Below, in pieces: positions 1 to 64,000 of a stretch of 64,000 bases of DNA (position 1 is its first letter; the number at the start of each line of letters is the position of its first letter). The DNA comes from Desulfoscipio sp. XC116 (GTDB lineage Bacteria; Bacillota; Desulfotomaculia; Desulfotomaculales; Desulfallaceae): positions 1,426,001-1,490,000 of the forward strand of contig NZ_CP156660.1 in the NCBI RefSeq assembly GCF_039851975.1, given 5' to 3'. The notes under the pieces were generated by a model. The model was not told the DNA's origin, searched no databases, and saw only the letters and a list, made by a program, of their open reading frames with translations. The position numbers and the translations under genes were made by a program.

Positions 1-725
1 CCCCTTATGGTCTGAGTGTGGCGGAAAAATTAGCCCGGGATTTAGCAAGGGCCGGGGTAACTGTGGTTAGCGGCATGGCCCGGGGAATAGACGCCGCTGC
101 TCACCGCGGGGCATTGGATGCCGGCGGTAATACTATTGCCGTACTGGGCTGCGGGGTGGATGTGGTTTATCCCAGAGAAAACGGCAGGTTAAGGGACGGC
201 ATTATGCAAAACGGTTTGCTAGTCAGTGAATTTCCACCGGGCACCCCGCCGGATGCCTGGCATTTTCCGGTGCGCAATCGGGTAATCAGTGGTCTGTGCA
301 AGGTAGTGGTGGTAGTAGAGGCTGCCGAGCGGAGCGGCGCCCTGATAACTGCTCATGTGGCGCTGGAGCAGGGGCGGGATGTGATGGCGGTGCCGGGAAA
401 TATTACTTCCAAGCTAAGCCGTGGTTCAAATGAACTAATTAAGCAGGGGGCCGCACCGGTATTGGGGGTCGGTGAAATTGTGGAGGAACTGGGTCTTTCA
501 TTAATTGAAACGTCCTTGCCCCGACAGTCCGCCGGGGGTTTAAAATTAAACGATAATGAAACACTATTGCTTAAAATATTGAATTACGAAGCTGTTTCCC
601 TGGAGCTGGTAGTGCAGAAATCGGGACTTGCGGCTGGAGAAGTGATGTCGGCGTTAATGTTTCTGGAAGTCAAGGGGTTGGTCAGGCAGATGCCCGGCAG
701 GCTTTACGCTCTTGCCGGCAATTAA
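1..725 (+). CDS. dprA: DNA processing protein DprA (Smf), 5'-truncated by window edge
   Basis: The reading frame is open from the left edge, so the N-terminus lies outside the window. The visible part has the DprA Rossmann-like fold: VVSGMARGIDAAAHRGAL, then AVLGCGVDVVYPRENGRL, then the VEAAERSGALITA segment. The last ~60 residues look like the C-terminal winged-helix domain common in DprA. In known members DprA binds incoming single-stranded DNA and loads RecA during transformation. It ends 100 bp before topA, the usual dprA-topA-trmFO order of Firmicutes. Family assignment is firm; the true start cannot be seen. Confidence 0.95.
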   Translation, partial: PYGLSVAEKLARDLARAGVTVVSGMARGIDAAAHRGALDAGGNTIAVLGCGVDVVYPRENGRLRDGIMQNGLLVSEFPPGTPPDAWHFPVRNRVISGLCKVVVVVEAAERSGALITAHVALEQGRDVMAVPGNITSKLSRGSNELIKQGAAPVLGVGEIVEELGLSLIETSLPRQSAGGLKLNDNETLLLKILNYEAVSLELVVQKSGLAAGEVMSALMFLEVKGLVRQMPGRLYALAGN

Positions 726-824
726 TGTTCTAAATAACAGTGATTTAGGATAGATTTAATAAAATGATACTCGGTAAGGGAAAACTAAGCCGGCTATCAA
801 ACCTAGAACTTTGAGGTGATATGT

Positions 825-2972
825 GTGGCAAAAACTTTAGTAATTGTGGAATCACCGGCCAAAGCCAAAAGTTTGGGCAAGTTTCTCGGCAAGAAATACA
901 CCGTTAAGGCATCTATGGGACATGTGCGGGATTTGCCCAAAAGTCAATTCGGAGTTGATATACAGGAGGATTTTAAGCCTAAATATATAACTATTCGAGG
1001 CAAAGGAGATATTATTAAAGAGCTGAAGGCCGCCACAAAAAAGGCTGACAGAGTATTGCTGGCTTCCGACCCCGACCGGGAAGGAGAGGCCATTGCCTGG
1101 CACTTGGCCAACGTATTAAATATTGACGAACAGGATTCGTGCCGGATTGCTTTTAATGAAATCACCAAACAAGCAGTACAGCAGGCGGTTAAACACCCAC
1201 GCCCGGTTGACCGGCGCAAAGTGGATGCTCAGCAGGCCAGGCGTATTTTAGACAGGCTGGTGGGCTATAATTTAAGCCCGCTGTTATGGCGTAAGGTGAA
1301 AAAGGGTTTGAGTGCCGGGCGGGTGCAATCAGTCGCTATGCGGTTGATCTGTGACCGCGAAGAAGAGATCCAGGCTTTCGAGCCGGAAGAATACTGGTCT
1401 TTGCTTGCCAAGCTGGCCAAGGGCAGAACGAACAGTCTGGAGGCCAAATTACATAAAATTGACGGAGAAAAAGCGGATATTCCCAATGAAGCGCATGTAA
1501 ATGAAATTAAGAATGATTTACAAAAAGCTTCTTTTGAAGTGGCTAAAATAATCCGGCGGGAGAAAAAGAGACAGCCTGCGCCGCCTTTTATTACCAGCAG
1601 TATGCAGCAGGAGGCTTATCGCAAGTTAAATTTTACAGCCCGGAAAACTATGATGGTAGCCCAACAGCTTTATGAGGGGCTGGATTTAGGCAAAGAGGGC
1701 CCGGTGGGATTGGTTACTTATATTCGTACCGATTCTACCCGAATATCTGAAAATGCGGAGCAGGAAGCGGATGCCTTTATTGCTGAACGCTTTGGCGCTG
1801 AGTACGTGCCAATCGAAAAAAAACGCGGGGCGCCTAAGGGCCGGACTCAGGATGCCCATGAGGCTATTCGGCCCACCTCGGTGCAGCGGGAACCGGATAA
1901 TATCAAACAATTCTTAAGCCGTGATCAGTACAGACTATATAAATTAATTTGGGAAAGGTTTGTAGCCAGCCAGATGAGCCCGGCGATTATAGATACCACC
2001 GGTGTGGATATCAAAGCCGGCAAATATACATTCCGTGCCGCCGGTTCCATCGTCAAATTTACCGGTTTTACGAAGGTTTATATTGAGGGGCGTGACGACG
2101 AGGAAGACACCGGCGAAGGTAAAACATTGCCGGAGCTTAAGGAAGGTGAACAATTAAAGCTGCGCACCCTGGTGCCGAAACAACACTTTACCCAGCCGCC
2201 GCCCCGATTCACTGATGCTACATTAATTAAAACTTTGGAGGAAAAAGGTATAGGCCGGCCCAGCACCTATGCGCCGATTGTAGATACTATCCTTAAAAGG
2301 GGTTATGTAGTCAGAGAAAAGAAAAATTTTTATCCCACCGAACTTGGTTTGGTGGTGGTGGACTTGCTGAAAAAATATTTTTTCAATATTATTGATGTTG
2401 AGTTTACCGCTGCGATGGAGCAAAAACTGGACGATATAGAAGAAGGGGATGTAAACTGGGTTAGTATTCTCGAAGATTTTTACATGCCCTTTCAGGAATT
2501 GCTGGAGGTAGCCGATCAAGAGATTGAACAAGTTCAGGTGGAGGATGAAGTTACTGACGAAGTATGTGAACTGTGCGGCAGAAATATGGTCATTAAAATG
2601 GGCAGATACGGGAAATTTTTGGCTTGCCCGGGATTTCCGGAATGCAGAAATGCCAGGCCATTATTGGAGCCAACCGGCGTTTCCTGTCCCAATTGCGGCG
2701 GCGAGCTGGTTTTAAGACGCAGCAAAAAAGGCAGAAAATTTTATGGCTGCAGTAATTACCCAGCATGTGATTTCGTGGTCTGGGATCAGCCAACCAACCG
2801 CAAATGCCCCTTGTGTAACAGTATGATGGTATTAAAGGAAAATAGAAAAGGACGGGTATATCAGTGTATTAGCAAGGAATGCGGAGGTAAAGTTGAAGCG
2901 CCTCAGGAAGATGAAAGGGAGAACAATGAGAGTGCCTCAAAAGAAGCAAATGATTTGGTGAGGGCATATTAA
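825..2972 (+). CDS. topA: DNA topoisomerase I (type IA)
   Basis: Relaxes negatively supercoiled DNA by transient cleavage of one strand. The 715-residue protein opens with the Toprim segment VESPAKAKSLGKFLG and has the acidic motif DPDREGE at about residues 82-88; the catalytic tyrosine sits in TYIRTDSTR near residue 299. Three Cys4 zinc-ribbon units (CxxC...CxxxxxC type) occupy roughly residues 570-690, the usual C-terminal tail. The GTG at 825 is chosen because GAGGTGAT (813-820) is a good ribosome binding site and MAKTLVIVESP is the usual family start; a GTG at 816 lies inside that site. It is followed after about 35 bp by trmFO. Confidence 0.97.
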   Translation: MAKTLVIVESPAKAKSLGKFLGKKYTVKASMGHVRDLPKSQFGVDIQEDFKPKYITIRGKGDIIKELKAATKKADRVLLASDPDREGEAIAWHLANVLNIDEQDSCRIAFNEITKQAVQQAVKHPRPVDRRKVDAQQARRILDRLVGYNLSPLLWRKVKKGLSAGRVQSVAMRLICDREEEIQAFEPEEYWSLLAKLAKGRTNSLEAKLHKIDGEKADIPNEAHVNEIKNDLQKASFEVAKIIRREKKRQPAPPFITSSMQQEAYRKLNFTARKTMMVAQQLYEGLDLGKEGPVGLVTYIRTDSTRISENAEQEADAFIAERFGAEYVPIEKKRGAPKGRTQDAHEAIRPTSVQREPDNIKQFLSRDQYRLYKLIWERFVASQMSPAIIDTTGVDIKAGKYTFRAAGSIVKFTGFTKVYIEGRDDEEDTGEGKTLPELKEGEQLKLRTLVPKQHFTQPPPRFTDATLIKTLEEKGIGRPSTYAPIVDTILKRGYVVREKKNFYPTELGLVVVDLLKKYFFNIIDVEFTAAMEQKLDDIEEGDVNWVSILEDFYMPFQELLEVADQEIEQVQVEDEVTDEVCELCGRNMVIKMGRYGKFLACPGFPECRNARPLLEPTGVSCPNCGGELVLRRSKKGRKFYGCSNYPACDFVVWDQPTNRKCPLCNSMMVLKENRKGRVYQCISKECGGKVEAPQEDERENNESASKEANDLVRAY

Positions 2973-3008
2973 ACACGAAAATTAGCTTTAATTATAGAGG
3001 TGGCCGTA

Positions 3009-4316
3009 TTGCAAAAACGATTAGTCATTATCGGTGCCGGTTTGGCCGGTTCGGAGGCAGCCTGGCAGGCGGTCCGCAGAGGTGTCCCGGTTTCTCTTTA
3101 TGAAATGCGCCCACAAAAGAGTACGCCGGCACATCAAACCGGGTATTTTGCAGAACTGGTGTGCAGTAATTCGCTTAGGGCCCGGGCACTGGAAAATGCC
3201 GTGGGTTTACTAAAGGAGGAAATGCGCAGGCTGGATTCTCTTATTATGCGTTGCGCCGATCAATATAACGTTCCGGCCGGGGGAGCGCTGGCTGTGGATA
3301 GAGATGGTTTTGCCGGTGCCGTTACCGGTATGTTGGAAAATCATCCGTTAGTAACGGTGCACAGGGAGGAATATACTGATATAATTAACGATGTGGTGCT
3401 GGTGGCCTCGGGCCCTTTAACTTCAGACCGGTTGGCGGAGAAGATCAGGGAGTTTACCGGGCAAGAGTATTTATATTTTCATGATGCCGTGGCTCCAATT
3501 GTGAGCCTGGAATCAATCAATATGGACAAAGTGTTTTGGTCCTCCCGTTATGGCAAAGGTGAGGACGACTATATGAACTGTGCCATGAACGAGTCCGAAT
3601 ATGCCGCCTTTCAGGATGCTTTAGCCGCCGCTGAGCGGGCGCCACGCAAGGACTTCGATCAGGAAATTAATTTTGAAGGCTGCATGCCTATCGAAGTGCT
3701 GGCCCGGCGGGGAAAGGATACCATGCGCTTTGGGCCGTTAAAACCAGTTGGGCTGGTTGACCCGCGTACCGGTAAAAGACCCTTTGCCGTGGTGCAGCTG
3801 CGCAGGGATAACGCCGCGGGTACACTGCTTAATATCGTTGGCTTTCAAACCCATCTTAAATGGAGCGAACAAAAACGCGTGTTCAGCATGATACCCGGCT
3901 TGGAACAGGCCGAGTTTGTGCGCTATGGCGTCATGCACCGCAATACATATATTAATTCCCCCGTGTTATTGAAACCGACTTATCAGTGTAAATTGAAAGA
4001 GGATTTATTCTTTGCCGGGCAATTGACCGGGGTGGAGGGATATGTGGAATCAGCAGCCTCGGGGCTGGCGGCAGGCATAAATGCCGCTTTGCTGATAAAA
4101 GGGCGTGAGCCGGTGGTTTGGCCGGCCCAAACAGCCCACGGTGCTCTGGCCCATTACATAACATCTGCGGATGCCCGTCATTTTCAGCCTATGAATGTTA
4201 CTTTCGGCCTTTTCCCACCTCTGGAAGAGAAAATCCGGGATAAAAAGAGACGCCATGCTATGTATGCCGGTCGGGCGTTGGAAGAATTAAAGCAATGTCG
4301 GGAACTATTACAATAA
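3009..4316 (+). CDS. trmFO: tRNA uracil-54 C5-methyltransferase, folate/FAD-dependent (TrmFO)
   Basis: Makes 5-methyluridine at position 54 in the T-loop of tRNA, using methylenetetrahydrofolate and FADH2. The N-terminus has the FAD-binding motif [12 protein letters not shown]. The cysteines in LVCSNSLRA (residue ~52) and EGCMPIE (residue ~225) match the two functional cysteines known in the B. subtilis enzyme. Length 435 is normal. The TTG at 3009 is preferred: AGAGGTGG at 2996-3003 then has proper spacing, whereas the in-frame GTG at 3000 overlaps that site. Formerly called Gid; it sits between topA and xerC as in B. subtilis. Confidence 0.96.
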
Positions 4317-4367
4317 TATAAAAGATGTGTGGCGTTAAATGATAGGTATCCAATGTGAGGTTAAACG

Positions 4368-5276
4368 ATGTACGGTTATATGGATGGTTTCTTCATTTAT
4401 TTGCAAATGGAAAAAAACGCTTCACCCTACACCATTAAAAGTTACGATGACGATTTATACGACGGGCTGACTTTTTTTGCCCGGATTCTGGCTAAAGAAG
4501 ACTACAGCATTCACCCGGCCCAGATCACCAAAACCCTTTTCAGAAGTTATCTGGCGGATATGCATGAGCGTCAAAAATCAGGTGCCACCATAGCCAGGCG
4601 TATGTCAACCTGGCGGTCGTTTTTTAGATATCTGTGTCGGGAGGGGGTACTGGAGGATAACCCTCTGTCCAGGATTAGTATTATCAAGCGCAACCAAAAG
4701 CTGCCCCGCTTTCTGACTGAGGCGGAGATGAAACAATTGGTGGAATATCCCGAGCGAGTAAAGCTATTGGGGGCTCGGGATACGGCTATTCTGGAAACGT
4801 TATATAGTACGGGTATCAGGGTGGGTGAGCTGGTGCGTATTAATATTGGAGATATTGATTTGAACAAGGGCACAATAAAGGTGACCGCCAAAGGTAACCG
4901 GGAACGCCTTGTTCCACTGGGCAGTTACGCGCTGGAAGCGGTGCGTTGCTACATGCAAGAAGCCCGACCAATGTTGATAAAGGGTAAAAAAGGGCGTTTG
5001 GAGGCCCTGTTTCTAAATAGTAAAGGCGGTCGGCTTACGGACCGGGGTGTGCGCTGGTTGGTTAAAAAATATGTACGGCAATTGCAGTTGCATGACCGGA
5101 CCAGCCCGCATACATTTAGACATTCTTTTGCCACCCATTTGTTGGATAGTGGTGCTGATTTACGTTCGGTGCAGGAACTGCTGGGGCATGCACGGCTTTC
5201 CACTACCCAAATTTATACTCATCTGAGCAAAGAACGTATTAAAAACGTTTATGATAAATGCCATCCCAGAGCATAA
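4368..5276 (+). CDS. xerC: Tyrosine recombinase XerC (CodV)
   Basis: Site-specific recombinase that with XerD resolves chromosome dimers at dif. A SAM-like N-terminal DNA-binding domain (to about residue 105) is followed by the catalytic domain. All catalytic residues are visible: R151 (TGIRVGEL), K175 (TAKGNRE), H248 and R251 (HTFRHSF), H274 (LGHARLST) and Y283 (QIYTH). Length 302 is typical. GTGAGG precedes the ATG by about 9 nt. Its position directly before hslV corresponds to codV in the B. subtilis codVWXY operon, which favours XerC over a transposon integrase. Confidence 0.96.
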   Translation: MYGYMDGFFIYLQMEKNASPYTIKSYDDDLYDGLTFFARILAKEDYSIHPAQITKTLFRSYLADMHERQKSGATIARRMSTWRSFFRYLCREGVLEDNPLSRISIIKRNQKLPRFLTEAEMKQLVEYPERVKLLGARDTAILETLYSTGIRVGELVRINIGDIDLNKGTIKVTAKGNRERLVPLGSYALEAVRCYMQEARPMLIKGKKGRLEALFLNSKGGRLTDRGVRWLVKKYVRQLQLHDRTSPHTFRHSFATHLLDSGADLRSVQELLGHARLSTTQIYTHLSKERIKNVYDKCHPRA

Positions 5277-5301
5277 AATTTGCTTTAAAGGAGAATGACC
5301 C

Positions 5302-5832
5302 ATGTTCCATGCCACTACTATTGTGGCCGTTAAGCAAGGTAATGAAGTAGCCATGGCCGGTGACGGTCAGGTTACTTTCGGTCAAAATACCATATTAAAA
5401 CACAATGCCCGTAAATTGCGCCGTTTGCATGGTGGAACGGTACTGGCCGGGTTTGCCGGTTCGGTTGCCGATGCTATCACTTTATTTGAGAAGTTTGAGA
5501 ATAAGCTTGAATCTTATCAGGGTAATATGAAGAGGGCGGCGGTGGAATTAGCCAAAGAATGGCGCACCGATAAATACTTGCGCCGACTCGAAGCGCTGCT
5601 GGCTGTTGCTGATAAAGAATGTATACTCGTTATAAGCGGTAATGGTGAAGTTATTGAGCCTGATGACGGGGTTCTTGCTATTGGTTCCGGTGGGCCATAC
5701 GCTATGGCTGCCGCCCGGGCGCTGGTCAAACATGCCGGGATGAGTGCCGTGGACGTGGCCCGTGAGGCTATGTCCATAGCTGCCGACATTTGCATCTATA
5801 CTAATAATCATATTATTGTAGAGACATTATAA
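5302..5832 (+). CDS. hslV: ATP-dependent protease subunit HslV (ClpQ/CodW)
   Basis: Proteolytic core of the HslUV two-ring protease, an N-terminal nucleophile hydrolase related to proteasome beta subunits. The start [10 protein letters not shown] followed by AGDGQVTFG is diagnostic. The probable nucleophile is Thr5, which would need removal of the four-residue MFHA leader; this is inferred by alignment with the Thr/Ser start of known HslV. The 176-residue length is normal. AAAGGAGAA at about 5287-5296 is a good ribosome binding site. It lies 18 bp upstream of hslU, so both ring components are co-expressed. Confidence 0.97.
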
Positions 5833-5850
5833 AAACGGAGGTTGCTTAGT

Positions 5851-7251
5851 ATGAATTCGCTGACACCCGGGCAAATTGTGGCGGAACTTGATAAATACGT
5901 GGTTGGGCAAAATCAGGCTAAAAAAGCGGTGGCCATAGCGTTGCGCAACAGGTATCGGAGAAGCAGGCTGCCTGAAGATTTACGGGATGAGGTAATGCCT
6001 AAAAATATATTGATGATCGGTCCCACGGGTGTGGGCAAGACTGAAATTGCCCGCCGGTTGGCCAAACTGGTTAAAGCACCGCTGGTCAAGGTGGAAGCAA
6101 CCAAATTTACCGAAGTGGGTTATGTGGGGCGGGATGTGGAATCGATGGTGCGTGATTTGGTGGAAACATCCATTCGCATGGTAAAACAGGAAAGAATGAC
6201 CCGTGTGGAGGAAAAAGCTAAAAAGATGGCGGAGGAAAAAATTATAGAATTGCTGGCCCCCTTGCCAAGAGAGGAGAAAAGTGCACGCAATCCTCTCGAG
6301 ATGCTGTTTGGTTCCGGTCGCCAGCCGGAGCAGACGGAAAATACTCAGTACCAGCAAATGGCCAGCCGGGTTAAATTTGAAAGGGAAACTTTGCGGGAAA
6401 AGTTGGCCGGAGGCGAACTGGAAGGAGAATACATAGAAATTGAGGTGGAAGACAACAGACCGCCCATGATGGAAGTGTTTACCGGATCGGGCGTTGAAGA
6501 GATGGGCGTTAATATAAGTGATATGTTAGGTAATTTTTTTCCCAAGAAAAAACGCCAGCGCCGTTTGACTGTTGCCGAGGCGCGTAAAATTCTAACCCAA
6601 CAGGAAGCTCAGAAATTAATTGATATGGATGAGGTGACCTCCAGTGCTGTGCAGTTGGCGGAGAATGACGGAATTATTTTTTTAGACGAAATCGATAAAA
6701 TTGCCGTTCGTGAAGGGGGCGCCGGCCCTGATGTCTCCCGTGGCGGTGTACAGAGGGATATACTGCCCATAGTTGAAGGGTCCACAGTAATGACTAAATA
6801 CGGACCGGTTAAAACAGATCATATATTGTTTATAGCGGCCGGCGCTTTCCATATGTCCAAACCGTCGGATCTAATCCCCGAACTGCAGGGCCGGTTTCCC
6901 ATTAGGGTGGAGTTGACCAGTCTAACTAAAGATGATTTTTGGCAAATTTTAATTGAGCCCAAGAATTCTTTGATCAGGCAGTATATTGAATTATTGCGTA
7001 CTGAAGGAGTAGAGGTTATATTTTCGCCAAATTCTCTTGTGAAAATTGCTGAAATCGCTTATACTGTTAATGAGCAAACAGAAAATATAGGAGCAAGGCG
7101 GCTGCACACAATTATGGAAAAGCTTTTGGAGGATGTTTCTTTTAATGCCACCGAGCTTGAGGATAAATCATTCAACATTGATGAACAGTATGTCGGCAAA
7201 AAACTTGGTGAGGTAGTAAAGGATCAAGATTTGAGCAGGTATATATTGTAA
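5851..7251 (+). CDS. hslU: HslU (ClpY/CodX) unfoldase ATPase
   Basis: AAA+ unfoldase that feeds substrates to HslV. Walker A GPTGVGKT is at about residues 57-64 and the Walker B/sensor region [12 protein letters not shown] is near residue 270. The helical I-domain insertion with a charged linker (roughly residues 110-240) separates them, as in all HslU, and the conserved C-terminal tail ends LSRYIL. Length 466 is normal. The ATG at 5851 is used because CGGAGGT (5836-5842) has ideal spacing; an earlier in-frame TTG overlaps that site. Confidence 0.97.
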
Positions 7252-7451
7252 TCATGAATTAATATATGCATAATAATAAGTAATTTGTTTTATATCAGTA
7301 TAACAGGTAATAGGTTTGACCGCATGTTTAAAAGGCTATACGCTTTAAACTCTATAATTTGCTACAATAATTACAGCCGGTCAAAGAATATTTGCTGTTG
7401 CATTGAAAAGGTATTAGTAATTGAATTAGTATAAGAAAGAGGCGATGTAGC
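7252..7451 (+). other. hslU-codY intergenic region
   Basis: A 200-bp AT-rich gap. It contains TTGACC (7316-7321), TATACG (7337-7342) and a perfect TATAAT (7353-7358), but no pair with both good hexamers and 16-18 bp spacing. The octamer TTTGACCG (7315-7322) reappears inverted as CGGTCAAA (7379-7386), so an operator or a weak hairpin is possible. No convincing terminator is seen, so codY may be read both from the operon and from a local promoter. Confidence 0.35.
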
Positions 7452-8234
7452 TTGCGTAACTTGCTTGCTAAAACCCGCTCCATTAATAAGGTACTGCAAA
7501 AATCTGCGGGTTATCCGGTCGATTTTAAAGAAATTTCGGCAATATTAAGTGAAAATATCGAATGCAGTATTTATATTTTGGATCGCCGGGGGAAAGTACT
7601 CGGATACAGTTATTTAAAAGGGTTTGTTTGTGATGTGATGGAAAATATTGTAGAGTCGCCGGCAGGTTTCCCGGAAGAATATAACGAAAACCTATTGCGG
7701 ATTAATGAAACTCACGCTAATATTTGTCAGACTGTCAACGTCTGCGTTTTCCATCACGACAAGAAGTGTGAATACAGTAAAGTAACTACCGTAGTGCCTA
7801 TTGTAGGCGCAGGTACGAGATTAGGGACGTTGGTTCTGGCCAAATACGAAAAAAACTTTACCGATGAAGATTTAATATTGGCTGAGCTTGGCGCCACCGT
7901 TGTAGGTATGGAAATATTGCGGGCCCGCCAGGATCGTATGGAGGAGGAAGCCAGGAAGCGTGCCGCCGTGCAAATTGCCATTGGTACGTTGTCATATTCA
8001 GAGCTTGACGCCGTGCACCATATATTTAGGCAACTTGACGGTGACGAAGGATTGCTGGTTGCCAGTAAGATAGCGGATAGGGTAGGTATAACCAGGTCTG
8101 TAATTGTAAATGCTTTGCGCAAGTTTGAAAGTGCCGGTGTTATTGAGTCAAAATCTCTTGGTATGAAAGGAACTTTTATAAAAGTTTTAAATGACCGTTT
8201 GCTTGAAGAGTTGGAAAGGATTAGGGAGCATTAA
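7452..8234 (+). CDS. codY: GTP/branched-chain amino acid-sensing global repressor CodY
   Basis: Represses stationary-phase and nutrient-scavenging genes when GTP and branched-chain amino acids are plentiful. The N-terminal ~150 residues form the GAF ligand domain. A winged helix follows near the C-terminus with [20 protein letters not shown] as the recognition region, which is highly characteristic. Length 260 is normal. The TTG at 7452 has AAAGAGGCGATG upstream. It is the last gene of the topA-codY run and is closed by a hairpin terminator at 8249. Confidence 0.96.
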
Positions 8235-8248
8235 AAGATGTTATTAAG

Positions 8249-8281
8249 AGTCAGTCATTGAAGAGATGGCTGACTTTTTTT
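8249..8281 (+). terminator. Rho-independent terminator after codY
   Basis: AGTCAGTCAT (8249-8258) pairs with ATGGCTGACT (8266-8275) over ten positions with one G-U, around a 7-nt loop. A run of eight T follows. Confidence 0.9.
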
Positions 8282-8301
8282 GTACTCTTTTATAGGCAGC
8301 C

Positions 8302-8330
8302 TTGTCATAGGTTAAACTTTATGTTAGAAT
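8302..8330 (+). promoter_or_regulatory. Sigma-A promoter of rpsB
   Basis: TTGTCA (8302-8307) and TAGAAT (8325-8330) are separated by 17 bp, with an extended -10 TG at 8322-8323. It lies just after the codY terminator and about 120 bp before rpsB, leaving a long leader. Confidence 0.8.
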
Positions 8331-8369
8331 ACATCCTGGTGTTAAATACACACGTTGCCGGATTTTGCG

Positions 8370-8394
8370 CAGGTGGTCCCCCGTGGGGGGCCTG
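8370..8394 (+). promoter_or_regulatory. GC-rich hairpin in the rpsB leader
   Basis: CAGG (8370-8373) pairs with CCTG (8391-8394), and CCCCC (8378-8382) with GGGGG (8386-8390) around a GTG loop, leaving a TGGT bulge on the 5' side. A strong bulged stem in the leader of a ribosomal protein operon suggests an autoregulatory S2-binding site. That role is inference; no U tract follows, so it is not a terminator. Confidence 0.5.
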
Positions 8395-8449
8395 GGAAAG
8401 ATGATGGCGGCGGAGGAAAAAACCGGCGGGGGAGGAGGTGTTACTACCA

Positions 8450-9148
8450 GTGGCCGTAATATCTATGAAACAGTTGCTTGAGGCCGGTGTTCATTTTGGA
8501 CACCAGACTCGGAGATGGAACCCCAAAATGGCTCCCTATATTTTTACAGATCGCAATGGTATATATATTATAGACCTGCAAAAAACTGTAAAAAAAGTAG
8601 AGGAAGCATATAACTTCGTAAAATCTACCGTACAACAAGGCGGCAATATATTGTTTGTTGGCACAAAAAAACAGGCTCAGGAATCAGTTCGTGAAGAAGC
8701 TGATCGGTGCGGTATGTTTTATGTCAACCAGCGCTGGCTTGGAGGCATGTTGACTAACTTTCAGACCATTCGCAAGCGCATTGACAGGCTGCATGCACTG
8801 GAAAAGATGGAACAAGACGGAACAATGGATAAACTGCCTAAAAAAGAAGTAGCTGAATTGCTGCATGAAAAAGAAAGATTAGCTAAATTTTTGGGCGGTA
8901 TCAAGGAAATGCGCCGTTTGCCCCAGGCAATATTTGTTATTGACCCGCGTAAGGAGCGTATTGCCGTTGCGGAAGGACGCAAGTTAGGCATTCCCATTGT
9001 GGCTATCGTGGATACAAATTGCGATCCTGACGAAGTTGACTACATTATACCCGGTAATGATGATGCCATTAGGGCGGTCAGACTTTTAACCGCAAAAATG
9101 GCTGATGCCGTTATTGAAGGCAACCAGGGTGAACAAACTGCTGAATAA
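8450..9148 (+). CDS. rpsB: 30S ribosomal protein S2
   Basis: Small-subunit protein that binds the head/platform junction and is needed for S1 binding. The start [30 protein letters not shown] read in segments, and the later WLGGMLTNF and VDTNCDP stretches, are standard S2 signatures. Length 232. The GTG at 8450 is chosen: GGAGGAGGTG (8431-8440) is an excellent ribosome binding site with about 9 nt spacing, and an upstream in-frame GTG lies within it. It is followed by tsf, the near-universal rpsB-tsf pair, but a terminator-like hairpin separates them. Confidence 0.98.
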
Positions 9149-9155
9149 TTTTGTT

Positions 9156-9198
9156 GGCGGGGGATTGACCTGGGAAGGTAACCCCTGCCTTTTTTTCT
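9156..9198 (+). terminator. Terminator or attenuator between rpsB and tsf
   Basis: GGCGGGGG (9156-9163) pairs with CCCCTGCC (9182-9189), with a further ACC/GGT pairing inside, followed by seven T. A TATAAT at 9218-9223 lies just downstream but has no good -35 element, so partial readthrough plus a weak promoter may set the S2 to EF-Ts ratio. Confidence 0.8.
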
Positions 9199-9264
9199 AT
9201 TAGGTTGAATTTTTGGATATAATAGTACATTACATGAGAAAACACCGATAGGGGGGTTTGTTTG

Positions 9265-9918
9265 ATGGCTGAAATAACTGCGGCAATGGTAAAAGAATTG
9301 CGTGAAAAATCCGGTGCAGGTATGATGGATTGTAAAAAAGCATTGGTAGCAACGGATGGCAATATGGAGAAAGCTATTGATTATTTACGTGAAAAGGGAT
9401 TGGCATCCGCAGCTAAAAAATCCGGTAGGATCACCGCCGAGGGCTTGGTGGATTCCTATATTCACGCCGGCGGTAAGATTGGTGTACTGCTGGAGGTAAA
9501 CTGTGAAACGGATTTCGTAGCTAAAACCGATGAGTTTAAAGAATTGGTAAGGGATATTGCTATGCAGATTGCCGCTGCCCGTCCGCAATATGTGACTAAA
9601 GAAGAAGTGCCCGAGAACATTGTGGCTAAAGAAAAAGAAATTTTAGCTGCTCAGGCGGCTAATGAAGGAAAACCGGCTAAGATTATCGAAAAAATGGTGG
9701 AAGGCAGAATTGAAAAATTTTATAAGGATATTTGCTTATTGGAACAACCTTTTATTAAAGACACGGACAAAACTGTTAAACAGCTGGTAACTGAAAAGAT
9801 TGCTAAAATAGGTGAAAATATTTCAGTGCGCAGATTTGTTCGCTATGAGCTTGGTGAGGGACTGGAAAAAAGGAAGGATGACTTTGCCGCGGAGGTAGCG
9901 GCACAGGCAAGAAAATAA
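9265..9918 (+). CDS. tsf: Elongation factor Ts
   Basis: Nucleotide exchange factor that releases GDP from EF-Tu. The N-terminal UBA-like domain carries [19 protein letters not shown], and the core has the [12 protein letters not shown] segment that contacts EF-Tu. At 217 residues it is the short form with a single core repeat, as in many Clostridia and Thermus, rather than the ~290-residue form. TAGGGGGG (9249-9256) precedes the ATG at 9265; an in-frame TTG one codon earlier is less likely. Confidence 0.97.
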
Positions 9919-9981
9919 TAAAGGCATGAAAAGGAATTATTATTATTATGTAGAAGAATAAATGTAGTGACGGGAGGTTAT

Positions 9982-10728
9982 ATGGCCCCAATGGATGCAC
10001 CCAAGTATAAAAGGGTCGTATTAAAACTTAGCGGTGAGGCCTTGGCTGGGACCATGGGATATGGCATTGACCCCGAGGTCGTATATTCAATAGCGGTACA
10101 GATCAAAGAAGTGGTTCGATTGGGTGTCGAGGTGGCGGTTGTTGTCGGCGGAGGCAATATATGGCGCGGTGTGGCGGGCAGTACCAAGGGGATGGACAGA
10201 GCCACGGCTGATTATATGGGTATGCTGGCTACGGTAATTAACTCATTGGCCTTGCAGGATGCTTTAGCTAAACATGACGTTGACACCAGAGTACAAACTG
10301 CTATCGAAATGCGCGAAGTGGCTGAGCCATATATCCGCCGGCGGGCTATCAGACACCTGGAAAAAAGCCGGGTGGTAATATTTGCTGCGGGCACGGGAAA
10401 CCCATATTTTTCTACCGATACTACTGCCGCTCTGCGAGCGGCGGAGATAGAAGCCGAGGTAATTTTAATGGCCAAGCGGGTTGATGGTGTATATGATTCA
10501 GACCCTCTTAAAAATGAAAATGCTGTCAAATTTGGCCGGCTAAGTTATATCGACCTGTTAAATAAAGGGTTAGGCGTAATGGATTCAACAGCTACCTCCC
10601 TGTGCATGGACAACCGTATTCCTTTGCTTGTTTTTGGGCTTAATGAGACGGGCAATATAAAACGGGCCGTTTTAGGCGAAAATGTTGGAACATATGTTGG
10701 GGGTGATTTTATTGACACTTCTGTCTGA
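9982..10728 (+). CDS. pyrH: Uridylate kinase (UMP kinase)
   Basis: Phosphorylates UMP to UDP; a hexameric amino-acid-kinase-fold enzyme specific to bacteria. The start [16 protein letters not shown] is the phosphate-binding motif, [11 protein letters not shown] follows, and [16 protein letters not shown] is the UMP-binding loop. Length 248. CGGGAGGT ends only ~4 nt before the ATG at 9982 and ~13 nt before the ATG at 9991, so either start is possible. It overlaps the start of frr by 17 bp, implying translational coupling. Confidence 0.96.
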
Positions 10729-11263
10729 TTCCGAAAAAAATATGCAAAAAACGGTGGAGGTAGTGGACAAAGAGTTTGCCTCGCTGCGTGCCGGGAGAGC
10801 CACTCCCGCTTTATTGGATAAAATTATGGTGCCATACTATGGTACTCCGACACCGGTAAATCAGCTGGCCAATATTAATATCCCCGAGGCGCGATTGCTG
10901 GTTATTCAGCCTTGGGATAAGAATGTCCTGTCGGATATTGAAAAAGCTATTTTAAAATCTGATTTAGGAATTACACCGGCCAGTGACGGTAATGTGATCA
11001 GGTTGGCTGTACCGCAATTGACCAGGGAAAGAAGAGCCGAGCTGGTTAAAGTTATTAAGAAGAAAGCTGAAGAGGGCCGGGTGGCCGTGCGTAATTTGCG
11101 CAGGGACGCCAATGATGGATTGAAAAGCCAGCAAAAGAACGGGGATATTTCCGAAGATGAGTTGCGGCGCCTTCAGGATGAAGTACAAAAGCTTACTGAT
11201 AAATACATAAAGGAAATTGATGCATTGTTTGCCGCTAAAGAAAAGGAAATTACAACTGTTTAA
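10712..11263 (+). CDS. frr: Ribosome recycling factor
   Basis: Splits post-termination ribosomes together with EF-G. The segments [33 protein letters not shown] and the coiled-coil [20 protein letters not shown] are typical. The TTG at 10712 is chosen: GGGGGTG (10699-10705) is correctly spaced and gives 183 residues, the normal size; earlier in-frame starts would add an unrelated leader inside pyrH. The 17-bp overlap with pyrH and the TAATG junction with the next small gene show tight coupling. Confidence 0.96.
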
Positions 11264-11478
11264 TGAAAGATGTGACAGCAACATTGCATATTAACAGCCT
11301 ATTAATATTGAATCTGGATACGGCTCTGAAGTTATGCCGTTCAGCCGGCCGCCGTGTTGATGTGGAATTTACTTCACCACCCCGTGGAGAATTGACAGGG
11401 CAGTATAGAGTTATTCGCAGCCGCGAGCTTTCCGAGGGCAGTGTTATGTTGACGGTGGCCAGAGAAAAGTTAGCATGA
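11263..11478 (+). CDS. Small conserved-looking protein of unknown function (71 aa)
   Basis: Not recognised. The ATG overlaps the frr stop codon by one base (TAATG), so it is probably translated by re-initiation. The protein has a mixed alpha/beta look with a basic middle and the central stretch DVEFTSPPRGELTGQYRVI; there is no signal peptide or membrane segment. Its own stop overlaps the ATG of a further 43-codon frame. The position between frr and uppS is empty in B. subtilis. The coupling argues that it is a real gene; its job is unknown. Confidence 0.7.
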   Translation: MKDVTATLHINSLLILNLDTALKLCRSAGRRVDVEFTSPPRGELTGQYRVIRSRELSEGSVMLTVAREKLA

Positions 11479-11606
11479 GAGTCAGGTATGCGGGACTTGT
11501 CTGGGATGTTGTAAGTAATCGCAGTGATAAAAATTTATACGAACAAGTGTTGAAAATTGCAATATGTATTAATAAATGCCCCGCCGGAGCCATTATTGAA
11601 AAATAA
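11475..11606 (+). CDS. Very small protein with ferredoxin-like CxxxCP segment (43 aa)
   Basis: An ATG at 11475 overlaps the TGA of the preceding 71-codon gene (ATGA) and the frame runs 43 codons to a TAA at 11604, four bases before an intrinsic terminator. The protein ends with ICINKCPAGAIIEK. This resembles the second half of a [4Fe-4S] ferredoxin motif (CxxxCP-x-GAI), but only two cysteines are present, so a complete cluster would need a partner or dimer. No separate ribosome binding site is obvious; translation would depend on coupling. Existence is inferred from the overlap, the protein-like composition and the terminator position. Confidence 0.5.
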   Translation: MRVRYAGLVWDVVSNRSDKNLYEQVLKIAICINKCPAGAIIEK

Positions 11607-11609
11607 TGG

Positions 11610-11645
11610 AACAACCCCCCTCGTTTCCGGAGGGGGTTGTTTTAT
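11610..11645 (+). terminator. Rho-independent terminator after the frr small-gene pair
   Basis: AACAACCCCCCTC (11610-11622) pairs with GGAGGGGGTTGTT (11629-11641) around a 6-nt loop, followed by TTT. It is very stable and closes the rpsB-frr unit. The 140 bp from here to uppS hold only a small GAACAG/CTGTTC hairpin (11683-11700) and no clear promoter. Confidence 0.92.
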
Positions 11646-11788
11646 CCATTAGCTAACCGGGCTAATCCCTCGCTTTTCACAAGAACAGGGATAGCTGTTC
11701 GAGGATGTTTCCCCATGGATGGGTTGGGTCGTACCCGGCGTTTAAAACCCTACCTGAATCAAGAATTATCGAGAAAGGGGAGGCCGGA

Positions 11789-12589
11789 ATGTTTAAATGG
11801 CTGCTGGGCAACCGTCAGGAAAATGCTGTTTCCATAAAAAAGAGTATAGGTGAAGAAGAGCTATTGGGACAGCTGGACATTAGTAAACTGCCTGTTCATG
11901 TAGCCATTATAATGGATGGAAATGGACGGTGGGCCACCCGAAGGGGAGCACCCAGGTCGTTTGGACACAGGGCAGGCGTTAATGCTTTGCGTGAAGTGGT
12001 AAAGCTAAGCGTAGAGCTTAAGTTAAAACATTTGACGGTATATGCTTTTTCCACTGAAAACTGGAAAAGGCCGCGTGACGAAGTAAATATATTAATGAAT
12101 TTACTGGTCGAGTACTTTAATAAAGAAATTAATGAGCTATGCGCTAATAATGTGCGTATACATCCGATGGGTATATTGTCTGAGCTTCCGGTTAAAGCCA
12201 AGGAAGCGGTGGATATGGCCATAAGGCGCAGCAAAAATAATACGGGTCTGGTTTTTAATGTAGCCCTAAATTACGGTGGTAGATCTGAATTGCTTCAGGC
12301 TGTGCGGGAAATAGGGAAAAAAATTAACGATGGCGGTATGAAGGTTGAGGAAATAAATGAGCAAGTTATTGCGGAATATTTATTTACCGCCGGTCAACCT
12401 GACCCTGACTTGTTGATTAGGCCGTCGGGCGATTGCCGGGTGAGCAATTTTCTATTATGGCAGCTGGCCTATACGGAGTTCTGGCTTACCGACACCATGT
12501 GGCCGGATTTCGGCAGGAAAGAACTATTGCAAGCTTTACTGGATTTTCAGAGAAGGGAAAGGCGTTTTGGCGGTTTGTTGCATAACTAG
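11789..12589 (+). CDS. uppS: Undecaprenyl diphosphate synthase (cis-prenyltransferase)
   Basis: Condenses isopentenyl diphosphate onto farnesyl diphosphate to make the C55 lipid carrier for peptidoglycan. The catalytic motif IIMDGNGRWA places the essential Asp at about residue 43. YAFSTENWKRP, LNYGGRSEL and DLLIRPSGDCRVSNFLLWQ are the other conserved regions. Length 266. AAAGGGGAGG (11774-11783) fixes the ATG at 11789; an upstream in-frame extension from 11705 is rejected. It begins the lipid/isoprenoid block uppS-cdsA-...-dxr-rseP. Confidence 0.97.
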   Translation: MFKWLLGNRQENAVSIKKSIGEEELLGQLDISKLPVHVAIIMDGNGRWATRRGAPRSFGHRAGVNALREVVKLSVELKLKHLTVYAFSTENWKRPRDEVNILMNLLVEYFNKEINELCANNVRIHPMGILSELPVKAKEAVDMAIRRSKNNTGLVFNVALNYGGRSELLQAVREIGKKINDGGMKVEEINEQVIAEYLFTAGQPDPDLLIRPSGDCRVSNFLLWQLAYTEFWLTDTMWPDFGRKELLQALLDFQRRERRFGGLLHN

Positions 12590-12640
12590 CTGTTAGAAGG
12601 TGCTTTATCAGGATATATTTTATCCCGGGCTGGTGATTTA

Positions 12641-13426
12641 GTGTTTTGGCAGAGACTATTAAGCGCAATTATCGGTGTTCCCGTACTAATTACTGCGGTG
12701 TGGTATGGTGGTGCTGCGTTATTAACCGTAACCGTGGCATTGATGTTGTTGGGAGTCCGGGAAATTAGTGTTATATTTGCTAAGCTGGATTTAAAAGTGC
12801 CCCTGTTTATGGTTATGCCGGGTTGTCTTATTTTGGCTGCTGCGGCATATAAATATAAGGAGGGGTACCCGGATGATATTTCAATAATAATTTTAATATT
12901 TTACCTGGTGGTTATGATTTCTTTTTACCCGCGGTTTACCCCTCTTGATGTGGCGGCATCCTTTTTTTGTACCATATACGTGGGATTGCTTATTTTCCTT
13001 TTTCTGCTCAGTACGCTGCCAAACGGTTGGATTTGGTTAATATTAATGCTGGTCTGCACTTGGTCAAGCGATACTCTGGCTTATTTAGCCGGTCGCCGCT
13101 GGGGCAGGCGGCGCATGGCGCCTGAACTGAGTCCCGGTAAGACAGTGGAAGGGGCTTTAGGCGGTGTGCTGGGCAGCATTATAGCAGCTTGGGTGGTGGT
13201 TCTGCTATATATTCAATTACCGTTGTGGCCGGTATTGTTGTTGGGACTTATCATCGGGCTGGCGGCACAGGCGGGTGACCTGGTTGAGTCAGCCATTAAA
13301 CGTTTAGCCGGGATTAAGGATGCGGGCAAGTTGATTCCCGGCCACGGAGGGGTCCTGGACCGTTTTGACAGTATGCTGTTCACGGCCCCGCTGGTATATT
13401 ACTATGTGGGTTTAATTTTAAATTAA
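12641..13426 (+). CDS. cdsA: Phosphatidate cytidylyltransferase
   Basis: Makes CDP-diacylglycerol, the branch point of phospholipid synthesis. About seven to eight hydrophobic segments cover the 261 residues. The CdsA signature is near the C-terminus: SAIKRLAGIKDAGKLIPGHG followed by GVLDRFDS. The GTG start at 12641 has only a weak TGGTGAT upstream. PgsA, which uses its product, is encoded at 54.4 kb. Confidence 0.96.
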   Translation: MFWQRLLSAIIGVPVLITAVWYGGAALLTVTVALMLLGVREISVIFAKLDLKVPLFMVMPGCLILAAAAYKYKEGYPDDISIIILIFYLVVMISFYPRFTPLDVAASFFCTIYVGLLIFLFLLSTLPNGWIWLILMLVCTWSSDTLAYLAGRRWGRRRMAPELSPGKTVEGALGGVLGSIIAAWVVVLLYIQLPLWPVLLLGLIIGLAAQAGDLVESAIKRLAGIKDAGKLIPGHGGVLDRFDSMLFTAPLVYYYVGLILN

Positions 13427-13440
13427 CTGAGGTGAATTAG

Positions 13441-14523
13441 TTGCCGCGGACAGTACAAAAAATATTATACGTGCTGGCGGGTACGGTAACACTATTGGCC
13501 ATTTACCTGGCTATTAAATATGTGATGCCCGAGATGTTGGAGTGGCTTTTATATTTAACCGCCGTCTTATTTCCGTTTTTGCTGGCGGTTATTTTCAGTA
13601 TTTTTATGGAACCGTTGGTGGTTTTCTTCGGTCACAACGGCAGGGTCTCCCGGGCCGCTGCCGTACCTGTTGCCATGCTGGTTTTTTTCGGTGGTATCAG
13701 TACTATATTGACCTTGGTTATATTTAGGTTGGTTAAGGAATTAAGCGATCTTTCTGTGATGCTGCCTCAAAAGGTACCGGAATTGCAGTACTTTTTTGAT
13801 TTATGGGTAAAGAAAAGTATTATTTTTTACGGCACTTTGCCTAAAAGTGTAACCGAAAATCTACAGCAATCTTTAAATAATGTAACCACAGCCATTGAGC
13901 ACTGGGCCGGGGAATTGGTGAGTGTTTTGCTTGCTGTTATAAGCGGTATTCCCGGTGCTATTATGGTAATATTGGTTAGTTTAGTCGCCACTTATTTTTT
14001 TAGCAAAGACAGGGAAAAAATAGCCCGGCTATGGCTCAGGGTAGCCCCTCCACCCTGGGGTGCGCGGGTTCTGGAAGTAAGCAAACAGGTGGCTCTGGCC
14101 TTTCAATCATATATACGGGCCCAATTTATTTTAGTTTCCATTACTGCTTTTTTAAGTATTATAGGTCTCCATTTCATAGGTGCAAGTTATGCCTTGACCA
14201 TAGGTTTACTGATTGGCTTTCTGGATATGATACCGGTATTGGGTCCGGGGACTATTTATATCCCCTGGGCTATTTGGGCGTTTGTTGCCGGTAATGTGCT
14301 ATTGGGTGTAGAGCTTACGGTGCTCTATCTGCTGGTAATGGTTGTTAGGGCATTGCTTGAGGCTAAAATTGTGGCGGCGAATTTGGGCCTGCATCCCTTA
14401 GCTGTATTGGTAGCTATGTTTGTGGGGTTGAAGACTATAGGAGTAATCGGGCTTATATTGGGTCCTATGCTGGTTATTACGATACAGGCAGCCGTAAAAG
14501 CCGGAAATCCTATTAATAAGTGA
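13441..14523 (+). CDS. AI-2E / YtvI-type multi-pass membrane protein
   Basis: About eight transmembrane segments with two N-terminal helices, a long amphipathic middle (residues ~100-150) and the conserved IGFLDMIPVLGPGTIYIPW stretch typical of the AI-2E transporter family. The same superfamily includes sporulation membrane protein YtvI, and the length of 360 fits that subgroup. Substrate is unknown. GAGGTG (13429-13434) precedes the TTG start. It sits between cdsA and dxr, a place where B. subtilis has no gene. Confidence 0.75.
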   Translation: MPRTVQKILYVLAGTVTLLAIYLAIKYVMPEMLEWLLYLTAVLFPFLLAVIFSIFMEPLVVFFGHNGRVSRAAAVPVAMLVFFGGISTILTLVIFRLVKELSDLSVMLPQKVPELQYFFDLWVKKSIIFYGTLPKSVTENLQQSLNNVTTAIEHWAGELVSVLLAVISGIPGAIMVILVSLVATYFFSKDREKIARLWLRVAPPPWGARVLEVSKQVALAFQSYIRAQFILVSITAFLSIIGLHFIGASYALTIGLLIGFLDMIPVLGPGTIYIPWAIWAFVAGNVLLGVELTVLYLLVMVVRALLEAKIVAANLGLHPLAVLVAMFVGLKTIGVIGLILGPMLVITIQAAVKAGNPINK

Positions 14524-14545
14524 ATAGAACTAATTGGAGAGCATT

Positions 14546-15709
14546 ATGAATAAACTATCGATATTGGGTAGTACCGGATCCGTCGGACGCCAAACCATGC
14601 AGGTTTTGGATTGTTTTCCCGGTGATATCAGACCGGTGGCACTGGCTGCCGGGAAAAATAAACAACTGTTTTTGGATCAGGTTAAAAAATACAAGCCACT
14701 TTTAGTCTCTTTGCAAAAGGAAGAAGATGCTCGCTGGCTGCGGCGGCAGTTGGATAGCCGGCAGAAAACAGAAATATACTATGGTCGCGAGGGCTTGCTG
14801 GCGGCAGCTACTTGTTCCGAAGCCGATACGGTTTTAACCGCTATATCCGGCGCGATCGGTCTTTTACCCACGGTAGCGGCCATTAAGGCCGGTAAAACTA
14901 TAGCCCTGGCCAATAAAGAAACGCTGGTGGCTGCAGGTGAGTTGGTGATGCGCCTGGCTGATGAATATAACGTCGCTATCAGGCCGGTGGACAGTGAACA
15001 TTCAGCTATCTGGCAGTGCCTGAACGGTGAAGATAGATATGATGTGGCAAGGATTCTGCTTACTGCATCCGGCGGACCGTTCCGTACCTATCGATGCGAG
15101 CAAATGGACGCTATAGACCCTGCCGGGGCCCTTAAGCACCCCAATTGGCAGATGGGTGCCAAAATTACAGTGGACTCGGCTACTTTAATGAACAAAGGCC
15201 TTGAGGTTATTGAAGCCAGATGGTTATTTAACATAGATTATGATAATATTAACGTGGTGATTCATCCCCAGAGCATTATTCATTCCATGGTTGAATTTAA
15301 TGATGGTTCCGTATTGGCCCAAATGGGTGCTCCTGACATGCGGTTGCCTATTCAATATGCTCTTTTTTATCCCCGGCGGCCGAGGGGAAAAACCCCTGGA
15401 TTGCAGTGGCCCGTGGGTGAGCTAACTTTTGAAAAGCCTGATCTGGAGCGGTTTCCATCCCTGGATCTGGCTTTTCAAGCCGGGCGGATGGGCAAAACTA
15501 TGCCGGCGGTACTAAACGCTGCCAATGAGGTGGCTGTACACGCTTTTTTAGCTGGAAGAATAAAATTCACAGCTATCCCCAAATTAGTTAATGAAGTGAT
15601 GCAGGAACACAGCTCTGTTCATTGTGCTTCCCTGGAGGAAATACTGGAGATAGATCGCTGGGCACGCCGCCGTGCGGGAGAGATAATTATTAAAAAAAGC
15701 ATGGCATGA
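14546..15709 (+). CDS. dxr: 1-deoxy-D-xylulose 5-phosphate reductoisomerase
   Basis: Second step of the MEP pathway, NADPH-dependent conversion of DXP to 2-C-methyl-D-erythritol 4-phosphate. The NADPH-binding start SILGSTGSVGRQT, the LANKETLVAAGE and VDSEHSAIWQCL motifs with acidic metal ligands, and TASGGPFR in the flexible loop are all present. Length 387. TTGGAGAG (14534-14541) sets the ATG at 14546. ispG, a later step of the pathway, lies 1.3 kb downstream. Confidence 0.97.
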   Translation: MNKLSILGSTGSVGRQTMQVLDCFPGDIRPVALAAGKNKQLFLDQVKKYKPLLVSLQKEEDARWLRRQLDSRQKTEIYYGREGLLAAATCSEADTVLTAISGAIGLLPTVAAIKAGKTIALANKETLVAAGELVMRLADEYNVAIRPVDSEHSAIWQCLNGEDRYDVARILLTASGGPFRTYRCEQMDAIDPAGALKHPNWQMGAKITVDSATLMNKGLEVIEARWLFNIDYDNINVVIHPQSIIHSMVEFNDGSVLAQMGAPDMRLPIQYALFYPRRPRGKTPGLQWPVGELTFEKPDLERFPSLDLAFQAGRMGKTMPAVLNAANEVAVHAFLAGRIKFTAIPKLVNEVMQEHSSVHCASLEEILEIDRWARRRAGEIIIKKSMA

Positions 15710-15734
15710 TGAAAAAAATTAAAGGATGGACTAT

Positions 15735-16769
15735 ATGGCTACTTTCTGGGCATCCGTATTTGTTTTTGGCATATTAATATTCTTTCACGAGTTGGGTCAT
15801 TTTGCTGTGGCTAAAGCGGTGGGTATAAAAGTGCACGAGTTCAGCCTGGGCTTTGGCCCCAGATTGTTGGGTCTAAACCGCCAAGGCACCGATTACAACC
15901 TGCGATTATTTCCACTGGGTGGCTTTGTGCGTATGGCCGGCATGGACCCTGAGGAAGAAGATGTGGAAGAAGGCAAGGGTTTTGGCCATAAAACCATTTC
16001 GCAGCGGATGGCTGTAATAACAGCCGGTCCGCTAATGAACTTTTTACTGGCGGCGGTATTACTGGCAGTTATATTCATGCTGCAGGGCATGCCCATGCCG
16101 GGCACAACTATTGCCGGCGTTTTGCCCGGGCAACCGGCCCAGCAGGCAGGCATAAAGCCCGGTGATCAAATTTACTCTATTGCCGATAAAAAGGTGGATA
16201 ATTGGGAGGAAATTATATCAAGCATCAGCAGTCGGCCCGGTCAGTCCACTAAATTGGTAGTGTTAAGGGATAACCAAAAAGTAGAATTGAGTGTCACTCC
16301 CACAGTTGGGGAGGAAGGGCGGGGAATGATCGGAATCTCCCGGGTGAAAAAATTAAACCCCTTGGCCGCGCTGGCTAAAGGTTGCGAATTTACCTTTCAG
16401 GTAACTGTATTGATATTGCAATTCATTGGTAAGATGATTATCGGTCAGGCACCCGCTGATCTGGGCGGGCCTGTGCGGGTGATCTGGGAAATTGATCGGG
16501 CGGTGCAGACAGGATTTTTTTACTTGCTGCAGCTGGCCGCCTTGTTAAGTATCAATCTGGGACTATTTAATTTATTCCCCATCCCCGCTCTGGACGGCAG
16601 CCGCATAATGTTTCTCGGTCTGGAGGGACTGCGGGGGCGCCCCGTTGACCCATCCAAGGAGAATTTTATACATATGGTAGGGTTCGGATTATTACTGTTG
16701 CTCATTGTGTTTATAACATATAACGATATATTGCAGCTATTTATTCAAAGCCCTCAGGGTGCTCCATAA
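15735..16769 (+). CDS. rseP: Site-2 zinc metalloprotease, RseP/RasP type (M50B)
   Basis: Intramembrane protease that cuts membrane-bound anti-sigma factors and leftover signal peptides. The zinc motif HELGH is in the first transmembrane segment (about residues 18-22). One PDZ domain follows (residues ~110-190, around the TTIAGVLPGQPAQQAGIKPG stretch), and the second catalytic motif NLFPIPALDGSRI is near residue 275. Length 344, normal for Firmicutes. The ATG at 15735 is preferred over 15726, which lies directly on AAAGGATGG. Confidence 0.95.
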   Translation: MATFWASVFVFGILIFFHELGHFAVAKAVGIKVHEFSLGFGPRLLGLNRQGTDYNLRLFPLGGFVRMAGMDPEEEDVEEGKGFGHKTISQRMAVITAGPLMNFLLAAVLLAVIFMLQGMPMPGTTIAGVLPGQPAQQAGIKPGDQIYSIADKKVDNWEEIISSISSRPGQSTKLVVLRDNQKVELSVTPTVGEEGRGMIGISRVKKLNPLAALAKGCEFTFQVTVLILQFIGKMIIGQAPADLGGPVRVIWEIDRAVQTGFFYLLQLAALLSINLGLFNLFPIPALDGSRIMFLGLEGLRGRPVDPSKENFIHMVGFGLLLLLIVFITYNDILQLFIQSPQGAP

Positions 16770-16800
16770 TCTAAAGCGGTAAATTATTAACTATGCTTAA

Positions 16801-16868
16801 CCCCGGTGCGAGCCAGATCTGCCGGGGTAATAATTTGGGCTGCGGGCCGGTTGTTTATGTAAAACCGG
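16801..16868 (+). other. Two hairpins between rseP and ispG
   Basis: The 200-bp gap has CCCCGG (16801-16806) pairing with CCGGGG (16822-16827), and CCGGTT (16847-16852) pairing with AACCGG (16863-16868). Neither has a proper U tract, so termination would be weak. No good sigma-A promoter was seen, and ispG may be read through from rseP. Confidence 0.35.
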
Positions 16869-16970
16869 TACGTAAATGATCTAATGTATGTTGTTTTTCA
16901 TAAATATTTTAAGTAAAAGATGAAGCAGGTTTTAGCTAATTGCTAATTTTCTAACTTGGAGGCTAATGAT

Positions 16971-18044
16971 ATGCAGCGTAGGAAAAGCAGACCGGTGCGT
17001 CTGGGCGGCGTTACAGTGGGCGGTGATGCGCCGGTAGCGGTGCAGTCTATGACCAATACCGACACCTGCGATGTGGCGGCCACCAGGGAACAAATCAGGC
17101 GTCTTATCGAGGCCGGCTGTGAAATTGTAAGGGTGGCGATACCCGACCAGCGGGCAGCGCAGGCATTGCCTGATATTATGCGGGGGTTGACGGTTCCCCT
17201 GGTGGCGGATATTCATTTTGATTACCGCCTGGCCCTGGCGGCTATTGATGCGGGAGTGGATGGCCTGCGTATCAATCCGGGCAACATAGGAGGTCGGGAT
17301 AAGGTTGTGGCGGTGGTCCAAGCTGCCCGGCAAAAAGAAATACCTATACGTATCGGCGTAAATGCCGGGTCACTGGAAAAAGATCTGCTCAGCGAGGGGG
17401 TAACGCCGCAGGCACTGGTCCGAAGTGCTTTGCGACATGTTGCTATACTGGAGGAGCTGGGTTTTTACGATATTAAGATATCTTTAAAGTCCTCGGATGT
17501 GCCGCTTATGTTAAACGCGTATCATATGCTGGCTGATAAGGTGGACTATCCTTTCCATATTGGGGTCACCGAAGCGGGCACTATATTTAATGGCAGCATT
17601 AAATCGGCGGTGGGTATCGGGGCGTTGCTGTGGGATGGCTTGGGCGATACTGTCCGGGTATCATTAACCGGTGATCCGATACACGAAGTGCGGGCGGCTT
17701 ACGAAATCCTGAAGGCTTTGGGTTTAAGGCGGCGCGGAGTGGAATTGATATCGTGTCCCACCTGTGGCCGGACTTGCATTGATTTGGTTAGCATTGCCGG
17801 CGAGGTGGAACAGCGTTTGGCGGCTATTGAGCAGCCGCTTAAAGTGGCGGTTATGGGATGCGCAGTTAACGGCCCCGGAGAAGCTAAACATGCCGATGTG
17901 GGCATTGCCGGCGGTAAGGGCGAAGGCCTTATTTTTCGTAAAGGACGGGTAATTAGGAAAGTACCCGAGAATTTACTGGTTGAAGAGCTGATGAAAGAAA
18001 TTGACAATATTATTCAAGGGAGGAACGGGGATGAGGATCTCTAA
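16971..18044 (+). CDS. ispG: 4-hydroxy-3-methylbut-2-enyl diphosphate synthase (flavodoxin/ferredoxin)
   Basis: Penultimate step of the MEP pathway, a [4Fe-4S] reductase. The TIM-barrel start [12 protein letters not shown] is diagnostic. The cluster ligands are C262 and C265 in SCPTCGRT and C297 in [11 protein letters not shown]. Length 357, the short bacterial form without the plant insertion. TTGGAGG (16956-16962) sets the ATG at 16971. The 3' end overlaps proS by 14 bp. Confidence 0.97.
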
Positions 18045-19755
18045 TTTACTGGTGCCAACCCTGCGGGAGGTGCCCGCGGAAGCTGAGGTAATCAGTCACC
18101 AGCTGCTGCTGCGAGCCGGTTTTATGCGTAAGGCGGCGGCGGGTGTATATACATTACTGCCGCTGGCCTGGCGGGTAATTCTAAAAATTGAACGTATTAT
18201 TAGAGAAGAAATGGACAGGCAAGGCGGGCAGGAGATAATGATGCCCGTTATTCAGCCTGCTGAGCTATGGCGGGAATCCGGGCGCTGGGATGTATACGGC
18301 CCCGAATTGTTCAGGCTCAAAGACAGGCATGGCCGCGATTTTTGTCTGGGGCCGACCCATGAGGAGATTATTACCACACTGGTTAAAGGAGAAATTAATT
18401 CTTACAAACAGTTGCCCTTGCTGTTGTATCAAATTCAAAATAAATATCGTGATGAACGCCGTCCGCGTTTTGGCTTAATGCGCGGCAGGGAATTTATTAT
18501 GAAGGATCTGTATTCATTTGATCGTGATGAGGCAGGTCTGGATGTCAGTTATAATAAAATGTATGAAGCGTATACCAATGTTTTCCGTCGCTGTGGTTTG
18601 CAGTTCAGGCCGGTGGTGGCGGATTCCGGAGCTATTGGCGGCAGTGATACCCACGAGTTTATGGTGTTGGCTGAATCGGGGGAAGCCACTGTGCTTTATT
18701 GCGCTGATGAAAAATGTGGTTACGCGGCCAACCAGGAGCGGGCTGAGACAAAGCCTGCAGCCGGTGATACCGATGATGCGCCGGAAGAACTGCAAAAGGT
18801 ATCTACACCGGGATGTCACAGTGTCAGTGAAGTAGCTGAATTTTTTAATATGCCGCCGGGAAAAGTGATTAAAACCGTAATTTACACCACCGACAAGGAG
18901 GACGTGGCGGTTTTGGTCAGGGGTGATCGGGAAATAAATGAAATCAAACTATATAACGCCCTGGAATGTGTCAGGCTGGATCTGGCTGATGAGCAGACGG
19001 TGCATGAGATAACCGGAGCTCCGGTGGGCTATGCCGGACCGGTCGGCTTAATCGGGGTCAGGCTGGTGGCAGATCCGGAAGTAATGAATTTGGCTAATGC
19101 CGTATGCGGGGCAAATGAGAAGGAACAGCACCTGATTAATGTTAATCCCCGGCGGGACACCAAACCGGATTTGATCACCGACATACGTTTGGTCAAGGCC
19201 GGAGAACCCTGTCCCCAATGCGGTGCGGAATTACGGGAGGCAAGGGGGATTGAGGTCGGCCAGGTTTTCAAGCTGGGCACCAAATACAGTAATGCGTTGG
19301 GTGGCACCTTTCTAGATGAAAACGGTAAGGCCAGGCCTTTTGTTATGGGTTGCTATGGTATTGGCGTAACCAGGACAATGGCTGCCGCTGTTGAGCAGAA
19401 CTATGATGAGCGAGGCATTATCTGGCCCGTGCAAATAGCCCCTTATCATGTAATAGTGGTGCCGGTGAGCGGCAAAGATCAAAACCTCATGCAAGCCGCT
19501 GAAACAATATATAACTCTCTTAAAGATGCCGGTGTGCAAACTGTTATTGATGACCGGACGGAGCGGGCCGGGGTTAAATTTAATGATGCGGATCTAGTTG
19601 GTTATCCTCTGCGTATTACCATAGGTTCAAAGGGATTGGCAAACGGTCGGGTGGAACTTTATATGCGGCGGGCCGGTGAAACATTAATGGTGCCGTTAAG
19701 TGATGTGGTGGATGTTGTAAAGGCAAAGCTAAATGATATGGGTGAGAGCCTTTGA
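18031..19755 (+). CDS. proS: Prolyl-tRNA synthetase, bacterial type
   Basis: Class II aminoacyl-tRNA synthetase. Motif 1 is around the [16 protein letters not shown] stretch, motif 2 around [16 protein letters not shown] and motif 3 around [10 protein letters not shown] YbaK-like editing domain is inserted at about residues 230-400, the mark of bacterial-type ProRS that clears Ala-tRNAPro. An anticodon-binding domain ends the 574-residue protein. AAGGGAGG (18016-18023) sets the ATG at 18031, overlapping ispG. In B. subtilis polC follows; here rimP does. Confidence 0.97.
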
Positions 19756-19801
19756 GTTTATTGAAAACGATGCTGCTATATAATGTATAGTTGTGTTCAT
19801 C

Positions 19802-19830
19802 TTGTCAAACGTCCCCTTTTATGATAATAT
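19802..19830 (+). promoter_or_regulatory. Sigma-A promoter of the rimP-nusA-infB operon
   Basis: TTGTCA (19802-19807) and TAATAT (19825-19830) are separated by 17 bp, with an extended -10 TG at 19822-19823. Confidence 0.7.
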
Positions 19831-20012
19831 TAATTTGCTTTTGTGCCTATTCGTTGTTTTGGTGGTTTAAGGTCACTTGATTTTGCAACTTCCCGAGATA
19901 CATAAATAATATTTGGGGGAGGTAAAGGTATTCCGCTCTTGGGTGACCAATAATCATAACCGGTGAAGTAAAATGACCGCTAAGGATTATTTATGTGGAC
20001 CTGTTATTGAAG

Positions 20013-20040
20013 GAGTGGGTATTGCCCACTCTTTCGTATT
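20013..20040 (+). terminator. Attenuator-like hairpin in the rimP leader
   Basis: GAGTGGG (20013-20019) pairs with CCCACTC (20025-20031) around a 5-nt loop, followed by TTTCGTATT. It sits 55 nt before rimP and well after the promoter, so it could attenuate the operon. The U tract is short and broken. Confidence 0.55.
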
Positions 20041-20085
20041 ATACTAAGGGAAATGCGACGGTTTAGCATTGGGGGGGACAAAGAA

Positions 20086-20550
20086 ATGAATAATAATAAC
20101 AAAACAGTAAACGCCATAGTACAAATTATTAACCCCAAACTGGTTGAACTCGGCCTTGATCTGGTGGATGTAAAATATACCAGGGAAGGAGGACGATGGT
20201 TCCTGAGGGTTTTTATCGATAAACCCGCGGGAGTGGGTCTTGAAGATTGTCAGTTGGTTTCCGGGAGTATTGATCCGCTGTTGGATGAACATGATCCCAT
20301 ACCGCACGCTTATACTCTGGAGGTTTCATCGCCGGGCTTGGATAGACCACTTAATAAACCTGCTGATTTTATCAGATTCACCGGTGAAAATGTAAAGTTA
20401 ACCACCTTTGCGCCGGTGGAAGGCAGGCGCAAGTTTAAAGGAAAAATTATTGCCGCCGAAAACTGTTCGATAACCCTTGATGTGGATGGCACCAGCGTTG
20501 TGCTGCCTTTGAACCAGGTTGCCTCGGCCCGCTTGTCGCCCGAGTTTTAA
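20086..20550 (+). CDS. rimP: Ribosome maturation factor RimP
   Basis: Needed for maturation of the 30S subunit. Conserved stretches include LGLDLVDVKYTREGGRWFLR, FIDKPAGVGLEDCQ and EVSSPGLDRPL; the last is the family signature at the end of the N-terminal domain, and an SH3-like C-terminal domain follows. Length 154. GGGGGGGA (20071-20078) sets the ATG at 20086. First gene of the operon through truB/ribF. Confidence 0.96.
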   Translation: MNNNNKTVNAIVQIINPKLVELGLDLVDVKYTREGGRWFLRVFIDKPAGVGLEDCQLVSGSIDPLLDEHDPIPHAYTLEVSSPGLDRPLNKPADFIRFTGENVKLTTFAPVEGRRKFKGKIIAAENCSITLDVDGTSVVLPLNQVASARLSPEF

Positions 20551-20619
20551 GATTGCATGATCAATATTTAGGGAACTTAAATATTTTAGATGGAATAGTT
20601 TTTGTGGAGGGACACGGTA

Positions 20620-21702
20620 ATGAATACCGAATTTTTGGAAGCCCTGAGAGATTTGGAAAGGGAAAAAGGGATTTCTGCCAATGTACTGCTGGAGGCAATA
20701 GAGGCCGCGTTGCTCTCAGCGTATAAAAGAAATTTTGGGTCGCTGCAAAATGCCAAGGTGCTTTTAGACAGGGAAACAGGCGATTGTAAAGTCTATGCCC
20801 AGAGAAATGTTGTAGAAGAGGTAAGCGACCCGCGACTGGAAATTTCGCTGGGTGAAGCTCGGGCCCTTGATCCCCTGTATAACTTGGATGATGTCGTGGA
20901 GACAGAGGTTACACCGCGCAATTTTGGCCGGATAGCAGCTCAAACGGCCAAGCAGGTTGTAGTACAGAGGATTCGTGAAGCCGAACGCAATATTATTTAT
21001 GAACAATTTGCCAACAGGGAAGGGGACATTATAAGCGGCGTAGTGCAGCGAATTGAACAAAAGAATGTCTTTATCGAACTGGGTAAAACGGAGGCGATAT
21101 TAACACCGGCGGAGCAGATACCAGGGGAAAATTATACTCAGGGTGATCGAGTGAAGGCCTATATCGTAGAGGTTAAAAAAACCACCAAGGGGCCGCAAAT
21201 CTTTGTTTCGCGAACGCACCCGGGGCTTTTGAAAAGACTTCTGGAACTGGAAGTGCCCGAGTTGCAGGAAGGTGTGGTGGAATTAAAGTCCGTAGCTCGG
21301 GAAGCCGGTTACCGTTCTAAAATCGCGGTCTTTTCCAGGGATGAGAACGTGGATCCGGTGGGGGCTTGTGTCGGTCCAAAGGGGATGCGGGTACAGACCA
21401 TAGTAAACGAACTCCAAGGCGAGAAACTGGATATTATAAAATGGGACTCCGAGCCATCTAAATTTGTGGCCAGTTCACTTAGTCCGGCTAAAGTAGTGGC
21501 TGTTGAAATATGGGAGGATGAAAAGGTCGCTCGGGTTATTGTGCCTGATTATCAGCTCTCTCTGGCTATTGGCAAGGAGGGGCAGAACGCCCGTTTGGCC
21601 GCTAAGTTGACGGGGTGGAAAATTGATATAAAAAGTGAAAGTCAAATGGCTGAATTATATCCTGAGTACAAAGATCTATTTGCTGAGGAATTTATTGAAT
21701 AG
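20620..21702 (+). CDS. nusA: Transcription termination/antitermination factor NusA
   Basis: Binds RNA polymerase and RNA, modulating pausing, termination and antitermination. The order is N-terminal polymerase-binding domain (1-~125), S1 domain (~130-200, EGDIISGVVQRIEQKNVFIEL read in parts), then KH1 and KH2 (the latter with LAIGKEGQNARLAAKLTGW). At 360 residues it lacks the acidic C-terminal repeats of enterobacteria, as is normal for Firmicutes. TGGAGGG (20605-20611) sets the ATG at 20620. Confidence 0.97.
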   Translation: MNTEFLEALRDLEREKGISANVLLEAIEAALLSAYKRNFGSLQNAKVLLDRETGDCKVYAQRNVVEEVSDPRLEISLGEARALDPLYNLDDVVETEVTPRNFGRIAAQTAKQVVVQRIREAERNIIYEQFANREGDIISGVVQRIEQKNVFIELGKTEAILTPAEQIPGENYTQGDRVKAYIVEVKKTTKGPQIFVSRTHPGLLKRLLELEVPELQEGVVELKSVAREAGYRSKIAVFSRDENVDPVGACVGPKGMRVQTIVNELQGEKLDIIKWDSEPSKFVASSLSPAKVVAVEIWEDEKVARVIVPDYQLSLAIGKEGQNARLAAKLTGWKIDIKSESQMAELYPEYKDLFAEEFIE

Positions 21703-21713
21703 GGGGTTTCGGC

Positions 21714-21983
21714 TTGCCTAAGGTGAGGAAGATACCGGAAAGAATGTGTATAGGCTGCCAGGAAATGAAACCTAAAAAAACATTAATCAGGGTGGTGCGT
21801 ACGCCCGAGGATGCTATAGAGATAGATCGCACCGGTAAGCGCTCGGGCCGGGGTGCGTACATTTGCCCTAGTAGAGAGTGTTTGGATAAAGCATTGAAAG
21901 GCAAGAGGTTGGAAAAAGCGTTAAAGCACTCCATTACCCAGGATATTAAAGAAAGCTTGCTGGAAGGGGTAGACCGGCCATGA
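21714..21983 (+). CDS. ylxR: YlxR family RNA-binding protein (RnpM, DUF448)
   Basis: Small basic protein of 89 residues. The signature PERMCIGCQ and the later GRGAYICPSRECL are classic for the YlxR fold. In B. subtilis YlxR/RnpM binds RNase P RNA and modulates it. The TTG start at 21714 follows GGGGG (21703-21707). Its stop overlaps the ylxQ start (ATGA), and the nusA-ylxR-ylxQ-infB order is standard. Confidence 0.94.
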   Translation: MPKVRKIPERMCIGCQEMKPKKTLIRVVRTPEDAIEIDRTGKRSGRGAYICPSRECLDKALKGKRLEKALKHSITQDIKESLLEGVDRP

Positions 21984-22306
21984 GCGATGCGGTGGCAAGT
22001 CTGCTTGGTATATGCAGGCGGGCAGGGAAGGTAATCAGCGGCGAAACCGCTGTGCGGAATGCCTTCTTGAAAAATGAAGTCAAGTTGTTAATTTTGGCCG
22101 GCGATGCATCAAGACGCAGTCAAGAAAACTTTATACAGTTGGCCAAAGAAAACAGTGTTCCTGCTTTTTGCTATTCCTCCAAAAATGAACTGGGTTTTTT
22201 GCTGGGAAAGGCGCCCCGTACGGCGGTGGCGATAATAGATGAACAGCTTGCCCGGGGTATCGCCGGAGCGATGGAAAGGGGAGAGATTGACTTGTGTACG
22301 TTTTAA
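21980..22306 (+). CDS. ylxQ: YlxQ, L7Ae/L30e-family RNA-binding protein
   Basis: L7Ae-like fold: LLGICRRAGKVISGETAV, then the LLILAGDASRRS strand-turn and FCYSSKNELGFLLGKAPRT. The family recognises kink-turn RNA; the cellular role of YlxQ is not settled. 108 residues. The four-base ATGA overlap with ylxR and 18-bp gap to infB place it within the operon. Confidence 0.92.
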   Translation: MSDAVASLLGICRRAGKVISGETAVRNAFLKNEVKLLILAGDASRRSQENFIQLAKENSVPAFCYSSKNELGFLLGKAPRTAVAIIDEQLARGIAGAMERGEIDLCTF

Positions 22307-22324
22307 TAATTCGGAGGTGATTGT

Positions 22325-25051
22325 ATGGTAAAAAAACGTGTTCATGAGCTTGCCAAGGAGCTTAACATAGAAAGTAAGGATATGTTGAGGAAGCTTAATC
22401 AAATGGGTATTACCGTAAAATCCCACATGAGCACCTTGGAGGACGATGAAATAGTAAGGATAAGGAATCATTATCAAAGTGCCGGCGGTGGCAATAATAT
22501 GGCAAAGTCACCGCATAATAAGAATGAAAAACGTGGGAGTTTTAAAGCGGCCGGCGGTCGGGATCGTCAAGATCGCGGTCCCGGTTTGGTGGATCGAGTT
22601 CCCGATCGTCCGCCTGATCGCGTATTTACTGAAAAGACGACTGGTAACTACTCCGGCGACAAAGGCCGGGGCGGTGAACCGAGGTATAAAAAACCAAATG
22701 ATCAGCCCAGGAGTAATCAATCCCGAGGTAACCAGCCCAGGGGTGATCAATTCAAGCATAATCAGCCCAAAGGCAATCAGCCTAAAAGTATCCGGCCCGG
22801 GCAAAACCAGCCCGGACAAGAAAGCGGTCAGCAGGGCAGAGTGACGGCGGAACGTCACCATGCGCCGGCTGAAAACCGTGCGGCGGTGAACAAGCCTGAG
22901 CCGAACAGGGGCCCGTCCCCCGCTTTTCGTGATCGTAACAAGCCGGGTGAACAACATAACAGAACGTCCAACCAGCAGCGGCCTGCAAAACCGTTTGATC
23001 GGAGTGGTAAAAATCCCAGAGTCGGTCATGTACCGCCAACTCATCCGGGTGGAGGGCTGGCCAAGATGGCTCAAAAGGCTATGCCGGATCAAGTAAAAAC
23101 AATGGAGAAAAATAAGGCGCAAGAACGATCCAAACAGGTTGAAAAGCATGCTTTTAAAGGAAAGGCCACCAAGGATAACAGATTCGCCAAGGATGCTTCC
23201 AAGAAAGAGCGTGACTTTAAGCCCGGCGCGGGCAAGAGATTTAATAAAGGCCCCAGGAGGAAAAGCCAACCGGTACTTACGGTGGAAAAAAAGCCGGTAA
23301 CTATAGGTGAATCCATTACCGTTAAATCACTGGCCGAAAAAATGCGTGTAAGCGCCGGTGAGGTAATTAAAAAGTTAATGGAGCTTGGCACGTTAGCTAC
23401 CATTAACCAGGAAATAGATGCTGATACCGCAACTATTGTGGCTAATGATATGGGCTTTGAAGTGCGGATAAAGGTTGAGCTGGATAAGGAAGCTCAGCTG
23501 ATGATGCGGGAGCCTGAAGATGATGACAACGATTTGAGATTGCGCCCGCCGGTGGTTACCATTATGGGACACGTTGACCACGGTAAAACATCACTTTTGG
23601 ACGCTATCCGCCATGCTAATGTGACGGCCTCCGAGGCAGGTGGTATTACCCAGCATATCGGTGCTTATCAAGTTGAGCACAAGGGTAAGAAAATTACCTT
23701 TGTTGATACGCCCGGGCACGCGGCATTCACGGCTATGCGGGCCAGGGGAGCTAAAGTAACCGATATTGCCATATTGGTTATAGCCGCTGATGACGGTGTA
23801 ATGCCTCAGACCGTTGAGGCAATTAACCATGCCCGGGCCGCTCAGGTACCCATTATTGTGGCAGTTAATAAAATTGATAAGCCCGATGCCGAACCGGAAA
23901 AGGTCAAGCGTGAATTAACGGAATATAGCCTCATACCGGAAGAATGGGGCGGGGAAACAATTTTTGTCGAGGTTTCAGCCAAGGAAAAACAAAACCTCAC
24001 TGATCTTTTGGAAATGATTTTACTGGTAGCGGAAATCGGTGAATATAAAGCTAATCCCAATCGAGCGGCCCGGGGGACCGTTATTGAGGCTGAGCTTGAC
24101 AAGGGCCGGGGTCCGGTGGCTACAGTGTTAGTGCAAAACGGCACTTTGCGGGTCGGTGATTTCATTATCGCCGGTGTGGCTTATGGTAAAGTTAGGGCGA
24201 TGATGGATTATACCGGTCGGAGGGTGAGTAAAGCAGGCCCGTCCATGCCGGTGGAAGTGCTTGGTTTTTCAGGAGTGCCGCCGGCTGGTGAATTGTTTTA
24301 TACAGTGGAAGACGAAAAATTCGGCAAACAAATCATTGATGAACGGTTCATTAAAAAACGGGAAGAAGAGCTTAAACTCACAGCGCCAAAAGTTACGCTG
24401 GATGACTTGTTCAATCAGATCCAGGAAGGCCAGGTTAAAGAACTGGGCATAATTATTAAGGCGGATGTGCAGGGTTCGGTGGAAGCCGTGCGCCAGGCAC
24501 TGGAGCAGATTGGTACCGATGAAGTCAGGGTCAATGTAATCCACGGTGGGGTTGGTGCTGTTACTGAATCTGATATTATGCTGGCGTCAGCTTCCAACGC
24601 TATAGTTATCGGTTTTAATGTGCGGCCTGACGTAAATGCTCGTAATGCTGTTGAGACGGAAAAGGTGGATATTCGGTTATACAGAATTATTTACGATGCC
24701 ATTGAGGATATTAAAGCGGCCATGAGCGGTCTTTTAGAGCCTGAGTATAAAGAAGTGGTATTGGGGCGGGCTGAAGTACGCAAGACATTTAAAGTGACCA
24801 AGGTGGGCACAATAGCGGGATGCTATATAACGGAAGGCAAGGTAACCAGAGATGCCGGTGTTCGGGTAATCAGGGATGGTATTGTACTCCATGAGGGGCA
24901 TCTGGATTCGCTGAAAAGGTTTAAAGATGACGCTCGGGAAGTAACACAGGGCTATGAGTGTGGCATTACCGTTGAAAAGTTTAATGATATCAGGGAAGGA
25001 GACCAGATAGAGGCCTATACAATGGAAGCCATTAAACGTGAGCTGGCTTGA
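22325..25051 (+). CDS. infB: Translation initiation factor IF-2
   Basis: GTPase that places initiator tRNA on the 30S subunit. A short IF2 N-terminal helical module (residues 1-55) is followed by a ~260-residue low-complexity region rich in Q, N, P, K, R and G, a second N-terminal module (~320-370), then the GTPase domain with G1 GHVDHGKT at residues 415-422, DTPGH and NKID, and domains II-IV. Length 908. CGGAGGTGAT precedes the ATG. The low-complexity linker contains tandem repeats, listed separately. Confidence 0.98.
22693..22818 (+). repeat. Imperfect 15-bp tandem repeats inside infB
   Basis: About eight degenerate copies of a unit near GGYAATCAGCCCARG encode (S/G/D)NQP(R/K) repeats in the IF-2 linker. 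Such linkers expand and contract by slippage and tolerate length change. Copy boundaries are approximate. Confidence 0.75.
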
Positions 25052-25082
25052 TTATACACTAAAACCGCAAGGGGGGATGGTT

Positions 25083-25430
25083 ATGTCCCACCGGCCGGAA
25101 AGGTTGGCCGAGGCTGTAAAAAAGGAAATATCCGACCTGTTATTAAATGAATTAAAGGACCCGCGGGTTGGTTTTGCCACAATAACCGGGGTGGATGTGT
25201 CAAATGATTTAAAATACGCTAAAATTTATGTTAGCGTTTTGGGTAACCATGAGCAGAGGGATAACACTATGCTGGCTTTAAAAAAAGCCCAGGGATTTAT
25301 TCGTACGGAACTCGGACACCGTATCAGGTTGAGACATGTGCCTGAGATATCCTTCCATCTTGATAAATCCTTGGACCACGGGGTCCGGGTTATGGAATTA
25401 TTGGAAGAGGTTAAAGGTAAAGATGTTTGA
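25083..25430 (+). CDS. rbfA: Ribosome-binding factor A
   Basis: Cold-shock and 30S maturation factor with a KH-like fold. The start [21 protein letters not shown] and the later [22 protein letters not shown] are typical, ending with a conserved [15 protein letters not shown] stretch. 115 residues. AAGGGGGG sets the ATG at 25083; two earlier in-frame starts overlap that site. The 3' end overlaps nrnA by 8 bp. Confidence 0.95.
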
Positions 25431-26409
25431 GCAAGGAGATAAATCACTTTTTAATGCGGTGGCCAATGAATTTAGTAAAGCGGAAAGCGTAGTGCTTTGC
25501 GGTCATATCATGCCCGACGGTGATTGTTTGGGGACTATGCTGGCCCTGGGCCTGGCTCTGCGGCAAATGGGCAAAAGAGTGGTATTTTGCAGTTCCGATC
25601 CGGTACCTGATCTGTATACCTTTTTGCCCGGTACGGATGAAGTGCGGACAGAGCTTGATAAACAGTGGCGATTCGATTTATTTATTTCCGTGGATTGCTC
25701 CGTACCCGACCGGTTGGGACATTTTAAAGAACTGCTCGACCGGGCGGGCCGGGTAGTGGTTATAGATCATCACGCCGGTTCTGTTGTTTTTGGTGATGTA
25801 TATTTAAATTTGCCCGGCTACGCGGCTGCCGGCGAAATTGTTTACGACCTGTTACCCATTTTACCGGTAGTTATTGGTAAGGATATAGCTACTTGTTTGT
25901 ATGTAGCCATTGTTACTGATACCGGCTCTTTTCGCTATGACAACACGGGGCCCGGGACTCATCTTAGAGTGGCTGAATTAATAAAATTGGGTGTTCCTTC
26001 AGCACGGGTTAATAAACTTTTATACGAAGAAAAACCGCTGGTCAGTCTGCAAATATTAGGCTCAGCTTTGCAAACGTTGGGTATAAGCGACTGTGGCCGG
26101 GTGGCGTGGATGCACGTGAAAAGGGATAAGCTGCGCAGTTTAAATGCATCTGATGAACATGTGGATGGTATGATTAACTACCCGCGCATGATTAAAGGTG
26201 TGGAACTGGCTTTGTTTTTCCGTGAATTGGAGGAAGGTAAATATAAAGTCAGTCTGAGATCCAAGTATTATTTAGACGTCAACAAACTGGCAGCCTGCTT
26301 TGGCGGGGGTGGCCATCCCCGGGCTGCCGGCTGTTTGATGGAGGGTGATCTGGAGGATATTAAAAACCGGTTATTGCACGCGTCATTAACTGCTTTAAGG
26401 GATGAATGA
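25423..26409 (+). CDS. nrnA: Bifunctional oligoribonuclease / pAp phosphatase NrnA
   Basis: DHH-family phosphoesterase that degrades nanoRNA and 3'-phosphoadenosine 5'-phosphate. Motif I is [11 protein letters not shown], motif III is VIDHHAGSV with the DHH triad, and the DHHA1 substrate domain ends with [11 protein letters not shown]. 328 residues. The start at 25423 overlaps the rbfA stop, and its stop overlaps the truB start (ATGA). Confidence 0.94.
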
Positions 26410-27326
26410 ATATGGATGGCATTTTGAATGTCCTTAAACCGCCGGGCATGACCAGTCATGATGTAGTAGGATTTATTCGAAAAGTAACCGGCCAAAAAAA
26501 AGCGGGGCATACGGGAACATTGGACCCCGGGGCCGCCGGTGTGTTGCCCGTATGCCTGGGCAAGGCTACTAAAATCATTCAGTACCTGCCGGATAGTAAA
26601 TGCTATCGGGCGGAAGTTACCTTTGGTAAATCTACTACCACCCGGGATTCCTTCGGTGAGGTTATAACATCGGGCGGAGCACATGGCATTAGTGCTGCCG
26701 ATATAGAGAAAGCGTTAATAAGTTTTTCGGGATTAATTGAACAAGTACCACCAATGACATCGGCTATCAAACACCAGGGGAAAAAACTATATGAACTGGC
26801 CAGAGCGGGCATTGAAGTGGAAAGAAAACCTCGTTCTGTTTACATATACGAAATTGCATTGATTGATTTTCATGAGGATAAGCTGTCCCCCAGCGCTATT
26901 TTACATATTCATTGTTCCGCAGGCACATATATACGTACAATTTGCCATGACCTGGGGGAGATGCTGGGTTGTGGAGCTTATATGTCCTTTTTGTTACGCA
27001 CTCGGGCGGGGATGTTCCTATTGGAAGATACGATCACCTTGGAACAACTGGCCGAGTCTGCGGGGCAAAATGCAAGTGCATTACTTGTGCCAATGGGAAA
27101 GGCGTTGGAATATTTGCCGGGGATAGCTGTTGGGGGTTCATTTGCCGTAGCTGTTAGCTGTGGCAATAGTATTACATTGCCTGTGCATGATTTGGCGGAT
27201 CGACTTATCGCCAATCAGCTGGTTCGCCTGGAAAAGGCAGGCGTATTAATTGCCCTGGCAGTTGTTAAAAACGACCCTAACACGTCGGAGCATTATATGC
27301 TTCAACCGGTTAAAGTGCTGGTTTAA
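26406..27326 (+). CDS. truB: tRNA pseudouridine-55 synthase
   Basis: Makes pseudouridine 55 in the tRNA T-loop. GILNVLKPPGMTSHDVV and the catalytic HTGTLDPGAAGVLPV (Asp at residue ~40) are the key motifs; GTYIRTICHDLGEMLGCGA is the later conserved region. 306 residues, with a C-terminal PUA-like tail. Start ATG at 26406 overlaps the nrnA stop codon; a second ATG two codons later is also possible. Works next to the TrmFO site (m5U54) in the same loop. Confidence 0.96.
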   Translation: MNMDGILNVLKPPGMTSHDVVGFIRKVTGQKKAGHTGTLDPGAAGVLPVCLGKATKIIQYLPDSKCYRAEVTFGKSTTTRDSFGEVITSGGAHGISAADIEKALISFSGLIEQVPPMTSAIKHQGKKLYELARAGIEVERKPRSVYIYEIALIDFHEDKLSPSAILHIHCSAGTYIRTICHDLGEMLGCGAYMSFLLRTRAGMFLLEDTITLEQLAESAGQNASALLVPMGKALEYLPGIAVGGSFAVAVSCGNSITLPVHDLADRLIANQLVRLEKAGVLIALAVVKNDPNTSEHYMLQPVKVLV

Positions 27327-27352
27327 ACATAAATGTGGAGGTTATATCAGCA

Positions 27353-28297
27353 GTGCGTATTTATAGAGACTGGATAGGGTTAAAAGATAAATATGAAAAT
27401 ATAGTGGTCGGGCTTGGCAATTTTGACGGTATACATTTGGGACACCAGAGACTTATTAGCGATATAGTGGCTAAATCGCAGGCGGTCGGCGGTACGCCGG
27501 CTGTATTTACATTTGATCCTCATCCCCTGGCGGTATTAAATCCGCAGGGTGCGCCGCCATTGATATTACCACCGGATGTAAAGAGGAATATGTTTGCAAA
27601 GCTGGGTGTGCATGTGCTGCTGTGGATACCTTTTACCCGAGAGTTTGCCCGTCTGAGTCCTGAGAATTTCATTAAACAGGTTTTACATGAACAGCTGGCG
27701 GTGCGGGCTGTTTTGGTCGGCTATAACTATACCTTTGGTTATATGGGAAAGGGCACCCCGGAATTATTAGAAGAGTATGGTGATAAATTGGGTTTTGATG
27801 TAGAAATTTTGCAGCCGGTTAGCATTGAAGGACAGCCGGTAAGCAGCACATTGATAAGAAGTATGCTGGCTGACGGGGAAATACTTGAGGCAAGAAAATA
27901 CCTTGGTTACGCCCCTGTAATCGAGGGTACGGTAGTCTATGGTGATAGAAGGGGCAGCTCCCTTCTTGGCTTTCCCACCGCCAATATTGAGGTAGACCCA
28001 AATCTATTGGTGCCTGCTAATGGCGTGTACTCGGTGAAGGCAGACATTGATGGGCGTGTTCTGGGAGGAGTGGCCAATATCGGTATTGTACCCACTTTTC
28101 ACAGCAATTCTTTCGTACGCACCGTTGAAGTTCATTTGCTGGATTTTGGTGGTGATTTATACGGCAAGGAAATTAAGGTGTACTTTATCAGACGGCTGCG
28201 CAATGAAAAAAAGTTTAATTCGGCTGGAGAATTAGTTGAACAAATTCAAATGGATATTAATGAAGCGCGCATTGATTTCGCCGATACCGGGTATTGA
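27353..28297 (+). CDS. ribF: Bifunctional riboflavin kinase / FAD synthetase
   Basis: Converts riboflavin to FMN and FMN to FAD. The N-terminal nucleotidyltransferase domain has VVGLGNFDGIHLGHQ and, later, SSTLIRSML; the C-terminal kinase domain has GSSLLGFPTANI and the VEVHLLDF segment. 314 residues. The GTG at 27353 follows GTGGAGGT (27335-27342). truB-ribF adjacency is common in Firmicutes. Confidence 0.96.
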   Translation: MRIYRDWIGLKDKYENIVVGLGNFDGIHLGHQRLISDIVAKSQAVGGTPAVFTFDPHPLAVLNPQGAPPLILPPDVKRNMFAKLGVHVLLWIPFTREFARLSPENFIKQVLHEQLAVRAVLVGYNYTFGYMGKGTPELLEEYGDKLGFDVEILQPVSIEGQPVSSTLIRSMLADGEILEARKYLGYAPVIEGTVVYGDRRGSSLLGFPTANIEVDPNLLVPANGVYSVKADIDGRVLGGVANIGIVPTFHSNSFVRTVEVHLLDFGGDLYGKEIKVYFIRRLRNEKKFNSAGELVEQIQMDINEARIDFADTGY

Positions 28298-28343
28298 AAA
28301 GTGGCAAGTTTATTTTCACCGGCGCATTCTAGCCTTTGGCACG

Positions 28344-28372
28344 TTTACTTGTCAGGTAGAATATGCTACAAT
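28344..28372 (+). promoter_or_regulatory. Promoter upstream of the two small genes before rpsO
   Basis: TTTACT (28344-28349) and TACAAT (28367-28372) are separated by 17 bp with an extended -10 TG at 28364-28365. It would transcribe the 76- and 75-codon genes and perhaps rpsO independently of the infB operon. Confidence 0.6.
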
Positions 28373-28467
28373 TAATCAGTACCTCGAAAAAAGGTTAAAA
28401 CCGAGCTTGTCAAATTGTTGCCCAGTCAGTAAACGTCCCGTATGAAATTGAAGGAGCCGTTTCATTA

Positions 28468-28698
28468 ATGGGGGTGCCCAAGATCGATTTGCCGGAAGAG
28501 GAAATTAAAAAATGGTTGAATCACATTGCACTGATTTGTTTAAGCGAGGATTTTCAGAATTTAAAGAAAGAATTGGAAAAAATATATTTACAGGCCAACA
28601 CAGAAGAAAATGCTCAAATAGCCGCCTTTCAGGATGCCTTGTATGCATTTTTAGCGCAGGAAGAGGATGAATCAACCTGCCGGACCGGGACAAATTAA
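28468..28698 (+). CDS. Small acidic protein of unknown function (76 aa)
   Basis: Not recognised. The protein looks all-helical and acidic, starting MGVPKIDLPEEEIKKWLN and ending with a Thr/Gly tail; no membrane segment. AAGGAG (28451-28456) precedes the ATG. A gene of 75 codons follows after 6 bp, so the two form a small unit with its own promoter between ribF and rpsO, where B. subtilis has nothing. Confidence 0.65.
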   Translation: MGVPKIDLPEEEIKKWLNHIALICLSEDFQNLKKELEKIYLQANTEENAQIAAFQDALYAFLAQEEDESTCRTGTN

Positions 28699-28704
28699 AA
28701 TAAT

Positions 28705-28932
28705 ATGGAAATGAATGTTATTATTACTGAACATGCGCGAAAGCGATTGCGTGATTATCGTCAGGATAAGATTACGGTCGCTGATATTATAGCCGCCACC
28801 AACGGTATACCGGGCCGCATACCCACAGCAACTCGCTTTAGGGGGTTTTTCGCCAGATCAGGGCGTATGTTTGATATTGTGGCCAAGGATATATCCAGCG
28901 GGCGGCTGGTGATTACTGTGATAGGAAAATGA
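28705..28932 (+). CDS. Small basic protein, possibly DUF4258-like (75 aa)
   Basis: The start VIITEHARKRLRDYRQDKIT followed by VADIIAA and a beta-rich C-terminus resembles the HARxRMxER pattern of DUF4258 / BrnT-like small proteins. This is a resemblance from memory, not a search. No strong ribosome binding site is present, so translation is probably coupled to the upstream gene. A basic protein next to a small acidic one is the layout of a toxin-antitoxin pair, but there is no other evidence for that. Confidence 0.55.
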   Translation: MEMNVIITEHARKRLRDYRQDKITVADIIAATNGIPGRIPTATRFRGFFARSGRMFDIVAKDISSGRLVITVIGK

Positions 28933-28970
28933 ATTAAATTTAAGGTGTGAACTGTTAGCTAGGGAATTCG

Positions 28971-29015
28971 TTTGTCTCCGACGATTAGCTTGGCTGGCAG
29001 CGATTATAAGACAAA
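28971..29015 (+). promoter_or_regulatory. Stem in the rpsO leader adjoining the ribosome binding site
   Basis: TTTGTCT (28971-28977) pairs perfectly with AGACAAA (29009-29015), which touches the AAAGGAGGTGA ribosome binding site. Inner pairings are possible. Known rpsO genes are autoregulated by S15 binding such leader structures; applying that here is inference. Confidence 0.5.
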
Positions 29016-29028
29016 GGAGGTGAACCCC

Positions 29029-29298
29029 GTGGCATTATCAGTGCCGGATAAACAATCTGTTATCGATAGCTTTAAGTTACATGAAAACGATACCGGCTCT
29101 CCTGAAGTTCAAGTGGCTATTTTGACCAGGCGGATCAATGATCTTACAGAGCATCTCAAGATTCATAAAAAAGACCACCATTCCAGGCGTGGGTTATTGA
29201 AAATGGTCGGTCAGCGCCGGGCCTTGTTGGACTATTTAAAAGGCAGGGATTTTAATCGTTATCGTGAGCTAATTGAAAAATTGGGATTGCGCAAATAA
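29029..29298 (+). CDS. rpsO: 30S ribosomal protein S15
   Basis: Binds 16S rRNA and helps form the subunit bridge B4. The motifs [32 protein letters not shown] and [10 protein letters not shown] are standard. 89 residues from the GTG at 29029, set by the excellent AAAGGAGGTGA (29013-29023); a longer in-frame reading from 28972 is rejected. pnp follows after a terminator, as in many bacteria. Confidence 0.98.
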
Positions 29299-29330
29299 GA
29301 GCGGGTATATACCCGCTCTTTACATTTTCT
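29299..29330 (+). terminator. Rho-independent terminator after rpsO
   Basis: Perfect palindrome GAGCGGGTATATACCCGCTC (29299-29318) followed by TTTACATTTTCT. Confidence 0.85.
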
Positions 29331-29455
29331 GTTAAATATAAAAAAATTAATGTATTTTTTATATTTTAGGCAGGATATACTACTAAATATGTAGAATGAG
29401 ATTTTTTTATGGTTACAGTAATATTCCAGCCATAGTTGAACTTGACTGGATGAGG

Positions 29456-29503
29456 AAGGAGGTATACCGGTTCTTTTTTTTGGGCCGGAAAAAAAAGCAA
29501 GAT
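29456..29503 (+). promoter_or_regulatory. Displaced Shine-Dalgarno and hairpin before pnp
   Basis: A perfect AAGGAGGT lies at 29456-29463, but no ATG or GTG is at normal spacing. C plus eight T (29473-29481) can pair with eight A plus G (29489-29497) around GGGCCGG. Folding would bring the site to about 15-16 nt from the ATG at 29504. A TTG at 29480, 16 nt from the site, is an alternative start. Confidence 0.5.
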
Positions 29504-31738
29504 ATGCAGCAGCAAAAAATTTTGTGTAAAAGCATTGAAATCGGCGGCAGACAAATGACCATAGAAACAGGCCGGGTGGCTAAGCAGGCCGGAGGTGCCG
29601 TGCTGGTCCGCTATGGCGATACCGTGGTATTGGTTAATGCTACCATGGCCAAGCACGTTAGGGAGGGGATTGACTTTTTTCCTCTCACCTGTGATTACGA
29701 AGAACGTCTTTATGCAGTGGGCAAAATACCCGGTGGGTTTATTAAAAGAGAGGGGCGTCCCAGTGAAAAGGCTACTTTAACGGCACGGTTGCTTGACCGG
29801 CCCCTTCGCCCTTTGTTTCCCAAAGGTATGCGCAATGAGGTGCAGGTGATTGCTCTGGTTCTATCGGTGGATCAGGATAATCCGCCGGAAATGGCCGCCA
29901 TGGTGGGGGCCTCTGTTGCCCTGCATATTTCAGAAATTCCTTTTAACGGACCCATTGGCGGTGTTATTGTAGGTCGGGTGGATAATAAACTCATTATCAA
30001 TCCCAACATAGCCGATGCGGAAAAAAGCGATATGCACTTGGTGGTGGCGGGTACCGGGGAAGCTGTCATGATGGTTGAGGCGGGTGCGGAAGAAGTGCCG
30101 GAGAGTGATATGCTTGAGGCTATTATTTTCGGGCATGAAAAAATACAGGAAATTGTAAAATTCATCGAAGCTTTTCGTGATGAAGCGCTGGCCATGGGTT
30201 TAGCCAGAGAAAAATACAATCCTGAGTTGAGGGTTGCCGAAGAGGAATTGGAAAACGTTGTGACGGCAAGAGTTTCAGAGGACATCAAGTCCGCAATAAA
30301 GGATTGCATTATAAAACAGTCGTCCAAAAAAGAAAGGGAAGCTTTGCTGGACGGGGTAAAGGAAAAGCTTATGACGGAATTACTGGAAGAATACCCCGAA
30401 GAAGCTAAAGCAATTGCCGGTATTATAGAAAGCGTGGAAAAGAAACTGGTTCGCCGCTTTATTTTAGTGGACCGGGTGCGCATTGACGGCAGGGCTCTTA
30501 ACGAAGTGCGTCCTATAAGCGTTGAAGTGGGTATTTTGCCGCGCACACACGGTTCAGGCCTTTTTACGCGCGGACAGACTCAGGTGCTGTCCATCGTTAC
30601 CCTGGGGGCTATATCGGAGGAGCAAATACTGGACGGCCTGGGTATTGAAAAAACCAAGCGTTATATGCATCATTATAACTTTCCTCCCTTTAGTACCGGA
30701 GAAACAAAGCCGATGCGCTCACCGGGCAGGCGGGAAATCGGCCACGGTGCACTGGCTGAGCGTGCTTTAGAGCCAATGATTCCGCCTGAGGAAAAGTTTC
30801 CTTATACGATAAGGGTTGTTTCCGAGGTGCTGGAAAGTAACGGGTCTACCTCTATGGGTAGTGTTTGTGGCAGTTGTTTATCCCTTCTGGATGCGGGTGT
30901 GCCCATTAAGGCGCCGGTGGCCGGCGTGGCGATGGGTTTAATCAAGGAAGGCGATGAATTTGCCGTATTAACTGATATTCAAGGCCTTGAGGATCATCTA
31001 GGCGATATGGACTTTAAAGTAGCCGGTACCGCCAAAGGGGTTACCGCGCTGCAAATGGATATTAAAATCGCCGGTATTGACCGGGAGATATTGCAAACTG
31101 CCCTAAGCCAGGCCACTGAGGGAAGAATGCATATTCTGGGTAAAATGTTGGAAGTGATAGATAAACCCAGAGCTGATTTATCTCCTTATGCGCCCAGGAT
31201 TATTCAAACTCTTATTGATCCGGATAAAATCAGGGACGTAATTGGTCCGGGCGGTAAAATAATTAAAAAAATTATCGAAGAGACCGGTGTAGATATTGAT
31301 ATCGAAGATGATGGCCGGGTATTTATTGCCGCTGTTAATCCGGATGCCGGATATAATGCATTATCTATCGTTGAAAAACTAACCAAGGATGTGGAAAGCG
31401 GACAGATTTATAACGGTAAAGTGGTCAAGATTACTGATTTCGGGTGTTTTGTGGAGATAATACCCGGAGTATTGGGTCTGCCGGGTAAAGATGGTCTGGT
31501 ACACATTTCTCAATTGGCCCATGAGCGGGTAAATAAGGTAGAAGATGTGGTCAAAGAAGGGGACATGTTAGAGGTTAAAGTGATTGGTTATGACAATCAA
31601 GGGAGATTAAAACTATCCCATAAAGATTTGCTGCCGGTTCCGGAGGGCATGGAAAACAGGGAAAAACCAAAGGATAATAGGGATAACCGGCGTCCTCAGC
31701 GCGGCCAGCGCCGGCCACAAAATCACAAATCAAGCTAA
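29504..31738 (+). CDS. pnp: Polyribonucleotide nucleotidyltransferase (PNPase)
   Basis: 3'-5' phosphorolytic exoribonuclease of mRNA decay. Two RNase PH domains (residues ~10-230 and ~320-540) flank a helical linker; the second has the [13 protein letters not shown] and [10 protein letters not shown] motifs. KH ([17 protein letters not shown]) and S1 ([15 protein letters not shown]) domains follow and a basic R/Q/N-rich tail ends the 744 residues. The start is set at the ATG 29504 by family alignment ([19 protein letters not shown]); the frame stays open further upstream. RNase J and RNase Y are also encoded in this window. Confidence 0.96.
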
Positions 31739-31746
31739 TTTACAAT

Positions 31747-31779
31747 ACCCCTTAAAAAAAGGGGGTTTATTTTTTTTAA
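31747..31779 (+). terminator. Rho-independent terminator after pnp
   Basis: ACCCCTT (31747-31753) pairs with AAGGGGGT around an A-rich loop, followed by a T-rich run ending near 31778. Confidence 0.88.
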
Positions 31780-31798
31780 GCCCGGCCTTAAACTAATA

Positions 31799-31910
31799 GT
31801 GAACTCGTTCAGCTAAAGCTGAACAGCGGGGCTTTAGATGGGGATTCTACCCGACCCGGAGTAAGGATAGGAACTTCCACTTATAGAAATGGGAGTCTTG
31901 AAATTTGATA
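31799..31910 (-). repeat. Three-hairpin repeat element, copy A (minus orientation)
   Basis: Read on the minus strand it has, in order: CAAATTTCAAG, an ACTCCCA-type hairpin (31873-31896), a middle CTCCGGG/CATCTAAAG stem that is partly broken, and the perfect GTTCAGC-TTTA-GCTGAAC hairpin (31807-31824), ending GAGTTCAC. It matches copies at 36571-36680 and 57257-57356. It lies just after the pnp terminator. Confidence 0.85.
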
Positions 31911-31990
31911 AATTGGACTGGAACGGCCAACTGGTAAGTATGCTGAGTTTGAACGCAACAGCTCATTGTTGCGAAGTAGGAGGTTTCATT

Positions 31991-32665
31991 ATGTCTTTGG
32001 AGTTGTTTGGATATAAGAGTGTACAGGAGAAAATCAGCCGGGAAAAACAGTGGATGGAAAATAATTTTGCCGACTGTCCGGTCAAGTATGATCCGGAGGC
32101 GGCCTGGCGTGACAATGCTGTTATATGCCGCCTTTCAATATTAAAGCCTTATTGTTTAGCTTTTGGTATCTACCAAATTTTAAACAAAGAATTTAATGAT
32201 GCTCTGGCTGCAGAAATAAATAATTTAAACTTTAGTCCCGTGCTGGAAGTAGGGGCGGGTAATGGGGAGCTGGCCAATGTATTGCACAACCGGGGAGTGA
32301 GCCTGACTGCGGTTGATAATTATTCGGAGTCACTGCCCAAGGGTCCTTGGCTATATGGATTAATGCCGGTGCATATGAGCTGCCTTGATGCGCTTAAAAA
32401 ATACAGTCCGCGCCTCGTTATATGCAGCTGGATGCCTGGAGGTTGCGATTGGACCCCTGCTTTTAGGAGCGCCGGATCGGTGGATGCTTATATATTAATA
32501 GGTGAGGAAGACAAAAATATTTGGGGGGATTATCCCGGTTGGCGCAGTCGGGTACTCAAAGGGCCCAATAAATGGTCACTGTGCAGGCTGGATAACGGCG
32601 TTGATTTTGATAAGCCGGAACTTTGGTGGAGACATTCCAAGGTTGTACTTTTTGAACGTGTTTAA
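31991..32665 (+). CDS. Probable SAM-dependent methyltransferase-like protein
   Basis: Residues ~75-105 hold LEVGAGNGELANVLHNRG followed by LTAVDNY, the GxGxG loop and acidic residue of a class I methyltransferase SAM site; the rest is not recognised. Family and substrate are unknown. 224 residues. TAGGAGG (31977-31983) sets the ATG at 31991. A hairpin CGCAACA/TGTTGCG (31954-31960 with 31967-31973) sits directly before that site. A longer frame beginning in the repeat element is rejected. It has its own terminator and is an addition relative to B. subtilis between pnp and ylxY. Confidence 0.7.
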   Translation: MSLELFGYKSVQEKISREKQWMENNFADCPVKYDPEAAWRDNAVICRLSILKPYCLAFGIYQILNKEFNDALAAEINNLNFSPVLEVGAGNGELANVLHNRGVSLTAVDNYSESLPKGPWLYGLMPVHMSCLDALKKYSPRLVICSWMPGGCDWTPAFRSAGSVDAYILIGEEDKNIWGDYPGWRSRVLKGPNKWSLCRLDNGVDFDKPELWWRHSKVVLFERV

Positions 32666-32673
32666 AGAATGCT

Positions 32674-32704
32674 AACCTGCCCATGGGGGTGGGTTATTTA
32701 TTTT
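32674..32704 (+). terminator. Rho-independent terminator after the methyltransferase gene
   Basis: AACCTGCCC (32674-32682) pairs with GGGTGGGTT-type sequence (32686-32695) over nine positions allowing G-U, with a 3-nt loop, then ATTTATTTT. Confidence 0.75.
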
Positions 32705-32781
32705 AAACAGCATTTTCAAGTGATTCTGTGCATAAGTATTTATGAAAAAAGTTCAGACGGGGGGGAAGGATATTTGTTTTC

Positions 32782-33483
32782 ATTAATCGTCGGCAGGTAA
32801 TTGAAATCTTTTTATTAATCTGTATACTATCTGCAATTATATGGATGGTTTGTTCTCGTGAGCAGGCAACCACTGCCGCTGCAATTGAGCCCCTTTACCA
32901 GGGTGATGAAAATGTTAAGGCTATGGCATTGACATGTAATGTTTTCTGGGGCGAGGAATACATGGGGCGTATGCTGGAAGTCTTAGAGGAAAAAAATGTG
33001 CATATGACATTTTTTATTGGTGGCACCTGGGCGGAAAAATTCCCCGAACTGATGAAGAAAATATATGAACAAGGCCATGAAATCGGTAGCCACGGCTATT
33101 CCCATCCACATCCCGACAATCTATCAAAGCAGGAAAACTCGCTGGATATAACTAAAGCTGAAAAGATTATCTATGATATTACCGGTGAAAAACCTCGGCT
33201 TTATGCTCCTCCCTATGGGGAAAGAGGGCCGGCGGTATTGGAGGCCGCTCAGGAGTTGGGCTATCGTACCGTGCTGTGGAGTATTGACACAGTGGATTGG
33301 CAGCGTCCGGCTCCGGAAGTTATCAGTAAACGTGTCTTTAATAAAATGGAAAACGGTGCTATTGTATTAATGCATCCAACCGCGCCTACAATACACGCAC
33401 TGCCATCTATAATTGACGGTTTAGAGGAAGAAGGCTTTCAATTAATTACTGTTGGAAAGATGTTGGAGCAGAAGCGGGAATGA
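32782..33483 (+). CDS. ylxY: YlxY-type polysaccharide deacetylase homologue with N-terminal membrane anchor
   Basis: NodB-fold protein. HSHGYSHPHPD-like metal histidines are present as SHGYSHPHPD, and APPYGERGPA and LMHPTAPT match the later motifs. The canonical TFDDG is replaced by ALTCNVFWGEEY, as I recall for B. subtilis YlxY, so deacetylase activity is doubtful. The first ATG (32845) has no ribosome binding site. The same frame is open upstream and encodes a hydrophobic anchor (VIEIFLLICILSAIIWMV) preceded by basic residues. The only possible starts there are non-standard, such as ATT 32782 after GGGGGGAAGGA; that start is tentative. It sits in the ylxY position downstream of pnp. Confidence 0.75.
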   Translation: MNRRQVIEIFLLICILSAIIWMVCSREQATTAAAIEPLYQGDENVKAMALTCNVFWGEEYMGRMLEVLEEKNVHMTFFIGGTWAEKFPELMKKIYEQGHEIGSHGYSHPHPDNLSKQENSLDITKAEKIIYDITGEKPRLYAPPYGERGPAVLEAAQELGYRTVLWSIDTVDWQRPAPEVISKRVFNKMENGAIVLMHPTAPTIHALPSIIDGLEEEGFQLITVGKMLEQKRE

Positions 33484-33553
33484 TAGCGGCGGCTGGCTGA
33501 GGGATAAAAATTAAACATCATGGGAAAGCCTAAGACAAAGAGAGGTGTTCCCA

Positions 33554-34696
33554 TTGCGTCTGATTAAATTCACTGCACCTTGGACTTTATTTCTTTATCT
33601 CTTAAGTGCTGTTGTATGTATCTCACCCGGTATGGCTAATGAACAACAGCAGCTTCCGCAGGTCAGTGCCCGGTCGGCATTATTGCTGGATGTTAATAAC
33701 GGTCAAATTCTTTACGAAAAAGGTCATAGGGAGCCAAGGCCAATTGCCAGTACGACTAAAATAATGACGGCGGTGGTAGCTCTCGGTGGAGCGGATATAA
33801 ATAATACTGTAGCGGTTAGCCCCCGGGCCGCAGCGGTTGGAGAATCTTCAATGTATCTTGAAGCGGGGGAAACACTTACCTTGGAACAACTGCTGTACGG
33901 CGCTCTGCTATGTTCCGGCAATGATGCCTGTGTGGCCGTTGCCGAACACGTGGCCGGCACGGAGGATTTCTTTGTGCAGTTGATGAATGAAAAGGCGGTG
34001 CTGCTGGGTGCCGAAGCGACCAGTTTTCGTAATACCAATGGTTTACCGGCTAACGGCCATTATTCCACCGCTCTTGATCTGGCATTGCTGGCACGTTATG
34101 CCTTGCATGACCCGGCGTTTTGCCGGATCGTTAAAACCCGTGCCCGGATAATCGAAGGGCCGGGTGGTATTAATCATTATTTGCAAAACACTAATAAATT
34201 ACTATGGCAGTACCCCGGGGCTGACGGTGTTAAAACCGGTACCACCGTGGCGGCGGGTAAGTGTCTGGTCGCCTCTGCCACCAGGGGGCATAGACACTTA
34301 TTGGCAGTGGTTTTAAATGGGAGTAACCGGTTTGCAGATGCCGGCCAAATGCTGGACTACGGCTTCAATAAGTTTGAAGATATACAAACCGTTTATGCCG
34401 GTGCCGTGCATGACAGGGTTGGAGTTACAGGCGGGGTTGCTGAAACGGTACCGGTTAAGGCGGTGGATGATATTACGGTTAATTTACGGGTGGACGGGAC
34501 GGACCGGATTGAGAAAAGAGTAAAGCTGGTACGAAGCATTGACGCACCGGTATGTGAGGGGCAGCTATTGGGTGAAATCGGTGTTTTTGTAAACGGCTGC
34601 AAAGTGGGGGACACCGATATTGTGGCGAGCTGTACAATCGATAAAATGTCTTTAATCCAAAACTCAATAAAATTAGTGAAAGATGCTTGTCGTTAA
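33554..34696 (+). CDS. dacF: D-alanyl-D-alanine carboxypeptidase, DacF-type (S11)
   Basis: Trims the terminal D-Ala of peptidoglycan peptides. An N-terminal signal peptide (to about residue 28, ending SPGMA) is followed by the S11 domain with STTK at 66-69, SGN at 121-123 and KTG at 227-229, and a C-terminal PBP5-like beta domain. 380 residues. AGAGGTG (33541-33547) sets the TTG at 33554. The DacF label rests on similarity and sporulation context; DacA or DacB subtypes cannot be excluded. Confidence 0.88.
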   Translation: MRLIKFTAPWTLFLYLLSAVVCISPGMANEQQQLPQVSARSALLLDVNNGQILYEKGHREPRPIASTTKIMTAVVALGGADINNTVAVSPRAAAVGESSMYLEAGETLTLEQLLYGALLCSGNDACVAVAEHVAGTEDFFVQLMNEKAVLLGAEATSFRNTNGLPANGHYSTALDLALLARYALHDPAFCRIVKTRARIIEGPGGINHYLQNTNKLLWQYPGADGVKTGTTVAAGKCLVASATRGHRHLLAVVLNGSNRFADAGQMLDYGFNKFEDIQTVYAGAVHDRVGVTGGVAETVPVKAVDDITVNLRVDGTDRIEKRVKLVRSIDAPVCEGQLLGEIGVFVNGCKVGDTDIVASCTIDKMSLIQNSIKLVKDACR

Positions 34697-34747
34697 AAAA
34701 TAGTTAAGAGAAAAACAAGGAGTTTTATTAAGATAGCAAGAAATTAT

Positions 34748-34780
34748 ACTCGATTATCGATTACTCGATTTTAATATAAT
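34748..34780 (+). promoter_or_regulatory. Possible operator and promoter before the M16 peptidase gene
   Basis: TCGATT occurs three times (34750-34755, 34757-34762, 34765-34770), within the direct repeat ACTCGATT, immediately before TATAAT (34775-34780). No good -35 is seen. The spacing suggests repeated binding sites overlapping a promoter. Confidence 0.4.
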
Positions 34781-34814
34781 GACAGTGGATTTGATTTTAA
34801 CAGGGGGTAACTGC

Positions 34815-36074
34815 GTGATACAGGTAGCCGAACTGGCTAATGGAATTAAAGTACTGACGGAGAATATACCGCATGTGCGTTCGGTAGCTATTGGAGTTTG
34901 GGTGGATATTGGCTCTCGGGATGAAAGTAATGAATTAGCGGGCATATCACATTTTATTGAACATTTAATGTTTAAAGGGACGGAAAAACGTACCGCTAAA
35001 GATATAGCGGAGGCACTGGACGCCGTGGGCGGACAGTTAAACGCCTTTACTACCAAGGAATATACTTGTTACTACGCCAGGGTTTTGGACGAACACTTTC
35101 CGCTGGGTATTGATTTGCTGGGTGACATGCTGCTGAATTCCAGTTTTAATCCGGCTGATATTGAACGGGAACGCAATGTTATTTTAGAAGAGATAAAAAT
35201 GTATGAAGACGCTCCGGATGAACTGGTACATGATGTTTTTGCCGGTACCATTTGGCGGGGCCATCCGCTGGGCAGACCGATCATCGGTGATGAAAAAACC
35301 GTACAGGGACTATCCCGGGAACAAATACTGTCCTTTTATCGCAAGTACTATAGCTCCGGCAATCTAGTGATATCGGTAGCCGGCAACTTTGATCAGCAAA
35401 AGGTTATCAATGCTTTAAATGAAACCTTTGGCAAATTGGCCGGAGCAAAAAAAGAAAAAGGGTATTTTTTACCTGAACCGGCACGCCAGGTAGTCTGCCG
35501 GGTAAAAGATACCGAACAGGTACATATATGTCTTGGCACGCCCGGGCTGGCCTTGGATCATGAAAAGATATATGTTTTTCAAATTGTAAACACTATTTTA
35601 GGCGGAGGTTTAAGTTCCCGGCTTTTCCAGGAAATCAGGGAACAGCGTGGGCTGGTTTACTCCATATTTTCATACCACAGCTCGTATCACGATTCCGGTT
35701 TGTTCTGTATCTATACGGGGTTAAGCAAACAAAACGTACGGGCTGCCTTGGAACTGATTGTCAGGGAAATACGGCGTATCCAGTCAAATGGGGTGACTTT
35801 GGCCGAACTGCAACGGGCCAAGGAACAGCTGAAGGGAAACCTGTTGCTTAGCTTGGAAAATATTAGCACCAGGATGAGCAGGTTGGGTAAATCCCAAATG
35901 TATCTTGGCAAAGTTGTGCCGCCGGATGAAATCGTAAATCGTATTATGGCGGTATCGGACAGTGATATTAAAGATTTGGTCAGGGCAGTGTTAAAGCCGG
36001 AGAATTTCTGTATGGCCAGTGTGGGGCCATGGGATGACGGTGATATGCTGAATAATATCATTAATAATATGTGA
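34815..36074 (+). CDS. ymxG: M16-family zinc protease (YmxG/MlpA type)
   Basis: Insulinase/processing-peptidase family. The inverted zinc motif HFIEH is at about residue 45, with the distal glutamate in ERNVILEEIKMYED; the C-terminal half has the conserved GLVYSIFSY stretch. 419 residues. GGGGGT precedes the GTG at 34815; an earlier in-frame ATG (34779) has no site. B. subtilis has the homologue in the same place (ylxY-mlpA-ymxH), where it is linked to protease regulation. Confidence 0.93.
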   Translation: MIQVAELANGIKVLTENIPHVRSVAIGVWVDIGSRDESNELAGISHFIEHLMFKGTEKRTAKDIAEALDAVGGQLNAFTTKEYTCYYARVLDEHFPLGIDLLGDMLLNSSFNPADIERERNVILEEIKMYEDAPDELVHDVFAGTIWRGHPLGRPIIGDEKTVQGLSREQILSFYRKYYSSGNLVISVAGNFDQQKVINALNETFGKLAGAKKEKGYFLPEPARQVVCRVKDTEQVHICLGTPGLALDHEKIYVFQIVNTILGGGLSSRLFQEIREQRGLVYSIFSYHSSYHDSGLFCIYTGLSKQNVRAALELIVREIRRIQSNGVTLAELQRAKEQLKGNLLLSLENISTRMSRLGKSQMYLGKVVPPDEIVNRIMAVSDSDIKDLVRAVLKPENFCMASVGPWDDGDMLNNIINNM

Positions 36075-36093
36075 ATGCCAAGGATGTGGAAGG

Positions 36094-36543
36094 GTGCAGA
36101 TTAAATTTAAAAAACTAAACCCCGCCATTGGCGTTTCGATGCCCGAGCCGGCTTATGCCACTTCGGGGGCGGCCGGGATTGACTTGCCCGCTTCTTTAAA
36201 AGAACCGCTGGTGGTGGAACCGGGGGAGAAAATACTTGTCCCCACCGGGCTGGCGGTTGATATACCCGCTGGCAACATGGTGGGGCTGGTTTTTGTGCGC
36301 AGTGGGTTGGCGAGCAAACATGGCTTGACCCTCGCCAATGCGGTGGGGGTAATTGACAGTGATTATAAGGGTGAGATAATCTGTGCGATACAAAATAATG
36401 GTAAAGAACCTTATAAGATAAGACCGGGTGATAGGATTGCCCAGATTGTTTTTATGCCTTGCTTTCAGGTGGAGATTGCCTATACTGATGAGTTGACCCC
36501 TTCCGCCAGGGATCGGGGAGGTTTTGGGTCAACGGGCAGGTAA
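36094..36543 (+). CDS. dut: Deoxyuridine 5'-triphosphate nucleotidohydrolase (dUTPase)
   Basis: Hydrolyses dUTP to dUMP and keeps uracil out of DNA. Trimeric-type motifs in order: AGIDLPAS (I), VRSGLASKHGL (II/III region), GVIDSDYKGEI (III), RIAQIVF (IV) and the C-terminal RGGFGSTGR (V). 149 residues. The GTG start follows GGAAGG. An intrinsic terminator follows at once. Confidence 0.97.
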   Translation: MQIKFKKLNPAIGVSMPEPAYATSGAAGIDLPASLKEPLVVEPGEKILVPTGLAVDIPAGNMVGLVFVRSGLASKHGLTLANAVGVIDSDYKGEIICAIQNNGKEPYKIRPGDRIAQIVFMPCFQVEIAYTDELTPSARDRGGFGSTGR

Positions 36544-36568
36544 GACCGTATACCGGTCTTTTTTTATT
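36542..36568 (+). terminator. Rho-independent terminator after dut
   Basis: AAGACCG (36542-36548) pairs with CGGTCTT (36554-36560) around TATAC, followed by a T run that abuts repeat copy B. Confidence 0.9.
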
Positions 36569-36570
36569 TG

Positions 36571-36680
36571 TCAAATTTCAAGACTCCCACTTCTATAAGT
36601 GGGAGTTCCTATTTTTACTTCGGGTGGGGTAGAATTTCCATCTGAAGCCCCGATGTTCAGCTTTAGCTGAACGAGTTCAC
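36571..36680 (+). repeat. Three-hairpin repeat element, copy B
   Basis: TCAAATTTCAAG leads into a perfect ACTCCCACTT-CTAT-AAGTGGGAGT hairpin (36583-36606). A 12-bp stem follows (36618-36629 with 36636-36647, four or five G-U pairs in RNA), then GAAGCCCCGAT and the perfect GTTCAGC-TTTA-GCTGAAC hairpin (36655-36672), ending GAGTTCAC. Outer flanks agree with copy A as far as ATTT(G/A)T on the left and TA on the right. Confidence 0.88.
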
Positions 36681-36766
36681 TACTGGATAAATTTATTACT
36701 CATTTGGTCTAAAATAAGGAATGTTTTACAAGGAGATAAATATAAATTGGTACGGGAGGTGAATAT

Positions 36767-37102
36767 ATGAAAATCGGTGTATTGCTTTTCGTCTTAATTA
36801 TTATACTGCTGATCATTGTTTCTGTGCGCGAGCGTATTAGGTGGCTTTCCATGCGGGATAAAAACTGGGACGCTATTGGTGAGGCCAAATCCTCTCCTTT
36901 ATCACAGGCTATCACCGGCATGGTGGGCACGGCTGGCGGTATATACCTTTCTTTAATACTAATGCAGACTTTTTTGGAACTTCAGATACCAAGATCGCTA
37001 CAGGTCAGCGGTATTAGATTGGAGCCGCTGGCCACATTATCAATAGCTCTGGCCGTTATACAACCGTTTGCCATGCGTCTATGGGTAAGAAGAAGAATTT
37101 GA
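36767..37102 (+). CDS. Small membrane protein of unknown function (111 aa)
   Basis: Not recognised. Three hydrophobic stretches: residues ~3-20 (a very hydrophobic I/L-rich helix), ~50-68 and ~85-100; the loops are basic. CGGGAGGTGA precedes the ATG. It is 24 bp upstream of the ymxH homologue and probably co-transcribed with it, so a sporulation-linked role is possible but unproven. Confidence 0.7.
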   Translation: MKIGVLLFVLIIILLIIVSVRERIRWLSMRDKNWDAIGEAKSSPLSQAITGMVGTAGGIYLSLILMQTFLELQIPRSLQVSGIRLEPLATLSIALAVIQPFAMRLWVRRRI

Positions 37103-37126
37103 ACATTTAGAGGAGGCTAAAGAAAG

Positions 37127-37396
37127 ATGAGACTGGGCGAGTTGGCGGGAAAAGAGATTATCAATATAAACGATGGCGCCCGGTTGGGGGTGATTGGGGA
37201 AACCGATTTGGCCATCGATGACGAGACAGGACAGATAAAGTCTATTATATTGCCTCGCAAGGGTAATATGTTAAGTCTATTTGCTGAAAAACAGGAATTA
37301 ATAATTCCATGGGAAGCAATAAAAAAGGTGGGGTTTGAAGTAATTATAGTGGAGCTTGACCAGGCTATACCCAGGTATGGTAAATATTTAGTGTAA
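37127..37396 (+). CDS. ymxH: YlmC/YmxH family PRC-barrel protein
   Basis: The family signature is MRLGELAGKEIININDGARL followed by GVIGETDLAIDD and the LIIPWEAIKKVG segment, a PRC-barrel fold. Family members are restricted to spore formers and their relatives; molecular function is not established. 89 residues. AGAGGAGG precedes the ATG. B. subtilis has ymxH in this neighbourhood, before dpaA. Confidence 0.88.
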   Translation: MRLGELAGKEIININDGARLGVIGETDLAIDDETGQIKSIILPRKGNMLSLFAEKQELIIPWEAIKKVGFEVIIVELDQAIPRYGKYLV

Positions 37397-37424
37397 AAAA
37401 TCCGTCGTTAGCACGGATTTTTTA
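37395..37424 (+). terminator. Rho-independent terminator after ymxH
   Basis: AAAAAATCCGT (37395-37405) pairs with ACGGATTTTTT (37413-37423). The A/T ends make it possibly bidirectional, but no gene faces it. Confidence 0.88.
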
Positions 37425-37425
37425 C

Positions 37426-37453
37426 TTTACATATTCTTTATATAATGTATATT
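37426..37453 (+). promoter_or_regulatory. Promoter of the ClpP/SDH-fold protease gene
   Basis: TTTACA (37426-37431) and TATATT (37448-37453) are separated by 16 bp. A perfect TATAAT at 37441-37446 overlaps the spacer but lacks a -35. Confidence 0.5.
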
Positions 37454-37491
37454 GCCATGGGTCATAATAATTAAAAACAGGGAGGCAATTT

Positions 37492-38475
37492 ATGTCCCGG
37501 CCGCAAAGAGTTGATATATTACAGAAGATAGGGTGCCTGCGAGGCTCGGTTGTACTGTCGTATATTACGGGTGATAGGGAGAATGTCAGCACCAGGATTG
37601 CTCCGGATGTAGTAAGGGTAATTTATAGGCATTTGGAGATTATCGGCAATCAGCCGCGGGTGGATCTGATACTTTATACCAGAGGCGGTGACGTCTTGAC
37701 ACCGTGGCGTTTGGTTAATTTAATTCGAGAGTATACGGAACATTTTTCTGTTTTGGTGCCTTTTAGGGCTTATAGTGCCGGAACGCTGTTATGCCTGGGG
37801 GCCGATGAAATTGTTATGAGTAAGATGGGAGAGCTGGGTCCCATTGATCCCAGTGTTATTAATGCTTTTAACCCTCAAGATCCGTCTAATACTTCGGCCA
37901 GATTGCCGGTTAGTATTGAGGATGTATACTCGTACATGACATTGATTGCGGAAAAAATGGGCATCTATGATGAAAGTGTAATGGCCAAGGCTTTTTTATT
38001 ACTGGCGGAAAAAATCCATCCTTTAGCTCTGGGTAACGTGCACAGAAACTGGATGCTCATCCGTTCTCTGGCCAATAAAATGCTGGGCTTGCGCAGAGAT
38101 GGACTTACCGGTGAACAGGTGCAAAATATTGTTGATTATCTTACTGAAAAGCTATACGCGCACAATCACATGATAGCCAGGCGGGAAGCGAAAGAAGAAA
38201 TCGGTTTGCCGGTTACATTTGCGGACAATGAACTAGACAATCTATTGTGGGCCCACTATGAGGATATTTCAGCAGAACTAAAATTAGCCGAACCATTTAG
38301 CCCCACGGAAATAATGAGGGGCAATCGAACGGAGTTTGAAGTAGCCAGTGGTATAGTGGAATCCGAGTGCGGCAGTGATTATTTTGTGTTTTCAGGTATG
38401 GTGGAGAGAAGAGATTATCCTGAAACCGGTCAAATTAACGTCAATATAAATAAGCAAGGCTGGCGGACGTTGTAA
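37492..38475 (+). CDS. SDH-type serine protease with ClpP/crotonase fold
   Basis: Resembles the family of putative serine proteases related to SppA and ClpP (Pfam SDH_sah). LILYTRGGDVLTPWRLV is the substrate-cradle strand, VPFRAYSAGTLLCLGADEIV carries the likely nucleophile Ser95, and SKMGELGPIDP follows. 327 residues, no signal peptide or membrane anchor, so probably cytosolic. Substrate unknown. It has a local promoter; the second ClpP-fold protein of this window is TepA at 46.6 kb. Confidence 0.78.
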   Translation: MSRPQRVDILQKIGCLRGSVVLSYITGDRENVSTRIAPDVVRVIYRHLEIIGNQPRVDLILYTRGGDVLTPWRLVNLIREYTEHFSVLVPFRAYSAGTLLCLGADEIVMSKMGELGPIDPSVINAFNPQDPSNTSARLPVSIEDVYSYMTLIAEKMGIYDESVMAKAFLLLAEKIHPLALGNVHRNWMLIRSLANKMLGLRRDGLTGEQVQNIVDYLTEKLYAHNHMIARREAKEEIGLPVTFADNELDNLLWAHYEDISAELKLAEPFSPTEIMRGNRTEFEVASGIVESECGSDYFVFSGMVERRDYPETGQINVNINKQGWRTL

Positions 38476-38543
38476 ATGTAAATTCATCCGGCTTCAGGAA
38501 CGTGTTTGTGAATTATTTTTTCTTAAAAGAGAGGGTGAGTTTA

Positions 38544-38732
38544 TTGGAACGCAAAGAACATCCGTTTATGGGATGGAAAATTAATTATCAAACAGCAAGC
38601 CGTAAATACTATGTGGTTACGGAATGTTCAGGTGCCCCGGCAGCTGATTTCTATTATCAGTCCAGAAAAATATCCAACGGGTTAATCATGCCCCGGGACA
38701 GGGACAACTCAGCGGATATAAAGTCAATGTAA
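38544..38732 (+). CDS. Small protein of unknown function (62 aa)
   Basis: Not recognised. GAGAGGGTGA (38529-38538) sets a TTG start at 38544. The protein is soluble-looking with two aromatic clusters (KINYQTASRKYYVVTE and ADFYYQSRK). It follows the SDH-type protease by 68 bp with no terminator between, so it is probably co-transcribed. A longer in-frame reading from 38502 has no ribosome binding site. Confidence 0.55.
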   Translation: MERKEHPFMGWKINYQTASRKYYVVTECSGAPAADFYYQSRKISNGLIMPRDRDNSADIKSM

Positions 38733-38793
38733 AAGGGACGGAAGAAACCGGGTGTTAGTAAAAATTCAAATCCGGCCAGTAATGGTTTTTTAC

Positions 38794-38822
38794 TTGACAT
38801 ACTTGTTGAGATATTAGAGAAT
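38794..38822 (+). promoter_or_regulatory. Promoter of the dapB-dpaA region
   Basis: TTGACA (38794-38799) is perfect; 17 bp on, GAGAAT (38817-38822) matches four of six. The 100-nt leader up to dapB shows no lysine riboswitch architecture that I could recognise. Confidence 0.5.
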
Positions 38823-38863
38823 TATTTTTGCAAGTAAATTTATGCATCTTTAAATTGGTATGG

Positions 38864-38922
38864 AAAGGGGGTAACCGGTAGTTTCAATATGTAATGCATA
38901 AATAAATTACCGGTAAACTAAT
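38864..38922 (+). promoter_or_regulatory. Displaced Shine-Dalgarno, hairpin and minimal ORF before dapB
   Basis: AAAGGGGG (38864-38871) is 51 nt from the TTG start of dapB. ACCGGTA (38874-38880) can pair with TACCGGT (38908-38914); folding leaves about 10 nt between site and start, which is ideal. The 27-nt loop holds ATG-TAA (38889-38894) and an overlapping short ATG frame. Confidence 0.5.
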
Positions 38923-39723
38923 TTGATTAAAGTTGCTATTAGCGGTGTGGCCGGGCGGATGGGGCGAGAAGTGCTGAAAACTGTGCTGGCCGCTGAAGAT
39001 ACCGAATTATGCGCAGCCATTGATGTTTTTAACGAGGGATTGGATGCCGGTACGCTGTTGGGTGGCGAGCCTCTGGGTATTAAAATTGCCTCCAATCTGG
39101 CTGAGGCTCTGACTGCTTCCGGGGCGGAAGTAATGGTTGATTTTACCGGTCCCCGGTCGGTAACGGCAAATGTGTTAACAGCATTAAAAGCGGGTGTGCG
39201 TCCTGTTGTTGGCACCACAGGCATGTCCCGTGAGGATTTTATTAAAGTTTCCGAATTGGCTAATAATATGCATTTAGGGTGCATAATTGCGCCGAACTTT
39301 GCCATCGGGGCATTGTTAATGATAAAATTTGCTGCGGAGGCTGCTAAATATTTTCCCCATGTGGAAATAATTGAAAAGCATCATGACCAGAAACTAGATG
39401 CTCCTTCGGGTACAGCTATAAAAACCGCGGAGATGATTTTGGAGCAGCGGGGAGATTTTCAGCAAGGTTTGGCCTTGGAGGAAGAGAAAATAATTGGGGC
39501 CAGGGGCGGTAAAATGCCTGGTGGATTGCGTATTCACAGTGTCAGACTGCCTGGCTGTGTGGCTCACCAAGAAGTAATTTTCGGTGGTGTCGGTCAGACG
39601 TTGACTATAAAGCATGATTCGATCGCCAGGGAATCGTTTATGCCCGGCGTATTAACTGCCATTCGGGCAGTGCCGCGTCTGGAAGGAGTGGTATATGGTT
39701 TAGAAAACCTTTTGTTTGAATAA
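38923..39723 (+). CDS. dapB: 4-hydroxy-tetrahydrodipicolinate reductase
   Basis: NAD(P)H-dependent step of the diaminopimelate pathway, feeding lysine, cell wall and, in spore formers, dipicolinate. The Rossmann start VAISGVAGRMGREV, then VVGTTGMS, PNFAIGALLM and the catalytic EIIEKHHDQKLDAPSGTA are all present. 266 residues. The TTG at 38923 is the only possible start because an in-frame stop (TAA 38914) lies nine bases upstream. In B. subtilis dapB is elsewhere; here it heads dpaAB-asd-dapG-dapA. Confidence 0.97.
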   Translation: MIKVAISGVAGRMGREVLKTVLAAEDTELCAAIDVFNEGLDAGTLLGGEPLGIKIASNLAEALTASGAEVMVDFTGPRSVTANVLTALKAGVRPVVGTTGMSREDFIKVSELANNMHLGCIIAPNFAIGALLMIKFAAEAAKYFPHVEIIEKHHDQKLDAPSGTAIKTAEMILEQRGDFQQGLALEEEKIIGARGGKMPGGLRIHSVRLPGCVAHQEVIFGGVGQTLTIKHDSIARESFMPGVLTAIRAVPRLEGVVYGLENLLFE

Positions 39724-39816
39724 GCTTGTTTCAAAAATTTCATACATGCACCTCTAAAACCGGCGATTCATATATTGATGTAAAGTACAAGAAGGTTGGA
39801 GGAGGGTTTGCCGGCC

Positions 39817-40698
39817 GTGCAAATTTTGACAGGCCTTGCGGTAGCTGTTATGGGCGGGGACGCCAGAGAAATTACCCTGGTAGAGTGTCTTGCCGATGCC
39901 GGGGCAACCGTTAAAACTTTGGGTTTACCGGTTAAGGGGCCAAATATAATCCCTTGTCCGGAGCCGGAGGAATGCCTGGCCGGGGCGCAGGCTTTAATTT
40001 TACCGGTACCGGGGGTTAATGAACAAATGGAACTCTATTCGGGTTACCTTAATCCCAGACCGGTAATTACCAGGGAGTTGCTGTCACTGTTACCTGCCGG
40101 GACCCCTGTTCTGGTGGGGGTGGCCAGAAAATCGCTGCGGGATCTGCTGGAAAAAAACGCTCTGGAACTTGTGGAGCTGATGAAACTTGATGAAGTGGCC
40201 ATTTTGAATTCAATTCCTTCTGCGGAAGGGGCTGTGCAGATGGCTATGGAAAGGCTGCCTATTACCATTCATGGCAGTAATGTCATGGTACTGGGTTTTG
40301 GCCGTACCGGTCAAACGTTGGCCCAGTTGCTGTCGAATATGCATGCTTATACCACAATAGCAGCCCGGAATCCCGCCCAACTGGCCAGAGCGGCAGTCAT
40401 AGGGTTAAAAGCGATTAACCTTAAAGAATTAGTAGACTATTTATGTGATGTGGATGTAATATTTAATACTATACCTGCGCCGGTTATTAATGAGGAAATA
40501 ATGCAGAGGTTACCCTCGACGGCCCTGATTATCGACCTTGCTTCTGCTCCCGGGGGCACAGATTTTGAAAAGGCCGGGGAGCTGGGAATTGAGGCTGTTT
40601 TAGCGCCCGGCTTACCTGGCAGGGTGGCACCTAAAACAGCCGGTATGATTCTGGCCCGGGTGGTACCCGGTATTTTACTGCAGAAGACAGGACGTTAG
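39817..40698 (+). CDS. dpaA: Dipicolinate synthase subunit A
   Basis: With DpaB oxidises dihydrodipicolinate to dipicolinic acid, the main calcium chelate of the spore core. LTGLAVAVMGGDAREITLVE, IYNSIP-like ILNSIPSAEGAVQMA and the Rossmann VMVLGFGRTGQTLAQLL closely follow B. subtilis SpoVFA, as does the LIIDLASAPGGTDF and LAPGLPGRVAPKTAG ending. 293 residues. GGAGGAGGG (39798-39806) favours the GTG at 39817. Expected to be expressed in the mother cell. Confidence 0.96.
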   Translation: MQILTGLAVAVMGGDAREITLVECLADAGATVKTLGLPVKGPNIIPCPEPEECLAGAQALILPVPGVNEQMELYSGYLNPRPVITRELLSLLPAGTPVLVGVARKSLRDLLEKNALELVELMKLDEVAILNSIPSAEGAVQMAMERLPITIHGSNVMVLGFGRTGQTLAQLLSNMHAYTTIAARNPAQLARAAVIGLKAINLKELVDYLCDVDVIFNTIPAPVINEEIMQRLPSTALIIDLASAPGGTDFEKAGELGIEAVLAPGLPGRVAPKTAGMILARVVPGILLQKTGR

Positions 40699-40731
40699 TT
40701 TTCCGGTTTTACCCAGGAGGTGCATGTGTTT

Positions 40732-41319
40732 ATGAGATTAAAGGGTATTAAGGTGGGATTTGCTTTAACAGGCTCTCATTGTACCCTGGATGAAGTGCTG
40801 GCGGAGATGAAAAGGGTTGCTGATGAGGGTGCTATATTGTATCCTATTATTAGTGCATCTGTAGATGAAACCGATACCAGGTTTGGAGCGTCCGCCGGCT
40901 GGAAAGAACGTATTATTGAGATTACCGGGCAAAATATTATTAACAGTATTGTTGGCGCAGAGCCGGTTGGCCCGGAAAAGTCGCTGGATGTGCTGGTGGT
41001 GGCGCCGTGCACCGGAAATACTCTGGCTAAATTGGCTAACGCTATTACCGACGGTCCGGTGCTGATGGCTGTTAAAGCCCATTTACGCAACCAGCGCCCG
41101 GTGGTAATGGCTATTTCTACTAATGACGGTCTTAGTTTAAATGCCAAAAATATTGGTTTGCTTTTAAATGCTAAAAATATATATATGGTTCCGTTTGGAC
41201 AGGATAATCCCACCGGCAAACCAAATTCGTTAAAGGCCAAAATGGATAAAATGGTGGATGCCATTGAACATGCTTTGCAGGGGAAGCAGATTCAACCTGT
41301 TTTAGTTGCCTACGATTAA
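40732..41319 (+). CDS. dpaB: Dipicolinate synthase subunit B (flavoprotein)
   Basis: Flavoprotein subunit of dipicolinate synthase (SpoVFB). The GFALTGSHCTLDEVL start, VVAPCTGNTLAKLANAITDG and VMAISTNDGLSLNAKNIG are the conserved flavin-binding stretches of the Dfp-like fold. 195 residues. CAGGAGGTG (40714-40722) sets the ATG at 40732. Directly followed by asd, as in B. subtilis. Confidence 0.96.
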   Translation: MRLKGIKVGFALTGSHCTLDEVLAEMKRVADEGAILYPIISASVDETDTRFGASAGWKERIIEITGQNIINSIVGAEPVGPEKSLDVLVVAPCTGNTLAKLANAITDGPVLMAVKAHLRNQRPVVMAISTNDGLSLNAKNIGLLLNAKNIYMVPFGQDNPTGKPNSLKAKMDKMVDAIEHALQGKQIQPVLVAYD

Positions 41320-41362
41320 GCTGTCTATGCCGGTGGAAGATATAGAATTGGAGGGATAAACT

Positions 41363-42382
41363 TTGGCTGGTTATAATGTAATTATAGTAGGAGCATCCGG
41401 AGCAGTGGGACAGGAAATGTTGCAAATCCTGGAAGAAAGAAATTTTCCGGTGAGCAAATTGAAACTTTGCGCCACCGCTCGTTCCGCCGGCAAAGAAATG
41501 ATCTTTAAAGGTAAAACGTATATTGTTGAGGAGACTACGCCGACTTCTTTTGACGGGATGGAGATCGCTCTTTTTGCCGGTGGCGCGGCCAGTACGGAAT
41601 TTGGCCCGCTGGCGGCTGAAAAGGGCGTGGTGGTTATTGATAACAGCAGCCATTTTCGTCTGGACCCACAGGTGCCTTTGGTTGTTCCCGAGGTTAATCC
41701 CGAGGATGTCAAGGAACATAAGGGCATTATAGCCAACCCCAACTGTTCTACTATTATCATGGTGGTACCCCTCAAAGCGATATATGATGCCGCAGGTATT
41801 AAACGGGTGGTAGTATCCACCTACCAGGCGGTAAGCGGCGCCGGAGCTGAAGGTATTACAGAATTAACTGAACATACCAGAATTGCCCTGGATGGCGGTC
41901 AGGTTGTACCATCTAAGTTTCAATATCAAATAGCTTTCAACCTGATACCACATATTGATGTATTTCAGGAGATGGATTACACTAAAGAAGAATGGAAAAT
42001 GGTCAAGGAAACCCATAAAATTTTACATGATGACAATGTGGCTATAACCGCTACAACTGTGCGTGTCCCGGTTTACCGCAGCCATTCGGAGTCCATTAAT
42101 ATAGAAACTAATCGCAAAGTTACCGCGGACGAGGCCAAGAAAATTATGGCGGATTTTCCCGGGGTGATTGTTGTTGATAACCCGGCTAATAAGGAGTACC
42201 CCATGCCCCTTTACACATCCGGAAAGGATGAGGTGTTTGTCGGCCGCATCAGGGAAGACAATTCCCTGGAACAAGGGCTTAATATGTGGGTGGCGGCTGA
42301 TCAATTGCGCAAAGGCGCGGCCACAAATGCAGTGCAAATTGCAGAGCTGGTAGTTAAATGCGGATGTCTTGGAAAGAGATAA
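41363..42382 (+). CDS. asd: Aspartate-semialdehyde dehydrogenase
   Basis: Reduces aspartyl phosphate to aspartate semialdehyde, the branch point of lysine, methionine and threonine synthesis. NADP-binding VIIVGASGAVGQEM starts the protein; the catalytic cysteine is C128 in ANPNCSTI. 339 residues. TTGGAGGG precedes the TTG start. Its last codons lie in a short tandem duplication shared with the dapG ribosome binding site. Confidence 0.97.
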   Translation: MAGYNVIIVGASGAVGQEMLQILEERNFPVSKLKLCATARSAGKEMIFKGKTYIVEETTPTSFDGMEIALFAGGAASTEFGPLAAEKGVVVIDNSSHFRLDPQVPLVVPEVNPEDVKEHKGIIANPNCSTIIMVVPLKAIYDAAGIKRVVVSTYQAVSGAGAEGITELTEHTRIALDGGQVVPSKFQYQIAFNLIPHIDVFQEMDYTKEEWKMVKETHKILHDDNVAITATTVRVPVYRSHSESINIETNRKVTADEAKKIMADFPGVIVVDNPANKEYPMPLYTSGKDEVFVGRIREDNSLEQGLNMWVAADQLRKGAATNAVQIAELVVKCGCLGKR

Positions 42383-42408
42383 TGCGATTGCCTTGGAAAG
42401 AGGTAATG
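42368..42408 (+). repeat. 24-bp-period tandem duplication at the asd-dapG junction
   Basis: CTTGGAAAGAGATAATG (42368-42384) recurs as CTTGGAAAGAGGTAATG (42392-42408) with one mismatch. The first copy contains the asd stop codon; the second supplies the dapG ribosome binding site. Confidence 0.8.
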
Positions 42409-42412
42409 GTTG

Positions 42413-43639
42413 ATGAAGTTCCTGGTACTTAAGTTTGGGGGTACTTCCTTGGTATCTTCCGAATTAAGGGAAAGGGTGGCGGGCAAAGTAATAGCTGCCA
42501 AAGATGAAGGTTATTCACCTGTGGTAGTGGTTTCAGCTATTGGACGACAGGGCGATCCTTATGCCACCGATACTTTGATTAACCTGGTTAAACAAGCTAA
42601 CCGGGAGTTGCCGGGACGCGAGATGGATATGTTAATGTCCTGCGGTGAAATAATATCCGGTGTAATCATGGCGGCAACCCTGCAGAACACGGGTTGTCCG
42701 GCTGTTTTTATGACGGGCGCACAGGCAGGTATAACCACTGATAATAAGCATTCCGAAGCACGGATTTTAAAGGTTCAGCCGAACAATATTATTAAATATG
42801 CTCAAGAGGGTTACGTGGTAGTAGTGGCCGGTTTCCAGGGCGTGACTGAACACGGTGAAACGACCACTTTGGGCCGCGGGGGTAGTGATACCACTGCTGC
42901 TGCATTGGGTGTGGCTTTAAATGCTGTTTATGTGGATATTTACACTGATGTAGAAGGTATTATGACCGCTGATCCGCGCATTGTATCCGAAGCCAAAGCG
43001 CTCGCGGCTATCACCTATGACGAGATATGTCATCTGGCTCATGAAGGGGCCAAGGTGGTACACCCGCGGGCGGTAGAGATCGCTATGCAAAAAGGCGTTC
43101 CTTTGCGTGTTCGGTCAGCTTTCTCCGATGGGCCTGGAACACTGGTGACCAGCTCGGGTGAAGTATATAAAGGCTCTATAGATATAACCAGGGATCGTAT
43201 TATTACAGGAATAACTTATATATCCGGTATAGCTCAGATAAAGGTTAATACCGGTGCCGGTGTTGAAGGTTTTAAAAAGCAACGTCGCATGTTCAGATCG
43301 CTGGCGCTGGCCGGGGTGAGCATCGACTTTATTAATATTTTACCTGAAGTAATTCTGTTCACAGTACAGGATGATATGGCTGAAAAAGCGATCGAGGTAC
43401 TGGAAAACGCCGGTTATGCGGCGGAAGTAATTACCGGGTGTGCCAAGGTATCTGCGGTGGGTGCGGGCATGTCCGGAGTACCCGGGGTAATAGCGGATAT
43501 AGTAGAAGCGATAACTAAAAATGATATCCAAATATTGCAGTGTAACGATTCTCATACTACTGTTTGGGTTTTGGTAAGACGTGAGGAAATGGAAAATGCC
43601 GTCAGGGCCCTGCACAAGCAATTTAAACTAGCCCATTAA
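42413..43639 (+). CDS. dapG: Aspartate kinase I
   Basis: First step of the aspartate pathway. The start MKFLVLKFGGTSL is the ATP-binding motif; FQGVTEHGETTTLGRGGSDT is the substrate loop; two ACT regulatory domains fill the last ~150 residues. 408 residues, the homodimeric type. By its asd-dapG-dapA setting it matches the diaminopimelate-controlled B. subtilis isozyme; the actual effector cannot be read from sequence. GAGG (42399-42403 region) sets the ATG at 42413. Confidence 0.95.
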   Translation: MKFLVLKFGGTSLVSSELRERVAGKVIAAKDEGYSPVVVVSAIGRQGDPYATDTLINLVKQANRELPGREMDMLMSCGEIISGVIMAATLQNTGCPAVFMTGAQAGITTDNKHSEARILKVQPNNIIKYAQEGYVVVVAGFQGVTEHGETTTLGRGGSDTTAAALGVALNAVYVDIYTDVEGIMTADPRIVSEAKALAAITYDEICHLAHEGAKVVHPRAVEIAMQKGVPLRVRSAFSDGPGTLVTSSGEVYKGSIDITRDRIITGITYISGIAQIKVNTGAGVEGFKKQRRMFRSLALAGVSIDFINILPEVILFTVQDDMAEKAIEVLENAGYAAEVITGCAKVSAVGAGMSGVPGVIADIVEAITKNDIQILQCNDSHTTVWVLVRREEMENAVRALHKQFKLAH

Positions 43640-43676
43640 GACAGGGTAGTTAACCTGGAAGGAAGGTGAAAGATAC

Positions 43677-44561
43677 ATGGGTATTGATTTCGGGCGAGTG
43701 TTAACGGCCATGGTAACACCATTGAAAAAGGATCTGACGATTGATTTTGATCAAGTTAAAAAATTGGCCCGTCACCTAGTGCAATCGGGTTCAGACGGTT
43801 TGGTCGTTTCCGGTACTACCGGTGAATCGCCTACACTGACAAAAGAAGAAAAGGTGGAACTCTTTCGCGTAGTGGTGGAAGAGGTTGGCGGTGATGCCGT
43901 GGTAATTGCCGGTACAGGCAGCAATAACACTTCTGCCAGCATTGAATTGACTCAAGCGGCGGAAAAAGTGGGTGTTGACGCTGTGATGCTGGTGGGGCCA
44001 TATTATAACAAGCCTTCTCAGGAGGGACTGTATCAGCATTTTAGTACCATTGCTCAAAGTACCAATTTACCGGTGATTCTTTACAATGTACCCGGGCGAA
44101 CGGCTGTTAATATATTATCCCAAACAGTCGTTCGCTTATCTGCTATTGATAATATAGTGGCTATCAAGGAGGCGTCGGGCAATCTTGACCAGGTTAGTGA
44201 ATTGCGGCGCTCTTTACCGGATCATTTCGCCATTTATTGCGGGGATGATTCTTTGACACTGCCTATTCTATCTTTAGGCGGCAGGGGAGTTATCAGTGTT
44301 GCTTCACATATTATCGGTCAGCGTATTCAAGAGATGGTTAATGCTTATACCTCGGGGAACGTAACCATGGCTACCAAGATTCACTGCAGCATATTCCCTG
44401 TATTTAAGGGTATGTTTGTGACAAGCAATCCGGTACCCGTTAAAGCGGCTCTGAATATGCTGGGCTGGCAGGTGGGTCCACCCAGACTGCCGCTGGTGGA
44501 GGCCAGTCAGGAGGAAAAGGAAGCCATTAAGAAAGTGTTGTCTGATGCCAAGCTGTTGTAG
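43677..44561 (+). CDS. dapA: 4-hydroxy-tetrahydrodipicolinate synthase
   Basis: Condenses pyruvate with aspartate semialdehyde. TIM-barrel aldolase with the Schiff-base lysine K164 (VAIKEASGN) and the catalytic tyrosine Y136 (LYNVPGRT); [10 protein letters not shown] binds the pyruvate carboxylate. 294 residues. GGAAGGTGA precedes the ATG. Last gene of the diaminopimelate/dipicolinate block; its product feeds both DapB and DpaAB. Confidence 0.97.
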
Positions 44562-44584
44562 AATAAAAATAATTTTAATTAATA

Positions 44585-44616
44585 AAAGGGAGCCTGTGGG
44601 GCTCTCTTTTGTATTT
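44585..44616 (+). terminator. Rho-independent terminator after dapA
   Basis: AAAGGGAGCC (44585-44594) pairs with GGCTCTCTTT (44600-44609) with one G-U, followed by TGTATTTT. Confidence 0.88.
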
Positions 44617-44662
44617 TAATTGTATTATATGGAAACTAATACTTTTGTGAGCTGTTGTTGTC

Positions 44663-44691
44663 TTGTTCTGCGACTTAAGATAAAGTATAAT
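44663..44691 (+). promoter_or_regulatory. Sigma-A promoter of rnj
   Basis: TTGTTC (44663-44668) and a perfect TATAAT (44686-44691) are separated by 17 bp. The leader to the start is about 115 nt and AT-rich, with no clear hairpin. Confidence 0.75.
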
Positions 44692-44811
44692 GTATTAGCG
44701 AGTTCTGAACGGACTTTATAACAAAACAAAATATTTTCCCGCCTTCTCCTAATTCTCACCAAATTATATATCTTATTAAACAAAAATTTCCACAGTATTA
44801 GGAGGTGTGGT

Positions 44812-46476
44812 ATGGCGCGTGAACCTAAAGTATCCTTGATCCCTTTGGGGGGACTGGGGGAGATCGGCAAGAACATGATGGTGGTGAGATACGGGGAAAA
44901 TATTTTGGTTATTGACTCCGGCCTGATGTTCCCTGAGGAAGATTTGCTGGGCATTGACATAGTCATTCCGGATATCACTTATCTTTTGGAGAATAAAAAT
45001 CTTGTACGTGGTATTGTGCTTACGCATGGACACGAAGATCATATCGGGGCATTGCCATATGTTTTAAAGCAATTGAACGTCCCGGTATATGGTACCAGGC
45101 TTACTTTGGGGATTCTCGGCGGTAAATTGCGCGAACAACATATGCTGGACAATGTTAAGTTGAATTGCGTAAAACCGCGGGATATAGTATCGATAGGTCC
45201 TTTTAAGGTAGAGTTTATTCGAGTTTCGCACAGTATCCCCGATGCAGTGGCCCTGGCTATTGAGACGCCGGTGGGAGTTATTATACACACCGGTGACTTT
45301 AAGATCGATCAAACTCCGGTGGATGGTGAAGTAACGGATTTCTACCGGTTTGCTCAGCGAGGGGAAAAAGGTGTACTAGCTCTTTTAAGTGACAGTACTA
45401 ACGTGGAAAGACCCGGGTACACTATGTCTGAACGGGTAGTGGGACAAACCTTTGATGATACATTTAGAGAGGCCCGGGAAAGGATTATTGTAGCCACCTT
45501 TGCCTCTAATGTACACAGGCTGCAGCAGGCTATTACCACGGCAAGTCGCTATAAAAGAAAAGTGGCCGTGGTGGGACGCAGTATGGTTAACGTGGTTAAT
45601 ATTGCCTGTGATCTGGGATATCTCAAGGTACCGGACGGATTACTGGTTGAGTTGGATGAGGCATCCAGACTACCCAGGAACCAGATTGTTTACCTTACCA
45701 CCGGTAGCCAGGGGGAACCGATGAGCGCTCTAACCAGGATGGCCAGTCGTGATCATCGCCAGGTGGAAATAATGACCGGGGATACAATAATAATTTCTGC
45801 TACCCCTATACCTGGTAATGAAAAACTGGTGGCCAGAGTTATCGACCAGCTTTTTAAGCTGGGTGCCAATGTTATTTATGAGGCGGTTTCGGGTATTCAT
45901 GTCAGCGGTCACCCCAGCCAGGAGGAATTAAAACTAATGATGAACCTGGTTAAGCCCAAGTTTTTTATGCCGGTGCACGGTGAGTGCCGTATGCTGGTAA
46001 AGCACGCTCGACTGGCTCGGGATCTGGGTATTCCTGAATCTAATATTTTCGTTGGTGAAAACGGTCAAGTGTTGGAGCTTACCAAGCGCAGCGGTCGCTT
46101 TGCCGGGCGGGTTACCTCCGGGCGAGTGCTGGTGGACGGCCTGGGTGTAGGTGATGTAGGTAACATTGTTTTGCGTGATCGTCGTCAGCTGTCCCAGGAT
46201 GGTATTCTAATTGTTGTTATGACAATTAGTCGTGAATCCGGTTTAATAGTATCCGGGCCGGATATTGTATCACGGGGGTTTGTATATGTCCGGGAATCCG
46301 AACAATTAATGGATCAGGCCAAGGAAAAAGTGAAGTTAGCGTTAGAGAAATGTTATGCTCGGAAGATATTGGAATGGGCATCGATTAAGTCTCAAGTAAG
46401 AGATGATTTAAGCAAATTTCTATTTGAAAAAACAAGGAGAAGGCCCATGATTCTACCCATCATCATGGAAGTATAA
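44812..46476 (+). CDS. rnj: Ribonuclease J
   Basis: Metallo-beta-lactamase/beta-CASP nuclease with endo- and 5'-3' exonuclease activity in mRNA and rRNA processing. Zinc motif LTHGHEDHIGALPY is near residue 70; the beta-CASP part has STNVERPGYT and the SGHPSQEELK and PVHGEC ligands. 554 residues, full length. The ATG follows TAGGAGGTG. Position after dapA corresponds to B. subtilis rnjB (ymfA), but with only one J gene visible J1 versus J2 cannot be decided. Confidence 0.95.
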   Translation: MAREPKVSLIPLGGLGEIGKNMMVVRYGENILVIDSGLMFPEEDLLGIDIVIPDITYLLENKNLVRGIVLTHGHEDHIGALPYVLKQLNVPVYGTRLTLGILGGKLREQHMLDNVKLNCVKPRDIVSIGPFKVEFIRVSHSIPDAVALAIETPVGVIIHTGDFKIDQTPVDGEVTDFYRFAQRGEKGVLALLSDSTNVERPGYTMSERVVGQTFDDTFREARERIIVATFASNVHRLQQAITTASRYKRKVAVVGRSMVNVVNIACDLGYLKVPDGLLVELDEASRLPRNQIVYLTTGSQGEPMSALTRMASRDHRQVEIMTGDTIIISATPIPGNEKLVARVIDQLFKLGANVIYEAVSGIHVSGHPSQEELKLMMNLVKPKFFMPVHGECRMLVKHARLARDLGIPESNIFVGENGQVLELTKRSGRFAGRVTSGRVLVDGLGVGDVGNIVLRDRRQLSQDGILIVVMTISRESGLIVSGPDIVSRGFVYVRESEQLMDQAKEKVKLALEKCYARKILEWASIKSQVRDDLSKFLFEKTRRRPMILPIIMEV

Positions 46477-46489
46477 TTACTTGCCAAAA

Positions 46490-46520
46490 ATACACAGGTG
46501 TAAGCCTGTGTATTTTTTTG
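46490..46520 (+). terminator. Rho-independent terminator after rnj
   Basis: ATACACAGG (46490-46498) pairs perfectly with CCTGTGTAT (46505-46513), followed by seven T. Confidence 0.92.
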
Positions 46521-46581
46521 CATTATTTATACATACTAAAAGGGAATTTCCAGATTAACAGCAGAACGGAGAGGATATCTA

Positions 46582-47403
46582 ATGTCTTATTATCAATCTT
46601 TTGATGAGGTACCCGGCATATTCCCTTATCATCCGCCGTCTCAGCCCGGACCCGAAACCGATCCGCACCGGCCCGAGAACCCCAACAGCGATCCAAATAC
46701 CGAAAGGACCAGGGTAACCGGCAAACCCAAGAATACCATGGAAACGGTTAAGGAAATGGGCGCAATTCAGGTGCCTGAAATAAAGAGCAATATTCATTGT
46801 TTAACTATTGTTGGCCAAATAGAAGGCCATTTAGTCCTTCCACCGCAGAATAAGACCACTAAATATGAACATATGATACCCCAGTTGGTAGCGTTGGAAC
46901 AAAGCCCGGAGGTGGAAGGAATTGTAGTTGTTTTAAATACCGTGGGCGGTGATGTGGAGGCGGGCCTGGCTATTGCCGAAATGATCTCCAGTTTATCCAA
47001 ACCAACCGTATCCGTGGTGCTCGGCGGAGGGCACAGTATCGGCGTGCCTATAGCGGTATCCACAGATTATTCTTTTATTGCGGAAACAGCCAGTATGACC
47101 ATTCACCCCATCCGCTTAAACGGGTTGGTTATTGGTGTTCCCCAGACCTATGAGTACCTGGATAAAATGCAGGACCGGGTAGTGCGCTTTGTTACCGCAC
47201 ATTCGCATATTACTCAGGATAAATTTAGGGAACTTATGTTCCGCACAGGGGAGCTGGCCCGCGACATTGGTACTGTTTTAATCGGATATGATGCGGTGGA
47301 ATGTGGTTTAATTGATGAGGTGGGCGGAGTGCATCAAGCGATGGATAAGCTAAAAAGCTTAGTTGAGGAATGGAAGACCAGAAACGAGGTGCCCCTGCAA
47401 TGA
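46582..47403 (+). CDS. tepA: TepA/YmfB, ClpP-fold translocation-enhancing protein
   Basis: ClpP-like serine peptidase. A proline-rich, disordered-looking N-terminal extension (residues 1-~50) precedes the core. [18 protein letters not shown] is the oxyanion strand, [13 protein letters not shown] holds the likely nucleophile Ser152 and [12 protein letters not shown] the histidine H175. 273 residues. B. subtilis TepA has been linked to protein secretion and sporulation. Its last base pairs overlap the ylzJ start (ATGA). Confidence 0.92.
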
Positions 47404-47615
47404 TCCTTTATACGCCAATGCAATTGGAACTTGTGCTGGCCGGGTTGGATCAAATGACTCATTACCCGGAGAGAAAAGCTACTGTTAATGGAGTGCCGGC
47501 GCTGGTACGCAACGTGGGAGGCAAGGAGGAATTAGTGCAGCTTCTGAGTACCGACCCCAAAGACTATTTGCGTACGGATCTATACCCGGGGGCCCCGGTA
47601 ATACAGAGTCGTTAA
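47400..47615 (+). CDS. ylzJ: YlzJ-like small protein
   Basis: 71 residues starting [15 protein letters not shown], the usual YlzJ-like start, with the [20 protein letters not shown] core. Function unknown. The ATG overlaps the tepA stop (ATGA) with GAGGTG upstream inside tepA. The tepA-ylzJ-ftsK order is as in B. subtilis, except that uppP is inserted next here. Confidence 0.88.
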
Positions 47616-47654
47616 ATCAGTAACAAACCAAATATATCCTAAGCTTTATATATT

Positions 47655-47696
47655 AAGCTGTGGTGTTTATCTTGCGGGTGAATGCCACAGCTTTTT
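47655..47696 (+). terminator. Rho-independent terminator after ylzJ
   Basis: AAGCTGTGG (47655-47663) pairs with CCACAGCTT (47685-47693), a 21-nt loop, then TTT and A-rich sequence. Confidence 0.8.
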
Positions 47697-47715
47697 AAAA
47701 CAAACATACATTTAT

Positions 47716-47746
47716 TTGGCTGTCAAGTTTGTCCCTGTGGTATAAT
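47716..47746 (+). promoter_or_regulatory. Extended -10 promoter of uppP
   Basis: TGGTATAAT (47738-47746) is a perfect extended -10. TTGGCT (47716-47721) at 19 bp is a poor -35. The start of uppP is about 30 nt downstream. Confidence 0.6.
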
Positions 47747-47777
47747 TATGCTGTTTACTTAACAGGGTGGTGGTAAT

Positions 47778-48560
47778 TTGGATTTATTTCAAGCTGTAGT
47801 ACTGGGTATTGTACAGGGATTGGGTGAATTTTTGCCGATTTCCAGTTCGGCTCACTTGGTATTGGTTCCCTGGCTAGCTGGTTGGCCATATGCCGGATTA
47901 ACTTTTGATGTTGCTTTGCATGTGGGCACTCTTTTTGCGGTGATAGCTTTTTTCTGGCGGGACTGGCTGTTTTTAATCGCAGATGGGCTGCGCGCAAAAA
48001 AAACCATTGAAGGAAAGTTATTTTGGTATATAGTAATTGGTACTATACCCGGTGCGCTGGTGGGATATCTGCTCGAAGATCAGGCAGAAACAATTTTTCG
48101 CCAACCTTTACTGATCGGCATATTGCTAATGATCATGGGCGTTATTTTGCACTTTGTCGATACCCGGGCGTTGGCCATTAAAAGGCTGGAAGAAGTAGGT
48201 TTAAAAGAAGGGCTAATGATTGGTATATCTCAGGCTCTGGCTATTTTACCCGGTGTTTCTCGCTCGGGCATTACTATGACCGCAGGCCGGCTAATGGGTT
48301 TGACCCGTGAGACATCAGCTCGCTTTTCTTTTCTTTTATCCACGCCTATTGTAGCCGGTGCGGGATTAAAAAAGTTAACCGAAGTGTCCCCCGGTGATAT
48401 TAACACGGCCTTTTTGGTTGGGGTGGCGGTTTCAGCATTGGTAGGCTTTTTGTCTATTAAATTTTTGCTGAACTATCTGGCCCGGCGCAGTTATTCTATT
48501 TTTGTCTGGTACCGCTTATTGTTGGGGGCAGTGGTTATTATTGTGTATTTTATTAGATAA
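47778..48560 (+). CDS. uppP: Undecaprenyl-diphosphatase (BacA/UppP)
   Basis: Recycles the C55 carrier made by UppS, removing a phosphate outside the membrane. The start VVLGIVQGLGEFLPISSSAH carries the catalytic glutamate region and LPGVSRSGITMTAGRLMGL the second motif; about eight transmembrane segments. 260 residues. The TTG start follows GGGTGGTGG. Followed by its own terminator, so it is a single-gene unit. Confidence 0.96.
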   Translation: MDLFQAVVLGIVQGLGEFLPISSSAHLVLVPWLAGWPYAGLTFDVALHVGTLFAVIAFFWRDWLFLIADGLRAKKTIEGKLFWYIVIGTIPGALVGYLLEDQAETIFRQPLLIGILLMIMGVILHFVDTRALAIKRLEEVGLKEGLMIGISQALAILPGVSRSGITMTAGRLMGLTRETSARFSFLLSTPIVAGAGLKKLTEVSPGDINTAFLVGVAVSALVGFLSIKFLLNYLARRSYSIFVWYRLLLGAVVIIVYFIR

Positions 48561-48657
48561 TACAGATATTGACAGTAATCGTTGCATAGCCCTGGTGACG
48601 AGTAAAAGGCATTTTTATTTATTCCAGAAATCAAATATACCGGTATGCAAACAAGGT

Positions 48658-48703
48658 ACATCTAACGGCTTTTGGAGAAGAGTGGCCGTTAGATGTTTTT
48701 TTG
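48658..48703 (+). terminator. Rho-independent terminator after uppP
   Basis: ACATCTAACGGC (48658-48669) pairs perfectly with GCCGTTAGATGT (48685-48696), then seven T. Confidence 0.93.
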
Positions 48704-48735
48704 TGTAGCCGGTGGAATTAATTTTTGCCGCCTTG

Positions 48736-48764
48736 GAAGGAATTATATGTAAAATATGGAATAA
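48736..48764 (+). promoter_or_regulatory. Sigma-H type promoter of ftsK/spoIIIE
   Basis: GAAGGAATT (48736-48744) and ATGGAATAA (48756-48764), 11 bp apart, match the B. subtilis sigma-H consensus RNAGGAWWW-N11/12-RNNGAATWW at every position. The start codon is 30 bp downstream. Confidence 0.7.
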
Positions 48765-48793
48765 CATATTTACAAAGCAAAGGTGGGATAAAA

Positions 48794-51094
48794 ATGTCGG
48801 ATGAATTAAAATATGAAATTACGGGAATTACTTTACTGGCTATGGCCATGCTGGTATTGCTAAGTATTATTAATCCTGCGGTTGGCCTGGTGGGAAGCTT
48901 TATAAACGCTTCACTCATGCGCCTGGCAGGTGAGGGAAGATTTTTATTTCCTGTTTTGCTGGCGGTGGCCGGATATAAAATGTTGCAACGAAAAAGAAAG
49001 GCTAAAAAAGCTGTCAATTTACATGGTGCGGTAATTATAGCTGTGGTTGTGCTGACCCTGCTGCACTTTTCCATTCCGGCCGATTATATTATTAAGGCCG
49101 GCTGGCAGGGGGACGGCGGCGGTATTATTGGCGGGTTTACCTATTTTATGTTAATTAAGTCATTTGGCAGACCGGGGGTTTACATTATATTGGCTACTAT
49201 GTTAATTGTCGGCTTGTTGCTTTCCACCAATCAATCTATAGCAGCGGTATTTAAAAGTATAACCGACAAAATAGGTCAGATTCTAAAAAAAACGATACGC
49301 ATGGTGGATGATTTTCTGTTTTTTAGGGATGATGAAACTAAAGATGAGCGAGATGTATATCCCGTAATTATTGATCGTTGTTATACAGACGAATTAACAG
49401 CTAATGATACTTGTCATGAGGATTACCCGTACGGCGCTTTGGACGATAGCCGGGGGTGCGGTGCAGTGCTGACTAAAGGACCAGAAGATAAGAAGTCCAA
49501 TATTCTTTATTACCGACCTTTAAAGGAAACTGTTGATCGTGGAAAGCCGGATACCGATAAAAGAGTGGAAGAAAATGAACAGGCAAATAATAAATTATCA
49601 TCCGGATGTGCGGAGTATGAAGACGAGGGGATTTCAGCCAATGTGAAAAATTACCTTTTGCCTCCGGTTTCCCTGCTGGCCAAGCTGCCTCGTGGCAAAG
49701 TAAGCAGGGATAACCGTGATATTAGTGCTAATGTTAAGGTGCTCGAGGAAACACTGGGCAGTTTTGGGATTAAGGCCAGGGTTACCCAGGTATCCAGGGG
49801 TCCGGCGATAACCAGATACGAGATACAACCGCCCCCCGGGGTGAAGGTTAGCCGGATTGTTGGCTTATCTGATGACATTGCTCTGAGTATGGCGGCATCC
49901 GATGTGCGTATTGAGGCACCCGTGCCGGGCAAGCCGGTGGTGGGCATTGAAGTGCCCAACAGGGAAATCGCCACGGTTTTTTTGCGCGAGCTGGTGGAGT
50001 CGGCGGAGTATCAAAGATCACCTTCGTGTCTCACCATTGCTTTAGGAAAGGATATCGCGGGTCAGCCCGTATTAGACGACCTGGCCCGTATGCCGCACTT
50101 GCTTATTGCCGGGGCGACCGGGGCGGGAAAAAGCGTTTGCCTAAACACATTGATTGCCGGCTTTTTGTTTAAATCGACCCCTGATCAGGTGAAATTAATG
50201 ATTATTGATCCCAAAATGGTTGAATTGGCTGCGTTTAACGGTATCCCGCATCTGGTCTCTCCGGTAGTCACCGATCCCAAAAAAGCGGCTACATCATTAC
50301 GCTGGGCAGTTAAGGAGATGGAATATCGTTATGATTTATTTGCCGGCTGCGGGGTGCGGGATATTGCCCGGTATAATAAGTTGATGTTGCAGCAAAATAA
50401 AGCACAGCTGCCGCTATTGGTGATTATTATTGACGAACTGGCGGATTTAATGATGGTAGCTCCTGCGGACGTGGAAGATGCCATATGCCGATTGGCTCAA
50501 ATGGCCAGGGCGGCGGGTATTCATCTGGTAGTGGCTACTCAGCGGCCATCGGTGGATATTATTACCGGTCTGATTAAAGCTAATATACCCTCCCGGATCA
50601 GCTTTGCGGTTTCATCACAAATAGATTCCCGGACTATTTTGGATATGGGTGGAGCGGAAAAATTGTTGGGCCGGGGTGATATGCTGTTTTGCCCCGTGGG
50701 GGCGGGTAAACCGATTAGAGTCCAGGGGGCCTACTTATCGGATCGGGAAGTGGAATTGCTGGTACGGCATTGGAAACAGCAATCAGAGCCGGAATATGAT
50801 GCCAGTATTGCTAATGAAGTGGGTCAGATTGATAAGGAACCGGAAATTCGTGATGATATGCTGCCTCAGGCGGCAAAGATTTTTGTAGAGACCGGTCATG
50901 CCTCTATATCATTGCTGCAGCGGCGCCTCCATATTGGCTATGCCCGGGCTGCCAGGCTAATGGATATATTGGAGAAAAAAGGGTACGTGGGCGGTTACGA
51001 AGGAAGCAAGCCTCGGGCGGTGTTAATTACATCGGATGAATATAATAGCCATTTTTATGATGTACCGGGTTCCCAGGTGGGAAATAATAAATGA
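48794..51094 (+). CDS. ftsK: DNA translocase FtsK/SpoIIIE
   Basis: Membrane-anchored ATPase that pumps DNA through the closing septum, including the forespore septum. About four N-terminal transmembrane segments (to residue ~165) are followed by a variable acidic linker, the alpha/beta motor with Walker A GATGAGKSVCLNTL and LIIDPKMVEL, and a gamma winged helix (HIGYARAARLMDILEKKGYV). 766 residues. AAAGGTGGGA sets the ATG at 48794; an upstream in-frame extension to 48725 runs through the promoter and is rejected. Whether it is the sporulation-specific paralogue is inferred from context. Confidence 0.95.
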   Translation: MSDELKYEITGITLLAMAMLVLLSIINPAVGLVGSFINASLMRLAGEGRFLFPVLLAVAGYKMLQRKRKAKKAVNLHGAVIIAVVVLTLLHFSIPADYIIKAGWQGDGGGIIGGFTYFMLIKSFGRPGVYIILATMLIVGLLLSTNQSIAAVFKSITDKIGQILKKTIRMVDDFLFFRDDETKDERDVYPVIIDRCYTDELTANDTCHEDYPYGALDDSRGCGAVLTKGPEDKKSNILYYRPLKETVDRGKPDTDKRVEENEQANNKLSSGCAEYEDEGISANVKNYLLPPVSLLAKLPRGKVSRDNRDISANVKVLEETLGSFGIKARVTQVSRGPAITRYEIQPPPGVKVSRIVGLSDDIALSMAASDVRIEAPVPGKPVVGIEVPNREIATVFLRELVESAEYQRSPSCLTIALGKDIAGQPVLDDLARMPHLLIAGATGAGKSVCLNTLIAGFLFKSTPDQVKLMIIDPKMVELAAFNGIPHLVSPVVTDPKKAATSLRWAVKEMEYRYDLFAGCGVRDIARYNKLMLQQNKAQLPLLVIIIDELADLMMVAPADVEDAICRLAQMARAAGIHLVVATQRPSVDIITGLIKANIPSRISFAVSSQIDSRTILDMGGAEKLLGRGDMLFCPVGAGKPIRVQGAYLSDREVELLVRHWKQQSEPEYDASIANEVGQIDKEPEIRDDMLPQAAKIFVETGHASISLLQRRLHIGYARAARLMDILEKKGYVGGYEGSKPRAVLITSDEYNSHFYDVPGSQVGNNK

Positions 51095-51169
51095 AAAGAG
51101 GATTATAAAGTTTTGTGTCGAAGGGTAAATTAATTTTGGTTAATTTTTCTTTTCTCCGGGGGCTAAGTA

Positions 51170-52231
51170 ATGTATATAAATGTAGATGCATATCAAGCAC
51201 TGCACGAGGCGGACAGTTTCCCTATAGTTGATTTGCGCTCGCCGGGGGAGTATAGTGAGGCCACTATACCGGGTGCATATAATATACCTTTACTGGACAA
51301 CATTGAGCGGGCATTGGTGGGTACGGTGCATAAAGAACAGGGACCTGATAAAGCCAGAGATCTGGCCATGGAAATTCTGGCGCCGCGGTTACCCGCCTTT
51401 ATAAAATCTTTTCAAAAAAAAGCGCCGGATAAAAAAGTGGTGATTTTTTGCTGGCGCGGTGGTGACCGCAGTCATTTTGCAGGCAGTATTTTAGATGCCA
51501 TGGGATTTAAGGTTTACCGGATAGTAGGTGGTTTTAAAGCCTACAGACGTTTGGTTGTAGAGTATTTGGATAGGGAAAGCCTGTCTTTGCGGGCGGTGGT
51601 GTTGCACGGTTTAACCGGAGTGGGTAAAACCGATTTGCTTATAGCCCTAAAAGACATGGGATATCCCGTGCTCGATCTGGAAGGATTGGCCAGACACAGG
51701 GGGTCTGTATTCGGCAAAATAGGGCAGCCTCCATCTCCGGGACAAAAAATGTTTGAAGCGCTGATCGAGAGGGAATTGCGTAAGGCTGAGGAATGCGGTA
51801 TATTTTTAGTGGAATGTGAAAGTAGGCGGCTGGGTAATTTGTATCTGCCGGACGCGCTGTTGAGCAGCATGCAAAAGGGCTGTCGGATATTGCTGTATGC
51901 TTCGGTTGATAACAGGGTGCGGCGAATAATCAGAGATTACACAGGTGGTGAACCCGGTAATTTAGCTTCCTTGCAGAATGCTATAACCCGGCTGGCCAAG
52001 TATCTGGGAAAAGATAAAGTAGCTGAGCTTAATCGGTGGCTGTCTATGGGTAATATAGAGGATGTTGTAAGTTTTCTGTTAGACCGGTATTACGATCCAT
52101 TATACAAATATCCGAGTCAGCCAAGTGAAGAATATGATTTATCGGTTAATATCGACAATATGACTGACGCAGTGCAAAAAGTCAGTAATTTTATTATTAA
52201 ATTGCCGGAATACACCGTTTCGGGGAGGTGA
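51170..52231 (+). CDS. mnmH: tRNA 2-selenouridine synthase MnmH (SelU/YbbB)
   Basis: Replaces sulfur by selenium in 2-thiouridine at tRNA wobble position 34, using selenophosphate via a geranylated intermediate. An N-terminal rhodanese domain carries the catalytic C94 in IFCWRGGDRS, and a P-loop domain follows with GLTGVGKT at 147-154. 353 residues, full length. It implies SelD elsewhere in the genome. It ends 5 bp before the start chosen for rodZ and is not part of the B. subtilis order. Confidence 0.93.
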   Translation: MYINVDAYQALHEADSFPIVDLRSPGEYSEATIPGAYNIPLLDNIERALVGTVHKEQGPDKARDLAMEILAPRLPAFIKSFQKKAPDKKVVIFCWRGGDRSHFAGSILDAMGFKVYRIVGGFKAYRRLVVEYLDRESLSLRAVVLHGLTGVGKTDLLIALKDMGYPVLDLEGLARHRGSVFGKIGQPPSPGQKMFEALIERELRKAEECGIFLVECESRRLGNLYLPDALLSSMQKGCRILLYASVDNRVRRIIRDYTGGEPGNLASLQNAITRLAKYLGKDKVAELNRWLSMGNIEDVVSFLLDRYYDPLYKYPSQPSEEYDLSVNIDNMTDAVQKVSNFIIKLPEYTVSGR

Positions 52232-52236
52232 TGGTT

Positions 52237-53001
52237 TTGTCCATCGGTGAAGAATTGCGGCAGGCCAGGGAGCAAATGGGGGCGTCTCCGGCGGATGTGG
52301 AAAATGAAACAAAAATTCGTACCAAGTATATCATGGCGATGGAAAACGATGCTTTTGACGTGTTGCCCGGTAAGGCATATGTTAAGGGCTTTCTGCGTAA
52401 CTATGCTCGTTTTCTGGGGCTGGACGGGGAAGCGCTGGTTGACCGGTATGAGGAACAGTTTGCACCTCGTGTGACAGAGGAGGAGAATGACGAGGTCCCG
52501 AGACCTGTCCCTCGCAATAATAGATTGGCAGGTCGGTGGAAGGGATTATCTGCTGTTGCGCTGGCACTAATGGTACTTGCCTTGGTGTACTGGGGGACTA
52601 CGCTGGTAATAAGCCGGTCTGATAATATTTCAGACAACGGGCGGCCCCCGGGAGTCTCCGATAGTCCAAACGGTCAGGGTAATGACCATCGCCAGGCGCC
52701 GGATTTAGACAACAATACCGAGGTCCCGGAAACCACGGGTGTAGATATGGTCCTGCAAGTTCTTGACGGAGAAAGTTGGATGCAGGTAGTGGTAGATGAT
52801 GAGAGTGTATTTGAGGGAACGGTTGGACCCAATAATGTGAAACAGTTTGCGGGACAGGAAAGTATATGGATAAAACTGGGCAATGCCGGTGTGGTTAAAG
52901 TTCGGGTAAACGGCAGAGATTATGGCTTTCTCGACGGACCCGGTCAGGTGGTAACTAAAACATTTACAGATGAGGATGATCGTCAGACAGCCGGGGGATA
53001 A
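52237..53001 (+). CDS. rodZ: RodZ-type cytoskeletal/cell-shape protein (YmfM)
   Basis: N-terminal helix-turn-helix (residues ~1-75, including GEELRQAREQMGASPADVE and AYVKGFLRNYARFLGLD), a basic linker, one transmembrane segment (~109-128), an acidic Pro/Asn/Gly-rich linker and a C-terminal DUF4115 beta domain. In rods RodZ links MreB to the wall machinery. 254 residues. GGGGAGGTG (52222-52230) sets the TTG at 52237. B. subtilis ymfM is likewise just before pgsA. Confidence 0.9.
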   Translation: MSIGEELRQAREQMGASPADVENETKIRTKYIMAMENDAFDVLPGKAYVKGFLRNYARFLGLDGEALVDRYEEQFAPRVTEEENDEVPRPVPRNNRLAGRWKGLSAVALALMVLALVYWGTTLVISRSDNISDNGRPPGVSDSPNGQGNDHRQAPDLDNNTEVPETTGVDMVLQVLDGESWMQVVVDDESVFEGTVGPNNVKQFAGQESIWIKLGNAGVVKVRVNGRDYGFLDGPGQVVTKTFTDEDDRQTAGG

Positions 53002-53015
53002 CCTCCCCCGGTTTT
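52991..53015 (+). terminator. Rho-independent terminator after rodZ
   Basis: CCGGGGG (52991-52997) pairs with CCCCCGG (53005-53011) across the rodZ stop codon, then TTTTG. Confidence 0.75.
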
Positions 53016-53035
53016 GTTCGGATTTTGCATATTCT

Positions 53036-53065
53036 TTGACAGTGCTGTTGACGGTGAGTTATACT
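53036..53065 (+). promoter_or_regulatory. Sigma-A promoter of rimO-pgsA
   Basis: TTGACA (53036-53041) and TATACT (53060-53065) are separated by 18 bp, 32 bp before the rimO start. Confidence 0.78.
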
Positions 53066-53097
53066 GGATTGAAGTATTATAAAAAGGTGTTATTAAA

Positions 53098-54429
53098 ATG
53101 ACAACTGCGGTAGGATTTATCAGCTTAGGCTGCGATAAAAACAGAGTGGATTCGGAAATAATGCTGGGACAATTGCGCCAGGCAGGCTATTTGCTAACAG
53201 ACAATATTAATCAAGCCGAAATAATTATCGTTAATACTTGCGGCTTTATTACTGCTGCCAAGGAAGAATCAATAGCGGCCATATTGGAAGCGGCCCGCTG
53301 TAAAACAAACGGCTGTTGTCATATCTTGCTGGTGGCGGGCTGCTTATCCCAGCGTTACGGTAATGAATTATTGGAAGAAATATCGGAAATTGATGGCGTA
53401 ATGGGAACTGGAGCGGTGCCGGAGATCTTGGCCGTGCTAAAAAAAATACAAGCGGGTCAAAGGATGCCGGCGGTTGGGGCACCGGGCTATATTCAACAAG
53501 GACCGGAGCCCAGAGTACTGACTACGCCCGGGCATACAGCTTATCTGAAAATTGCCGAAGGATGCGACAATTGCTGTTCTTATTGCATCATTCCCGCTAT
53601 CAGGGGACCGTATCGCAGCCGGGCTATGGATGATATAATAAGCGAAGCAAGGATGCTTTGCTCCGAAGGGGTTAGGGAGTTAATTGTCGTAGCTCAGGAA
53701 ATCACTCGTTACGGCAGAGATATCTATGGCCGATATGCCCTGGCCGGGCTTTTGCAAAAGCTTTCCGTTATAGATGAATGCCTTTGGATTAGATTAATGT
53801 ACTGTTATCCGGATTCTTTCACAGAAGAGCTGATTGAATTGTTAGCTGCTTCCGCTAAAATATGTCGCTATGTGGATTTGCCCTTGCAGCATATTAATAA
53901 CCGGCTGTTAGGTATGATGAACAGGCGGGGAAGTAAGGAGAATATTATCAAGTTGGTGGACAAATTGCGCGGGTCTATTCCCGGTGTAACGTTGCGTACC
54001 ACTTTTATTGTGGGTTTTCCAGGTGAAACTGAACAGGAGTTTAGCGAATTGCTTGATTTTATGGAACAGGCTAAGTTTGAACGGGCCGGTGTTTTTGGTT
54101 ATTCACCCGAAGAGGGCACCCCGGCTGAGATACTGCCGGACCGCGTTAGTGATGAAATAGTGGCGGAAAGGGTGGATCGGGCCATGCGTTTACAACAGCA
54201 TATTTCGCTGGCTCATAACATAAAAAAGGTGGGACAGAAGCTTACTGTACTGGTGGAAGGCTGGGACGATGATGCAAAAATGTACTGGGGTAGGACAGAA
54301 GCTGACGCTCCGGATATAGACGGTAAGATTTTTTTTACATCCCGCGCAGTTGCCCAGGCGGGGGATTTTGTACGGGTCAGAGTATTGGATGCGACAGAAT
54401 ATGATTTATCAGGGGTACGGACAAGATGA
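53098..54429 (+). CDS. rimO: Ribosomal protein S12 methylthiotransferase RimO
   Basis: Radical-SAM enzyme adding a methylthio group to an aspartate of S12. The auxiliary cluster ligands are C12, C48 and C82; the radical-SAM cluster ligands are C156, C160 and C163 (EGCDNCCSYC). A C-terminal TRAM domain ends the 443 residues. RimO rather than MiaB is indicated by the GCDKNRVDSE start and the LPLQHINNRLLGMMNRRG stretch. The stop overlaps the pgsA start (ATGA). Confidence 0.93.
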   Translation: MTTAVGFISLGCDKNRVDSEIMLGQLRQAGYLLTDNINQAEIIIVNTCGFITAAKEESIAAILEAARCKTNGCCHILLVAGCLSQRYGNELLEEISEIDGVMGTGAVPEILAVLKKIQAGQRMPAVGAPGYIQQGPEPRVLTTPGHTAYLKIAEGCDNCCSYCIIPAIRGPYRSRAMDDIISEARMLCSEGVRELIVVAQEITRYGRDIYGRYALAGLLQKLSVIDECLWIRLMYCYPDSFTEELIELLAASAKICRYVDLPLQHINNRLLGMMNRRGSKENIIKLVDKLRGSIPGVTLRTTFIVGFPGETEQEFSELLDFMEQAKFERAGVFGYSPEEGTPAEILPDRVSDEIVAERVDRAMRLQQHISLAHNIKKVGQKLTVLVEGWDDDAKMYWGRTEADAPDIDGKIFFTSRAVAQAGDFVRVRVLDATEYDLSGVRTR

Positions 54430-54971
54430 ACTTGCCAAATCGCTTGACATTACTTAGAATTTTAATGGTGCCGGTTTTTCTGGTAGTTTTAGCTTTGCGC
54501 TTACCATGGGGCGATTATATTGCGGCTGCCGTATTTGTGCTGGCTGCCTGCACTGACGGGCTGGACGGCTATATGGCCCGTAAGCGTAAACAAATCACCA
54601 GTTTAGGTAAATTATTGGATCCGTTAGCTGATAAGTTGCTTATATCCGCCGCGCTGATTGCTTTGGTTGAATTGGGCAGGCTGTCCGGGTGGGTGGCCGT
54701 GGTGATTGTAGGACGTGAATTTGCCGTAACCGGACTGCGTTCCCTGGCGGTCGCCGAAGGAGTGGTTATTGCCGCCAGCAAGTTGGGCAAAATTAAAACA
54801 GTAACCCAAATTGTTGCTGTCGTGGCTTTATTTCTAAGGGATTACCCATTTAACTTAATTAACGTGCCTTTTGGCAATGTGGCTATGGCTGTGGCGGTTA
54901 TTTTTACCATTTGGTCGGGTATGGACTATTTTCAGCAGGCCGGCTTTTTATTGCGTTCAAAAGAAAAATAA
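54426..54971 (+). CDS. pgsA: CDP-diacylglycerol-glycerol-3-phosphate 3-phosphatidyltransferase
   Basis: Makes phosphatidylglycerophosphate from the CdsA product. The CDP-alcohol phosphotransferase motif DGLDGYMARKRKQITSLGKL followed by LDPLADK is complete. About four or five transmembrane helices in 181 residues. The ATG overlaps the rimO stop codon; a terminator follows. Confidence 0.96.
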   Translation: MNLPNRLTLLRILMVPVFLVVLALRLPWGDYIAAAVFVLAACTDGLDGYMARKRKQITSLGKLLDPLADKLLISAALIALVELGRLSGWVAVVIVGREFAVTGLRSLAVAEGVVIAASKLGKIKTVTQIVAVVALFLRDYPFNLINVPFGNVAMAVAVIFTIWSGMDYFQQAGFLLRSKEK

Positions 54972-54984
54972 TTAATTTTAGTTT

Positions 54985-55022
54985 AAAACAACCTTGCTGC
55001 TATGCGGTGGGTTGTTTTTTTA
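54985..55022 (+). terminator. Rho-independent terminator after pgsA
   Basis: AACAACC (54987-54993) pairs with GGTTGTT (55010-55016) around a 16-nt loop, then a T run. A TGTTATAAT extended -10 (55087-55095) without a -35 lies downstream and may start the next unit. Confidence 0.82.
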
Positions 55023-55140
55023 TGCCGGCATAATGTAATAAGGCGGCTTATGGCGACAATTACCTGATAAAAGGGCTTCCGGGTTATGTTATAATTATTC
55101 ATTGTCAGAACATCGTTAAAATCAAGCGGTGGTTGTTTTT

Positions 55141-55728
55141 ATGGAAAGGAATGGTACTATGCGCTGGCAGGGCATTAAAGTTCATGTAGTGGCTATATCG
55201 ATGCTGGTTGCACTGGCAGCTTTTTTGGGTGCCCAGTGGGTATATAACAGTTTAAATTTCCAACAGCCATTGAATAGGGAGTTAGATAATAATAAGCTGA
55301 TAGCCGATTATCAAATTAAAGAGAACACAGGCGTGTATACAATATCCGTAACCTTGCATGACACTGGTGATTTAATGCACACATACCGTCAAATAGATGA
55401 CCGGGTGCATGCTATTATTGGCGATCGTCCCTATGTTATTGAACTGGTTGACCGGCGAAATAAGCGGTTAAATGATGTTTATAACCATGGACAGTTTGCT
55501 ATTTATGAAGCAATGGCCGTAGGAAATTTCAGGGAAATGGCCGACTCCTTAAACCAGTATGCTAATGCGGCAGACTTGGCATCGAAGGTGTATATTGACA
55601 GCGACAATATATATTGGCAGATGAAAGATGGCGATTATTATTTGTATGCAGTCTTATCCAGAGGGAAATGGCCCGTAAACGTGCCGTTAGGCACGGGTCC
55701 GGAAAGGGGGGCGGCAGATGGCATTTAA
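55141..55728 (+). CDS. Membrane-anchored protein of unknown function, partner of the FtsH-like gene
   Basis: Not recognised. One N-terminal transmembrane segment (about residues 15-33, VVAISMLVALAAFLGAQWVY) is followed by ~160 residues predicted to lie outside the cytoplasm, with alternating beta (GVYTISVTLHD, RPYVIELVD) and helical segments. 195 residues from ATG 55141; an ATG at 55159 after GGAAAGG is also plausible. The 3' end overlaps the next gene by 11 bp, so the two are translationally coupled. It may act as the missing extracytoplasmic part of that protease, which is inference. Confidence 0.7.
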   Translation: MERNGTMRWQGIKVHVVAISMLVALAAFLGAQWVYNSLNFQQPLNRELDNNKLIADYQIKENTGVYTISVTLHDTGDLMHTYRQIDDRVHAIIGDRPYVIELVDRRNKRLNDVYNHGQFAIYEAMAVGNFREMADSLNQYANAADLASKVYIDSDNIYWQMKDGDYYLYAVLSRGKWPVNVPLGTGPERGAADGI

Positions 55729-57208
55729 AGAGGTGTTTTTGGGAGTTGGCCTGGCTATGATTATCTTCTTGGCTGTTTCCGGTCGTGACGTTACTCCCTT
55801 GTTATTGCTGGGAGTGGCTGCCGGGGCGCTGTTTTATATTGCCCGGTCACGCGGACTGGCGACCAAGGCATTTAACACTGCGCCGCTGCTCCACCGGCCG
55901 GAAATTTGTTTTGATGATATCGGCGGACAAAATGCCGCTATCAAGGAATTAAAAGAGGCTCTCGATTTTATAAGAAATCAAGAGCGAATTATGAAACTGG
56001 GCATTAGGCCTATTAAGGGCATATTGCTTACCGGTCCCCCCGGCACGGGAAAGACGCTATTGGCTAAGGCTGCCGCGGGTTATACCGACTCGGTATTTAT
56101 TGCCTGCAGTGGTTCTGAGTTTATCGAAATGTATGCCGGTGTCGGTGCCCAGCGGGTCCGTCAGCTCTTTCAAACGGCCCGGGATACCGGTCAAAAACAA
56201 AAGAAGGACAGTGCCTTGATATTTATTGATGAGATAGATATTTTGGGCGGTAAACGCGGTCAGAATACCAGTCATCACGAATATGATCAAACGCTTAACC
56301 AGTTGTTGGTGGAGATGGATGGTCTCAGAGTAAACGACAAGGTGCGTGTGCTGGTGGTGGCCGCGACCAACCGGGTGGATATGCTGGATCCGGCACTGTT
56401 GCGTCCGGGACGCTTTGACCGCCAGGTTAAAGTGGATTTGCCGGATAAACAGGGGCGACTGGAAATACTAAAATTACACTGTCGTAATAAACCGTTGGCT
56501 AAAGATATTAATTTGGAGGATATAGCCAAGGAGACATTCGGTTTCAGTGGAGCACACTTGGAAAGTCTGGCTAATGAAGGGGCTATTTTAGCTATGCGGG
56601 AAGGTTGTCTGGAGATTGAACACCGGCACTTGCATGAGGCTATTGACAAGGTGATGATGGGTGAGAAGCTCGACCGGCGTCCGGCCGAACATGAGTTGGA
56701 ACGGGTAGCCGTTCACGAAGTGGGGCATGCTCTGATTAGTGAAAAAAACCGGCCCGGCTCCGTATCCACCCTTACCATTACACCTCGTGGGCAGGCGCTC
56801 GGTTACATGAGACAGATACCTGAGGACGACACTTATCTGCATACCCGGGATTATTTAGAAAGCCAAATCCGGGTGTTGCTTGCCGGTTCGATAGCTGAGG
56901 AATTGGTTTTAGGCAATCGCAGCACGGGGGCCGCTAATGATTTTGAACAGGCCGTCAAGGCGGCTGCGCAGATAATACGTTCCGGTATGTCCGAGCTGGG
57001 AGTAGTGGATCCGGAAATTCTACCGCAGGATCTGCGCTACCGGGTGGTTAGCGCTATATTAAAAGAGCAGGAAAAAAAAGTTAAGGAATTTCTAAGTCGC
57101 ATGCATGGGGCTATTAAACAAATCGTGCATACATTATTGGCTGAAGAGAAAATATCCGGTGATCAATTTAGAATAATGATGAGAAGTTGCAGCAATCTAA
57201 AAAAATAA
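55718..57208 (+). CDS. FtsH-like AAA+ zinc metalloprotease lacking the periplasmic domain
   Basis: Two closely spaced N-terminal transmembrane segments (about 5-20 and 27-42) are joined by only ~6 residues, so the ~70-100-residue extracytoplasmic domain of FtsH is absent. The AAA module has Walker A GPPGTGKT (106-113), Walker [10 protein letters not shown] and the second-region-of-homology [11 protein letters not shown]. The M41 zinc site is HEVGH (333-337) with the third ligand near D408 (GAANDFEQA), so it should be active. At 496 residues it is shorter than FtsH (~600-640). It is coupled to the upstream anchored protein; the main ftsH is presumably elsewhere. Confidence 0.88.
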
Positions 57209-57256
57209 GCTAACAGGTGCAGGATATCATAGCCCGCGTTTTTTATCTGTTTCCTA

Positions 57257-57356
57257 ATACTCCCACTTCTATAAGTGGGAGTTCCACTTTTTACTTCAGG
57301 TGGGGTGGAATCCCCACCTGAAGCCCTGATGTTCGGTTTTAGCTGAACGAGTTCAC
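57257..57356 (+). repeat. Three-hairpin repeat element, copy C
   Basis: Perfect ACTCCCACTT-CTAT-AAGTGGGAGT hairpin (57259-57282), a perfect 12-bp stem CTTCAGGTGGGG/CCCCACCTGAAG (57294-57305 with 57312-57323), GAAGCCCTGAT, then GTTCGGTTTTAGCTGAAC (57331-57348) and the shared end GAGTTCAC. Unlike copies A and B it lacks the leading CAAATTTCAAG. Confidence 0.88.
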
Positions 57357-57482
57357 TGTGCGGACTGTAATATACTGCACTTTTTGTTGTTCATAGACTT
57401 AAATAAGCGTTGCCGAGCTTTGCGTTTTGCTTAGGTTCCATATAATTGCTGCGGGTTATAAGGTATGTTTTTTGAAACATTA

Positions 57483-57512
57483 GCAGGAACTACCTGTGAA
57501 TGACACGAATAT
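57483..57512 (+). promoter_or_regulatory. Sigma-H-like promoter candidate before pncC
   Basis: GCAGGAACT (57483-57491) and CACGAATAT (57504-57512), 12 bp apart, each match eight of nine positions of the sigma-H consensus. The ribosome binding site lies 13 bp further on. Confidence 0.35.
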
Positions 57513-57538
57513 GCAGATTTAAGCGAGGTGGCAATAAA

Positions 57539-58081
57539 TTGGACGAAAAGAATATTCATACCGGTAGTCGCCGGGAAACCCCTATAAAAGAATTGGTAGG
57601 GGCTTTACTGGTTGACCGGGGTTTGACGGTGTCCTTAGCTGAATCCTGCACCGGGGGCCAGGTTATGAAGCACTTGTCGGATATCCCCGGCAGTTCCCGT
57701 TATTTAGCCGGTGGGGTAGTGGCTTATTGTAATGAGTTAAAAATACAATTACTAGGTGTGCCCCGGTCTATTATTGACCGGCATGGGGCGGTAAGCGAAC
57801 AAACCGCCAGGTCAATGGCCGAAGGCGTAAAGAAAGTCGCCGGTACTTCACTTGGCCTTGGTATAACGGGTATTGCCGGGCCGGACGGCGGTACGGACGA
57901 AAAACCTGTAGGTCTGGTATATATTGCTGTGGCCGGTGGAAATAAAACGGTTTGCCAAAGATATCTTTTTACCGGGCGGCGCTCGGAAGTGCGTTCCAGC
58001 GCAACCGATGCGGCATTACATATGCTTTGGCAATTTGCGCAGAATGGGGTAAATAAAAAGAATAATTGTCGCGCTGATTAA
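57539..58081 (+). CDS. pncC: Nicotinamide-nucleotide amidase (CinA C-terminal domain only)
   Basis: Deamidates nicotinamide mononucleotide in the NAD salvage cycle. ELVGALLVDRGLTVSLAESC, then TGGQVMKHL, GITGIAGPDGGTDEKPVGLV and the final RRSEVRSSATDAALHML are the PncC motifs. At 180 residues it lacks the ~240-residue N-terminal COG1058 domain that CinA of B. subtilis carries at this position. GAGGTGG (57525-57531) sets the TTG at 57539. Sits immediately before recA. Confidence 0.93.
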   Translation: MDEKNIHTGSRRETPIKELVGALLVDRGLTVSLAESCTGGQVMKHLSDIPGSSRYLAGGVVAYCNELKIQLLGVPRSIIDRHGAVSEQTARSMAEGVKKVAGTSLGLGITGIAGPDGGTDEKPVGLVYIAVAGGNKTVCQRYLFTGRRSEVRSSATDAALHMLWQFAQNGVNKKNNCRAD

Positions 58082-58089
58082 AAGCGCTG

Positions 58090-58118
58090 TTGACATGTAT
58101 CGGTTGGTTTTATATTAT
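58090..58118 (+). promoter_or_regulatory. Sigma-A promoter of recA
   Basis: TTGACA (58090-58095) and TATTAT (58113-58118) are separated by exactly 17 bp. Confidence 0.85.
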
Positions 58119-58129
58119 TATATTTAGAT

Positions 58130-58143
58130 AGAACATTTGTTTT
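58130..58143 (+). promoter_or_regulatory. LexA (DinR) box at recA
   Basis: AGAACATTTGTTTT matches the Firmicute SOS box pattern CGAAC-N4-GTTCG in GAAC-N4-GTT with degenerate outer bases. It begins 12 bp after the -10, at the expected start of transcription, where LexA would block initiation. Confidence 0.7.
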
Positions 58144-58156
58144 AGGAGGTATTGCT

Positions 58157-59197
58157 TTGACTGACAAGCAAAAGGCATTGGAGAATGCACTTCAGCATAT
58201 TGAAAAGCAATTTGGCAAGGGTTCCATCATGAAATTGGGCGAGAATGCAGCCAGGTTAAATGTGGAAGTTATTTCTACAGGCTCTATATCCCTGGATGTG
58301 GCTCTGGGGGTGGGCGGTGTGCCCCGGGGCAGAGTGGTGGAAATATTCGGCCCCGAATCGTCGGGCAAGACCACTGTGGCATTGCATATTATTGCTCAGG
58401 CGCAAAAGGCCGGGGGGCTTGCGGCCTTTATTGATGCCGAGCATGCTTTGGACGCTGCTTATGCCGGTAAAATCGGCGTAGATATTGAAAATCTTTATGT
58501 ATCTCAGCCCGATACCGGGGAGCAAGCGCTGGAAATAGCGGAACATTTGGTGCGCAGCGGTGCTATGGATCTGGTGGTTATTGACAGCGTGGCTGCGTTG
58601 GTGCCCAGAGCTGAAATTGAGGGTGAAATGGGCGATGCTCATGTGGGATTGCAGGCCAGGTTGATGTCCCAGGCATTGCGTAAACTAACCGGTGTAATTA
58701 GCAAATCCCGCTGTACGGCTATTTTCATTAACCAGTTAAGAGAAAAAGTGGGGGTAATGTTTGGCAGTCCGGAAACAACGCCCGGTGGACGGGCACTGAA
58801 GTTTTACGCTTCTGTGCGCCTGGATGTGCGTAAAATTGATAGCTTAAAGCAGGGAACTGATGTTATCGGTAACCGGACTAAAGTAAAGGTAGTTAAAAAT
58901 AAGGTAGCACCGCCGTTTAAACAGGCCGAGTTTGACATTATGTACGGGGCCGGTATCTCCCGTGAAGGCTGTATACTGGATGTGGCGGTGGATATGGGAG
59001 TGGTTAATAAAAGCGGGGCCTGGTATTCCTATAAAGAGGAACGGTTGGGACAGGGCCGGGAAAATGTCAAGGAACTGCTTAAAGAACGGTTGGAATTGGC
59101 GGAAGAGTTGGAAATAGCGGTGCGCCAAAAGGTGGGGTTGCCTGTTCCGGGTCAACAAGCTCAGACTGCAGTTGATGGAGCTACCAAGGTGGATTGA
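58157..59197 (+). CDS. recA: Recombinase RecA
   Basis: Strand-exchange recombinase and SOS co-protease. Walker A GPESSGKT is at 65-72, then [29 protein letters not shown] and the L2 loop [20 protein letters not shown]. 346 residues, no intein. The TTG start follows TTTAGGAGGT. Followed by recX with an overlap or 5-bp gap. Upstream promoter and LexA box indicate SOS control. Confidence 0.98.
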
Positions 59198-59202
59198 TTG
59201 AC

Positions 59203-59679
59203 TTGTCATATGATAAAAACGTTCAAATGGCTAAGAATAGGTGTTTTCGGTTACTAACTTACCGGCCCAGAACCGAATACGAGTTAAAGTGCCGTTTAAA
59301 ACAAGCGGGATTTGATACTGCTGTTATTGAGGAAACGATTTTAATTTTGCAAAGAGTCGGTTTAATAGACGACAAACTTTTTGCCAGAGACTGGGTAAGA
59401 TATAGGCTCGCCACAAAGCCGGTGGGCAGGGAGTATTTGCGGTGCGAATTGCGGCATAAAGGTATTGACAACGTGATAATTGAAGACTTGCTGTGTGATT
59501 ATGACGACCAGGACGAATTGGAGAAAGCGCTGGCTTTGGCTCGGAAAAGAATGCGGCACTGTACTAAGCTAAACCGGCGCACTCTGTCCGGATATTTGAA
59601 CCGGCGTGGTTTCTCCTGCGCGGTGGTGGCCAAGGTATGCAATACGCTGGCGGATAATGGGCAGCTGGATATATCTTGA
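59203..59679 (+). CDS. recX: Regulatory protein RecX
   Basis: Modulates RecA filaments. Three-helix repeats typical of RecX: RCFRLLTYRPRTEYELKCRL, GLIDDKLFARDWVRYRL, REYLRCELRHKGI and a further C-terminal repeat. About 158 residues. AAGGTGG (59186-59192) inside the recA end fits the TTG at 59203 better than the in-frame TTG at 59194, which overlaps the recA stop. Confidence 0.92.
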   Translation: MSYDKNVQMAKNRCFRLLTYRPRTEYELKCRLKQAGFDTAVIEETILILQRVGLIDDKLFARDWVRYRLATKPVGREYLRCELRHKGIDNVIIEDLLCDYDDQDELEKALALARKRMRHCTKLNRRTLSGYLNRRGFSCAVVAKVCNTLADNGQLDIS

Positions 59680-59798
59680 CACGTTGTCTTAAAAAAAGTA
59701 CAATTAATGCTGGGAGAAAGTAGAATTGGAGTTACCCCGGCTATCGGGTTCATATATATTGCCATAAAATAATATATGGAGCAGGCAAAGGAGATTGT

Positions 59799-59909
59799 TT
59801 GATCAGTTGCTGCTTTGATATGTTTATGTGCAGTGACGGTCAATATGTTTTTTTGACCGTTGCCGGGACAACTATGGTTAATTGCCCGATTCTTTTTCTT
59901 ACCGAGTAA
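59799..59909 (+). CDS. Possible 36-codon leader peptide upstream of rny
   Basis: AAAGGAG (59787-59793) precedes a TTG at 59799, and the frame runs 36 codons to a TAA (59907-59909) located in the loop of the terminator at 59901-59927. The peptide begins MISCCFDMFMCSDG and has four cysteines and hydrophobic stretches. A ribosome reaching this stop would cover the hairpin, so leader translation could control readthrough into rny. An eight-codon ATG frame (59776-59802) overlaps its start. Existence and role are inference. Confidence 0.4.
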   Translation: MISCCFDMFMCSDGQYVFLTVAGTTMVNCPILFLTE

Positions 59910-59927
59910 CGCTCGGTGTTTTTTTTG
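59901..59927 (+). terminator. Intrinsic terminator 50 nt before rny
   Basis: ACCGAG (59901-59906) pairs with CTCGGT (59912-59917), then eight T. Another hairpin, ACGGTCAA with TTGACCGT (59836-59860), lies upstream without a U tract. No convincing promoter fits between this terminator and rny. Confidence 0.82.
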
Positions 59928-59975
59928 TTAACTGAGCAAATTTTTTATCCATTATTTTTACTAGGAGGTGAAATA

Positions 59976-61523
59976 TTGCAAGCTAGCCTGACAGTATTTA
60001 TAACTGTTGTAATTATTGCTGTACTTGTTGCTTTTGGCACAGGATATCTGGTAAGAAAGTTAATTGCCGAATCCAAAATTGCTTCTGCTGAAACGCAGGC
60101 CATAAGAATCTTGGAGGAGGCACGAAAAGATGCCGAAAGTAAAAAACGAGAAGCTATTTTAGAAGCCAAGGAAGAAATATTAAAGCAACGCAACGAAATG
60201 GAGCGGGAACATAAAGAACGCCGGTCCGAGCTGCAGAGGTTGGAACGCAGGCTGGTTCAAAAAGAAGAAACACTTGATCGTAAAGTGGAAGGTATAGAAA
60301 AAAAAGAAGAAGTTTTGAACCGTAAGGATGCTGAGGCTGAAGCGCTAAAGGCAAATCTTGCGGCCATTTACAGCCGCCAGGTGGAAGAGTTGGAGAGAAT
60401 ATCGGGGCTTACTTCCGATGATGCCCGGCAGATATTGCTTTCCGATATAGAAAAGGAAATTCAGCACGAAGCGGCTATATTAATCAAGGAAATAGAGAAT
60501 AAGGCCAAAGAGGAAGGGGAAAAAAGAGCCAAGGAGATTATTACCTCGGCTATTCAACGTTGCGCTGCCGATCATGTTGCCGAGACAACGGTGGCGGTTA
60601 TTCCCCTGCCTAACGATGAAATGAAAGGTCGTATTATCGGCCGGGAAGGCCGCAATATAAGGGCCTTTGAAACAGCCACCGGTATTGATTTGATTATTGA
60701 CGATACTCCTGAGGCAGTTATTTTATCAGGCTTTGATCCCATCCGGCGCGAGATCGCCCGTATGTCACTGGAAAAGTTAATTGTGGATGGACGTATCCAC
60801 CCGGCCCGTATTGAGGAAATGGTGGAAAAGTCTCGCAAGGAAGTGGAACAGCAGATTCGGGAGGCCGGTGAACAGGCCATATTTGAAACCGGTATTCATG
60901 GTCTGCACCCTGAATTGATTAATCTGCTTGGCCGGTTGAAGTTCCGTACCAGTTATGGACAAAATGTTTTAAAACATTCTATTGAAGTGGCCCATCTGGC
61001 GGGGTTAATGGCGGCCGAATTGGGCGTGGATGTGCAGTTGGCCAAAAGAGCCGGTCTGTTGCACGATATAGGCAAGGCCGTGGACCATGAAGTGGAAGGG
61101 CCTCATGTAACTATCGGTGTGGAACTGGCTCAGAAATACCGGGAAGGTAAAGAGGTTATTCATGCCATTGCCGCCCACCATGGTGATGAGGAGCCAAGAA
61201 CGATCGTAGCAGGTCTGGTGCAAGCGGCAGATGCTGTATCAGCGGCCAGACCCGGAGCCAGACGTGAAACGCTGGAAAATTATATTAAACGCCTGCAAAA
61301 ACTTGAGGAAATCGCCGGTACCTTTGATGGAGTGGAAAAATCGTACGCTATTCAGGCCGGGCGGGAGATTAGGATTATGGTAAAACCCGAGAAAGTTGAC
61401 GATTTGGGTGCCATAAAGCTGGTGAGGGAAATTGCTAAAAAGATAGAAAATGAACTGGATTATCCCGGTCAAATAAAAGTAATGATTATACGTGAAACGA
61501 GAGTTGTAGACTACGCCAAATAA
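59976..61523 (+). CDS. rny: Ribonuclease Y
   Basis: Membrane-anchored endoribonuclease that starts decay of many mRNAs. One N-terminal transmembrane helix (about residues 4-25), a long charged coiled coil (~30-190), a KH domain ([15 protein letters not shown]) and an HD domain ([15 protein letters not shown]). 515 residues. TAGGAGGTG (59962-59970) sets the TTG at 59976; an upstream in-frame reading begins in the terminator T run and is rejected. Confidence 0.97.
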
Positions 61524-61532
61524 GAAAAGACC

Positions 61533-61617
61533 AACGATCTCTTTAGTTGTTATAATATTGTTCGTCGCTGTCTTATAAGACTGACGAAGAATATTGAAGA
61601 AAAGAGATCGTTTTTTT
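61533..61617 (+). terminator. Long nested-hairpin terminator after rny
   Basis: The outer 12-bp stem AACGATCTCTTT (61533-61544) pairs with AAAGAGATCGTT (61601-61612). Inside are AATATT pairs (61554-61559 with 61590-61595), TTCGTC/GACGAA (61561-61566 with 61583-61588) and GTCTTATAAGAC (61570-61581). Five further T follow. It is about 80 nt, far longer than the other terminators here. Confidence 0.85.
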
Positions 61618-61722
61618 AATTTGGAATATATTAATTGCTATTTGGACTTGAGCAAGGCAGGAAAAAAACAAAAATTAACGAAATCTAATAGCAGTTGTGA
61701 TATTAGAAGGAAGGTGGATATT

Positions 61723-62241
61723 TTGCACGCCCATTTAAAAGCTGGTGATGACGTCACAGACTGTGTGGGTCTATTGATTTCCATACTGGTTCGTTATCCC
61801 CAGGTGGCTTCCATAAATTTTGACCCCTGGGAGCAAATACTGAGATTTAACTTTATTTGTTCCCGGGTTTTACATGAACATGAATTGGAAGAGTTTAAAG
61901 CATTTCTTTTAAACTCTATTCAGACATATAATTATTTGGAAAAGAAAGATGCTGTGTCGGTTGAAATTGTGCATCAGGCTTATGACGATTTGACGCTGAT
62001 AGAGATAAAAAGAGACGTAAGTACGCTGGTGCAGGAAGAAATAGCTTTGGTAGTGGCGATTTTTAACCAATTCATGGGCGGAAATTTGGTTTCTGACTTT
62101 AATGAGGCTATAATTGAGGAAGATCTAATTGTTCAGGAAGAAATTATTGAGCATATGTTGGAAAGTGTAAGGGGTTCGGTAGAGGATAAACATTTATATG
62201 CATTTCGAGAAGAGGGTAAAGTACTTGTCTTTAATAAATAG
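61723..62241 (+). CDS. Protein of unknown function between rny and ymdB (172 aa)
   Basis: Not recognised. Mostly helical and acidic, with FDPWEQILRFNFICSRVL and LVQEEIALVVAIFNQFMGGN as the more distinctive stretches; no membrane segment. AGAAGGAAGGTGG (61705-61717) sets a TTG at 61723. A longer in-frame reading from 61594 would begin inside the rny terminator and is rejected. It ends 12 bp before the start of the ymdB homologue and may be co-transcribed with it. Confidence 0.75.
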   Translation: MHAHLKAGDDVTDCVGLLISILVRYPQVASINFDPWEQILRFNFICSRVLHEHELEEFKAFLLNSIQTYNYLEKKDAVSVEIVHQAYDDLTLIEIKRDVSTLVQEEIALVVAIFNQFMGGNLVSDFNEAIIEEDLIVQEEIIEHMLESVRGSVEDKHLYAFREEGKVLVFNK

Positions 62242-62253
62242 GTGGTTATTACT

Positions 62254-63036
62254 TTGATACGTTTAATGATGATAGGAGATGTGTTCGGGCGTTCGGGGCG
62301 TCGGGCACTAAAGGAAAATATACCTGGACTGGTACATGATGAAAAGATTGATCTGGTTTTAGCCAATGGAGAAAATGCAGCCGGAGGAAACGGTATTACC
62401 AGGGAAAATGCACGGGAAATTTTTGCCGCCGGTGTCGATGTAATTACTTTGGGTAATCATGTTTGGAATAAAAAAGAAATTATCAATTACATGGATAAGG
62501 AGAATAGAATAATTAGGCCTTTGAACTATCCTCCTGGAACGCCGGGAATTGGTTTTGGGCTATTTAAGACTAGGAATAATGATACGGTTGGCGTAGTTAA
62601 TTTGTCGGGCCGGGTATTTATGCCGGAACTTGACTGTCCTTTCAGATGCGCCGATCAAGTTATTCCTCTTTTAAAAGAAAAAACATCAATTATTATCATG
62701 GACTTTCACGCTGAGGCCACTTCGGAAAAAGCAGCTATGGCATATTACATGGATGGCAGGTTATCGGCTGTCTGCGGCACGCATACTCATGTGCAGACTG
62801 CGGATGAGCGTATTCTGGACGGGGGTACGGCATTTATTACAGACGTCGGTATGACCGGTCCGTATGATTCGGTAATCGGTGTAAAAAAAGAACTGGTAGT
62901 GAATAAATTTTTAACTCAAATGCCTCAGAAATTTGAGGCTGCTGCCGGTTTATATCAATTCAATGCCGTTATAATCGAGGTGCGGAGGGAAACGGGTCAG
63001 GCTGTGGATATAAAGCGAATTCAAAATTATGAATAG
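62254..63036 (+). CDS. ymdB: YmdB family metallophosphoesterase
   Basis: Calcineurin-like phosphoesterase; the B. subtilis protein hydrolyses 2',3'-cyclic nucleotides and affects biofilm and motility decisions. MMIGDVFGRSGRRAL, NGENAAGGNGITRE, TLGNHVWNKKEI, MDFHAEATSEK and GTHTHVQTADE supply the metal ligands. 260 residues. AGGTGG precedes the TTG at 62254; an earlier GTG lies in that site. rny-ymdB-spoVS is the B. subtilis order. Confidence 0.94.
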   Translation: MIRLMMIGDVFGRSGRRALKENIPGLVHDEKIDLVLANGENAAGGNGITRENAREIFAAGVDVITLGNHVWNKKEIINYMDKENRIIRPLNYPPGTPGIGFGLFKTRNNDTVGVVNLSGRVFMPELDCPFRCADQVIPLLKEKTSIIIMDFHAEATSEKAAMAYYMDGRLSAVCGTHTHVQTADERILDGGTAFITDVGMTGPYDSVIGVKKELVVNKFLTQMPQKFEAAAGLYQFNAVIIEVRRETGQAVDIKRIQNYE

Positions 63037-63070
63037 TCTTTACAAAAATGTTAAAAAAAAATTAGGCGCA

Positions 63071-63099
63071 AAAGGAATTTAGCCGGTCCTGCAGAATAT
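63071..63099 (+). promoter_or_regulatory. Sigma-H promoter of spoVS
   Basis: AAAGGAATT (63071-63079) and GCAGAATAT (63091-63099), 11 bp apart, fit the sigma-H consensus RNAGGAWWW-N11/12-RNNGAATWW at every position. B. subtilis spoVS is known to be sigma-H dependent. Confidence 0.82.
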
Positions 63100-63156
63100 A
63101 TTGTAAAACAGGGGTAAATGCATACAGTCTTTCCAGAGAAGAAGGAGGTTCGATGA

Positions 63157-63417
63157 ATGGAAGTGTTAAAGGTTTCAGCAAAATCCAATCCAAACTCTGT
63201 AGCCGGTGCTCTTGCCGGGGTGCTTAGGGAGAAAGGATGCGCGGAAATGCAGGCCATTGGCGCGGGTGCTCTGAACCAGGCGGTGAAGGCAGTAGCTATT
63301 GCCAGAGGTTTTGTTGCGCCAAGTGGTGTGGATCTGATTTGTATCCCGGCATTTACAGACATAATAATAGACGGAGAAGAGAGAACAGCAATTAAATTAA
63401 TTGTCGAACCCCGTTAG
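63157..63417 (+). CDS. spoVS: Stage V sporulation protein S
   Basis: 86-residue Alba-like protein. MEVLKVSAKSNPNSVAGALA, AIGAGALNQAVKAVAIARGF and the ending IKLIVEPR are almost invariant in the family. Needed for normal coat assembly and timing of septation in B. subtilis; probably binds nucleic acid. AAGGAGG precedes the ATG, and a sigma-H promoter lies upstream. Confidence 0.97.
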   Translation: MEVLKVSAKSNPNSVAGALAGVLREKGCAEMQAIGAGALNQAVKAVAIARGFVAPSGVDLICIPAFTDIIIDGEERTAIKLIVEPR

Positions 63418-63446
63418 TACATTGATGCCTTTTGTGCTTATAAGAT

Positions 63447-63486
63447 AACCTGTTTATTCTAATTAAAGAATAAGCAGGTTTTTTAG
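63447..63486 (+). terminator. Rho-independent terminator after spoVS
   Basis: AACCTG plus TTATTC pairs with GAATAA plus CAGGTT (63447-63480, single mismatch between the blocks), then TTTT. Confidence 0.88.
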
Positions 63487-63514
63487 TTTTTTAACAAACG
63501 GAGGGGTAATAATA

Positions 63515-64000
63515 TTGAATATACCATGGATTGTGGATGGCCATTGTGATACCCTGACAGCCATAGCTAAACAGAACCGTACTTTTGGTGAAAGATCCGC
63601 CAAGGGGCAACTGGATTTGCCGCGTATGCAGTCAGGTGGTATTAATGTGCAGTTTTTTGCGGCTTTTATTGCGCCCAAGTATAAAGACACGGCCTTGAAA
63701 AAATGTTTGCAATTAATAGATATTTTTTACACTCAAATTCTTAAAGACCGGAACAGCGTTGAGCCGGCCTTAAACGGTGATGACATTCACCGGGTTGCTG
63801 AAGCAGGCAAAATTGCCGCATTATTGTCTATTGAAGGCGGTGAAGCACTGACCGGTGATATAGCGGTACTGAGAACTTTTTACCGATTGGGGGTGCGCTC
63901 GTTGACATTGACCTGGAACGGGCGCAATGAGCTTGGTGATGGAGTGGGGGAAGGTTCCGCGGCCGGTGGTCTAAGCTCATTTGGCCGGTTGGTGGTACAG
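63515..64000 (+). CDS. Membrane dipeptidase (peptidase M19), 3'-truncated by window edge
   Basis: ACGGAGGGG precedes a TTG at 63515, and the frame is open to the right edge (162 codons). The start NIPWIVDGHCDTLTAIA holds the zinc motif HxD, LLSIEGGEAL the bridging glutamate region, and LGVRSLTLTWNGRNELGDG the conserved barrel strand of renal-dipeptidase-like enzymes. These cleave dipeptides, often with a D-residue. Only the first half is visible. Confidence 0.9.
   Translation, partial: MNIPWIVDGHCDTLTAIAKQNRTFGERSAKGQLDLPRMQSGGINVQFFAAFIAPKYKDTALKKCLQLIDIFYTQILKDRNSVEPALNGDDIHRVAEAGKIAALLSIEGGEALTGDIAVLRTFYRLGVRSLTLTWNGRNELGDGVGEGSAAGGLSSFGRLVVQ

Follow-up and report, generated by a model that had tools for sequence, protein, structure and literature searches.

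A high-copy family of three-hairpin repeats in Desulfoscipio sp. XC116 that probably represents palindrome-associated transposable elements

Three copies of a repeat of about 110 bp lie in the window, that is, the whole stretch of 64,000 nucleotides of the Desulfoscipio sp. XC116 genome analysed here. Copy A (31799..31907, minus strand; 91% identity to the consensus, several pairs broken) begins with C, ends in GAGTTCAC and has the target-like pentamer TTTAT at its left end (31908..31912, minus strand). Copy B (36572..36680, plus strand; 96% identity) follows the target-like TTTGT, a variant of TTNAT (36567..36571, plus strand), and copy C (57247..57356, plus strand; 90% identity) follows another target-like TTTAT (57242..57246, plus strand). 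The general layout is TTNAT, then CAAA..., hairpin 1, hairpin 2, GAAGCCCCGAT, hairpin 3 and GAGTTCAC. In copy B, hairpin 1 (36583..36606, plus strand) is the same as or very similar to a hairpin at the ends of TnpB-coding IS605-type elements; hairpin 2 (36618..36647, plus strand) varies among copies and lineages, some of which have it extended or lack it; and hairpin 3 (36655..36672, plus strand), the right-end hairpin, is followed by the right terminus GAGTTCAC (36673..36680, plus strand). Sequence and folds place hairpins near both ends, and terminal inverted repeats are absent. Copies B and C fold far better than shuffled sequences (z -4.9 and -7.0), and copy A folds more weakly (z -2.3) owing to a number of broken pairs. 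The initial annotation had described the three copies and their hairpins, which we find both in the sequence and in the folds, although it had misplaced the left ends: C begins at 57247 and not at 57257, B at 36572 and A at 31907 (minus strand). It had also remarked that nearly all differences between B and C in the middle stem preserve pairing, and indeed all of them exchange Watson-Crick and G-U pairs, and the two in hairpin 3 agree with its account.

Chance comes nowhere near explaining the family, of which these three copies are a small part. The genome-wide covariance-model search that had been proposed gave at least 139 copies (E≤0.01), a lower bound at that threshold with 150 of the 1214 candidates scored, and BLAST gave at least 41 family matches (40 of 147 candidates scored). 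The copies are mostly intergenic. Carriers of the element are spread over many families of the phylum, including sulfate reducers and other Bacillota, and the full element was not found in plasmid, phage and viral collections. A narrow literature search on Desulfotomaculum/Desulfosporosinus repeats, at the level of titles and abstract openings, found no description of the family. Variants range from about 65 to 180 bp counted from hairpin 1, with branched forms of 165-180 bp, lengths at which coding for a transposase is impossible.

For the study of ends and stems we used 117 copies, namely the 139 model matches without the weakest 21 and without one that was short of flank. The profile of the 109 of them with at least 75% identity shows a sharply bounded element of about 110 bp whose flanks stay close to background. 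TTNAT stands at the left of 57 of these 109 copies, compared with 0.8% of the positions in the window. One clean empty site could be read, in which a filled locus (L314), with the element between GCTTTAA and TTTCTG-like flanks, is matched by an empty one in D. acididurans (L408) with neither duplication nor loss; a second, lying in a run of T (filled L330, empty L271), agrees to within the T count. Comparison of FKB with D. acididurans at further sites gave no clean empty site, and several of the sites were unreadable. Insertion is thus seen to occur 3′ of a TTTAT-like site without target duplication, at few readable sites, one clean and one blurred by the T run. A DDE-type MITE was rejected, since there are neither terminal inverted repeats nor target duplication.

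How does pairing change among the copies? Among single stem transitions in the 117 copies (C>T 144/1809, G>A 137/1809), pair-breaking changes are as common as pair-keeping ones. Pairing in alignment A2 (28 copies) equals that in shuffled columns (93.5% against 93.6%), and in the 117 copies it is slightly above (87.9% against 86.8%, 0/300 shuffles as high). Hairpin 1 shows 34 paired two-sided changes in the 117 copies against 15.5 in shuffles (0/300 as high), 24 of them falling in the 44 copies below 85% identity, and hairpins 2 and 3 show no clear excess. The hairpin 1 excess is not expected from pure neutral decay of a single master; we take it to reflect inherited subfamily differences. Decay within the genome is largely neutral. 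Strong covariation of hairpins 1 and 2 appears when lineages are compared, in an alignment of 16 sequences plus one row of gaps only. We read this as structure that moving lineages retain and resting copies lose. Arm-to-arm copying inside the hairpins could also produce stem covariation without any function.

The initial annotation had noted a likeness to the right ends of IS200/IS605 elements, and this is borne out: TnpB-coding IS605-type elements show hairpin 1, the target and GAAGC-hairpin-TTCAC at their ends as well. In related genomes the left end of IS605-type elements reads T(T/C)TAT or TTTAA, and several groups close on the right with GGAAGC-hairpin-(G/C)TTCAC. More widely, TnpB-coding IS200/IS605 elements (L218-L236, phage phiKSUM L472, plasmids L473 and L476) have TTTAT/TTTAA on the left as the present element does, some share its hairpin of the CTCCC-CTTCTATAAG-GGGAG type, and several groups share its GAAGC-hairpin-TTCAC right end. 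In a Fusobacterium phage a TnpB gene ends about 75 nt upstream of GAAGCTCCCACTTCTATAAGTGGGAGTAGTTCAC, which corresponds to hairpin 1 plus the TTCAC terminus, and a Fusobacterium plasmid carries the same arrangement behind a TnpB frame with 90% identity over 207 aa. A TnpB element of a Mycoplasmatota plasmid starts with TTTATC CAAAACTAACAAGAATACTCCCACTTCTATAAGTGG and ends with GAAGCTTCTACTTCTATAAGTAGGGGTAGTTCAC, followed by T. Unlike the present element, these elements carry tnpA and/or tnpB; their right-end hairpin directly follows GAAGC, whereas CCCCGAT intervenes here, and it differs from the GTTCAGC hairpin of our repeats. Judging from sequence likeness, the palindromes and termini of the element are related to those of IS605-type transposons.

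Taken together, the repeats are very probably copies of a palindrome-associated transposable element (PATE), that is, an IS200/IS605-type element that measures about 110 bp, has no coding capacity and was presumably moved by TnpA. Copy number, sharp ends, target preference, duplication-free insertion at two readable sites, ends like those of TnpB-coding elements, pairing between lineages and largely neutral decay within the genome are all observed; the 'non-autonomous element' that had been listed among the candidates is supported. In the mechanism that we propose, a Y1 (HUH) transposase, presumably TnpA, would have moved the element in trans through a single-stranded DNA intermediate. It would have recognised the end hairpins, cutting on the left behind a TTTAT-like pentamer and on the right behind TTCAC, and the element would have been inserted 3′ of a new TTTAT-like site, the target not being duplicated. 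The copies in the Desulfoscipio sp. XC116 genome would now be immobile.

Several observations weigh against the PATE reading, among them the two-sided excess in hairpin 1 within the genome and the failure of the further FKB and D. acididurans sites to give clean empty sites. The lagging-strand model predicts a bias of orientation with respect to replication, and none is seen: with the contig start taken as origin and the GC-skew switch near 1.65 Mb, the counts are 26/17 and 39/35 (p 0.45), so that a replication-strand bias was rejected; splitting at half the genome instead gave p 0.04. No autonomous element with both ends was found among 120 named loci with the exact right end, searched by tblastn with the TnpA and TnpB proteins collected in this study, a search that very divergent proteins would escape. 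Four loci were matched (L292, L304, L327, L377), and the right end in all four is part of a short element standing apart; L292 was rejected as autonomous parent, its IS605 element ending at 1841 and the separate copy lying at 2061-2173. Within the genome no transposase with element-matching ends was found. Its two full IS200-type TnpA genes have flanks unlike the element and were rejected as mobiliser, and TnpB (PF07282) has no match (19 of 19 candidates scored). Also against the reading, 16 of the 31 carrier genome entries (4/10, 4/12 and 8/9) have no IS605-type TnpA, scored as absent when no PF01797 match exceeded 70 bits, and one of the 16, the Tepidibacillus entry G064, lacks any Y1 match.

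Might something other than TnpA have kept the family alive? A near-complete carrier (G222, 3 contigs; 123 first-look element candidates, 2 of them scored) has no intact IS605-type TnpA, which leaves room for a non-TnpA mobiliser. It is conceivable, and in our view unlikely, that another mobiliser, such as a distant-acting RAYT or some other protein, maintains the family and that the middle hairpin, which is not an end and yet covaries between lineages, plays a separate part in the mobile form, perhaps that of an RNA scaffold. There is still less to recommend a REP-like family mobilised by RAYT (TnpA-REP) proteins, which are relatives of IS605 TnpA that have been domesticated. Many carriers do possess RAYT-like Y1 genes, among them three without IS605-type TnpA, namely G028, FKB (G062) and D. 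hippei (G068), and the element is mostly intergenic and in high copy number. However, none of 24 RAYT-like Y1 loci (some 1.5 kb to either side, with L085 shorter) has an element copy, palindromes of other sequence adjoin the gene in seven of the eight loci read, and on these two counts RAYT proteins were rejected as mobiliser. Moreover, the Tepidibacillus carrier (G064) has no Y1 match at all, carriers G061 and G065 have no RAYT-size match among the matches listed, and the element is longer than a REP, its consensus having no GTAG directly before the hairpins.

A further rival is a structured RNA under conservation, whether guide RNA, small RNA or terminator, that would be expressed from each copy and kept by selection. 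The strong hairpins of B and C, the covariation of hairpins 1 and 2 between lineages and the within-genome excess in hairpin 1 speak for it. Yet the pair-keeping pattern of B and C does not hold for the family, and selection on an RNA, as the initial annotation had deduced from it, is not borne out for these copies, given the equal transitions in the 117 copies, pairing no higher than in shuffles in A2 and the lack of a clear excess in hairpins 2 and 3. Many copies with pairing destroyed as often as kept, the outcome that had been named as refuting the idea, are what single transitions show. Part of the idea holds at another level, in the covariation of hairpins 1 and 2 between lineages. In addition, the missing TnpB match speaks against a guide, the window has no Rfam match at gathering scores, eight loci have none at E≤1 (a weak test, as known TnpB elements among them were also unmatched), and the 30 bases upstream of the element are near background. 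None of the three RNA candidates finds support, and we consider this reading very improbable. Least credible of all is a SINE-like retroelement copied via RNA, which RNA-like folds conserved between lineages, the missing left part of some copies and two left-truncated copies (L332, L345) that apparently took the place of about 30 and 85 bp of target might suggest, but which was set aside because truncation is symmetric (14 right-truncated, 9 left-truncated and 23 full copies, in sequence not used for fetching the loci, after inspection of raw script figures of 20 left-only and 27 right-only, 25 of the latter shown, had taken out complete copies, one IS605 end and artefacts from palindromes). 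Deletions between short repeats can explain the truncations; moreover, the side with a target preference is the left one, and tails were not seen.

An apparent RNA family thus makes a good case of mobile DNA, and it carries a warning for RNA discovery from few copies: two copies differing only by G-U swaps looked convincing, 117 did not. PATEs are a known kind of element, to which this family of over a hundred copies, with relatives across sulfate reducers and other Bacillota, is an addition. How such elements spread where intact TnpA is not found, a question already raised for Haloquadratum, is posed again here.

Among known systems, ISDra2 inserts 3′ of the pentamer TTGAT without duplication and its right end gives rise to the TnpB reRNA (PMC8612924); the mode of insertion is alike, whereas the host genome of the present element has no TnpB match and its copies, known here from DNA, are largely decaying. 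REPs measure 20-50 nt and most often have GTAG in front (PMC8266576). An HUH-related model of mobilisation and mostly intergenic, high-copy palindromes are common to both, and the RAYT genes examined have other palindromes and no copy of the present element nearby. One PATE-like element is described in Halanaerobium (PMC7290912). The PATEs of Haloquadratum walsbyi (PMC3119063) differ from the present element in that the latter is bacterial, has not been traced here to a particular IS605 element and has copies built on a common body of about 110 bp and three hairpins, with branched variants of 165-180 bp. The Haloquadratum PATEs have no terminal inverted repeats, are too short to code, reach high copy number, carry near-terminal palindromes related to those of IS605-type transposons, do not duplicate their target, show internal deletions and, despite the scarcity of intact IS200-type TnpA genes, have insertions specific to strains, and in all these respects the present element is like them.

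Taken together, the element is best read as a palindrome-associated transposable element (PATE), that is, as a known kind of element, and its family is new as far as our searches show. Sequence reading of the window confirmed the three copies of the initial annotation, A (31799..31907, minus strand), B (36572..36680, plus strand) and C (57247..57356, plus strand), except that copy C extends ten bases further at its left end than had been described. On folding, copies B and C each form three clean hairpins and several pairs are broken in copy A. Copy A stands behind the polynucleotide phosphorylase gene, copy B behind the dUTPase gene, and copy C behind an AAA/M41 protease-like gene and ahead of cinA and recA. 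The longest listed ORF of the gene after copy A starts inside the copy (window 31889-31991); the more likely start is the in-frame ATG at 31991, a few bases behind GGAGG. All three copies belong to a dispersed repeat family of the Desulfoscipio sp. XC116 genome, with at least 41 BLAST matches (40 of 147 candidates scored) and at least 139 matches at E≤0.01 to a covariance model made from 28 copies (150 of 1214 candidates scored). The strongest 118 of the latter formed our copy set, 117 of them readable with flanks, whose identity to the consensus has a median of 87% (range 66%-98%). Of these 117 copies, 62 had joined 60-base flanks that stay open in at least one reading frame, compared with 2733 of 3000 random 120-base window pieces, and thus insertions favour intergenic places.

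Is the pairing of the hairpins conserved? Within the own genome, pair-keeping stem transitions in the 117 copies (C>T opposite G, 144/1809 sites; A>G opposite U, 96/1352) were as common as pair-breaking ones (G>A, 137/1809, p 0.71; T>C, 103/1352, p 0.66). Among the 73 copies at ≥85% identity, C>T was weakly above G>A (95 versus 69 of 1158 each, p 0.04), with no excess of A>G over T>C; C>T is the commonest change outside the stems too. The alignment of 28 copies showed no pairing excess over shuffled columns, whereas in all 117 copies pairing was slightly higher than in shuffles (87.9% versus 86.8%, 0/300 shuffles as high). Paired two-sided changes were in excess in hairpin 1 (34 versus 15.5, sd 3.3, in shuffles), with no clear excess in hairpin 2 (9 versus 7.1) or hairpin 3 (8 versus 5.1). 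Since 24 of those 34 come from the 44 copies with less than 85% identity, the excess is as expected, if not proved, for mixed older subfamilies with differing hairpin 1 sequences. Because one-sided transitions break pairs as often as they keep them, and the 28 copies behave like shuffles, the exclusively pair-keeping differences between B and C are not typical of the family, despite the two-sided excess in hairpin 1.

Between lineages, we aligned 16 copies from several genera (one further row is empty filler). Here, 36 cells were changed on both sides with the pair kept, against 14.9 (sd 3.3) in a shuffle control that is inflated by shared descent, and the covariation score was 0.192 against 0.082 in shuffles (0/500 as high) and at most 0.067 with the pairing slid. 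The two-sided changes concern three pairs in hairpin 1 and six in hairpin 2; hairpin 3, which the pattern used to search for the named loci partly prescribed, is nearly invariant. This covariation suggests that moving lineages keep the structure, the alternative cause being arm-to-arm copying inside the hairpins. Many copies lack hairpin 2, or have a shorter version of it or one enlarged by additional hairpins. A Desulfosporosinus subfamily of 175-180 bp carries extra branch hairpins in it (L271, L287, L297, L314, L328 and others); its 15 copies in 120 named loci have a median pairwise identity of 95%, and therefore spread fairly recently. In some copies of Desulfotruncus arcticus (entry G012) and of entry G042 (L238, L239, L248 and L249), a whole or partial GGGGACA...TGTCCCC-type hairpin lies within hairpin 2 or takes its place, which looks like the insertion of a second repeat into the middle of the element or the replacement of the middle by one. 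In L043, L045, L254 and L255 (entries G044 and G019), hairpins 2 and 3, or hairpin 3 alone, adjoin or are embedded in arrays of a short GTCAGGAGACGGGAG-like repeat.

The element was found in 16 of 60 relatives at E≤0.001 and in 11 of 299 phylum-drawn genomes, of nine families, at E≤1e-9 (own genome counted in both; in the phylum sample, up to 303 first-look candidates per genome, at most two scored). Named carriers among the matches listed include Desulfosporosinus species, Acididesulfobacillus acetoxydans, D. arcticus, Tepidibacillus decaturensis, Paenibacillus mesophilus and a Dethiobacter MAG; identical flanks identify entry G012 as D. arcticus and G028 as MAG DeMMO5_3. Three D. arcticus copies are identical to the consensus, and the family has therefore probably been active there recently.

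Copies aligned on the consensus have sharp edges of conservation. The left-end profile reads T, T, N, A, T, then C, and is near background upstream; TTNAT occurs there in 57 of 109 copies, 35 of them with TTTAT, against 0.8% of window positions. The right end is exactly GAGTTCAC in 40/109 copies and is directly followed by T in 98/109, with near background beyond. Neither inverted repeats nor duplicated flanks were seen at the ends of the aligned copies. Desulfosporosinus sp. FKB is related closely enough to D. acididurans that filled sites can be compared with empty ones: the filled FKB locus L314 reads ...GCTTTAT, element, TTCCTGGCGG... and the empty D. acididurans locus L408 ...GCTTTAATTTCTGACGG..., which shows that the element went in cleanly 3′ of TTTA(A/T). 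A second pair (L330 filled, L271 empty) agrees to within a T run. No clean empty site was found at L282 or for L272 versus L312 in either direction, where the sites are divergent, nor at L269, L279 and L297, which hold shared or different damaged copies. At L332 and L345 the copies are left-truncated and the target is seemingly short of roughly 30 and 85 bp. Counting only sequence not used for fetching loci, 23 copies were full, 14 left-only and 9 right-only after inspection; this near symmetry argues against copying through RNA and points to deletions after insertion.

How is such an element mobilised? The resemblance to IS200/IS605 right ends proposed in the initial annotation is real. TnpA/TnpB elements in related genomes start after TTTAA or T(T/C)TAT, and GGAAGC-hairpin-(G/C)TTCAC ends several groups of them; other TnpA/TnpB elements of the same genomes (L221-L223, L226) have different ends. 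In the phage collection, the consensus has a single match (E 0.007), namely to hairpin 1 within GAAGCTCCCACTTCTATAAGTGGGAGTAGTTCAC of Fusobacterium phage phiKSUM, some 75 nt downstream of an IS605 TnpB gene. Four plasmid records match hairpin 1 at E≤1, and a TnpB frame directly adjoins in two, L473 (hairpin 1 behind TnpB) and L476 (ahead of it; left end TTTATCCAAAACTAACAAGAATACTCCCACTTCTATAAG, right end GAAGCTTCTACTTCTATAAGTAGGGGTAGTTCAC). The other two look like left ends of such elements, but the stretch in question yielded neither a TnpA nor a TnpB frame. The same-genus genome G006 has about eleven near-identical matches to hairpin 1 alone, which probably represent a different family of hairpin elements; at L051 (G006:C1:4798389-4798415), the only one of these loci that was read, a longer palindrome of other sequence encloses the hairpin, ...TTGGCGTAA-hairpin-TACAACGCCAA....

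The own genome gave no TnpB match and seven matches to the Y1 transposase family: three IS200-type TnpA (two full, one broken), whose gene flanks do not match the element, and four of the RAYT kind (one with a stop). Beside 7 of the 8 RAYT genes read, the palindromes differ from those of the element. RAYT-type genes in L033 and L036 (own genome), L092, L101, L405 and L397 have GGGACGGTTC and GAACCGTCCC on opposite sides, and GGTGCCAGGCACC-like palindromes lie on both sides of such a gene in L086 and L107 and on one side in L034; we take these to be RAYT/repeat pairs of Bacillota. Four of the 120 named loci with the exact right end had a TnpA or TnpB match, the exact right end belonging to a separate element in each. 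With profile PF01797, 16 of 31 carrier entries (10 + 12 + 9; G060 and G074 seem to be one genome entered twice, and only partial element matches occur in G006 and G010) gave no match above 70 bits. From the anatomy of the element and the reported behaviour of ISDra2 (PMC8612924), we infer that a TnpA would act in trans and that the moving form would be single-stranded DNA. The PATEs of Haloquadratum (PMC3119063) pose the same puzzle of a missing mobiliser, for their insertions differ between strains despite nearly all IS200-type genes being broken.
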